Source of the DNA: an uncultured Pirellulaceae bacterium
GTDB taxonomy: Bacteria > Planctomycetota > Planctomycetia > Pirellulales > Pirellulaceae
Assembly: GCA_937967505.1 (NCBI GenBank)
Contig: CALCJM010000059.1
Span: 1-38,378, forward strand
Reading direction: 5' to 3'
DNA: 38,378 nucleotides
The notes beneath the pieces were generated by a model. It worked only from the letters and a program-made list of their open reading frames with translations. It made no database searches and was not told where the DNA came from. Positions 1 to 38,378 of this stretch are shown here, piece by piece. Each line of letters starts with the position of its first letter. The first letter of the stretch is position 1. A program made the translations under genes and the position numbers.

Positions 1-1
1 C

Positions 2-814
2 AGGGATTGGTGCCTCTGCCGTGGTGGCATTTGTTGAAGGCGGCTCTGACAAGGTCGATTCCGGACGTTTCAGCCGTAAGCGAATCGTACTGCCCTCGAC
101 TTCGATGCTGTCAAAACGACGTAACACTTTGACCGTGCGGGCGTCATTGGATAAATCCTTGGCAAGGTTCTCCTTTGCCAGTTCCTGTATAAATCGTTCC
201 GGCAAGGGTTCTCCCTTGACTTGCGCGTTGACCAGTTGAACGACCAGGACCCCGTCATCCAGCCGCACATCGACTTGTGCGTCTGCGTTGAAGTAACGTC
301 CGGCTCCTCCGGGAATTTGGTCGGTGGGAATGCTGACCTTGGCACGGATTAAGCCGTCTTCAATTTCCACCAACGCGCGACCACGTAGAGTTTCGTCCAT
401 TTGCAGCAGCGCGTTAATCTGCCGGGCTGTCAAAACCAGTTCCGTCTGGCCGTCTGCTTCCTTCTCCGGCGGAGTGGCAATGCTGCGGCTGTCGCGGCTA
501 TCGCGGTTGTCGCCGATTGGCGAAACCTGTTTCAAGAAGGAATCGACTTCTTCTTTCAACGCTGCCACCTCCTCGTCCTGCATTTCAATCGCAGGCAAGG
601 GCTCCGGTTCGGCGTCAGTATACTTTTCGACCTGCTGAGTAATGAACCAGTATCCGCCGAAACCCAATGCAACAATTAACAGCAGACCTGCAAACGCACT
701 GCCCAAGCAACCTATCGCCCAACAGCCGCATGCCTTCGAAGAAGATTGCGCCGGCAAGGAAGGTGGCTCGAAGGGCAATGGCGGTTTGGGACCTGGATTT
801 AAATCGTCGGCCAT
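2..814 (-). CDS. Membrane-anchored hypothetical protein, 3' end beyond the window
   Basis: The frame opens at an ATG at 814 and stays open to the left edge (271 codons seen, no stop), so the C-terminus is missing. I do not recognise the family. The first 30 residues are proline- and serine-rich with a CGC motif. One hydrophobic segment at about residues 34-58 is flanked by Cys and Gly and probably anchors the protein, leaving a mostly soluble, charged domain outside. That domain starts with an acidic linker and a short RDS repeat (about 112-119). It then has alternating strand-like segments such as LVLTARQINALL and VDVRLDDGVLVVQL, and the visible end is rich in Ser, Thr and Pro. A promoter-like site with an extended -10 lies upstream on this strand. 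The function is unknown; I am sure it is coding because the frame is long and codon use is consistent. Confidence 0.75.
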   Translation of the reverse strand, partial: MADDLNPGPKPPLPFEPPSLPAQSSSKACGCWAIGCLGSAFAGLLLIVALGFGGYWFITQQVEKYTDAEPEPLPAIEMQDEEVAALKEEVDSFLKQVSPIGDNRDSRDSRSIATPPEKEADGQTELVLTARQINALLQMDETLRGRALVEIEDGLIRAKVSIPTDQIPGGAGRYFNADAQVDVRLDDGVLVVQLVNAQVKGEPLPERFIQELAKENLAKDLSNDARTVKVLRRFDSIEVEGSTIRLRLKRPESTLSEPPSTNATTAEAPIP

Positions 815-891
815 CGGTATACCTTGTTCAAAAAACAGCCAGGACGTTCATGGAAGGCTCAAGCAGACCATCAGACCAAGACCGGAATTTT

Positions 892-919
892 ACTATATCA
901 CACCGGGTTAAATGAACAA
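892..919 (-). promoter_or_regulatory. Candidate sigma70 promoter for the minus-strand gene starting at 814
   Basis: Read on the minus strand, TTGTTC (914-919) is followed by a 16-nt spacer and TATAGT (892-897), with a TG dinucleotide one base upstream of the -10, as in extended -10 promoters. It lies about 80 bp upstream of the ATG at 814. The -35 matches only three of six consensus bases. An inverted repeat at 907-947 overlaps this -35. Confidence 0.45.
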
Positions 920-947
920 TGTGGCGTGCGACCGGTCATTGTTTAAC
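907..947. promoter_or_regulatory. Inverted repeat between the divergent genes at 814 and 1074
   Basis: GTTA (907-910) plus AACAATG (915-921) are complementary to CATTGTT (937-943) plus TAAC (944-947). This gives 11 paired bases with a 4-nt bulge and a 15-nt loop. The left arm overlaps the -35 of the candidate minus-strand promoter, so it may be an operator or the base of an RNA hairpin. No regulator for it is visible nearby. Confidence 0.3.
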
Positions 948-992
948 GAGTGCTTCATGAATCGAACGAATGATAGCCAATCGGGCGGCCGT

Positions 993-1020
993 TTGTGCGT
1001 ATGAAAAACGCTGCTACAAT
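993..1020 (+). promoter_or_regulatory. Candidate promoter of lysA
   Basis: TTGTGC (993-998), a 16-nt spacer and TACAAT (1015-1020; five of six consensus bases). Transcription would start near 1027, giving a leader of about 47 nt before the lysA ATG. Confidence 0.5.
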
Positions 1021-1073
1021 GGGCATCCGACAATATAATCTGAAGCCTTCCACCAAAAACCGTTTTAAACGCA

Positions 1074-2339
1074 ATGAACACTCGGCAACTTTTTGCACCA
1101 ACGCGCACTGAAATCTGCGGCATCCCTGTTGGGGAACTGGCAGACAAATTTGGCACACCGACCTATATCTACGATGCTGAAACGATTCGTCAGCGTATCG
1201 AACAATTGCGGCAATTCGATGTGATCCGATTTGCGCAAAAGGCAAACTCCAATATCGCCGTGTTGGACCTAATGCGAAAGCAAGGGGTTGTGGTGGATGC
1301 GGTCAGTTCTGGCGAGGTTCATCGCGCCCAACGCGCCGGATACGAACTGCATGGAGATCCCCATCCGGTGGTTTATACGGCGGATATTTTTGATCGTGAA
1401 GCGCTTGGTCTGGTGGTTGAAAACAACATTCCGGTCAATTGCGGGTCGCCCGACATGATCCGGCAACTGGGGCAAGCGGCTCCCGGACGTGAGATTACGC
1501 TGCGGATCAACCCGGGATTTGGTCACGGGCACAGCGCCAAGACCAACACCGGAGGAGACCATTCGAAACACGGCATCTGGCATGAACAACTGGAAGAATG
1601 TGTCGCCTTGGCCCGGGAGAACCATTTGACCGTCTCCGGATTGCACATGCACATTGGGTCGGGCACCGATTTTGAACACCTGTCCCAGGTGTGCGATGCG
1701 ATGCGGCAGACGGCGATGAGAGTCGGTTCCTCGATTACGTGCATCAGCGCCGGTGGTGGATTGCCCACCCCCTACAAAAACGAAGACCAAGGACTGGATG
1801 TCGATCGTTACTTCCAGCTGTGGGACAAAGTGCGTAAGGATCTGGAAAATGAATTTGGCCATGCAGTGGCTTTGGAGATTGAACCAGGCCGGTTCTTGGT
1901 TGCCGAGTGCGGTTATCTGTTGACGGAGATTCGCGCGGTCAAGAGCATGGGCGAGAATTTATTCTATCTGCTGGATGCCGGATTCAACAATCTGGCCCGG
2001 CCGATTCTGTATGGGGCTTACCATCCGATGTCGATTGCGTTTTCGGGGCAGCCATCGACAGAGTTTCTGGACGCGATCGTGGGCGGTCCTTTGTGCGAAT
2101 CGGGTGATATTTTCACTCAGGAGGAAGGCGGATTTGTTTGTGCCCGAGAGCTTCCGGTCGCCAGTGTGGGAGATTTTTTGGTGATTGAGTGTGCCGGCGC
2201 GTATGGGTTTGTGATGGCGTCGAACTACAACAGCAAACCGCTGGCTGCCGAGGTACTGATTGATGGTGGGCAAGCACATCTGATCCGCAAACGGCAGACG
2301 CCTGAAGATATCGTCGCCGGCGAGATGATCCCTGGCTAA
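1074..2339 (+). CDS. lysA: Diaminopimelate decarboxylase
   Basis: This cytoplasmic PLP enzyme removes the carboxyl group of meso-diaminopimelate to give L-lysine, the last step of lysine synthesis. It is 421 aa, normal for the family. An alanine-racemase-type barrel holds the PLP lysine in RFAQKANSN (K56), HIGSG (193-197), the phosphate-binding glycines SAGGG (225-229) and the EPGR motif (270-273). The C-terminal beta domain carries the substrate-binding CESGD (341-345), whose Cys and Glu act across the dimer interface, and GAYG (375-378). The ATG at 1074 fits the usual N-terminus; there is no clear Shine-Dalgarno site but a good promoter candidate upstream. It appears to be transcribed alone or with the glycosyltransferase 56 bp downstream. 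The related ornithine and carboxynorspermidine decarboxylases are less likely given the full set of DAP-type motifs. Confidence 0.95.
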   Translation: MNTRQLFAPTRTEICGIPVGELADKFGTPTYIYDAETIRQRIEQLRQFDVIRFAQKANSNIAVLDLMRKQGVVVDAVSSGEVHRAQRAGYELHGDPHPVVYTADIFDREALGLVVENNIPVNCGSPDMIRQLGQAAPGREITLRINPGFGHGHSAKTNTGGDHSKHGIWHEQLEECVALARENHLTVSGLHMHIGSGTDFEHLSQVCDAMRQTAMRVGSSITCISAGGGLPTPYKNEDQGLDVDRYFQLWDKVRKDLENEFGHAVALEIEPGRFLVAECGYLLTEIRAVKSMGENLFYLLDAGFNNLARPILYGAYHPMSIAFSGQPSTEFLDAIVGGPLCESGDIFTQEEGGFVCARELPVASVGDFLVIECAGAYGFVMASNYNSKPLAAEVLIDGGQAHLIRKRQTPEDIVAGEMIPG

Positions 2340-2395
2340 CGCGTTAATTGCGTCCGCGCCTTTACGCCAATGCGGCAGGTTGAACAGGGGAATCA

Positions 2396-3355
2396 ATGGC
2401 CGACGAATTCGAACCGGGAGAGCCGTTTGAAAGATCACACCGCATCGACGTGGTGGTCTGCACTTGGAACCGCGCCGATCAGCTAAAAAATATGCTCGGC
2501 TCACTGCTGCGTTTGATTGTTCCATACGACCGGATGTTGCGACTGATCGTGGTCAACAACAACAGTTCTGACGGCACCGGCGAGGTGATTGCAGAGGTCG
2601 CCGATCACAAGTTTTTCGATCGCCACCGGCTGTTGGTCTTAAATGAGCCCAAGCAGGGGCATACTCACGCTCGCAACAAGGCCGTTGACCATCTGGACAG
2701 CGACCTGGTCATGTGGACCGACGATGATGTGAATGTGGATGCCAACTGGGTGGCCAATACCGTTGCGTTCGCCGATGCCAATCCCTGCACCGGGTTCTTC
2801 GGCGGCAAGATCATGGCAAAACTTGAACCACAAAAGCCGGACTGGATTGCGGAAAACTGGGACCTGTTAAAGGGCTGTTTTGCCGAACGCGATCTTGGCG
2901 ATCAGCCGTTGGCGTTGGCGGAAAGCAGACTGCCTTACGGGGCCAATTTCGCGGTCCGAACGTCGTTGCAGAAGCGCTTTCGCTTCGATGCGTCGCTGGG
3001 CAGACGCGGCGATGAGGTGCTGGGCGAAGACGAGGTCGAGATGTTTCGCCGATTGCTTGCCGGGGGCTGGAAAGGACAATGGGTTCCCGGTTCGACGGTT
3101 GAGCATGTGATTGATGCCAGTCGCATCAATGAAGAATACATCCGACGTTACTTCATCGGGCAGGGCAAGGCACTGGTAAAAAAAGGCCAACCGTGGCACA
3201 CGAACAAAAAACGGCTCTGGTGGGCGGCACTGCTGCACTACATCAATTTTCGGTTCAAACGCCAGTACGCACCGTCCCCAGCCTGGTTGGCGCAGCTGAT
3301 CCGCAGTGGGTTGGCCGAAGGTCAGTACGCGCAGCTGAAAGAGCCGGATGTTTGA
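2396..3355 (+). CDS. Family 2 glycosyltransferase
   Basis: A 319-aa GT-A fold glycosyltransferase that would move a sugar from a nucleotide-sugar to an unknown acceptor, probably for envelope or exopolysaccharide. Visible signatures are the nucleotide-binding start VVVCTWNRADQL (19-30), VVNNNSSDGT (52-61), the metal-binding DDD (109-111) after LVMWT, and ED (211-212) in GEDEVEMFRRL, the usual position of the catalytic base. A His at 237 (VEHVID) follows, as often seen in GT2 enzymes. There is no membrane segment, so it is cytosolic or peripheral. The C-terminal tail is basic and aromatic-rich (YINFRFKRQY). It lies 56 bp after lysA on the same strand, with no polysaccharide cluster around it. 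The exact sugar cannot be told from sequence. Confidence 0.88.
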   Translation: MADEFEPGEPFERSHRIDVVVCTWNRADQLKNMLGSLLRLIVPYDRMLRLIVVNNNSSDGTGEVIAEVADHKFFDRHRLLVLNEPKQGHTHARNKAVDHLDSDLVMWTDDDVNVDANWVANTVAFADANPCTGFFGGKIMAKLEPQKPDWIAENWDLLKGCFAERDLGDQPLALAESRLPYGANFAVRTSLQKRFRFDASLGRRGDEVLGEDEVEMFRRLLAGGWKGQWVPGSTVEHVIDASRINEEYIRRYFIGQGKALVKKGQPWHTNKKRLWWAALLHYINFRFKRQYAPSPAWLAQLIRSGLAEGQYAQLKEPDV

Positions 3356-3526
3356 CACTGGCGCTTAACCCGGAAACAGATCGCAAATCGTGGGGCGGTC
3401 GGCAATTGGATATTTCAGCAGATGCGGTTTGAGGGCTGGGGGGAGAGTGGAGAGATTTCCAAGAATTTCACCGCCCGTTACACGACAGGACCTTTGAAGG
3501 CAACGTGCGTGAGGATAGAGTGTGCG

Positions 3527-3556
3527 TTGGTAGCGCGTTTGATTGGCGGCTATAAT
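3527..3556 (+). promoter_or_regulatory. Candidate promoter of the Gfo/Idh/MocA gene
   Basis: TTGGTA (3527-3532), an 18-nt spacer and a perfect TATAAT (3551-3556). It implies a leader of about 100 nt that contains the T-rich repeats. Confidence 0.55.
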
Positions 3557-3595
3557 GCAAAAATTTGTGACGGCGACGCCCCAGAGGATTCCCAC

Positions 3596-3643
3596 TCGAT
3601 TTTCATCTCCTTTGATTTCCATTCTTTCTTTGATTTTCATTCT
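3596..3643 (+). repeat. Short T-rich tandem repeat in a leader
   Basis: Three imperfect units of about 15 bases: 3596-3610, 3611-3625 and 3629-3643. The last two match TTTGATTTYCATTCT at 14 of 15 positions or better. They lie within 70 bases of the ATG at 3664. Confidence 0.5.
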
Positions 3644-3663
3644 ATAACTGCGGACAAAAGCAG

Positions 3664-4746
3664 ATGGCACTTGGATTTGGGATTATTGGCTGCGGTATGA
3701 TCGCGGACTTTCATGCGAAAGCAATCGCGGATACCAGCGGAGCAAAACTGGTGGCCTGCCAAAGCCGCAGGATAGAAGCTGCCGTGCAATTTGCGGGCCG
3801 GCATGGAGGAACCGCGTATACCGGCGTCGCCGAATTATTGGCCGATCCTCACGTTGATATTGTCACAATCTGCACACCCAGCGGCGCCCATCTGGATCCC
3901 GCAGTTGCGGCAGCCAACGCCGGCAAGCATGTGATCGTCGAAAAGCCGCTTGAGATCACTTTGAAACGGTGCGACAAAATTATCGACGCCTGCGTCGCCA
4001 ACCATGTCACACTGTCAACGATTTTTCCGTCCCGGTTTCACGATTCCAGTCAACTGTTGAAGGCGGCGGTTGACCAAGGCAGATTTGGTACGCTGACGCT
4101 GGGGGATGCGTATGTCAAATGGTTTCGCACTCAGGAATATTACGACAGCGGCCAGTGGCGGGGCACGTGGGAGCTGGATGGGGGAGGGGCATTAATGAAC
4201 CAGGCGATTCACAGTGTGGATTTGTTGACCTGGTTGATGGGGCCGGTTGTGGAGATTTCAGCGCAAACTGCGACGCTGGCCCACGACCGGATCGAGGTGG
4301 AGGACGTGGCGACCGCATCATTGAAGTTTGCCAATGGCGCTCTGGGAGTGATCGAAGCATCGACGGCCGCGTTTCCTGGCATGTTGAAGAAGCTCGAAAT
4401 TCACGGCAACCAGGGATCGGTGGTGATCGAAGAAGAAGACATCAAAACATGGTCGTTTGCCAAAATGACCGCGCGGGACAAAAAAATTATCGAAAAATAT
4501 GCTGCGATGACAGATACCGGTGGCGGTGCCGCAGACCCGTCCGCGATTGGTCACGCCGCACACGCCAAGCAATTCAAGGATGTGATCAAGGCGATCAAGA
4601 ATGGGACACCGCTGGCGGTCGATGGTGCCGAAGGCAGACGCAGTGTGGAGATCATTTTGGCCATCTACAAAGCGGCGGAGACGGGAAAAACGATCCAGTT
4701 ACCGCTGGCCAGAGATCCCGTTCTGAAAGCGCGAAAAAAGTCATGA
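3664..4746 (+). CDS. Gfo/Idh/MocA family NAD(P)-dependent oxidoreductase
   Basis: A 360-aa cytoplasmic sugar or inositol dehydrogenase-like enzyme. The N-terminal Rossmann fold starts with GIIGCGMIADFH (6-17). CTPSGAH (70-76) and the family signature EKPLE (93-97) follow, with the catalytic-type Lys at 94. The C-terminal alpha/beta domain has GGGALMNQAIHSVDLLTWL (173-191), whose His183 and Asp186 match the conserved H-x-x-D of family members that oxidise pyranosides. There is no Tat signal, unlike many planctomycete relatives, so it should stay in the cytoplasm. Its own promoter and the hairpin after its stop suggest a single-gene transcript. The substrate is unknown; possible ones include sugar acids, inositols or nucleotide-sugar derivatives. 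Confidence 0.92.
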   Translation: MALGFGIIGCGMIADFHAKAIADTSGAKLVACQSRRIEAAVQFAGRHGGTAYTGVAELLADPHVDIVTICTPSGAHLDPAVAAANAGKHVIVEKPLEITLKRCDKIIDACVANHVTLSTIFPSRFHDSSQLLKAAVDQGRFGTLTLGDAYVKWFRTQEYYDSGQWRGTWELDGGGALMNQAIHSVDLLTWLMGPVVEISAQTATLAHDRIEVEDVATASLKFANGALGVIEASTAAFPGMLKKLEIHGNQGSVVIEEEDIKTWSFAKMTARDKKIIEKYAAMTDTGGGAADPSAIGHAAHAKQFKDVIKAIKNGTPLAVDGAEGRRSVEIILAIYKAAETGKTIQLPLARDPVLKARKKS

Positions 4747-5204
4747 GGCGATTGGCAGTTGAGAGCCTACCGTTGGCGATGCTGCCAGCTTCGCTCCGAC
4801 GCTGGCAGCGTCGCCAACGGATGGTAAATTCCCAACCGCCAACCGCCTTAATGCCTCAATCTATGAGGCTCGGCCACAGACGGGAATTCACCGGGGCGTA
4901 CAAGTTTGTGACAGGCAGTCATGGATCTTCCAAACGCCCGTTTTCGCACACAAATCGTGAAATTCGGGTTTTTACAGGGTGGTTATGCAGATTTTTGCAC
5001 TCCATCAGCGCGGTGACGGTGCCCAATACTTGTGATAGCGGTCACAACGATTGGGCGGGAAATTTGGGTTCTTTTGTCTGTTTTCTACTGATAAAACGGG
5101 CTGAATATCTGCCGCAGATCACTCGGTAACTACAATCGTGAACGGTGCGACGCCTTTCCTCCAATTGTGAATTCGACTTTGAACGCCCGGGTCGAAACAA
5201 TCTC
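4747..5204. other. Intergenic region with a long hairpin
   Basis: About 460 bases without a convincing gene. Apart from the 4770-4820 inverted repeat I see no structured element. A frame reading on from within the preceding gene runs through here, but it is out of frame with that gene and lacks any recognisable protein signature. Confidence 0.5.
4770..4820. repeat. Long inverted repeat (20-bp arms, 11-nt loop)
   Basis: The arms at 4770-4789 and 4801-4820 are complementary at 19 of 20 positions, and the one exception still allows a G-T type pair in RNA on one strand. The loop is TTCGCTCCGAC. It begins 24 bp after the stop of the Gfo/Idh/MocA gene and has no following T-run, so it is not a classical intrinsic terminator. 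It looks like a dispersed palindromic (REP-like) unit that could also protect or end the transcript. Confidence 0.7.
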
Positions 5205-5840
5205 ATGTTAAAAACAACCAAGCAGCCCGTCAAAAAGAAGACCATGAAGAACGACATCATCCTCTTCGCCGCCATGTTCGCCATCGCGTGGATGGGTTAC
5301 AACTTGATTGACGAGCAGTTTGGCGATCGATCTGGCTCCGGGGAGGCGGCGGTGGAGACACCAGTCACCACGGACGTGGCTTCGCCGGATTTAATGGCTA
5401 ACCCAAACGGAATCGATGCGTCGATCGTCAGCGCGTCGGTCGCCTCCGACACCGTCCCTGCGACCAGCATCGTGGGTTCCGGGGAACAACAAATCAAATC
5501 GATGTTGAAGAATCGTGTTGATGCCTGGAATGTTCGGAATCTTGAACGTTACATGGCCGACTACCGGAAGTTTGATTCTTTGACCATCAACATCAATGGC
5601 GAAACGACCAAAGATTGGCAGCCAGTATACAACCGACTTGCACAACAGTTCTGCCCAGAGATGGGGACCTTGCGGATCGAAAACATGCAAATCGATATGG
5701 TGGGTGACGTTGCGGCGGTGGTCGTTGCCGACTGGAATCGACAGCAAAAGGATAGCGTCACTAACGGACGCATGAATTTGGTGCTGAATAAGGTTGATTC
5801 TACCTGGAAGATTATCGCGGAGACGCTGACTGAAGATTAG
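5205..5840 (+). CDS. Membrane-anchored NTF2-like (SnoaL/DUF4440-type) protein
   Basis: The protein is 212 aa from the ATG at 5205; a longer form from 5145 and a shorter one from 5244 are possible. A basic head (KQPVKKK) precedes one hydrophobic segment, about residues 19-34 (LFAAMFAIAWMGYNLI), so the rest is probably outside the cytoplasmic membrane. A Ser/Thr/Val-rich linker follows. The last 115 residues resemble the NTF2/SnoaL cone fold: a helix with VDAWNVRNLERYMADY, then strands ending in MNLVLNKVDSTWKIIAETL, the typical last strand of DUF4440 proteins. Such domains bind small ligands or serve as scaffolds, and no catalytic residue can be assigned. The neighbours give no functional hint. 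I chose 5205 because it gives a short basic n-region before the membrane segment. Confidence 0.72.
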   Translation: MLKTTKQPVKKKTMKNDIILFAAMFAIAWMGYNLIDEQFGDRSGSGEAAVETPVTTDVASPDLMANPNGIDASIVSASVASDTVPATSIVGSGEQQIKSMLKNRVDAWNVRNLERYMADYRKFDSLTININGETTKDWQPVYNRLAQQFCPEMGTLRIENMQIDMVGDVAAVVVADWNRQQKDSVTNGRMNLVLNKVDSTWKIIAETLTED

Positions 5841-6257
5841 GGATTTACGATATTAATTTGGCAGAATTCCAAATAAATGCATCGCAAGAGATTTCGGAGA
5901 GTCCCGGCACGTTTACGGTCAATGGAAGACCAGTGGCCGGCCTTGAGCCACAAAATTCCGCAAAGAATCTTCTTTCGCGATCTCTTCTTTCTTCTTAACG
6001 GTGCTGAAGGTGGTGTTTCTATCGCCCACCGTCGCGTCTGAGCGATGGAATATCCAAGCTCCGGGTCTTCTTGTTGAGGGCTGAATGAACTCGAACATAG
6101 CTCATCCCGTCAGGGAATTTTTGGTGGGCAACGCGTGTTTAGCCATTCGCTGAGGGGGGTGTAAGGGTGTACCATAGGAGGCGGCAAGGTCGCCAGCGCG
6201 GAGACAAACAGCCACTCAAAAATGAACCGCCATTCAAAGAAAGCTCAACACAAAATT
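5841..6257. other. Intergenic region before the GH2 gene
   Basis: About 415 bases with no complete gene I trust. A short frame from TTG 5858 to TAA 5998 would encode about 46 residues including GTFTVNGRPVAGLEPQN. That resembles the start of carboxypeptidase-regulatory-like domains common in planctomycetes and may be a gene relic. Small GC-rich inverted repeats (TCCC/GGGA near 6105; GGCG/CGCC near 6180) are also present. No promoter is obvious. Confidence 0.4.
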
Positions 6258-9239
6258 ATGAAATACTACCTTTCAATTGTTTTTCTGATGGTTGTATCCA
6301 TCGTCGGCGCTTCCGAAGTTGTGTTTGCAACCGATACGCGTCAAGTCATCAATATCGATTTCGATTGGAAGTATCAGGCAGGCGATATCAAGGGAGCCCA
6401 ACAGGCTGCTTTTCCCGACGCCGATTGGGCGTCTACAGATTTACCCCATGACTGGACGATCGAAGGGGAGTACGCCAAGGACAATCCGTCCGGTGGGCGC
6501 TGCGGTTATTTGCCAACGGGTGTGCTCTGGTATCGAAAAGCATTGGAACTTCCTGCCGATTGGAGCGGCAAACGTGTCGCGGTAAAATTTGACAGCGTGT
6601 TTATGAACAGTACCGTCTGGCTCAACGGGCAGCAACTTGGTGTGCGGCCCTACGGATATTTGAGTTTTTCGTACGATCTAACCGATCATCTGGTGCCAGG
6701 CAAAAATATCTTGGCGGTGCGAGTTGACAATACGCCGCAACCGTCCGGACGTTGGTACACCGGCACGGGAATCTTCGGTCACGTTGATTTGGTGGGAACC
6801 AACCCGGTGCATCTTGAAGGTGGCAACATCTTCTTTCGGACTGTCGAAGCAGACAAAACTCAGGCAACGGTGGAGGTCACCACGGAGTATGCCGACGCGC
6901 AAGGGGTTACGATTCGCAATGAATTGGTTGACGGCAGCAACGCTGTTGTTGCGATGTCCGAATCGCCAGCGTTAGAGGGAAAACTGGTGCAGAGTCTCAG
7001 TGTTTCTGATCCGCATCGCTGGAGTCTTGATGATCCCCATCTTTATACATTGCGGACCACCTTAATCTCCGGCGGGGAACCCGTTGATCAAATCGAAACG
7101 CGTGTTGGCATCCGGACGCTCAGCTTCAACGCAAAAACAGGGTTTCAGCTCAACGGCCGGTCGCTGAAAATGAAGGGAGTTTGTGAACACCACGATGGTG
7201 GTCCTGTTGGCGGAGCATTTCCGCGCAAGGTCTTGCGGGAGCGGATCGCCCTGTTGAAAACGATGGGCTGTAACGCAATCCGGACTGCACACAATCCCCG
7301 CACGCAAGACTTTTATGAATTGTGTGATGAATTGGGCATGATGGTGATGGACGAGATATTTGACGGTTGGCACCAGAAGGCGGAGGCGGACTATGGTGCT
7401 CGATTCTTTGCCCAATGGTGGAAACAGGATGTGGAATCGTGGGTGCGAACAAACCGGAATCACCCCTGCATTGTGATGTACTCGATTGGCAACGAAACGG
7501 GCCACGAGGACGCCTACGACATCACCGGCTACATCAAGAAATTTGATTCAACCCGGCCTACGACCGGTGGAACGGTTTACAAGGGGGTTGATATTCAGGG
7601 CTACAACGGGCCGGGCGGGGTACCCGGTTCAATGCAGAAGTTTCACAAAGATTTCCCGAATGAGATTTGCGTTCGAACCGAGGTGCCTCATACTTTGCAA
7701 ACACGTGGATTCTACCGTGTGAAAACCTGGTGGCGTGACAAACGCAAACCCCGCAATGTCATCCCCGAGTACGGATCTGAACAGATCTTTTTTGACGGCC
7801 ATCCGCGTTACAGTTCAAACTACGACAATTGTGGTGTTCGTATCTCTGCGCGGACCAGTTGGCGCGAGACGCGCGACATGCCCTGGATTATCGGCGAGTT
7901 CCGCTGGACGGGATTCGACTACATTGGCGAAGCCGCTTTTGGGGGTGGCAAATGGCCAGCCCGAATCTGGAACTTTGGCATTATTGATTTGGCGGGATTG
8001 CCAAAGGACCACTTCTGGTTTTATCAAAGCCAGTGGACGGATGAACCGATGGTTCACGTTCTCCCGCATTGGACGCATCGCTTTTTAAAGCCCGGCACGA
8101 TCGTTCCGGTGGTCGCCTATTCCAACTGTGATACGGTTGAGCTATTTCTCAATGACGAGTCATTGGGAAAGAAGACAGAAGATCCGGAATGGCTCGAGTT
8201 TGTTTGGAAGGTACCCTACGCGGCGGGTGAGCTAAAGGCGGTCGGGTATGTGGACGGGAAACCGGTGGCCGAAAAGAAATGGGTGACTTCCGGAAGCCCG
8301 GTACAGCTGCGGCTGGAAACGAACAACAATGAACTCGCACCGGACCGTCGGGATACCGCGACGGTCACTGTTTCTGCGCTCGATAAAAACGGCGATATCG
8401 TGCCGTGGGCAATGAATCGTGTTGAGTTCAAAATTGAGGGGCCGGTGAAAAATCTTGGTTTTGAGAATGGTGATCCGGTCGATGTGACGCAGCACCGTGT
8501 CAATCACCGTAATTTGTTTTATGGCTATGCACGCGGCTTTTTTCAGGCGACGGCAAACTCTGGCGATATCGGTTTAACCGCCGCGTCGATTTTGGGCGAC
8601 ACGGTCTTTAAGACAAAACAAACGGTCGCAATTGATGTTCGCAAGATCCAGCTGCGCGGCAACGGGCGCGATAGTGCCACCGAAATCCGCTATACGACCG
8701 ATGGCAGCGAACCAAAGAGTGGAAAGGTATATAAAAATCCGTTGGAGATTGAGCAAACGACGCTTGTTCGGGCAGTCGTCATGCGAGACGGAAACGCGCT
8801 GCTGGAGCTTGAGCAGGAGTTTGTCAAAGGCACTCGCCCACCGGTTACTGATCGGCGTTGGGGACCGCAGGCGAACGAGGATCCTGCCAAGCCAGGGAAG
8901 AAGCGCCAGAAGCCATTTTCCGGACCATTCGACAAACAGGTTGTCGGGAAATGGCAGTCGAAGGTCGCGACATTTGATTTCATGGCGACTGGGGAACTGA
9001 TCAAACGGGGCAAAGGATCGCCATCAAAATCAAAGCGTGGTTTTTGGTGGTATGACTACCCGGATGATGTTTTCGAAGACGTGGAAAATGCCGGAAGTGG
9101 AAGCATCCGCTGGCGCGGCTCTGGTGGGGGGAACCTTGAATTTCAAGATCAGTCGGCTGCCGTGTTGGAGTTCACCGAAGGCAACCGAACTTGGAATCTA
9201 ACCCGCGAAGAAAGCGCAATTGGTGAGCCTGCGAAATAG
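6258..9239 (+). CDS. Secreted glycoside hydrolase family 2 (beta-galactosidase-like)
   Basis: A 993-aa GH2 enzyme from the ATG at 6258; an in-frame ATG at 6222 would add 12 residues. Residues 1-24 form a signal peptide (hydrophobic LSIVFLMVV core, VFA before the cut), so it is exported. In order: a jelly-roll sugar-binding domain (about 33-190, LPHDWTIEGEY and GVLWYRK), an immunoglobulin-like domain, then the TIM barrel with NAIRTAHNP and SIGNETG, where Glu413 is the acid/base. Glu475 in RTEVPHTLQTRGFY aligns with the nucleophile motif SETAS of related GH2 enzymes, and GEFRWTGFDYIGE (546-558) lines the pocket. After a second Ig-like region comes a chitobiase-like C-terminal segment (YTTDGSEPKSG, about 812-822). 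A Lys/Pro linker and a further 90-residue domain not seen in standard beta-galactosidases end the protein. The substrate could be a beta-galactoside or another plant or algal glycan. Confidence 0.9.
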   Translation: MKYYLSIVFLMVVSIVGASEVVFATDTRQVINIDFDWKYQAGDIKGAQQAAFPDADWASTDLPHDWTIEGEYAKDNPSGGRCGYLPTGVLWYRKALELPADWSGKRVAVKFDSVFMNSTVWLNGQQLGVRPYGYLSFSYDLTDHLVPGKNILAVRVDNTPQPSGRWYTGTGIFGHVDLVGTNPVHLEGGNIFFRTVEADKTQATVEVTTEYADAQGVTIRNELVDGSNAVVAMSESPALEGKLVQSLSVSDPHRWSLDDPHLYTLRTTLISGGEPVDQIETRVGIRTLSFNAKTGFQLNGRSLKMKGVCEHHDGGPVGGAFPRKVLRERIALLKTMGCNAIRTAHNPRTQDFYELCDELGMMVMDEIFDGWHQKAEADYGARFFAQWWKQDVESWVRTNRNHPCIVMYSIGNETGHEDAYDITGYIKKFDSTRPTTGGTVYKGVDIQGYNGPGGVPGSMQKFHKDFPNEICVRTEVPHTLQTRGFYRVKTWWRDKRKPRNVIPEYGSEQIFFDGHPRYSSNYDNCGVRISARTSWRETRDMPWIIGEFRWTGFDYIGEAAFGGGKWPARIWNFGIIDLAGLPKDHFWFYQSQWTDEPMVHVLPHWTHRFLKPGTIVPVVAYSNCDTVELFLNDESLGKKTEDPEWLEFVWKVPYAAGELKAVGYVDGKPVAEKKWVTSGSPVQLRLETNNNELAPDRRDTATVTVSALDKNGDIVPWAMNRVEFKIEGPVKNLGFENGDPVDVTQHRVNHRNLFYGYARGFFQATANSGDIGLTAASILGDTVFKTKQTVAIDVRKIQLRGNGRDSATEIRYTTDGSEPKSGKVYKNPLEIEQTTLVRAVVMRDGNALLELEQEFVKGTRPPVTDRRWGPQANEDPAKPGKKRQKPFSGPFDKQVVGKWQSKVATFDFMATGELIKRGKGSPSKSKRGFWWYDYPDDVFEDVENAGSGSIRWRGSGGGNLEFQDQSAAVLEFTEGNRTWNLTREESAIGEPAK

Positions 9240-9246
9240 CGATGCA

Positions 9247-9283
9247 GGCTTGATGGGTTTGGTCGGTGGGAACCGGCCAAGCC
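9247..9283 (+). terminator. Possible hairpin after the GH2 gene
   Basis: GGCTT (9247-9251) pairs with AAGCC (9279-9283) and GGTCGG (9261-9266) with CCGGCC (9273-9278), leaving a 9-nt bulge on the left and a 6-nt loop. It starts 8 bases after the stop codon. There is no T-run, so intrinsic termination is uncertain. Confidence 0.3.
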
Positions 9284-9443
9284 CGGATTGACGCGCTGGC
9301 TGATGCGATTACCCGGCAAATCAAACCGCTTATGTAGACAGTGTTGCGGTGCAACATCGGGCTAATTGCTCAAACCTTCGTCTTGACGAACGGACCAGCG
9401 ACTGATATCTACGTCTGTCGCTCCGGTTTTAAGAGTTTCTGTC

Positions 9444-10928
9444 TTGAGTCAATCCGCATTTTTTTTCAAAGTTTGGTCGTTTCTGTTGGCTGTAGGTGTC
9501 ATCTGTGCCAGCACCGCGCTGTCGCACGCGCAGAGACCTCGTTTTGCCGACCCTTTTGGAAACCAAGCCGGGAATTTGGGGCAAGCGGGCAATGTGGGCT
9601 TGCCGCAAAGTGGTTTGATCACCTCCGCCATACAGAATGCACCGCAGCTGCCTGCGTTGGTACAACCGGGTGCGCCCACCGCTAACTTTAATCCTGGCGC
9701 GTTTCCGCAAATTCAGCCACCGGGGAATGTTGGTAACATCCCGACGCTGGATTTGCCACGTTCGGGGCAGGCATTTTCCAATCAGATTTTCCCCGGACGC
9801 GATCCCTCGCAGTATCAATTACAACCGTTTCCGATCTTTCCAAACCCCGCCAGATTACCTTCTGCGGCGATTCAGCCGCCAGCCGGTTTTCCACCAGCCA
9901 ATTTTCCGGGTGGTCCTCCACCGGCGATCGGGTTTCAGAATGTGCCTCCGTCTGGGTTTAACAGCGTCTTGCCTGATGCGCGTATCGGTCAGCCTCAGTA
10001 CAACTACGGCAGTGACGGTTATGGGAATCGTTGGCCGTACCAGGGAACCGGGTCTAACTGGCTGCCAGCGATCGACTGGAGTTGGCCTCGTCAACAATGG
10101 CAGCGCTTTCAAACCCAGTTTCTGCCGCGCGTCTTGGAGCGTCCACGTTTTCGGCATACCTATTTGCATGGCAGCAATCGCAACGGCATCAACGGGAATG
10201 AGCTGGACATCAACGATATCGAGGTGGCTACTACGCTGACGGTGCCCAATTTTCTGCAAAGCCAGCAGCCATTGCGGATCAGTCCCGGATTCATCGCGTC
10301 GTTCTGGGACGGACCGGACACACCGTCCACCGGTTTTGATCTGCCTGCCAGAGCGTTTGGAGCGTATCTGGGAATGGATCATGTCACAGACCTTGCCAAA
10401 ACCTCGGGCTTGGAGAGTAATTTTACCGTGGGCGTCTACAGTGACTATGAAAATTACTCCTCGGACGCGATACGACTGACCGGGCGATTGTTGGGGTGGC
10501 AGCGCATTAACGAATACACGGTGGGCAAACTTGGTGTGGAATATTTGGACCGGATAAAGGTGAAACTGCTTCCTGCGGTCGGGCTGTTTATGTCCCCCAA
10601 TGCGGACATGAAATTCGATCTGTATTTTCCCCGCACCAAACTGGCTCACCGAATCCCCAACGTCGGCAACTACGAGATGTGGGCTTATGCTGGCGGTGAG
10701 TACGGAGGGGGGAGCTGGGCCATCGAACGGATCGATGGCAGTAACGACCAAGTCGATATCAACGACGTGCGGGCGTTCATTGGTGTCGAATGGATTGGGC
10801 CGCGGCGGGTGACCGGATTTTTTGATTTTGGGTACGCGTTTGAGCGCGAGTTGGTTTACCGATCCAATCCGCTGAATGATCTGGAGTTGCAGGATACCCT
10901 AATGGTGCGTTCGGGATTGGCGTTCTGA
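9444..10928 (+). CDS. Outer-membrane beta-barrel protein with a proline/asparagine-rich N-terminal region
   Basis: The gene starts with TTG at 9444; no better start gives the signal peptide (hydrophobic WSFLLAVGVICAS, cut likely after SHA at residue 29). Residues 30-235 are low-complexity and rich in Pro, Asn, Gly and Phe, with no domain. Residues from about 235 to 494 show alternating strands of aromatic and hydrophobic residues, such as EVATTLTVPNFL, NFTVGVYSDYEN, YTVGKLGVEYLDRIKVKLLPAVGLFM and RRVTGFFDFGYAFERELVY. The protein ends in Phe after VRSGLA, as outer-membrane barrels recognised by BamA do. I recall similar planctomycete proteins annotated as DUF6268-like barrels, but cannot confirm the match. 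The role may be porin-like or structural. It converges with the cytochrome gene 40 bp downstream. Confidence 0.78.
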   Translation: MSQSAFFFKVWSFLLAVGVICASTALSHAQRPRFADPFGNQAGNLGQAGNVGLPQSGLITSAIQNAPQLPALVQPGAPTANFNPGAFPQIQPPGNVGNIPTLDLPRSGQAFSNQIFPGRDPSQYQLQPFPIFPNPARLPSAAIQPPAGFPPANFPGGPPPAIGFQNVPPSGFNSVLPDARIGQPQYNYGSDGYGNRWPYQGTGSNWLPAIDWSWPRQQWQRFQTQFLPRVLERPRFRHTYLHGSNRNGINGNELDINDIEVATTLTVPNFLQSQQPLRISPGFIASFWDGPDTPSTGFDLPARAFGAYLGMDHVTDLAKTSGLESNFTVGVYSDYENYSSDAIRLTGRLLGWQRINEYTVGKLGVEYLDRIKVKLLPAVGLFMSPNADMKFDLYFPRTKLAHRIPNVGNYEMWAYAGGEYGGGSWAIERIDGSNDQVDINDVRAFIGVEWIGPRRVTGFFDFGYAFERELVYRSNPLNDLELQDTLMVRSGLAF

Positions 10929-10968
10929 TCCGGACGCTCGTCAGACGGTCATAGCGCTCCTGTGGCAT

Positions 10969-11973
10969 CTATCGCCAGTCCGCATGACAATCGGCACAGG
11001 ACTGGCCGATTTGGTTGGTTGCCGCTGAAGCGCGACTGAAATCTCCAGTCTGGGTGGCGGATTTTAGTTCGACGGCTGCACTTTGCATCTGCTGGGCGAA
11101 CGCAACATAGTCGTCTTCTTCGGCGTCGGGCATTCCCTCCAGCAAAATGACTCGTGCCATCATGGCGATCATGTTGGCTTCCTGGTCGATGTCGCCACCA
11201 GCACCCCGGAACGCGTTCTGATTGGCCGTGTATTTCTTCAGATTCTCATTGGCCGATTCCAGTCGAACCATTAACGGTGACCGATTGGCTGCGGCGGACC
11301 AGTCAATGGTCTCCGGAGCCGGATCGGTGGCGACGATTGAACCACCACGCACCAACTCCTGTAGTTCCTCTTTGCGAGTTTTACAGAAGTGGAAACCGGT
11401 CGCCGCGCCCGTTCGGGAGGAAACGGCCGCCTTTTGAAACAGCATCTGGGCCGCCGGTGCGTGTTTTGACCACCTGATATCGCCATCGTACTGTCGAATC
11501 ACCGCAAACAGCACCGACAGCATCTCAAAACATTGGTTTACCTCACCAAATTTGGTTTGGAACACCACGGGTGTTGTCACCAGTCGGCTGACGGCCTGCT
11601 GCTGGGCTTTGACTTCGTCTTCGATAGCCGCCGCGTCCACCAGCGTTTTCCAGGAATCGCGTCCCGCACTGACAGAGGTGGCCTGGTCGTCGGATGTGAC
11701 TTTCGAGTCTGCCGCCAACGCGTTCGCATCGGGACGTGGACCGATGATCGCTTCGGCGTAGACATCACGAAAAAACAGTGGATCGTTGGGTTGTGCGCCG
11801 GTCCCGTTGCCAAATGTGGGCCGTTTTACGCGCTTCACCCGGCGTACCTTCTGCGGCGTTGGTTTTTCCTGCCCGGCGACGTTGTCGCACAGGATGGGTG
11901 CAACCAACAGCAGCACTACGGCGATCTTGAACAGCACGGTGGCGTCAGATTGGAAATGAGTTTTTGAGATCAA
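10969..11973 (-). CDS. Exported monohaem cytochrome c'-like protein
   Basis: A 334-aa protein with an N-terminal signal or anchor (LFKIAVVLLLVAPILC, about 14-29) followed by a very basic stretch (KVRRVKRVKRP). The C-terminus holds a single covalent haem site, CADCH (326-330), four residues from the end, where class II cytochromes (cytochrome c' and c-556 family) carry theirs. The preceding 200 residues are helical with conserved-looking features such as FEMLSVLFAVIRQYDGDIRW, AAQMLFQKAA and LKSATQTGDFSRASAATNQIGQS, consistent with the four-helix bundle. An unusual insert of about 120 residues lies between the signal and the bundle. It is the second gene of an operon, 9 bp after the HtrA-like gene, which suggests a shared periplasmic role in electron transfer or gas/redox sensing. 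The haem ligand on the other face cannot be assigned with confidence. Confidence 0.8.
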   Translation of the reverse strand: MISKTHFQSDATVLFKIAVVLLLVAPILCDNVAGQEKPTPQKVRRVKRVKRPTFGNGTGAQPNDPLFFRDVYAEAIIGPRPDANALAADSKVTSDDQATSVSAGRDSWKTLVDAAAIEDEVKAQQQAVSRLVTTPVVFQTKFGEVNQCFEMLSVLFAVIRQYDGDIRWSKHAPAAQMLFQKAAVSSRTGAATGFHFCKTRKEELQELVRGGSIVATDPAPETIDWSAAANRSPLMVRLESANENLKKYTANQNAFRGAGGDIDQEANMIAMMARVILLEGMPDAEEDDYVAFAQQMQSAAVELKSATQTGDFSRASAATNQIGQSCADCHADWR

Positions 11974-11982
11974 ATTGAGGTC

Positions 11983-14169
11983 CTAATGACGATTGAGCGT
12001 GTTGGTCCAGGCGGCAACTTCCGGCAGCAGTTCAATCAGCCGCACGGCATGTTGGGGGGATTTGTAGGCAGGGAATTTTTTCCTCTTTAACAGCGCGATG
12101 ATTTTGTCCAGTCGATTCACCGATTTAAACTCTTCTGAATGGGCGAAATACATCAGCAAACGCTCGCCCGGTCGAGTTTCGACCTGCGGTAAGCGCGAGG
12201 GGAACAGCGCGTCGAACATCACCAGTCCGTGAAACTGGTCGCGATGGGTAAACGCAGTCAAACAGGCCATCGTCCCGGCCGTTTTTTCGCCTCCGATCGC
12301 CACGCGCGCCGGGTCAAACGGGACTTTCCTGGCCAGCCGTTGTACTGCCTTGCCAATAAACTCATGCTCGCCCGGGGTCCATGATTTTTGATCCAGCGAC
12401 TGGGGAATCAGCAGCATCAGATTACATCGTTGGCAATCCGCCGCAGTGGCCTTGAGTGTTTCGGCCGAATCGTGAGCGCCGGGCTCCGATACCCAAACGA
12501 ACAAACCAGGTTTGCCAACGGTGGCGAAGTCATTTTCAGGCACGATTGCGAAACAGCGGTTGGAAGAATCGGCAACCGAGATCTCGACCACCGTTGCTTC
12601 TCCTGCGGTGTCGGCGGGCACCGGCACAACCTCGGGCAGGTCTGATGGTGGCCGGGCGCTGGTTGGCACAGCGGTCAGTTTCAACGGATCGCGACCGGAT
12701 TCGTCGGTGCCCCGGTCGGAAGTCGCGACCGTCAGTTCCAGCTCCTGCCCGGCCGACAACTGATTAATGCGTTGTTGGAAATCGTCCCAGGAATCGGTCG
12801 CTTCCCCGTCAACGGTCAGAATGGCTTGTCCGGCCTTCAGTCCGGCGTTCTGAGCAGGGCTGTCGGGTAGCACGTGCCCAATTTTCAGGCTGTCGCTGGT
12901 ATTGTCGGCGTCCGGATTGACACCGATGGAAGCGGGTACCACGCCGATGGCAAGTTCTTCAAACGGTTCGATTTTATCAGTCAGCGTTGCGGTCAGGGTG
13001 AGAGTTTGGGTGTCACGCAGGACCGAGATGTTGACGACATCACCGGCGATTTTGGCCCCCAGTAAATGCTTCATCTGGGCGTGGCTGACGAGTTCTTTTC
13101 CGTCGATGGCCAGCAATTTGTCACCGGCTTCCACTCCGGCCCTGTCTGCCGGTGATTTGGGGTAGCAGTAACCAATAAAGGGCGTGTCGGCGAAAATATC
13201 TTTGCCCTTCATCGACACCCCCAACAGTCCGCGGTGAAGGTCGTTGCCGCTGGCCAGTTGGTCGATCATGCGCTGGTAGCCAGCCAAAGGTACGGCGAAA
13301 CCGATCCCGGAATCGTACCAGTCCGCGCCGGCTTCCACGTCGGTGTCATCGGGGGCCAAAGGGCAGAGGATACCGATCACGTCGCCTGAAAGTGTGATCA
13401 GGGGACCGCCGTAGTTGGCGCGAGAAACGCGCGCGTCGGTTTGGATGGCCCGATTCCAGATTCTTCCTAGGGCGCTGACGATCCCCACCGAAAGCCCCGG
13501 TTTCTTTTCGTCGTAGACCTTGCCCACCGCGATCACGGTTTGTCCGGTGCGAATGATTTGTTCTGCGGGCGGCATGGAGATGGGATGAAATGGAAAACGG
13601 GTGTCCGGTTCTGCCTGCAACAGCACCAGATTACGACTGTGGTCGGTAGCAACGATCGACGCGATAAAACGGCGAGTTTCCGTTTCAGATGCAACCGTGT
13701 TTGAAGGAAGAACGTTAGCAGAAGCTGCTGAAGTTGGTGGGGCAACCGTTTTCAGGAAAATGCTCGACGGCGTCCCGCGCAGATTGTAGGCCGCAGTTAA
13801 AAACAGTCCTGAATCCGAAACGCAGATGGCTGTTGACAGACCACTGCCTTTGACGCCGCCAAGTGTTTCGATTCGCGCCACCGATGGGGCTATAAATTCA
13901 ACCGCCCGTTTAACAGCCTGTTCTTCCAATTGAACAAGGTCCTCGTCGGCAGTGTCGGGAGGATCGGCAGGTGCCTTCGGCGCGCTGTTTAATTCGATGC
14001 TACCACTTAGCTGGCTGGAAACTGGCAGCACAGCGGGCTTAACCGCTTCCTGAGCCACCACCGGTCGAACGTGAGAGAACCACATCACCAGCAAGACGCA
14101 GAGGGCAAGTGCAGCAAATAAATTTGCTTTTGCGGAAGACGTTTGACGGAAAAATTGTGGCGGTTGCAT
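11983..14169 (-). CDS. HtrA-like pseudoprotease with two PDZ domains and a hydrolase-like C-terminal domain
   Basis: A 728-aa exported protein. Residues about 17-40 form a signal or anchor segment ending VVAQ. Residues 83-305 have the trypsin/HtrA fold, but each catalytic position is replaced. In the HtrA order, GLFLTAAYNL puts Tyr128 where His belongs, SRNLVLLQA puts Asn180 for Asp, and ANYGGPL puts Tyr253 for Ser in GNSGGPL. It should therefore not cleave peptides. PDZ1 (about 312-398) contains SPADRAGVEAGDKLLAIDG and PDZ2 (about 405-500) contains SPAQNAGLKAGQAILTVDG. After a linker, residues 535-720 resemble an alpha/beta hydrolase, with VAIGGEKTAGTMACLTA at the nucleophile elbow, but the expected Ser is also missing. 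It is first in an operon with the cytochrome gene 9 bp downstream. A role in binding or scaffolding envelope proteins is likely. Confidence 0.82.
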   Translation of the reverse strand: MQPPQFFRQTSSAKANLFAALALCVLLVMWFSHVRPVVAQEAVKPAVLPVSSQLSGSIELNSAPKAPADPPDTADEDLVQLEEQAVKRAVEFIAPSVARIETLGGVKGSGLSTAICVSDSGLFLTAAYNLRGTPSSIFLKTVAPPTSAASANVLPSNTVASETETRRFIASIVATDHSRNLVLLQAEPDTRFPFHPISMPPAEQIIRTGQTVIAVGKVYDEKKPGLSVGIVSALGRIWNRAIQTDARVSRANYGGPLITLSGDVIGILCPLAPDDTDVEAGADWYDSGIGFAVPLAGYQRMIDQLASGNDLHRGLLGVSMKGKDIFADTPFIGYCYPKSPADRAGVEAGDKLLAIDGKELVSHAQMKHLLGAKIAGDVVNISVLRDTQTLTLTATLTDKIEPFEELAIGVVPASIGVNPDADNTSDSLKIGHVLPDSPAQNAGLKAGQAILTVDGEATDSWDDFQQRINQLSAGQELELTVATSDRGTDESGRDPLKLTAVPTSARPPSDLPEVVPVPADTAGEATVVEISVADSSNRCFAIVPENDFATVGKPGLFVWVSEPGAHDSAETLKATAADCQRCNLMLLIPQSLDQKSWTPGEHEFIGKAVQRLARKVPFDPARVAIGGEKTAGTMACLTAFTHRDQFHGLVMFDALFPSRLPQVETRPGERLLMYFAHSEEFKSVNRLDKIIALLKRKKFPAYKSPQHAVRLIELLPEVAAWTNTLNRH

Positions 14170-14576
14170 GGCTGGCCGGGTTTCGTTTTAAAATCAGAAA
14201 CAGCGTCTGGATTGCAGTGCGTTAAAGAGAGCAAAAACGGCAAAAATGGCAGGCTTAATTGCACCGTGATTGGTGATGTGGCAACGCAGCAAACCTTATT
14301 TTACCGCAATGCAGATGGGAGAACGAGTCCCTCGGCGATCCACACTGATTCGCATTGATTCGTGTTGAACTACTTAACCGGTTGACGGAGCGTTCGCAGA
14401 ATGCAGGTTGGGAGAAGGGTAAAACTGCTGTCATTGTATCGACATTTGCCGTGGGAGATTCGGGTTGACGGAAAATCGCAGATCCGGAGAATTTAACAAA
14501 TCGACAGGATGTCGATGTGGATTTGCGTCCGAGACGCAACGGTTTTTCAATGGCGACCGCCAGGCAAGGAGGCCTT
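14170..14576. other. Divergent intergenic region
   Basis: It separates the minus-strand HtrA-like operon from the MurE-like gene. It holds a direct repeat TGATTCGCAT/TGATTCGTGT near 14347-14363, within a stretch reminiscent of sequences dispersed in planctomycete genomes. A TTGACG lies at 14465-14470 but has no good -10 at the right distance. The last 60 bases could be coding if translation starts at the ATG at 14517 rather than at GTG 14577. Confidence 0.4.
14567..14572 (+). promoter_or_regulatory. Strong Shine-Dalgarno site selecting the GTG start at 14577
   Basis: AGGAGG (preceded by another A) ends 4 bases before the GTG at 14577. Strong sites of this kind are rare in the window, so it favours GTG 14577 over the in-frame ATGs at 14517 and 14550, which have none. 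Confidence 0.55.
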
Positions 14577-16124
14577 GTGAGTACCCCGACGACTTCAAAA
14601 AATACGTCCGGAATTTCGGTTCAGGACATTTTGCCCTACGCAAAAATCATTGGCCATAACAGCGACAGCGCGTTGGACATTGAATCCTGTTGCGGTCACT
14701 GGGAAGATGTCCAGCAAGGCGATCTTTATGTGGCTGTCGTGGGGGCGCAGACCGATGGGCACGACCACGCCGCTGCGGCATTGTCCAAGGGGGCGACCGC
14801 CGTGGTGACCGAACGGCTGTTGGCAATCGATGCTCCCCAAATCATTGTCCCTGATACGCGTCAAGCTTACGGGGAAATCTGTCACCGGCTGGCCGGCACC
14901 CCCAGCACTCGTCTGACCACGATTGGTATTAGTGGTAGTGACGGAAAAACGGTCACCGCCCACCTGATCCACAGCATTCTCAAGGCCGACGCCCGCGCTA
15001 CGGGTTTGGTTTCCTCGATCGAAGTCAACTTAGGTAAAAACACGCAATCGATCCCCAACAATCGCATTAACCCTCCGTTGATCGCCGAGCAATTCTCTCG
15101 CATGGTCATGCATCAATGCGACTATGCTGTTGTCGAAATTCCCAGTCAGGCGTTGGCCAAACGAGCGTTATCGGGCATTGAACTTGATGTCGCCGTGCTG
15201 ACGAACATTCGCCACGACCCGAACGACTTTCACGGCAACGGAAAAAACTATCGACGGGCGTTTTTGCGGATGATCGATCACCTCAAGGATACCGGTTTGG
15301 CGATCCTGAACAGTGACGACCCCAAGTCGCATTTTATGATTGAGAAACTGGACTCTCCGGTGTTGACGATCGGGATGCGGCAGGACGCCAACATCAAGGC
15401 GTTTGTGGTTGAGCGTACGGCCAGCGATCAGGTATTTATGATTACCGCCGGCGGTGATTCGGTTCCCGTTCGAACGGATATCATCGGCGACCATCACATT
15501 TACAATTGCCTGGCCGCTGCGGCGGTCGGATTGACCCTTGGAATCAGCCTACAGACGATCGCCAAAGGGCTGGAATCGACAGGTGCAATCCCCGGTCGGA
15601 TGGAGCGCGTGGAATGTGGGCAGCCGTTTGGAGTGTGGGTTGATTCAGCCAGCAGCCCTTCTCAATTGGCCAATGCGTTACGTACCCTGAAACAGGTGAC
15701 CAAAGGGAAGGTCTGGTGTGTTTGTTCGACCGATCCTCAGCAGTCCGGCCAACAACGACGATTGTTGGGCGAAGTCACAGAAAAAGCGGCTGATGCGTCG
15801 GTGATTACACGCACCTGTGCGGATCCGATGGTTGATTACGAACCCATTCATCAGGTGTTGGACGGGTTTCGTAAACCGGAGTCCGCCCAAATTATTCCCA
15901 ATCGCTTTAAGGCGATCGAGTGGGTGTTGAATCAGGCGCGGCCGGGCGATGCGGTGTTAATCTCCGGTTGCGGTGAACGGCCGTTTGCTTTGGTGGGCGA
16001 ACATAACTGGACGATCGCCGATCGTGATGTCTGCCAAGCTTGGTTGTACGACAATGCGTCGCTGATGGATGAAAAATTTGACGCCTCGCCAGGTATCTAC
16101 AATATTGAAGACTACCGAAGTTAG
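14577..16124 (+). CDS. MurE-like Mur ligase family protein with degenerate active site
   Basis: It is 515 aa from the GTG at 14577. All three Mur ligase domains are recognisable: an N-terminal UDP-binding type domain (QQGDLYVAVVGAQTDGHDH), a central ATPase with P-loop GSDGKT (120-125), and a C-terminal domain. MurE adds the third amino acid to the peptidoglycan stem peptide. Here many conserved ligase residues are gone. EVSSHAL reads EIPSQAL (His to Gln191), and RDHLD reads HDPND (His to Pro215). The carbamylated Lys of the Y-x-x-A-K motif is Phe229, DYAHTP reads DSASSP (His to Ser359), the DNPR-type motif is absent and GKGHE reads GCGER. ATP binding may persist but standard ligation is doubtful. 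It could be a regulator, a ligase with another substrate, or a structural partner. A VTT membrane protein follows 46 bp later. Confidence 0.82.
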   Translation: MSTPTTSKNTSGISVQDILPYAKIIGHNSDSALDIESCCGHWEDVQQGDLYVAVVGAQTDGHDHAAAALSKGATAVVTERLLAIDAPQIIVPDTRQAYGEICHRLAGTPSTRLTTIGISGSDGKTVTAHLIHSILKADARATGLVSSIEVNLGKNTQSIPNNRINPPLIAEQFSRMVMHQCDYAVVEIPSQALAKRALSGIELDVAVLTNIRHDPNDFHGNGKNYRRAFLRMIDHLKDTGLAILNSDDPKSHFMIEKLDSPVLTIGMRQDANIKAFVVERTASDQVFMITAGGDSVPVRTDIIGDHHIYNCLAAAAVGLTLGISLQTIAKGLESTGAIPGRMERVECGQPFGVWVDSASSPSQLANALRTLKQVTKGKVWCVCSTDPQQSGQQRRLLGEVTEKAADASVITRTCADPMVDYEPIHQVLDGFRKPESAQIIPNRFKAIEWVLNQARPGDAVLISGCGERPFALVGEHNWTIADRDVCQAWLYDNASLMDEKFDASPGIYNIEDYRS

Positions 16125-16170
16125 GAACGCGCGATAAAACGGTTGATCTTGAACAAACTGGCGCTGTCCA

Positions 16171-16833
16171 ATGATGCACCCCCGCAAAAACACATCCGCG
16201 CTGTTTTGGATGATTGCATTGGCGCTTGCGGTTCCCGCGGTCCCGTTTGTGCTGCTGGGGTGGTGGCTGGAACCGGCGATCGAATCTTTTGCGAACGCCG
16301 CCGCTGCCATGCCGCTCTGGCAATCAGCGGCGGTGACGATCTTTGGACTGGCGATCGATATCTTTCTGCCGGTGCCATCGAGCGTCCTGTTAACCCTAGC
16401 GGGTCAGTCACTTGGCGCTGTACAGGGGACGATCGCGGGATGGGTGGGACTGAACCTGTCGGCCGCGATTGGGTACTGGACCAGTCGAAAGTATGGACCG
16501 GCAGTGATCGACCGGTTTTCATCAACCGACGCGGTCGCTGATGTTCAACAATTGCGGGACTGGCCGGTGTGGTGGGCGTTGGTCGCGTGTCGGCCACTGC
16601 CAATCTTGGCCGAAGCAAGTGTGTTAATCGCGGGGGTGAATCGAGTTGGCCCGATGAATTTTTGGCCGCCGGTTCTGATTGCCAATCTGGTCATTGCGGT
16701 GGCATACAGCTGGTTGGGAGAATTTTCGGCCAAGCACGACTGGTTTGTGTCGGCCGTTGTGGTTTCAATGGTACTTCCGGTGATGTTTGTCGGGGTACGA
16801 TACGTCTGGAAAAGATATCGTCAGGGTATGTAA
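16171..16833 (+). CDS. VTT-domain (DedA/TVP38 family) membrane protein
   Basis: A 220-aa inner-membrane protein with about five or six hydrophobic segments: residues 11-32, 48-70, 77-100 (re-entrant type), 135-157, 162-184 and 190-212. The VTT signature is clear: FLPVPSSVLLTLAGQSLG followed by GTIAGWVGLNLSAAIGYWTSRKYG. The second re-entrant motif is ACRPLPILAEASVLIAGV, with the conserved Arg-Pro and Glu. The family moves lipids across membranes, and some DedA members recycle undecaprenyl phosphate. The charge pattern here does not tell the substrate. It lies 46 bp after the MurE-like gene and 69 bp before upp, on the same strand. The pairing with a Mur-ligase-like gene hints at an envelope lipid role. 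The start at 16171 has a second in-frame ATG directly after it. Confidence 0.85.
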   Translation: MMHPRKNTSALFWMIALALAVPAVPFVLLGWWLEPAIESFANAAAAMPLWQSAAVTIFGLAIDIFLPVPSSVLLTLAGQSLGAVQGTIAGWVGLNLSAAIGYWTSRKYGPAVIDRFSSTDAVADVQQLRDWPVWWALVACRPLPILAEASVLIAGVNRVGPMNFWPPVLIANLVIAVAYSWLGEFSAKHDWFVSAVVVSMVLPVMFVGVRYVWKRYRQGM

Positions 16834-16902
16834 AGGTCTGCCAAGGTGCGGCGACATCGGATACAACAGCATCAAAGAAAGGCATTGGGGGACTTTTAGA
16901 AC

Positions 16903-17535
16903 ATGAAACGTGACCTTCAAGTGATGAAGCATCCGCTGGTGGATTACCATCTGACAGCGCTGCGTGACAAGCATACTGCGGGAGCCGGCTTTCGGCAGGC
17001 GATAAAAACGCTGTCGATGCTGTTGGCTTATGAGGCGACTGCCGATCTGGAGACCTCGACGCATCCGGTAGAAACGCCTTTGGTTACCTGCGACGGTTAT
17101 CAACTGAATTGTCGTGTCGGTCTGGTGCCAATTTTGCGAGCCGGCGTGGCGATGGTTGAGCCCATGTTGGACTTGATTCCTGCCTCCGAGGTCTGGCATC
17201 TTGGCATGTACCGTGACGAAGCAACTGCGCAGCCGGTTCACTACTACAGTAAACTTCCCGACGGCAAACCGGTGGACATTGCGTTTGTGCTTGACCCGAT
17301 GCTGGCGACCGGAGGTTCCGCGTTGATGGCGATTGAAGCGTTGAAAAAATGGGGCGTTGCGGAAATTCGAATGCTGGCCATTATCGCCGCCCCAGAGGGC
17401 ATCGCCCGATTGCAAAAGGATTGTCCGGAGGTTCAGGTTCACGCGTGCGTGGTCGATCAGCGCCTGAACGAAGATTATTTTATTGTGCCTGGCCTTGGCG
17501 ACGCCGGTGACCGAATCTTCAACACTGTTGGATAG
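16903..17535 (+). CDS. upp: Uracil phosphoribosyltransferase
   Basis: A 210-aa cytoplasmic salvage enzyme making UMP from uracil and PRPP, normal length for the family. It shows the KHPLVDYHLTALRD start (9-22), RAGVAMVEPM (79-88), the PRPP-binding loop LDPMLATGGSA (130-140) and the uracil-binding C-terminus YFIVPGLGDAGDRIFNT, all matching bacterial Upp. The ATG at 16903 fits family N-termini. The stop is followed after one base by the ATG of the zinc-ribbon gene, so the two are probably translated from one message. Confidence 0.96.
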   Translation: MKRDLQVMKHPLVDYHLTALRDKHTAGAGFRQAIKTLSMLLAYEATADLETSTHPVETPLVTCDGYQLNCRVGLVPILRAGVAMVEPMLDLIPASEVWHLGMYRDEATAQPVHYYSKLPDGKPVDIAFVLDPMLATGGSALMAIEALKKWGVAEIRMLAIIAAPEGIARLQKDCPEVQVHACVVDQRLNEDYFIVPGLGDAGDRIFNTVG

Positions 17536-17536
17536 T

Positions 17537-18247
17537 ATGAGTTTGCAAGTTTTTGGTTGCCCGGGTTGCGAGCAACCTTTTCAGGTGGATTCTGGCCAGG
17601 CCGGGCAACAGGTTCGTTGTCCGGGCTGTCACGACGTGGTGCAGATTCCTGATTCGATCGGCGATTCGTCAGCGCTGAACCCTGCCATTCCGTCGGCGGT
17701 TTCGCCTGAAGGGGAGCCGGAGGTCCCCGAGGCGTTTGATTGTCCCGCGTGTCAGGCAGCGTTCGGTGTGTTGCCATCCATGTACGGATCGACCATGGCG
17801 TGTCCGCACTGTGGTCAGGCGGTCGCGCTTGAGCGAACGCCGCCACCGGTGCCGGCGTCCCCCGGGAAACGGGGCAAAGCCCCCGAGATCCAGATCGAAA
17901 CCGATAGCGTGGAAGCATCGGCCGGTGCGGAAGCTGTTCCTGAAGCTGTCCCTGAGGTCGCGGTTTTTGTTCCACGGAATGTCGATCACCTGTTGCCACC
18001 GCGTTTCGCAACGCTCGACCCGGCCTTTTTTTACCGACGTGGTAACAAAGAAGACCAGGTGCTTTTACCGCAGGCCGGTGGAGGGATTCAGGCCGTCAGC
18101 AACCGGATTGTAACGATCATCCACAAGGGTAAAGAGTATCAGCTGATCGCCTCGCCGCGCTATCGCAGGAATCTGGATATTGTCGTCAATGCGCTTCTGG
18201 TTCTGGTGGCATTGGGCCTGTTGCTGGCGATTTGGTGGGCCTGCTAA
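17537..18247 (+). CDS. Double zinc-ribbon, C-terminal tail-anchored hypothetical protein
   Basis: The protein is 236 aa from the ATG at 17537. I do not recognise a named family. Two zinc ribbons of the C-x2-C ... C-x2-C type are visible: Cys8/11/28/31 and Cys69/72/89/92, of the kind annotated as MJ0042-like in planctomycetes. A Pro/Glu/Val-rich linker (about 100-155) follows, then a segment with strand-like pieces (IVTIIHKGKEYQLIASPRY). One hydrophobic helix ends the protein (IVVNALLVLVALGLLLAIWWAC), so it is tail-anchored with the zinc ribbons in the cytoplasm. The ATG directly follows the upp stop with one base between, so translational coupling is likely; an upstream TTG within upp is a less likely start. 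A function in membrane-associated regulation is only a guess. Confidence 0.8.
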   Translation: MSLQVFGCPGCEQPFQVDSGQAGQQVRCPGCHDVVQIPDSIGDSSALNPAIPSAVSPEGEPEVPEAFDCPACQAAFGVLPSMYGSTMACPHCGQAVALERTPPPVPASPGKRGKAPEIQIETDSVEASAGAEAVPEAVPEVAVFVPRNVDHLLPPRFATLDPAFFYRRGNKEDQVLLPQAGGGIQAVSNRIVTIIHKGKEYQLIASPRYRRNLDIVVNALLVLVALGLLLAIWWAC

Positions 18248-18280
18248 TTGCCGGAAAATGTGATAAACTGAACAGCCCTT

Positions 18281-18338
18281 TAACGATTGGCCGGTAGAAG
18301 GCCGACCTCCTGAATTGGTCGGTTCTCCCGAATCGTTA
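18281..18338 (+). promoter_or_regulatory. Nested-stem leader element upstream of acnA
   Basis: The outer stem TAACGATT (18281-18288) pairs perfectly with AATCGTTA (18331-18338). Inside, GGCCGACC (18300-18307) pairs with GGTCGGTT (18317-18324) through six Watson-Crick and two wobble pairs around a 9-nt loop. The element ends 60 bases before the acnA ATG and begins 34 bases after the zinc-ribbon gene stop. It may be a leader regulating acnA, an operator palindrome, or a terminator-like hairpin of the upstream gene. It matches no riboswitch I know. Confidence 0.5.
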
Positions 18339-18398
18339 GCTCCCATTTACCCTTCAGCGATCTTTCGTTACACACGACAGCACTACAGGTTCAACAAG

Positions 18399-21101
18399 AT
18401 GAGTTCAAAAAACGATCCCTTCAACTGCCGCACGAACATCAACGTCGGAGGACGCGACATTGGCATCTATCAACTGTCGGCACTTGAGGAACAGGGACTG
18501 GGAAAGATCAACACGCTTCCCTATTCTATCCGCGTGCTGCTGGAATCGGTCCTGCGAAACTGTGACGGGCGCGTCGTCACCGAAGAAGATGTGAAAAATC
18601 TGGCCAGTTACAACGCTGCAAGCCCGGCAATTGCAGAGATTCCCTTCAAGCCTGCCCGGGTGGTGCTGCAGGATTTCACCGGCGTCCCGGCGGTTGTTGA
18701 TCTGGCCGCGATGCGATCGGCGATGGCGCGGCTGGGGGGGGACCCCAAAAAAATTAATCCGCTGATCCCCGTCGATCTGGTAATCGACCACAGTGTTCAG
18801 GTCGATCAATTCGGCTCTAGGGCCGCCCTGTCGGCCAATGTTGAATTGGAATTCAAGCGTAACGGTGAACGCTATGAGTTCCTGCGTTGGGGACAGAAGG
18901 CATTTGACAATTTCCGCGTGGTGCCTCCCAATGTAGGCATCGTGCATCAGGTTAATCTGGAATATTTGGCCAAAGGCGTGTTCGTTCGTGAGGACGAACA
19001 CGGTCTGGTCGCGGTTCCCGATACGCTGGTGGGAACCGACAGTCACACGACGATGATCAACGGACTGGGTGTGTTGGGGTGGGGCGTCGGCGGCATCGAG
19101 GCCGAGGCGGCCATGCTGGGGCAGCCGATTTATATGCTGTTGCCAGAAGTGGTTGGATTTGAGCTGACGGGAAAACTGGCTGCGGGAGCAACCGCCACCG
19201 ACCTAGTGTTGACCGCGACCGAAAAATTGCGTTCGGCAGGAGTGGTTGGCAAGTTTGTCGAATTCTACGGCGAAGGTGTCTCGCGCATGTCGCTGGCGGA
19301 TCGTGCGACGCTGGCCAATATGGCACCCGAGTACGGTGCGACGATGGGTTTCTTCCCGATCGACAGCGAAACGCTGGACTATATGCGACGCACCGGTCGA
19401 ACCGAAGAAGAAATCGCCACCGTCGAAGCCTATACCAAGGCCCAGCAACTGTTCCGCACCGACGATGCTCCGGTGCCGACGTTTACACGAACGTTGTCAC
19501 TGGATATCGGTACGGTGGAACCCTCGCTGGCCGGTCCCAAACGCCCTCAAGACCGTATCGCGCTGTCGGCGATGAAGGATTCATTCAACAAAAGCCTGTC
19601 GGCACCTGTTGGTCACAGCGGGTTTGGTTTGGACGATGACGAACTTGGTGCATCGGCCAAGGTCGAAGACAACGGCCACTCCAGCACGATCAAGCATGGT
19701 TCGGTCGTCATCGCGGCGATCACCAGTTGCACCAATACCAGTAACCCCTCGGTCATGATCGCGGCCGGCATACTGGCGCGAAATGCGACGGCGCGTGGGT
19801 TAACTGTCCCGCCATGGGTCAAAACCAGTCTTGCCCCCGGTTCGCGTGTGGTCACTGACTACCTGGACAAATCGGGCCTGACGGAGTCATTGGAGAGCCT
19901 CGGTTTTCACACCGTTGGGTACGGGTGCACATCGTGTATCGGAAACAGCGGACCGCTGCCGGAGCCCGTTTCCAAAGCGATCACCACTGGTGAACTGGTC
20001 GCGTCCAGCGTGCTTTCGGGGAACCGCAATTTCGAGGGACGCGTCAACCCGATGACCAAGGCCAATTATCTTGCCAGTCCACCACTGGTGGTGGCCTACG
20101 CGATTGCGGGCACGACGGATGTTGATCTGGTGACTGAACCAATCGGACAGGGGACCGACGGCGACGTGTTTTTGAAAGACATTTGGCCCACGCAGACAGA
20201 AGTTCAACAGATCTTGGACGACAGTGTGCTGCCGGAAATGTTCCAAAATCAGTATTCCAACGCGTTCGATTCCAACGAGATGTGGAACAAGATCGAAACG
20301 GGCGACGGTGACCTGTACCAGTGGCAAGACAAAAGCACTTACATTCAGGAACCGCCGTTTCTTGCCGGGTTGACCAAAGAAATCGCACCGATCCAGAACA
20401 TCGAAAATGCACGATGCCTAGCGTTATTGGGGGATTCGGTTACGACCGACCATATTTCTCCCGCCGGTGCGATCGCCAAAAATGGTCCGGCCGGGAAATA
20501 CCTTCAGGATAATGGCGTTGATGTGCGTGAGTTCAACAGTTTTGGCTCTCGTCGTGGCAATGACCGGGTGATGGTGCGTGGAACGTTTGCCAATATTCGC
20601 ATCCGAAATCAGTTGGCGCCCGGAACCGAAGGCGGAGTGACCACCCACTTGCCCTCCGGCGAACAAATGTCGATCTACGATGCCTCCATGAAATACCAGG
20701 CCGCCGGCACTCCGTTGGTGGTGTTGGCGGGGACCGAGTACGGCACCGGCAGTAGCCGCGACTGGGCGGCCAAAGGAACGATGATGCTGGGTGTGAAGGC
20801 AGTGATCGCCGCCAGTTACGAACGTATCCACCGAAGTAATCTCGTCGGTATGGGGATCCTGCCACTGGAATTTGCTGATGGTCAGACTTGGAAAAGCGTT
20901 GGTCTGACCGGCAGCGAGACATTTTCGATTCTCGGGCTGGATAAAGACCTCGAACCACGATCGATCATCGAGGTGGTGGCGAAATCCGCAGACGGCAAAG
21001 AAATCAAATTTAAGTCCGTTGTGCGCATCGATACGCCCGTTGAAATGGATTACTATCACAACGGTGGAATTCTGCAGACCGTGTTGCGAAACCTGTTGTA
21101 G
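18399..21101 (+). CDS. acnA: Aconitate hydratase A
   Basis: This [4Fe-4S] enzyme isomerises citrate to isocitrate through cis-aconitate in the TCA cycle. From the ATG at 18399 it has 900 aa, close to AcnA/IRP1-type enzymes; a longer frame to 18315 lacks family support and crosses a leader structure. Cluster ligands are Cys444 (SCTNTSNPS) and Cys510/Cys513 ([14 protein letters not shown]). Other signatures are [10 protein letters not shown] (about 130-139), the substrate region [21 protein letters not shown] (212-232), and the C-terminal swivel domain with SRRGND and [16 protein letters not shown]. The IRP/AcnA-type order (swivel domain last) excludes AcnB. A structured leader lies just upstream, so post-transcriptional control is possible. 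Confidence 0.96.
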
Positions 21102-21436
21102 TGGGGAATCGCTGCCGACCTTCAGTTTTCATTCATCCAGCCCCGGAGTTTGAATCAGCAATCTGACAGCGACAGTGTGGCCAGTTTTCAACAGACTGGT
21201 CGTCGATGCGGTTCGTTTATCGTGGTTGAGCCGGGAAACTACAGCGGTGCCAAACACCCATCGCTGGACCCGTTTTACAAAACGCGCCCCGAACGCAAAC
21301 GGCTTGTTGAACTGAAAAAGACAACCTTGTAAACAGGCTTGTAAGTTGGCACATCGTTCTCGTTAATCAAAGTGTTTTTCAACGCCGGTGTCGTCAGGCG
21401 TTTCAGCAGTTCCCTTCTTTCGCGTCCGGGTTGTTC
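21102..21436. other. Intergenic region holding one possible small gene
   Basis: About 330 bases between acnA and the FAD protein gene. The only coding candidate is the small frame at 21150-21332. I see no convincing promoter or terminator. Confidence 0.4.
21150..21332 (+). CDS. Possible small hypothetical protein (60 aa)
   Basis: The frame starts at TTG 21150 and ends with TAA at 21332. The product is hydrophilic, with a basic second half (KTRPERKRLVELKK) and no membrane segment or known motif. Codon third positions look G/C-rich, as in neighbouring genes, which supports coding. Against it, the start is TTG with a GGAG only one base away, and I know no homologue. It sits in the gap after acnA. 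Confidence 0.4.
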   Translation: MNQQSDSDSVASFQQTGRRCGSFIVVEPGNYSGAKHPSLDPFYKTRPERKRLVELKKTTL

Positions 21437-22669
21437 GTGCCAAAAATTGCAATCATTGGAAGCGGCATTGCCGGTTTGGCGGCGGCATACAATTGCAAAC
21501 GGCAGGGGCATCACGTGACGCTGTTCGAGAAACAGGCGTCTCCGGGCATGGGAGCCCATGGGTTTCAGTTAAACTTTAACGGCCACGCGGTGCTGGGCGA
21601 TCTGCCATCACGGATGTTCAACCGCTCACTTTGGCCCGGTGTCGCCCGACTGTACGACGACCTGGGCATCCAATACGAAAAAGTATTGGCTGAACAGAAC
21701 TTTTTTAGTGTTGAAACCGCGCGTTCGTTTCAGTTTTCCATCCCCGTCGATTGGAAGGTGAAACTTGGTATCGCCACCGGCGTGGCAGCCAGTCCCATGC
21801 ACAGGCAAATGCAGCGCCTGCAACAATGCGCGACGCGCGATTTGGAGCAGGGCAATGCCGGTGGAACCTTCGCGCACTATTTAAAGCGGCATGATTTCAG
21901 TGCGGAATTCACCAGCACGTTTTTGTTCCCGGCACTTTCGGCGACGGTGTGCACCTGTTCGGACAAGGCGATCGGCAACTATCCGGCGGCCATTTTGTTG
22001 GACGCGATGCAAAAAATCGGCACTGGTGACGGTTTGTGGCGGGTTTCCGCAGGTTCATCGGCGGTGGTTTCCGCACTGTTGGCCAGTGTCGATGACCTGT
22101 GTTGTTCCACTCCGGTGGTCAGCGTCACCGAAAACGATGCTTCGGCAACGATCCGCCTGCAAGATTCACAACTGGAATTTGATCGTGTAATTATCGCGAC
22201 CCAGGCCAATCATGTCGCGCAACTTTGTCCAGAACTTCCTGGTTCAGTACGACAGGTCTTGGCATCGTTCGTGTATGAACCTGTGCCGGTGATTGTTCAT
22301 ACCGATCCGCGTTTTATGCCCACCGAGAAAGGTCAATGGAGCGTGTTCAATTTTCAGTCTTCATCAGCGGGGTCGATGTGTTCCGTCTGGTTGAATCGAT
22401 TTCATACACAGTGGCCTGACGGGGAACCTGTTTTTCAAACGATCAAACCGCTGTTCGAACCGGCCTCTGATACGATCAAGTGTGCGGTTAACCTCCAACG
22501 TCCGGTGGTAACCGAGGCATCGTATGGTCTCTGGGATTCCATCGCCAAAATTAATCGCTCCGGTTCAAGGATCAAGTTTTGTGGGTCGTATGCCGTCGAG
22601 GGCATTCCGCTGTTGGAGTCGGCAGTTGTATCGGCGCATCGGGTGTGTCAGGATTTGGCAGGTGGCTAA
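21437..22669 (+). CDS. NAD/FAD-binding amine-oxidase-like protein (COG2907 type)
   Basis: A flavoprotein of about 411 aa. It starts at GTG 21437 (or TTG 21431, two residues longer) directly before the dinucleotide fold PKIAIIGSGIAGLAAAYNCKRQG with FEKQASPGMGAHG, the FAD-binding pattern. The C-terminal half includes DRVIIATQANHV, then FVYEPVPVIVHTDPRFMP and WSVFNF. These parallel the order ATHAD, Y-x-x-N-x-A-x-L-H-TD and W-A-S-W-N-Y that I recall from COG2907 proteins. The end ESAVVSAHRVCQDL is the usual second FAD contact. COG2907 genes often sit beside cyclopropane fatty-acid synthase-like genes, but no such partner is visible here. The substrate is unknown; lipid or carotenoid-like chains and amines are options. 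It converges with the MATE gene 23 bp downstream. Confidence 0.8.
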   Translation: MPKIAIIGSGIAGLAAAYNCKRQGHHVTLFEKQASPGMGAHGFQLNFNGHAVLGDLPSRMFNRSLWPGVARLYDDLGIQYEKVLAEQNFFSVETARSFQFSIPVDWKVKLGIATGVAASPMHRQMQRLQQCATRDLEQGNAGGTFAHYLKRHDFSAEFTSTFLFPALSATVCTCSDKAIGNYPAAILLDAMQKIGTGDGLWRVSAGSSAVVSALLASVDDLCCSTPVVSVTENDASATIRLQDSQLEFDRVIIATQANHVAQLCPELPGSVRQVLASFVYEPVPVIVHTDPRFMPTEKGQWSVFNFQSSSAGSMCSVWLNRFHTQWPDGEPVFQTIKPLFEPASDTIKCAVNLQRPVVTEASYGLWDSIAKINRSGSRIKFCGSYAVEGIPLLESAVVSAHRVCQDLAGG

Positions 22670-22692
22670 CTGGTCAACGGGTTCGTTCGGGT

Positions 22693-24054
22693 TTACCGAT
22701 GATGAAAGAACCAGCGATATCGAAGAATCAGAAATAGGGCAGCGGTACCAAGTCCGATGGTCAGACCGTACCACAGCCCCATTGGTCCAAACCCCATTGG
22801 AAATGCCAGCAGCCATCCCGAGGTTGCTCCGCAGCCCCAGTAAGCCAGAAGTGTCAATAACATCGCAGCGCGCGTGTCCTTGAGGCCGCGTAGCGCATTG
22901 GAGGCGGCGACTTGTAGGCCATCAAAGATTTGGAACATCGCCGCGACGGTAAAGAACATCAGCGCCCATTGCACGACGCTGGTATTTTCCGGTGCGTCGT
23001 ATTCCAGATAGAAGGAAATGATAACCGCGGGCAAAAGCAAAAATGCGACAGCTGACACACACATGGCTGCCCCGGCGCTGGCGATTCCAACATAACCGGC
23101 CACGCGCGCTCGCGCCATATCGCCGGCCCCGACCGCCAGTCCGACGCGTACGGAAAGTGCGATCGCGATCCCCAACGGAACCATGAAAGTCACCGAGGCC
23201 GTTTGCAGGACGACATGATGGGCGGCCAGTTCGTCCACGCCAAAATTCCCCATGGCGAACGCGGCTGCGGAGAACATGCTGATTTCGAATCCGATCGTCA
23301 GGCCAATGGGAATGCCAATGCGGAGAACTTCAGCCATGGTCCCGGGATCAAACAGCTTTTTGCCGGGGCATCGCACCAGTTCGGGATAGGTTCTGATAAA
23401 GTAAACCAGCAGTATCAAAAACGAAAACGTCATGACCAACGCACTGGCGTACCCGGCCCCCACCAACTCCAGCCGGGGAAACCCGAATTTTCCAAACATC
23501 AACGCATAATTGGCCAACACATTTAAACCCACGCAAACGACGCTGGTCATCAAAATCGGACGCGTGTCAGACAACCCCTCCAGCGTCGCGCGCAAGGCCA
23601 TGTATCCAAATGCAGGAAATAGTCCCCACGAAATGGCGCGCAGGTAAGCACCGCTCTGTGCGGCAATATCCGGGGGCTGGTCAAGCCACCTAAACAGCGT
23701 GTCGCTGTGCCAAAACAGCATCATCGCGGGGACCATCATCACCACACACAGCAGGAAAGCCTGCCGCAGGGCCAAGGCGATTTTTTGGTTGTCGCCGGAT
23801 CCGTGAGCCTGCGATACGATTGGATTCAGCCCCAATAAAACGCCCGACAGAATGAAGATCAACAGATACCATGTTGTGCTGCCCAAGGCGATGCCGGCAA
23901 TCGCATCGTTGTTGATCTTCCCCGCCATCAACGTGTCGATGAAGGAGAGCGTGTTTTGCGCCAGATGCGCCAGTACCAACGGGACGGCCAGTTTCAGCAA
24001 ACTGAAAAATTCGGCGCGGTAGGTCACCAGTGCGGGTTGGGATGACGGTTGCAA
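22693..24054 (-). CDS. MATE family efflux transporter
   Basis: A 453-aa inner-membrane protein with 12 predicted hydrophobic helices in two similar halves, the MATE (NorM/DinF-type) layout. Supporting motifs are LAVPLVLAHLAQNTLSFIDTLMAGKI in helix 1, GIALGSTTWY, GLNPIVSQAHGSGD in the loop after helix 2 and, in the second half, GIPIGLTIGFEISMFSAAAFAMGNFG with LAAHHVVLQTASVTFMVPLGIAIALSVRVGLAVGAG. The family exports cationic drugs or metabolites using a Na+ or H+ gradient. This looks like the NorM branch. It follows the metallophosphoesterase gene on the same strand after 158 bp, so it may be the last gene of that operon or have its own promoter. Confidence 0.92.
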   Translation of the reverse strand: MQPSSQPALVTYRAEFFSLLKLAVPLVLAHLAQNTLSFIDTLMAGKINNDAIAGIALGSTTWYLLIFILSGVLLGLNPIVSQAHGSGDNQKIALALRQAFLLCVVMMVPAMMLFWHSDTLFRWLDQPPDIAAQSGAYLRAISWGLFPAFGYMALRATLEGLSDTRPILMTSVVCVGLNVLANYALMFGKFGFPRLELVGAGYASALVMTFSFLILLVYFIRTYPELVRCPGKKLFDPGTMAEVLRIGIPIGLTIGFEISMFSAAAFAMGNFGVDELAAHHVVLQTASVTFMVPLGIAIALSVRVGLAVGAGDMARARVAGYVGIASAGAAMCVSAVAFLLLPAVIISFYLEYDAPENTSVVQWALMFFTVAAMFQIFDGLQVAASNALRGLKDTRAAMLLTLLAYWGCGATSGWLLAFPMGFGPMGLWYGLTIGLGTAALFLILRYRWFFHHR

Positions 24055-24212
24055 GATTATTCGTTCTTCCGGGTTTTCACAGCAGGGACGCCTGTTTTAT
24101 ATCTGGTCGATTGCACTGCGGCTACCGTTGGTCCGGGATGGGGCGCTGGATGTTGAAGCCTGTCGTTACAGTGTCCGCCGGAACACCCGCACAGACAATC
24201 TGACGTTCGATC

Positions 24213-25454
24213 TTATTCGGCCTTCGATTTTATCGGCCGCGATCCTGACGGAGATTGGCCGGTGAGCGTGATCAAGCCAACCTCCGGCAGACAGTTGATT
24301 CGAATGCACTTATCTCCCGAGATACCGCGACTGACGTGCATCAACATTTGGCCAATCGTGAATGTTCCAGACGCATACCGAATCCCAAACCGGCTTGGCG
24401 CAACGATTGGGCCAATGAAGGGAATCTGAATTTGCCCACCGTGAGTGTGTCCGGCAAACATCAAATCAAATTTGTACTTGGCCGCCCAATGAACTTGATC
24501 GGGCGAGTGGCTTAACAGGATTTTCAATGGATCCTCTGCGGCGATTGCATTTTCGAAATCCTGATTGTTGAAATCCTGAATCATGGCTTCCTCCAACCGT
24601 TTGAGATTGGCGGCGTGGGGAAACCAAGGCAGTTCGTTGCCGGTCAACGCGATCGTGGAACCTCGAACGCAGATCGATTGCCACTTTCCGGATACACCGA
24701 CCATCCCGGAATCCTCCAGACGTTGTCGCAGCATCGATTCTGGCTGGATTCGCCGGTCATGATTTCCCAACACGTAGTAGATCCCGTGAGTCGCCTTCAG
24801 GTTCCCAAAAATTTCTTCAATCCAGTCCATGCAATGAGATTCGTCGATCAAATCCCCTGTCACCAGAATCAGATCAGGCTCAAAAGCGTTTGCGGTTTCA
24901 ACGATTTTTGAAAAATAGCTGCGATCAATTTGGCCTGTCAGATGAAAATCTGTCAGGTGGCAGATTTTCAGACCTTCCAACGATTGCGGCAGCCGTGGAA
25001 CATGAAACGACAGTCGTTCGCTGGCGATCCAGTGTGCCTGGTTACCCGGCCAACAACCGAGGAACTGGGCGGCGGTCCCATGGTAGACCGATCTTCCCAG
25101 CTGTTTTTGAATGTTTTGCTTCTGTACCGACCGACTGATTACTCGTGCAGGACTGCGGTGCTTCCACTTGCGATAGCACCAGCGGCCGATAAAGTACGCC
25201 CCGATGGGCAAACAGAACGTCAGGTAGAACTGGTTGGCCAGATTCGCGTTGACGACGCTCCAAAATCGAACCGTTGCTAGGGCGATCATCTGCCAGCCCA
25301 GATAGACCGCGAATGCCAATGCGATCAGCGCGAGTATGCGCTCCGATATTTTGCGCACGTGGCGCGGGTACGAGGTGGCGTGGATTTGGTTGAAGGCAAC
25401 CGCACAAACGCCCAGATGCCCGATGCCGGCAACGGCCCACCATACAAAATCCAT
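24213..25454 (-). CDS. Membrane-anchored calcineurin-like metallophosphoesterase
   Basis: A 413-aa protein. Residues 1-95 hold three hydrophobic stretches (about 3-22, 39-63 and 75-92) anchoring it in the membrane. The C-terminal two thirds are a calcineurin-type phosphoesterase with complete metal sites: D169-x-H171 in LTDFHL, GD (200-201) in LVTGDLID, GNHD (230-233) and GHTHGG (335-340). The arrangement resembles YkuE-type enzymes, which remove phosphate from lipid or other small substrates near the membrane. The real substrate is unknown. It lies 29 bp downstream of the PAS-GAF-receiver gene, so the two are probably co-transcribed. Confidence 0.87.
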   Translation of the reverse strand: MDFVWWAVAGIGHLGVCAVAFNQIHATSYPRHVRKISERILALIALAFAVYLGWQMIALATVRFWSVVNANLANQFYLTFCLPIGAYFIGRWCYRKWKHRSPARVISRSVQKQNIQKQLGRSVYHGTAAQFLGCWPGNQAHWIASERLSFHVPRLPQSLEGLKICHLTDFHLTGQIDRSYFSKIVETANAFEPDLILVTGDLIDESHCMDWIEEIFGNLKATHGIYYVLGNHDRRIQPESMLRQRLEDSGMVGVSGKWQSICVRGSTIALTGNELPWFPHAANLKRLEEAMIQDFNNQDFENAIAAEDPLKILLSHSPDQVHWAAKYKFDLMFAGHTHGGQIQIPFIGPIVAPSRFGIRYASGTFTIGQMLMHVSRGISGDKCIRINCLPEVGLITLTGQSPSGSRPIKSKAE

Positions 25455-25483
25455 TTTTGTTGTCGTCTTTCAGATTGGCTCAA

Positions 25484-27169
25484 TCAGGGAGCGGCGACCG
25501 TCGCATCAAGAATCGCCAACACCTGCTCAATCTTGAATGGTTTGTACAGAATCGCGTTGGCTCGCAACCCCGCCTCGCGCGCCTTGGGCAGTGTATGGGC
25601 GGGGTCGTATCCAAAACCTGTCATCAGCACCAGCGGCGGTGACTGATAGAACTCTTTCAGTTTTACCAGCAGATCGTACCCTTTGATATCCGGCAGGCGA
25701 ATATCGGCGATGATCGCGTGGTAGTTCTGCTTTCGGCTGGCCGCCCGCACCATCATCAGTGCTTCGGTGCCGGTATGAGCCGTTTCGACAACGCAGCCCT
25801 GTCGTTCGAGCAGTTTATGTGCCGACTGTCGGACTTTGGCATCGCCGTCAATCACCAGCACGCTTTTGTTTTTCAGCGAGGTGCTGACTTCTGTTTGGAC
25901 GCATTCGGGAACGGAATCGGCTGGTGCCATTCCCTCGCCCACCTTGCAAATGGCGGCCTTGATTGCTCGCGCACCTTCGGCAATCATCTCCAGTCGCTGG
26001 GCCATCTCCGGTTCCAGTAATTCGGAGGACTCCATCAGGTGGACCGTATGGTTCAGAATCTCGTCGACCGGTGTGCCAACGGCCTCGCGAATTGCCACGA
26101 CACTTTCCAGCGTCGCGTTGGTGCGTTGGGCGTTCAGCAATTCCAGTGTATTGAGTGCGATGGCAATGTAGTTGGCAAACGATTCGAGAAACATCAAATC
26201 TTCACTACTGAATCGATTGACCTCCGGGCTTTCGACATTAAACGTGCCGACAATTTCGTCATGGTACTTCAACGGGACGGTCAATGCACTTTTGGCACCC
26301 ACCAGACCATCCAGATACAGGTCGTCTTCGGTCGTGTCCTCACACAGGTAACTCTTTCCGGTCGCCGCCACAAAACCGGTAACCCCGTTCCCCTCCGTTT
26401 TCGCATACAACACCCGCGAGGTGATGCCCGAATCCATCCCGACCGACAGCAACGGTTTCAACTCCAGTGACTGACCATTGAGTACCCGGATCTCTACAAC
26501 GTCAAAATTTAGCAGATCTTTGGTGTAGTGATGGATATTGTCGATCAACAATTCAATCCGTTCAGGGAAACCCATTTGGTAAATTTCTTCGGGACGCAGG
26601 TCGGTCAGTTCTGCCCCGGCGCGATGTAGCGCTTCAAATTTCTGTTGCTGGATAATCTCCGGCGTGGCGTCACGGAGCGTGGCGACCATTTGATTGCAAT
26701 TTCCCCGGGGATCTAGGATAGGTGTTACATACAGACAGAAATAGTGATCGCCAATCTGGATCGTGGCCTGACTGGCGACTCGTTTCGAGAGCACCAGCTT
26801 CAAGGGATTGGGTTGCTGACCATAGACGGAAAACTCACCTAGGGATTGCAAAAAATTAAGGCTAACCAGATTAGTTTTCTTCAACCATCCAGTCAGCCTT
26901 TGATTTGCTTTCAAAATGCAGTGTCCTGCGTCCAATAACGCCACACCTAACGGCACGCGATCGAGAACCGCCTCGTTGTGCAAATAGTGCTGCAGTGAAT
27001 GGTCCGAATTTCCGGTGTTGCAGATCACCATCGCATCGAATTTCTGCTGCGCCAGCAGTTCGATCGCTCCAGAGGTTGATTCTGTTTCAACGACCTGGGT
27101 GGCGTCGTCAAAATGATCGGCAGATAACGAGCTGCCATTTGGTTCTTTTACGAAAAGGACTTTAGGCAC
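25484..27169 (-). CDS. PAS-GAF protein with C-terminal receiver domain and no kinase domain
   Basis: A 561-aa cytosolic signalling protein. Residues 1-65 look like a worn receiver domain (VLFVKEP, AIELLAQQKFDAMVI) without a phosphoacceptor. Residues 70-170 form a PAS-like domain (LGVALLDAGHCILKANQRLTGWL, ILDPRGNCNQMVATLRDAT). Residues 195-345 are a GAF domain (TSRVLYAKTEGNGVTGFVAATGKSYLCED, SALTVPLKY). A helical pair at 350-410 resembles a HisKA dimer region but lacks the phospho-His motif. The C-terminal receiver (436-556) is complete, with acidic pair D441/D443, phosphoacceptor D489 (IIADIRLPD), T517 and K543 (YKPF). With no ATPase, it must be phosphorylated by another kinase or act through ligand binding. 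It is the first gene before the metallophosphoesterase. Confidence 0.87.
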   Translation of the reverse strand: MPKVLFVKEPNGSSLSADHFDDATQVVETESTSGAIELLAQQKFDAMVICNTGNSDHSLQHYLHNEAVLDRVPLGVALLDAGHCILKANQRLTGWLKKTNLVSLNFLQSLGEFSVYGQQPNPLKLVLSKRVASQATIQIGDHYFCLYVTPILDPRGNCNQMVATLRDATPEIIQQQKFEALHRAGAELTDLRPEEIYQMGFPERIELLIDNIHHYTKDLLNFDVVEIRVLNGQSLELKPLLSVGMDSGITSRVLYAKTEGNGVTGFVAATGKSYLCEDTTEDDLYLDGLVGAKSALTVPLKYHDEIVGTFNVESPEVNRFSSEDLMFLESFANYIAIALNTLELLNAQRTNATLESVVAIREAVGTPVDEILNHTVHLMESSELLEPEMAQRLEMIAEGARAIKAAICKVGEGMAPADSVPECVQTEVSTSLKNKSVLVIDGDAKVRQSAHKLLERQGCVVETAHTGTEALMMVRAASRKQNYHAIIADIRLPDIKGYDLLVKLKEFYQSPPLVLMTGFGYDPAHTLPKAREAGLRANAILYKPFKIEQVLAILDATVAAP

Positions 27170-27222
27170 GGTGGGACGCCTTCACTCTTCCGGGGACATC
27201 ATTGGCATGACATTTTTTTAGG

Positions 27223-27234
27223 TTGGTCTACCAA
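27223..27234. promoter_or_regulatory. Inverted repeat at the predicted start site of the PAS-GAF gene
   Basis: TTGGT (27223-27227) and ACCAA (27230-27234) are perfect complements separated by two bases. They lie immediately downstream of the minus-strand -10 at 27235-27240, where a repressor would block transcription. Confidence 0.35.
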
Positions 27235-27262
27235 ATAGTAGCCAACATTCGAAATTCGGCAA
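27235..27262 (-). promoter_or_regulatory. Candidate promoter of the PAS-GAF-receiver operon
   Basis: On the minus strand, TTGCCG (27257-27262) and TACTAT (27235-27240) are separated by 16 bases, each matching four of six consensus bases. They lie about 65 bp upstream of the ATG at 27169. Confidence 0.4.
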
Positions 27263-27339
27263 ATACGCGGCCAAGAATTAACTTTCATTTTTTTGACTTA
27301 ATTGAAGAAGTCGCCCACCGGCGATAGAATGTTCGGTTG

Positions 27340-27367
27340 ACCTGCAAACGGGAGCATTCCCGCAGGT
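27340..27367. repeat. Hairpin with 10 paired bases
   Basis: ACCTGC (27340-27345) pairs with GCAGGT (27362-27367) and GGGA (27350-27353) with TCCC (27358-27361). The loop is GCAT and there is a 4-nt bulge on the left. It could be part of a leader RNA of rsgA, whose start is 250 bp downstream, or an operator. I recognise no known RNA family. Confidence 0.4.
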
Positions 27368-27616
27368 GGGATCAGAACAGAACAACTTGAGTGGTCTGAT
27401 TTTGCTTTCCGGGCAGTGAAGTAGTCAATTTTGGTTGGTGTGAGGCTATTATCAATTGTTAGCAATATCGAAATCGTCCAAACAAGCGGCACATAGCACC
27501 CGGTAGCGCCCTATTGCGTCCTATGGCACACCTCAAGCACCCCTCAAGCGGGAAAACAGTCGTCCCCGTTGATTCCTGCGACCCTCCGCCACTATCTGAA
27601 ATACGATTGATCCAAC

Positions 27617-28804
27617 TTGGCAAAGAAAAAAAAGAATCAAGCCAAAATTCGCGCTCAGTTCCGCAAGCGTCAGAATACGCGTGTCAGGAAGCGCGATTTC
27701 ACCAGAGAGTTTGCCGACGATGCGGACGCGGTGGACAATACCGTCGCCAACGAGCGACTCTCTGGTAAAGGTGCGCTGTCCAGAAAACGTACCGTTGCCG
27801 GCAGCACGCAGGAAGATGACCAGGAGACCGGGTTTGAGGTTTCTCTGGACGTTGATTCTGCCAACACGCGGGCCGGGCGAGTCCTGTCGGTTCACGGGCT
27901 GAATAGTTTTGTGAAAACCGAAGACGGTCGGGTTTATGAATGCACCGTGAGGGGAGTCCTGAAATCGCTGGCAACCGACCTGCAACACGTGGTCGTGGCC
28001 GGGGATTTTGCCACGATCGCACTGGATCCCAACAGCTCCACCGATGATCAGGCGGTGATCGTCAGAGTGGACCATCGTCGAAACCAGATCAGCCGCACCA
28101 GCCGCAAACGCCAACAGATCATTGTCTCCAACGTTGATCTGGCCTTCATTGTCGCCAGCGCCGGCGAACCGGGGCTGAAACCGAATTTAATTGACCGGTT
28201 TCTGGTGTCTGCCGAAAAATCCGGCATCCAGCCCGTGATCGTCATCAACAAAGTCGATCTTGCCCGTATTGATGACCTGCAACCGGTGGCGGGAGTTTGG
28301 AGTCAACTGGGATACCCTGTCGTCATGACATCGACAATGACCGGCCAAGGGCTGGACCGGATTCGGCAACTGGTGCGCGGACGCGACTGCGTGGTGACGG
28401 GACAAAGCGGGGTCGGGAAAACCTCGATCCTCAATGCGATTGAACCCGGGCTGGCATTGAAAGTCAGCGCCGTCTCACAGGAGAACCAGAAGGGACGACA
28501 CACAACCACCGCCGCTCGACTGATCCCGTTGACTGCAGCCGGGGAGGGGGCTGATCAGATCTCGGGGGGGCATCTGGTGGATACGCCGGGAATCCGTTCC
28601 TTTCAGCTCTGGGACGTGATCCCGGAAGAAGTGGGGGGCTACTTTCGTGATATTCGGCCGTTCATAAACGCCTGTAAATTTCCCAACTGCACGCACACAC
28701 ACGAGGACCAGTGCGGCGTCAAATGGGCAGTTGCCGATGGGAAAATTGACGCGCGGCGGTACGAAAGTTACTGCCAGATGCGTGAAAATGACGAATACTT
28801 CTAA
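27617..28804 (+). CDS. rsgA: Ribosome small subunit-dependent GTPase A
   Basis: A 395-aa circularly permuted GTPase that helps mature the 30S subunit. It starts at TTG 27617, giving a lysine-rich head (AKKKKNQAKIRAQFRKRQN) typical of RsgA. An OB-fold domain follows (about 85-150). The G motifs come in permuted order: G4 NKVD (211-214), P-loop GQSGVGKTS (262-270) and G3 DTPG (322-325), with KGRHTTTA (292-299) as the switch region. The C-terminal zinc-binding part has Cys353, Cys358, a following His and Cys366 (CKFPNCTHTHEDQC). An extra acidic linker (30-75) lengthens the N-terminus compared with the E. coli protein. ygfZ lies 126 bp downstream. Confidence 0.93.
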   Translation: MAKKKKNQAKIRAQFRKRQNTRVRKRDFTREFADDADAVDNTVANERLSGKGALSRKRTVAGSTQEDDQETGFEVSLDVDSANTRAGRVLSVHGLNSFVKTEDGRVYECTVRGVLKSLATDLQHVVVAGDFATIALDPNSSTDDQAVIVRVDHRRNQISRTSRKRQQIIVSNVDLAFIVASAGEPGLKPNLIDRFLVSAEKSGIQPVIVINKVDLARIDDLQPVAGVWSQLGYPVVMTSTMTGQGLDRIRQLVRGRDCVVTGQSGVGKTSILNAIEPGLALKVSAVSQENQKGRHTTTAARLIPLTAAGEGADQISGGHLVDTPGIRSFQLWDVIPEEVGGYFRDIRPFINACKFPNCTHTHEDQCGVKWAVADGKIDARRYESYCQMRENDEYF

Positions 28805-28930
28805 ACCACCTATTCAGCCCGCAGCGCACAGGCATCCAAACGACCGCAGACTTCGGTTACGATATCCAACGAACCATCTCCCAAATTCCCCTACGATCGC
28901 CACCGCGCACACGAGCTTCCGGACACCAGC

Positions 28931-29809
28931 ATGCCAACCGACACTCTACTTCAGCAATATCAGCAATTGAATCAAGGCGCTGCCTGTGTACGGATCGACA
29001 GTTCGGTCATAAGAATCACCGGCGACGATCGCCACGCGTTTCTGCACAATTTCTGCACCAATGAAATCAAGGCGTTGGCTGTGGACGCCGCCTGCGAGGC
29101 ATTCGTACTTAATGGCAAAGGCAAAACGATCGCTCATGTGCACGTGTTAAACACGAGAGATGCGCTGATCCTGCACGCGGTCGGCGGGATCGCCGCCCGA
29201 CTGATCGAGCATCTGGACTGCTATATCATCAGGGAGGATGTGCAACTGGCCGACCTGTCCGATCAATGTCAGGTCACTTTCGCGCCCGGCGATTCGCAGT
29301 TGCCCAGGAATTCTGTTGATGTTGATGATCAATCCGGCAACATCGCGGCTAACGTGGAGATCGCCGGTTTTGGCAATCTGCTGATTGGTAAAACGGGGGG
29401 CGACTCCGATACTGCCGAAGTCTCCCCCGCCGCATTGGAGATGATACGAATTGAGCAACGTACGCCGTGGTTTGGCCGCGATATTGACGATTCCAACCTG
29501 CCACAGGAACTGGTGCGCGATGACCAAGCGATCAGTTTCAACAAGGGCTGCTATCTGGGGCAGGAGACCGTCGCCCGCATCGACGCGATGGGGAAGGTCA
29601 ATCGCGTGCTCTGTGCGGTCAGGCTGGATCAGGAGCTGCCCGTTGGTGCAGAACTGACCGTCGATGAAAAAGCGAAAGGGAAACTCACATCCGTGGCGTG
29701 GTCACCGCAGCATGACTGCTGGCTGGGGTTGGCGATGGTTCGCCGCCCCCATGAGGTGCCGGGTTCGATTCTGCATGGCCAGCGCGGGAAGGTGACGGTG
29801 GTGCAATGA
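28931..29809 (+). CDS. ygfZ: tRNA-modifying/folate-binding protein YgfZ
   Basis: A 292-aa GcvT-like protein that binds folate and supports Fe-S enzymes such as tRNA methylthiotransferases. The family hallmark KGCYLGQE (205-212) is present with its conserved Cys, followed by TVARIDAMGKVNR. The N-terminal part RITGDDRHAFLHNFCTNEIKAL fits the GcvT fold start. The C-terminal barrel ends with SVAWSPQHDCWLGLAMVRR, as in relatives. It is shorter than full glycine-cleavage T proteins, which fits YgfZ. The last four bases overlap the start of hisA (ATGA), so the two genes are translationally coupled. Confidence 0.9.
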   Translation: MPTDTLLQQYQQLNQGAACVRIDSSVIRITGDDRHAFLHNFCTNEIKALAVDAACEAFVLNGKGKTIAHVHVLNTRDALILHAVGGIAARLIEHLDCYIIREDVQLADLSDQCQVTFAPGDSQLPRNSVDVDDQSGNIAANVEIAGFGNLLIGKTGGDSDTAEVSPAALEMIRIEQRTPWFGRDIDDSNLPQELVRDDQAISFNKGCYLGQETVARIDAMGKVNRVLCAVRLDQELPVGAELTVDEKAKGKLTSVAWSPQHDCWLGLAMVRRPHEVPGSILHGQRGKVTVVQ

Positions 29810-30579
29810 TCGGCAGGAGAACGCAATTTCGCCCCTGTATCGATTTGCACGAGGGACACGTCAAACAAATTGTTGGGAGCACGTTGTCTGACACCGGAGC
29901 GGATGAGAATTTTGTTTCCGATCGTCCCTCAAGTCATTTCGCGCGTATGTTTGCCGGTGACGATTTGACCGGCGGACACGTGATCATGCTGGGACCGGGC
30001 AACACGGACGCCGCCAGGGAAGCGCTTGCCACGTGGCCGGGCGGTCTACAGGTTGGCGGTGGGATTAATCTGGATAACGCCTTGGACTGGATCGAAGCAG
30101 GTGCCAGCCACGTGATCGTGACATCGTGGCTGTTTGATCAGGATGGGGGATTCCTTGAGGACCGAGCGCGGGCATTGGCCCACACGATTGGTACGGATCG
30201 CGTGGTCATCGACCTTAGCTGCCGCCGCCATGAGGATGGCTGGATCGTTGCCATGAATCGCTGGCAGACGCTGACCGAACTGGCCGTGACGGCTGAAACG
30301 CTGGACCAACTGGCCAGATACTGTGACGAATTTTTAGTGCATGCAGCCGATGTGGAAGGGAAATGCGGCGGTATCGACAGTGAATTAGTGGAACTACTCG
30401 GACGCTGGCAAGGCAAACCGGTGACCTACGCCGGTGGCGTTGGCAACATGAACGACGTGGAACTGGTGCAGGATCGCAGCCGCGGATTTGTGGATGTCAC
30501 AGTCGGCAGTGCATTGGATATCTTCGGTGGTGCGGCCATTTCCTATCAACAGCTGGTCCAATGGAACCGGCGTTCTTGA
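29806..30579 (+). CDS. hisA: Phosphoribosylformimino-AICAR ribotide isomerase, eukaryotic type
   Basis: This 257-aa (beta-alpha)8 enzyme performs the fourth step of histidine synthesis, the Amadori isomerisation of ProFAR to PRFAR. The sequence follows the fungal and plant HIS6 branch rather than ordinary bacterial HisA. Shared segments with yeast His6, from memory, include CIDLHEGHVKQIVG (11-24), PSSHFARMF, HVIMLGPGNTDAAREAL, LQVGGGIN (81-88), VIVTSWLF, VIDLSCR (134-140), WIVAMNRWQTLTEL (146-159) and FLVHAADVEGKCGGID (176-191). Both half-barrel phosphate loops (QVGGGI and TYAGGV) are intact, so the enzyme should be active. It overlaps ygfZ by four bases; no other his genes are in the window. 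A transfer from or to eukaryotes, or an old shared lineage, is possible. Confidence 0.9.
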   Translation: MIGRRTQFRPCIDLHEGHVKQIVGSTLSDTGADENFVSDRPSSHFARMFAGDDLTGGHVIMLGPGNTDAAREALATWPGGLQVGGGINLDNALDWIEAGASHVIVTSWLFDQDGGFLEDRARALAHTIGTDRVVIDLSCRRHEDGWIVAMNRWQTLTELAVTAETLDQLARYCDEFLVHAADVEGKCGGIDSELVELLGRWQGKPVTYAGGVGNMNDVELVQDRSRGFVDVTVGSALDIFGGAAISYQQLVQWNRRS

Positions 30580-30603
30580 GTCATTTTTTTATTGCCGCCT
30601 GCT

Positions 30604-30619
30604 ATTTCGTCCACGAAAT
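30604..30619. promoter_or_regulatory. Perfect 16-bp palindrome upstream of the exporter operon
   Basis: ATTTCGT (30604-30610), CC and ACGAAAT (30613-30619) form a perfect inverted repeat with a 2-base centre. It lies about 45 bp upstream of the -35 of the candidate devB promoter and 24 bp after the hisA stop. It has the size and symmetry of a dimeric repressor or activator operator. Confidence 0.4.
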
Positions 30620-30665
30620 CGAGGCCACCGTCCTGTGAATCAAACCGGGATGAGGAAACAGTAAT

Positions 30666-30693
30666 TTGCGATTCCTGCCAAAGCGACTAAAAT
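30666..30693 (+). promoter_or_regulatory. Candidate promoter of the DevBCA-type exporter operon
   Basis: TTGCGA (30666-30671), 16 bases and TAAAAT (30688-30693; five of six consensus). Transcription near 30700 leaves a leader of about 88 nt before the devB-like ATG. Confidence 0.5.
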
Positions 30694-30787
30694 GAATGGT
30701 CTTTCCGGGAAGAGTATATTGGTCGCCCATTTTCGTGAGCATGGGATGACGTGCCATATTAACGTTGCTTTTACAGGCAGATAATTG

Positions 30788-31945
30788 ATGTCCGCTGGCC
30801 GTTTCGCACTGGTTCTGCTGTTTATCGTGGGCGCGTTTGGCGTCGGCTGGCTGCTGGGCACTCGCACCCCCAACGCTTTGGTAACTTCCACCGCACCGGA
30901 GGAATCTGATGCGACGCTGATGATCGCGCGCGTTGTCGCCCAAGGGAAACTTGTCCCCGCCAACGGGATTCACAATGTCCTCACCTCCCCGGGCCAGCGT
31001 ATCGAATCGGTTTTGGTTGCGGAAAATGATGCGGTTGTTGCCAACAAAACCCAACTGGCGACCGTTGAGGGAGAACAGGTTTTGGATCTACAGACCGATC
31101 TGGTTGATGCTCAGGCCGACGAAGCGCTTGCGCAGCTTGATCAAAAAATCTTGCGGGCCAAAAGCAGTCTTGTTGCTGCTGAAGCCGCCGTCCAGTCGGC
31201 GAAATGGAAGCGTGCCCAAGCCGACAAAGGCATCGATCTGACCGTATCGCATAAACAGGTCGATGTTGCCAACGAAAAACTGGCGCGATTGCTCAAACTA
31301 CAGGAGGATCCGGATACGCAGTTGTACGTTTCGGCAGGCGAAGTGGTTGATCAACAACTGGCAATCGAACAGGCGGAATCGCAAATCGAAGCAGCCCGAC
31401 GTAAGCAAAAATCAGCATTGGAAGCCAGCCTATTGGCCGTTGACGTTGCACTTCAGTCGCGCGATTCGGCTCAACGAGCCCTCCAGGCATTGGAGGGGTT
31501 GCGCAAAAATCAGCGTTCGGCAACGTTGTCCAAACAGATCGCGGCAGACAAACGCGCTGCTGCACGAATTATTTCGCCGGTCAGCGGCACGGTGCTGAAG
31601 GTACTCGCCAAACAGGGCGATGTCTCCGGCAATCTTCCGTTGATACAGATCGCAGACCTTTCTGACATGCAGTGCATCGCCGAAGTCGTCGATCGGCTGG
31701 TTGGTGCAGTAAAAATTGGACAGCGCGCCACAATCACCAGTCCCGCCCTAGAAACACCAATTTCGGGCAAAGTGATTTCGATCGGTCGGTTTGTCGGTCA
31801 AAGTACCATGCCACAGCCAAGTCCTTTTGCGTTGGTGGATCGAAAAACGGTCGATGTGCGAATCAAAATTGACGCTGACGACGTTGACACTGCCAATCAG
31901 TTGGTAAATCTACAGGTTACCGTTGAAATTGACCCTGACCGTTAG
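30788..31945 (+). CDS. HlyD/DevB-type membrane fusion protein of an ABC exporter
   Basis: A 385-aa periplasmic adaptor from the ATG at 30788. One N-terminal membrane helix (FALVLLFIVGAFGVGWLLG, 6-24) anchors it. A half-lipoyl strand region (RVVAQGKLVPANG, SPGQRIESVLVAENDAVVANKTQLATV) precedes a long coiled coil of about 150 residues (roughly 95-245, for example DAQADEALAQLDQKILRAKSS and QLAIEQAESQIEAARRK). The second half-lipoyl (SPVSGTVLKVLAKQGDVS) and the beta-barrel domain (IADLSDMQCIAEVVDRLVGAVKIGQRATI) follow. The layout and following genes match DevB of cyanobacterial DevBCA exporters. It links the inner-membrane complex to an outer-membrane TolC-like channel. The first permease follows after 125 bp. 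Confidence 0.88.
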   Translation: MSAGRFALVLLFIVGAFGVGWLLGTRTPNALVTSTAPEESDATLMIARVVAQGKLVPANGIHNVLTSPGQRIESVLVAENDAVVANKTQLATVEGEQVLDLQTDLVDAQADEALAQLDQKILRAKSSLVAAEAAVQSAKWKRAQADKGIDLTVSHKQVDVANEKLARLLKLQEDPDTQLYVSAGEVVDQQLAIEQAESQIEAARRKQKSALEASLLAVDVALQSRDSAQRALQALEGLRKNQRSATLSKQIAADKRAAARIISPVSGTVLKVLAKQGDVSGNLPLIQIADLSDMQCIAEVVDRLVGAVKIGQRATITSPALETPISGKVISIGRFVGQSTMPQPSPFALVDRKTVDVRIKIDADDVDTANQLVNLQVTVEIDPDR

Positions 31946-31986
31946 TTTAAGGTGTTAAAACGTCCAAGCGGTGTCCCGGGGCGACC

Positions 31987-32031
31987 GCGTCCGGCCGTCC
32001 TGGCGTCCCGTCAGTGGCAGGGCCGGATCGC
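31987..32031 (+). repeat. GC-rich hairpin between the devB-like and first devC-like genes
   Basis: GCGTCCGGCC (31987-31996) pairs with GGCCGGA (32021-32027) and CGC (32029-32031) with one bulged T, ten base pairs around a 24-nt loop. It fills the 125-bp gap inside the operon. It could stabilise the upstream message or attenuate transcription into the permeases. There is no T-run. Confidence 0.45.
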
Positions 32032-32070
32032 ATTGTGCGACCAACTTTTGAATACGACACGATTGAAACC

Positions 32071-33240
32071 ATGCGAATTAACCTGGCGCTACTGAACATC
32101 CTCAATGACCCGCGTAAGACGGCGTTGTCGGTGGCAGGAATTGGAATCGCGATCTTGCTAATTTTTATGCAACTTGGTTTTCGCGGTGCGATCGAAAATA
32201 CCGCCACCAACATTTACGGCAAACTTGATTTTGATATTCTCCTGCGGTCGGCAGACTACCTGCACTTTATGGACTGTGGCAAGATCGATCGTGACGCACT
32301 GGACCAGGCCGCAGCAATGAAAGGCGTCCAGTCGGTCAATTTCCTGAACGTGTCGGTTGCCAATTGGCGGAACCCACAGTCTGGCACCACGCGCGGCATG
32401 CTGGTCATGGGCATTGAGCCTGATGAATCCCCCTTCAAAGACCGCGCGGTCGATCGCGATTTTGATTTGCTGAAAAATGATTCCGTCCTGTTGGTCGATC
32501 AGCGATCACATCCTGAATTTGGCCCGGCCAACGGGCAAAAATTTTCACATCAGGACATTGGCAGAATCAGTGAACTTGGCGGCAAGCGTGTGCGAATTGC
32601 CGGATTGTTCAGCATGGGAGCCGGTCTGGCGGCCAACGGTGCGGCGATCATGTCACAAGTCGCCTTGGAAAGAAATGTCCCCGGCAGTCACAAAAGTCGC
32701 GTTTCCTTCGGGCTGGTAAAAATCAGTCCCGGTCATTCCCCGGCGGAGGTGGCGTTGCGGATCCGGGATCGGCTGAGGATCTCCCACACGCAAACCAGCG
32801 TGCAAATTTTAACGCGCCCGACTGTCGTCCAACAGGAACTCGACCGCTGGCTGGGAGAGACGCCGATCGGGTTTATCTTCACCTTGGGTGTGCTGATTGC
32901 GTTTGTCGTTGGTGCGGCGATCGTCTATATGGTTTTGGGAAATGACGTGGCCAACCGGTTGCACGAATATGCTACCCTGCGGGCGATGGGATATTCGAAC
33001 ACTTACATGGGGATTACCGTGCTGAAACAGGCCGGATTTCTGGCATTGTTTTCGTTCGTTCCCGCTATCGTATTGGCATTGGCACTCTATTGGCTGACCG
33101 GCGTCGCGGCAAATCTGACCATGGAGATGAATACAACACGCGCGGGATTCGTGTTGCTGATGACGCTGGGAATGTGCGGTATCTCTGGAGTATTGGCAAT
33201 GCGGAAGTTATGGAAGGCGGAACCGGCTGAACTCTTTTAG
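32071..33240 (+). CDS. DevC/FtsX-type ABC exporter permease, first copy
   Basis: It is 389 aa from the ATG at 32071; a GTG at 32014 inside a hairpin is unlikely. It has the MacB/FtsX layout: an N-terminal helix (TALSVAGIGIAILLIFMQLGF, about 18-38), a large periplasmic domain, then three C-terminal helices (about 280-305, 330-355 and 365-385). FtsX-type motifs include FIFTLGVLIAFVVGAAIVY and NDVANRLHEYATLRAMGYSN. It ends with the basic AMRKLWKAEPAELF tail typical of DevC. It would form the membrane part of the exporter with the next gene. The pre-helix NILNDPRKTALS motif is shared with that gene, showing tandem duplication. Confidence 0.88.
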   Translation: MRINLALLNILNDPRKTALSVAGIGIAILLIFMQLGFRGAIENTATNIYGKLDFDILLRSADYLHFMDCGKIDRDALDQAAAMKGVQSVNFLNVSVANWRNPQSGTTRGMLVMGIEPDESPFKDRAVDRDFDLLKNDSVLLVDQRSHPEFGPANGQKFSHQDIGRISELGGKRVRIAGLFSMGAGLAANGAAIMSQVALERNVPGSHKSRVSFGLVKISPGHSPAEVALRIRDRLRISHTQTSVQILTRPTVVQQELDRWLGETPIGFIFTLGVLIAFVVGAAIVYMVLGNDVANRLHEYATLRAMGYSNTYMGITVLKQAGFLALFSFVPAIVLALALYWLTGVAANLTMEMNTTRAGFVLLMTLGMCGISGVLAMRKLWKAEPAELF

Positions 33241-33271
33241 ATTCACTGACCGATTTCGAAAAAGGCATGCC

Positions 33272-34453
33272 ATGTCGGCTCCAACCCCTTTGGCTTGGAA
33301 GAATCTGACGCACGATCCGCGCAAACTGATGATTGCGATTTCGGGAATCGGTTTTGCGGTCCTGCTGATGTTCCAGCAACGCGGGTTTCGCCACGCGCTG
33401 TTTGACAGTACGGTCGCGGTGGTGCATGAGCTGGACGCGCATCTAATTATCTTTCACCAAAACCGGTTTGCCCTGTCCAGCGAAGTCCGGTTTGACCGCA
33501 GCGTACTGGACGTTGCCGCATCGACCCCCGGTGTCGCCGCAGCCAATCCGGTCTACATGGAGAACCAACTGGCGCGGTTTCGCGCACCCGAAAACAAGGC
33601 GCGACCGATTCGCGTGGTCGCCTTTGACATTGGTAAAAATGTGTTGGTAAAATCTTCTGTTGAAATTGCGCTTCAACTACCATCGCTGCGTGATCCCGGT
33701 ACGGCATTGATGGATCGATTGAGCAAACAAAACTTTGGCGTAGACTTCACCGCTGTCCAACCCGATGGCAGCTTCCGTAATCAATCGGCCGAACTGTCGG
33801 GAAAACAACTGGATGTTGTCGGCACGTTTCTGCTGGGACGCGATTTTGCACATGACGGTACGTTGGTCATGTCTTCAAACAATTTCGCGCGGTATTTTGG
33901 CTATCGAGGGGCAGATCCGCTGACGATCGTTGATCTGGGGGCGATCCGTTTACTGCCGGGGCAGTCAATCAAGACCGTCAAAGCAAATTTACGCCGACAG
34001 CTTGGCCCGCAGGTGACGGTGCTGACAAAGCAACAGTTCGTAAACAAGGAGATCGACTTCTGGGCACGAAACACACCGATCGGCGTTATTTTTGCGATCG
34101 GTGCGACGATGGGGTTCGTTGTCGGAATCATTATTTGTTACCAGGTATTGGCCAACGACATTACGGAACACATTGGGGAATTCGCCACGCTCAAGGCCAT
34201 GGGGTACAGCAATGCGTACTTTTTTGCGCTGGTTGTTCGGCAGTCGTTATACCTAGCATTGCTGGGATTCGTTCCCGGTTTGATTTGTTCGTGGCTGCTG
34301 TTTCAGGTCAACACAAGTTTTACCGGGTTGTTGATGAACCTCAGTTGGGATCGGGCGCTGTTTGTGATGGTGCTGACCATTGTAATGTGTATCCTCTCGG
34401 GGCTGTTGGCGCTGCGGAAACTTTTGGCGGCCGATCCGGCCAGTTTGTTTTAA
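33272..34453 (+). CDS. DevC/FtsX-type ABC exporter permease, second copy
   Basis: A 393-aa permease with the same layout as the gene 31 bp upstream: helix 1 (LMIAISGIGFAVLLMFQQRGF, about 18-38), a periplasmic domain, and three C-terminal helices. The shared motifs TPIGVIFAIGATMGFVVGIIICYQV, EHIGEFATLKAMGYSNAY and RKLLAADPASLF line up with the first copy, but the periplasmic domains differ widely. The two probably form a heterodimer over the one ATPase, instead of the DevC homodimer of cyanobacteria. The ATPase gene follows with a 19-bp gap to its ATG. Confidence 0.88.
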   Translation: MSAPTPLAWKNLTHDPRKLMIAISGIGFAVLLMFQQRGFRHALFDSTVAVVHELDAHLIIFHQNRFALSSEVRFDRSVLDVAASTPGVAAANPVYMENQLARFRAPENKARPIRVVAFDIGKNVLVKSSVEIALQLPSLRDPGTALMDRLSKQNFGVDFTAVQPDGSFRNQSAELSGKQLDVVGTFLLGRDFAHDGTLVMSSNNFARYFGYRGADPLTIVDLGAIRLLPGQSIKTVKANLRRQLGPQVTVLTKQQFVNKEIDFWARNTPIGVIFAIGATMGFVVGIIICYQVLANDITEHIGEFATLKAMGYSNAYFFALVVRQSLYLALLGFVPGLICSWLLFQVNTSFTGLLMNLSWDRALFVMVLTIVMCILSGLLALRKLLAADPASLF

Positions 34454-34472
34454 AGGATTGGACACGTGGTTC

Positions 34473-35606
34473 ATGATTAACGAAGATATCGATATCGATC
34501 AATTGATTGCTGCGTGGGCCCCGCAACCGCATGAGTTGAGTGTCAATGTTGACGGCGTCAATCACTCCTATGGTGAAGGCGACTTGCGGAAACAGGTGCT
34601 GTTCAACAACCGGCTGAAGATTCGTCGTGGTGAGATCGTCATTATGACCGGTCCTTCGGGCAGTGGGAAAACCACCCTCCTGACGCTAATCGGCACGCTC
34701 CGCAGTGTCCAGGAAGGCAGTCTGAAGGTATTGGGCACGGAACTGAAGGGGATAAACGCACGGGCCACGACTGATTTGCGGAAACGGACGGGCTTCATTT
34801 TTCAGGCACACAATTTATTTGAATCGCTGTCCGCTTTCCAAAACGTAGGCATGTCCACTGAACTGATGGGCATGAAACACACACACGCCAAACCCAAGAT
34901 CGAGGCGACTCTTCAGCGGTTGGGATTGGGGCAACGCATTCACTACAAACCAAAGTCGCTTTCTGGTGGCCAGAAGCAGCGCGTTGCGATCGCGCGCGGC
35001 ATCATCCATCAACCAGATTTGATTTTGGCAGATGAACCCACCGCCGCACTGGATGCGGGATCAGGGCGCGAGGTGGTCACGATCTTTCAGGAGATGGCAC
35101 GGGAACACGGTTGCACGATTCTGATTGTCACACACGACAATCGAATCCTGGATGTTGCGGACCGGATCGTGAACATGGTCGATGGCAGTATTCATTCCAA
35201 CGTGTTGGTCCAATGGAATTCAGCGATGTGCCAAATCCTGAACGACTTCCCTGTCTTTCGCGGTCTCACCCCCAGTGCCATCTCCCAGGTCGCGGACATG
35301 ATGGAGTTAAAACGCTATTCGCCGGGCGCACAGATCATTCGGCAGGGGGCGATAGGCGACGAATTTTTTGTGATTGGCAAAGGTGTCGTCGATGTGATTG
35401 TAGATGGGGAAACCGTAAACACTCTGGTCGATGGTGCTTTTTTCGGCGAGGTATCCCTGATCAAAGAGCAACCGCGCAACGCCACGGTCATCGCCAAGTC
35501 CGACGTTTCGTGTTTTGTCCTGAGCAAGGATGAGTTTCAGGCAGTGGTGGAGTCTAACAGCACTTTCGAAGAGGAATTGCGAAAGGCGATTTTCATGCGG
35601 CAGTAG
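34473..35606 (+). CDS. DevA-type ABC ATPase fused to a cyclic-nucleotide-binding domain
   Basis: It is 377 aa from the ATG at 34473 (a TTG at 34458 would add five). Residues 20-245 are a full MacB/DevA-type ATPase: Walker A GPSGSGKTT (60-68), the Q-loop Gln in FIFQAHNLF, signature LSGGQ (163-167), Walker B LILADEP (183-189) and the H-loop His (about 221). DevA and MacB ATPases normally end near residue 245. This one goes on with a cNMP-binding domain of about 120 residues (FPVFRGLTPSAISQVADMM, GDEFFVIGKGVVDVIV). Its phosphate-binding cassette FFGEVSLIKEQPRNATV keeps the GE pair and Arg that hold the cyclic nucleotide. ATP-driven export may thus be gated by cAMP, cGMP or a relative. It is the last gene of the exporter operon. 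Confidence 0.9.
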   Translation: MINEDIDIDQLIAAWAPQPHELSVNVDGVNHSYGEGDLRKQVLFNNRLKIRRGEIVIMTGPSGSGKTTLLTLIGTLRSVQEGSLKVLGTELKGINARATTDLRKRTGFIFQAHNLFESLSAFQNVGMSTELMGMKHTHAKPKIEATLQRLGLGQRIHYKPKSLSGGQKQRVAIARGIIHQPDLILADEPTAALDAGSGREVVTIFQEMAREHGCTILIVTHDNRILDVADRIVNMVDGSIHSNVLVQWNSAMCQILNDFPVFRGLTPSAISQVADMMELKRYSPGAQIIRQGAIGDEFFVIGKGVVDVIVDGETVNTLVDGAFFGEVSLIKEQPRNATVIAKSDVSCFVLSKDEFQAVVESNSTFEEELRKAIFMRQ

Positions 35607-35664
35607 GTTGATCGTCTTCAGCGCGTTCATCGCGTTCTCACGTTCATCGCTCCGACGGTGGTGG

Positions 35665-37215
35665 TCACTGCGGAGCAGCAAATGATCTCAAGAGCCCTTC
35701 GGTTGGTGCTTCCAATACTTTGGCTGGAACCGAAGCGTCATATGAACCGCCCACAGGGTACTCTTCGCCAAAGAATTCGATTGAAGCGGCCGACGCAATG
35801 GTGTCGGAATGACGGGTGGGGTTTTGATGTGTTCCATAATCACCACGGATACGTTTCAGTTTGACCTGATCGAGTGCAAGTCGGAACTGCTGGTCGATTA
35901 TTTCTGATTGAAGTTTGGTCACTGCCAGCCGTTTCTTCAGGTGAGCGCCCGGGGCCAAGGGTGTTTTGTCCTTTGCCTTTTCGGCGACCCGAATCGAATG
36001 TTGCAAGCTGTCCAATCGCTGCTGCTTGAACTCCAGTAATTGCCAGTTGGATTGCAGGGAATCGATCACTTCACCCAGCGCGCGTTTGATCAGGTTGCGC
36101 TTGGCCTCCGCTAGGGCCAGCATTTGCAAGCGGCGGCGCTGCGTCTCTTCAGCGGTCACGGCATCGTATTTGCGTTTCACTTCGTCCTTGATGTGCTTGC
36201 TGCGCCACCACGCCGCGGCAGCAGCAGGACGCGGCAACCCGGCTCCCAAAAAAGGCGAAGAACTGGTGACGATCGCGCGGAACTGGTTGGCCGTAAATCG
36301 ACTGCAATCGTTCGCCAGCAACTCAAGAGCTTTCAAATCCGCGCGTTGAACGATCGCAGTTGCAAATTGCTGTTCCAGATTAAATGACCGTCCGGGCAGC
36401 GATGCGTGCTGCATGTCGGTCCAAATTGGAGTCTGGCTAAATTCGATCCGCAACAGCAACTCCAGCCCGCGGGTCAACCGCTGTTGCTTTTGACGCAGTC
36501 CGATGGTCAACTCCCTAAGCTCGATTGTTTGGCGTTCGATGTCGGAGGTGTCGACTGCTGGCGAAATATCGGCATCACGAATCTTGTCCAACGAACGTTT
36601 CGTATCGCGCAGAATCGAGTGTGATTCTGCAAGCGTTGGCTGCTGGCAGTAGACGTTGGCGAGATTCAAAAACAACTCAAGCGCCTGCCCGGTATGCAGG
36701 TTCCGCTCGTGTGCGGCCTGTTGCGTCAACGCTTCAAGCAGAATCGGACAAGCGGCGTTGTTGCGTTTCAACCAGTCGCGGTGTTTTTCAATTTCTCTGG
36801 CGATCGGTGAAACCGCTGCGGCGCGGCGTTGAGTTTCAATGCGGCTCAAATTACGCAGCGGCGTATTGGCAACGGAGGCGTCGTCAGCAATCGGCCAACC
36901 CAAGATCGGTTCACCGGTGGTCGGAGCCGTGACCGGGTTGCGAAATTCAAATTCAATCAGCGGTAACGGGCAGGTCTCTGGTGGCTCCGGCAGGCACAGG
37001 AGAGGGCAGGGGGGACACGGATCTTCCCAACCCTGATCGCGGCGGAGACAATTCTGTGGGACGCGGCAGCCTGAAACCAGAATCAGCAAAAACAAGGTCA
37101 CCAGCAAGAGCGTGATGGGAACACAATGCCGGCACACCCACAGCTTCTCCGTAAAACGGTGCCCCCAACCGCCTTTATCGGGTTGAGCGTCGATTAAGAG
37201 AGCGGTGTTTCTCAC
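35665..37215 (-). CDS. Probable TolC-like outer-membrane efflux lipoprotein
   Basis: A 516-aa protein with a lipoprotein signal: a hydrophobic core (ITLLLVTLFLLILV) and lipobox LVSGC with Cys50. The n-region is long and an in-frame GTG at codon 27 may be the true start. After a Cys/Pro-rich piece (about 54-85), the rest is mostly alpha-helical with heptad-like repeats. Examples are LAESHSILRDTKRSLDKIRD, LRELTIGLRQKQQRLTRGLELLLR and the ATAIVQRADLKALELLAND motif, resembling the A-x-x-N-R-x-D-L-x-A-x-E motif of outer-membrane efflux proteins. A helical pair LLEFKQQRLDSLQHSIRVAEKAK and LQSEIIDQQFRLALDQVKLKRIRGDY resembles the second TolC repeat. The match is weak. It converges with the exporter ATPase gene 58 bp away and could supply the outer-membrane channel. 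Confidence 0.62.
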   Translation of the reverse strand: MRNTALLIDAQPDKGGWGHRFTEKLWVCRHCVPITLLLVTLFLLILVSGCRVPQNCLRRDQGWEDPCPPCPLLCLPEPPETCPLPLIEFEFRNPVTAPTTGEPILGWPIADDASVANTPLRNLSRIETQRRAAAVSPIAREIEKHRDWLKRNNAACPILLEALTQQAAHERNLHTGQALELFLNLANVYCQQPTLAESHSILRDTKRSLDKIRDADISPAVDTSDIERQTIELRELTIGLRQKQQRLTRGLELLLRIEFSQTPIWTDMQHASLPGRSFNLEQQFATAIVQRADLKALELLANDCSRFTANQFRAIVTSSSPFLGAGLPRPAAAAAWWRSKHIKDEVKRKYDAVTAEETQRRRLQMLALAEAKRNLIKRALGEVIDSLQSNWQLLEFKQQRLDSLQHSIRVAEKAKDKTPLAPGAHLKKRLAVTKLQSEIIDQQFRLALDQVKLKRIRGDYGTHQNPTRHSDTIASAASIEFFGEEYPVGGSYDASVPAKVLEAPTEGLLRSFAAPQ

Positions 37216-37573
37216 GGGTCGTTCGTGTCTGTGAATTTGGCAAGGGATAGGGTCTAGTCCGGCGGTTCAGGTGATGCCGGTGTTATTGTATCGTCGGATT
37301 ATTAGACGAATTTGCAGGCTAAACCAGTGCCGGTCGCGGTCTCGGCGATTTGTGTGGGACAGACTGGGTTGAGTTTAACGACCCGGTAAAATGTCCTCCC
37401 CGGTTGCCGGCATGGTCACGTAAGGAGCGCCGATCATGCGACCGCAGCCTCTCCTGTGCGCTATGCTTGCCGAAAGTAGAAGTCGATATAGACTTACAGC
37501 AGCACACGCAATCAAAAATGCCCGGCGACTCCGGGTCCATCCATCAGACTCCTGCAAAACCAATATCAAACGG
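37216..37573. other. Divergent intergenic region
   Basis: 358 bases between the TolC-like gene (minus) and the beta-propeller gene (plus). AT-rich stretches near 37280-37310 could serve as a minus-strand promoter (TACAAT on that strand near 37287) but the -35 is poor. I see no gene, tRNA or terminator. Confidence 0.4.
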
Positions 37574-38378
37574 ATGAATACAACAGAGGCTCCCGATATC
37601 AAGCAAAATAGCTACCGGTTCATACTGGGTGTGGTTGCAGCAGCGGTGATTTTTCTGGTCGCCTTTAATTGGCTGTCCGACTGGCTGAATGAGGCCTACA
37701 ACGTCAACCCTGCGATTGCCAATATCGCCAACATACTGGTCCCCGTTTTGACCATGCTGTTTTGCGGCGTGTACTTGCTGTTGTTCCGACGCGGAGGAGT
37801 GCGCACGCTGCTGGGGATTGGCCTAGTCATTGCTCCGTTTGCTTTTTTTACGGTTCTGCAACCTGTTTTTAGCGGTGACGCACAGGTGGTGCGATGGGAT
37901 TATCGTTTTGCCGGACCCGAGGAAGTGAGTGATTGGGGTGACCAAACGCCGCGCGCCCCGGGGCTTGATCCGCTGGCAGACGCCAGTGGTCAACAGGCGA
38001 TCGATGGATCGCCTGTCAACGGGATCGACCTGGAAACAACCACTCCGTATGACTTTCCCCGGTTTCTGGGCTCCGACAATAATGCAACGGTATCCGGTGT
38101 GACGCTTGCCAACTGGGACCAAGATTTGCCACCGCTTTGGAAGCAGCCGGTCGGGAAAGGGTGGTCCGGGTTTGCAGCGGTCAACGGATTCGCCGTCACT
38201 CAAGAGCAACGCGCCGATCAGGAATGCGTCACCTGTTACATCGCGGCGACCGGTAAGGAAGTTTGGAAGTACTCGGTTAAACGCCGCCATGAGGACACGA
38301 TGGCGATGGGCAAACCCGGTCCGCGCGCCACGCCAACCATTGATCAAGGACGGGTTTATGCGATGTCCGGAACAGGTG
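37574..38378 (+). CDS. Membrane-anchored PQQ-like beta-propeller protein, 3' end beyond the window
   Basis: The frame starts at ATG 37574 and is open to the right edge (268 codons seen). Residues 15-102 hold three membrane helices (about 15-34, 50-71 and 77-97). A linker of about 60 residues follows. From about residue 162 it matches the planctomycete PQQ-like propeller start: FPRFLGSDNNATVSG, NWDQDLPPLWKQPVGKGWSGFAAVNGFAVT, and CVTCYIAATGKEVWKYSV. Each blade is typically built around A-x-x-x-x-G-K-x-x-W. These proteins are often annotated as BamB-like or alcohol-dehydrogenase-like, but most carry no cofactor and bind proteins or polymers. The multi-helix anchor instead of a simple signal peptide is noteworthy. 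The remaining blades lie beyond the window. Confidence 0.85.
   Translation, partial: MNTTEAPDIKQNSYRFILGVVAAAVIFLVAFNWLSDWLNEAYNVNPAIANIANILVPVLTMLFCGVYLLLFRRGGVRTLLGIGLVIAPFAFFTVLQPVFSGDAQVVRWDYRFAGPEEVSDWGDQTPRAPGLDPLADASGQQAIDGSPVNGIDLETTTPYDFPRFLGSDNNATVSGVTLANWDQDLPPLWKQPVGKGWSGFAAVNGFAVTQEQRADQECVTCYIAATGKEVWKYSVKRRHEDTMAMGKPGPRATPTIDQGRVYAMSGTG

Follow-up and report, generated by a model that had tools for sequence, protein, structure and literature searches.

Control of tripartite exporters has mostly been described at the level of transcription. The DevBCA-HgdD system of Anabaena exports heterocyst glycolipids together with the TolC-like partner HgdD (PMC8277102). HetC of Nostoc PCC 7120 is an ABC exporter with a PF00027 domain; its C39 peptidase, transmembrane part, and ATPase share one chain with the cyclic-nucleotide-binding domain (CNBD) near the N-terminus, and its function needs that domain (PMC10986499). 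CNBDs also occur on MFS transporters (PMC10710835). The window analyzed here, a stretch of 38,378 nucleotides from an uncultured Pirellulaceae bacterium, encodes an apparent operon in the order DevB-DevC1-DevC2-DevA, whose last gene specifies a DevA ATPase that continues into a CNBD (Table 1). We read it, with a probability of roughly 0.5, as encoding a putative specialized DevBCA-type tripartite exporter whose DevA would be gated by a cyclic mononucleotide.

Table 1. Features of the window and of related loci (positions in the window unless a locus is named)
Feature	Location	Strand	Basis
DevB membrane-fusion (periplasmic adaptor) protein	30785..31945	+	TIGR02971, 161.4 bits (cutoff 129)
DevC1, first FtsX/MacB-type permease	32014..33240	+	TIGR01185, 281.7 bits, just under 290.35; "first" clade
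DevC2, second FtsX/MacB-type permease	33272..34453	+	TIGR01185, 298.0 bits (cutoff 290.35); "second" clade
DevA-CNBD fusion ATPase, 377 aa	34473..35606	+	One open frame, ATG at 34473, stop ending at 35606, uninterrupted across 377 aa; both domain families matched
DevA ATP-binding domain, residues 24-240	34542..35192	+	TIGR02982
CNBD with flanking helices, residues 256-377	35238..35603	+	PF00027; helices and strands of the model
Phosphate-binding cassette FFGEVSLIKEQPRNA, residues 323-337	35439..35483	+	E326 and R335 conserved
Divergent TolC-like protein, probable outer-membrane partner	35665..37215	-	Profile, Foldseek, recurrent neighbor
Convergent lipid gene set downstream of DevA	L061, L063, L065, L069, L070, L084, L091		

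The initial annotation had assigned the gene to a "MacB/DevA-type" ATPase with intact motifs. The motifs are all there: Walker A (GPSGSGKTT, residues 60-68), LSGGQ (163-167), Walker B (LILADE, 183-188), and the H-loop (H221). As to type, DevA fits best, since TIGR02982 gave 331.3 bits over residues 24-240, above its curated cutoff of 295.8 (PF00005 gave 111.7 bits), and MacB is the nearest solved fold. Foldseek searches with the whole protein returned MacB and YbbA ATPases at the top, followed by LolD, MetN, and FtsE; the 50 rows listed were matches of the ATPase domain and left the CNBD unplaced. That a cNMP-binding fold follows in the same frame was borne out by PF00027, which scored 72.6 bits over residues 280-362 (gathering cutoff, 27.5; E = 2.7e-20). 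Only ABC_tran, cNMP_binding, and generic P-loop models were found by the Pfam scan, which detected neither a C39 peptidase nor a transmembrane part in the fusion chain and so sets it outside the HetC type. A phmmer search of the CNBD against the PDB matched PKG, PKA-R, and HCN/CNG domains, the best E value (5.9e-49) being a sum over several PKG domains. The AlphaFold2 model (81 sequences; mean pLDDT, 87.7; pTM, 0.78) predicts an ATPase fold joined through a linker helix (residues 246 to 257) to a CNBD-like beta roll and its C-terminal helices.

The cassette had been noted to keep the Gly-Glu and Arg residues, and this holds across the family. In the 80 rows covering the cassette (from the window and the best 80 of 573 loci; L076 is cut off), Gly325, Glu326, Arg335, and Ala337 are invariant, with Glu and Arg each at 80/80, whereas Pro334 is kept in 73 and Asn336 in 71. 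No 14-aa segment of the CNBD is better conserved than residues 324 to 337 (mean identity, 0.79; median of such segments, 0.55). In the same alignment, the entire CNBD has a mean identity of 0.58, less than the ATPase part (0.73). The Glu-to-Arg spacing aligned gap-free with PKG domains in the phmmer comparison with the PDB. Such conservation argues for a functioning ligand pocket, from which the identity of the ligand does not follow. We regard the CNBD as quite probably a ligand-sensing allosteric domain, an estimate that adds the reading of a cyclic mononucleotide to the lesser chance of some other nucleotide. The likeliest ligand would be a cyclic purine mononucleotide. At the position after the cassette Arg, cAMP sites have Ala and cGMP sites have Thr. 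The aligned PKG domains have Ser or Thr there and the window protein has Asn, a polar residue that hints at cGMP or an unusual ligand.

Sensing of a non-cyclic nucleotide such as ppGpp or GTP, which would tie export to starvation as proposed for HetC, is the strongest competitor, although rather unlikely. In the HetC study, cAMP, 2-OG, and c-di-GMP were without effect on the N-terminal part, GTP, GDP, and ppGpp stabilized it, ppGpp was bound weakly (Kd about 59 uM), and HetC without its cNMP domain failed to restore heterocyst maturation (PMC10986499). HetC shows that an ABC exporter can depend on its CNBD, and that such a domain may take a non-cyclic ligand. What tells against a non-cyclic ligand here is that the Glu-Arg cassette, unbroken in 80/80 rows of the window plus best-80 alignment and PKG-like in spacing, is the arrangement expected for binding of a cyclic phosphate. 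A second possibility, that the CNBD is a docking or dimerization module with no small ligand bound in the cell, appears improbable. Many PF00027 domains bind no cyclic nucleotide, and C-terminal domains do exist on ABC ATPases, with MetN and MalK-type chains among the Foldseek matches; the second domains of these chains do not superpose, given an rmsd of about 12 to 14. A purely docking role is hard to square with the retention of both Glu and Arg in every row of that alignment, and with the fact that the ligand contacts lie in the most conserved segment of the domain.

A possible source of a cyclic mononucleotide was sought in the genome of the window (88.9% complete). Its one match to PF00211 (class III cyclase-like), at a modest 59.4 bits, lies in a protein of 643 aa that hits nothing else in Pfam; an FHA-like N-terminus considered for this protein matched no Pfam model. 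By our reading, the protein has both metal-binding Asp residues and the Asn/Arg pair and lacks the usual purine-specifying Lys. The only other PF00027 match in this genome is a Crp-type regulator with the Crp helix-turn-helix. PF00211 was present in 16/16 fusion-bearing genomes versus 37/44 other relatives, a co-occurrence too weak (Fisher p = 0.17) to serve as proof of a cyclic ligand; PF00211 counts in fusion-bearing genomes and the others gave p = 0.003, and counts per Mb p = 0.06. The distribution is compatible with a cyclic ligand and is not evidence for it.

ABC_tran and cNMP_binding were matched in one frame in 81/81 aligned members, i.e., the window and the best 80 of 573 stretches encoding some relative of the query, a choice that under-samples far relatives (PF00027 accepted at E up to 0.001). 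Several members are near-copies (e.g., L047 and L081), and contig ends cut three of the 81 (L076, L081, and L102). An assembly error, a frameshift read-through, or a local accident can be dismissed, because all 81 records share the same in-frame fusion, which is also present on isolate chromosomes such as those of Lacipirellula limnantheis and Adhaeretor mobilis. Nor did any of these best 80 homologues split into two genes; the nearest approach to a two-gene form was L137, where a GAF-bearing DevA has its CNBD in a separate neighboring gene. By their record titles, the best 80 loci belong to Planctomycetota (63), Verrucomicrobiota (11), and others (6: four deltaproteobacterial/Syntrophaceae, one gammaproteobacterial, and one unclassified). 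Among 60 genomes comprising the window's own and its relatives, the match ran from the ATPase into the CNBD in 16 (one cut by a contig start) and the best match ended at the ATPase in the remaining 44. When 392 genomes, the window's own among them, were drawn evenly from the phylum, 10 gave a match at E up to 1e-60, with the fusion in 4 and the ATPase only in 6. The fusion is thus conserved but patchy. The initial annotation's generalization that DevA and MacB ATPases normally lack such a domain stood in a softer form, in that DevAs are often without it; none of 87 matching records in the plasmid collection covered 80% of the query.

Phylogeny places the fused ATPases together. A quick tree of the ATPase domain (111 rows, with long-branch warnings) set 85 fused rows, namely the window, the best 80 of 573 loci, and four from further genomes, on one side of a branch with an SH-aLRT of 88. 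A careful tree of 59 rows, built without an outgroup from 40 of the 85 fused rows (17 chosen, 23 random) and other rows, supported the fused clade at 99/94. In both trees, the 19 CNBD-less DevA loci, a small set picked as the best CNBD-less matches (8 from plasmids, 11 from planctomycete genomes), fell outside this clade. The two groups also differ in permeases. Two DevC genes were called in 54 of the 85 fused loci, the window among them, one in 9, and none within the examined stretch in 22, versus one in 19/19 CNBD-less loci; less than 4.5 kb upstream was examined in 12 of the 31 fused loci with one or no DevC. Where at least 4.5 kb upstream was examined, 48 of 67 fused loci had two DevC genes, 7 had one, and 12 had none, versus one in 17/17 CNBD-less loci. 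These calls relied on bit thresholds of our own setting (NBD, 90; CNBD, 30; DevC and DevB, 60; OMF, 15), and L095 was scored as having two DevC genes with one copy split over two ORFs. A tree of 123 DevC proteins, including 52 of the 54 two-DevC loci (L095 and L056, whose DevB is out of view, were omitted), gathered the 52/52 DevB-side copies in one clade (support, 100) and the 52/52 DevA-side copies in another (99), with the 19 single copies of CNBD-less loci standing apart (94). Both kinds coexist in genome G059, as a fused locus with two DevC genes (L144) and a CNBD-less locus with one (L133). Given the two-DevC counts, the clean DevC clades, and the single fused clade, a single duplication of the permease and a single gain of the CNBD go hand in hand. 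Each apparently happened once, so the link is unreplicated, a correlation of one.

Some fused loci depart from the paired arrangement. Three from Rhodopirellula (L105, L109, and L110) carry a fused DevA, DevB, and the first-type DevC only, the second copy being missing or elsewhere. Others (e.g., L072, L077, L085, and L093) have DevB and no DevC within the examined stretch. Large ORFs adjoining DevC-less fused genes were scanned as odd permeases, and none of the 18 proteins matched FtsX: a 1073-aa frame in L044 matched nothing, an 882-aa ORF in L055 matched MMPL, and a 725-aa ORF in L077 matched an ABC-2 permease, next to which a separate ATPase of its own is encoded.

The motor also occurs with a different sensor domain. 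In two DevAs, the place of the CNBD is taken by a C-terminal GAF domain, in L127 (5007-6329, on a plasmid of Nostoc sp. C052; 51.6 bits) and L137 (511-4200; 60.4 bits). In L137, the gene at 401-1594 fuses a CNBD to a CAAX-protease (Rce1-like) domain, and it adjoins the GAF-bearing DevA and DevB-like and DevC-like genes.

The outer-membrane partner is probably the TolC-like protein encoded convergently to the operon. The window protein itself had no Pfam match; OEP was matched by 6 of 12 aligned TolC-like proteins, the window protein not among them. A profile of the 12 matched SilC, TolC, and CusC in the PDB (best E = 6e-6), and Foldseek of the model placed OprM, TolC, and CusC on top (best E = 4.8e-6). 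A TolC-like gene lies near 42 of the 85 fused loci within the examined stretch, 28 of this type and 14 of the ordinary OEP type, the latter lying on the DevB strand and upstream of that gene. The two TolC-like queries, both derived from fused loci, had no match in any of the 19 CNBD-less loci. The model, at a mean pLDDT of only 71.0, consists of helical hairpins with no beta-barrel strands. The two segments presumed to hold barrel strands span only 24 to 36 and 34 to 49 residues in the window protein and 11 homologues, and the planctomycete version has a lipobox-like SGC. Planctomycetes may thus possess a barrel-less outer-membrane factor, of which we found no description in the open-access literature searched.

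By analogy with the heterocyst glycolipid exporter, the pump probably carries a lipid or glycolipid. Downstream of the operon, 7 of the 11 fused loci from Verrucomicrobiota have, on the opposite strand, genes for a PAP2 protein, a further ORF, and a ketosynthase-type protein. In L065, the only one of these loci scanned for the domains of these genes, the PAP2 protein is similar to phosphoinositol dihydroceramide synthase, at 157.5 bits against a cutoff of 480. The ketosynthase-type protein, of 1317 aa, combines domains of the ketosynthase, carrier-protein, and dehydratase families, each above its Pfam cutoff, with a C-terminal part like BioF/serine palmitoyltransferase, at 347 and 291 bits, below the cutoffs of those models. 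Because of these ketosynthase/serine-palmitoyltransferase-like and ceramide-type PAP2 neighbors, a sphingolipid-like cargo is suggested at those verrucomicrobial loci. Lipid genes of this kind were seen in that one verrucomicrobial group and none lies beside the window operon, whose neighbors (HisA, a YgfZ/GcvT-like protein, RsgA, and a weak PQQ-repeat match) gave nothing useful on cargo. The HisA gene (29806-30579, plus strand) scored above the cutoff of the eukaryote-type model (TIGR02129, 371.5 bits; cutoff, 229.3) and reached 58.1 bits on the usual bacterial model, far under its cutoff of 228.95.

In the working that we propose, the adaptor DevB, the permeases DevC1 and DevC2, and the TolC-like outer-membrane partner would be driven by a DevA with a C-terminal CNBD. 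The two DevC proteins are non-identical and would probably form a heterodimer. The CNBD is predicted to bind a cytoplasmic nucleotide second messenger through its conserved Glu-Arg cassette; binding would rearrange the C-terminal helices, and their shift would favor or block closure of the two DevA subunits, so that ATP hydrolysis and export might be switched on or off at the motor. A broader version is more tentative: in one ancestral step, a clade mostly of Planctomycetota and Verrucomicrobiota may have gained both a heteromeric DevC1/DevC2 and the CNBD, with a cyclic nucleotide gating trans-envelope lipid export. If true, this would be a ligand-gated MacB-type pump, controlled by a second-messenger switch rather than by transcription alone, and a sensor conserved on the ATPase across the family would let a machine of this type be switched directly, at the post-translational level. 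The fusion DevA would also be a candidate for the receptor served by the nucleotide cyclase-like proteins that these planctomycetes encode.

Set against known systems, the window operon shares the DevB, DevC, and DevA NCBIfam families and the order DevB-DevC-DevA with DevBCA-HgdD and other DevA exporters, and a TolC-like protein is the candidate counterpart of HgdD. It differs in the CNBD on DevA, in having two DevC genes, where classical DevBCA has one, and in the TolC-like gene near the operon. Unlike HetC, the closest precedent, it has a separate MacB-type ATPase with the CNBD at the C-terminus. In MetN and ModC, a small molecule controls the motor by way of a C-terminal domain on the ATPase (reviewed in PMC10710835); these differ in being importers with domains of other folds, inhibited by their own substrate and not by a nucleotide messenger. 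The open-access literature searched, outside of which most subscription papers lie, described no DevA or MacB ATPase bearing a CNBD, and no account of a paired-permease DevBCA subtype was found there. With HetC, MetN, and ModC as precedents, the fusion would thus represent a known principle on a new carrier. LolCDE, also of the FtsX/MacB type, combines two different permeases with one ATPase. LolD chains are among the Foldseek matches of the fusion ATPase, whereas the window sequences belong to the DevA and DevC families; to our knowledge, LolD has no CNBD and LolCDE no TolC partner. The pairing of DevC genes points to a pump within the DevBCA group that would be asymmetric in the manner of LolCDE.
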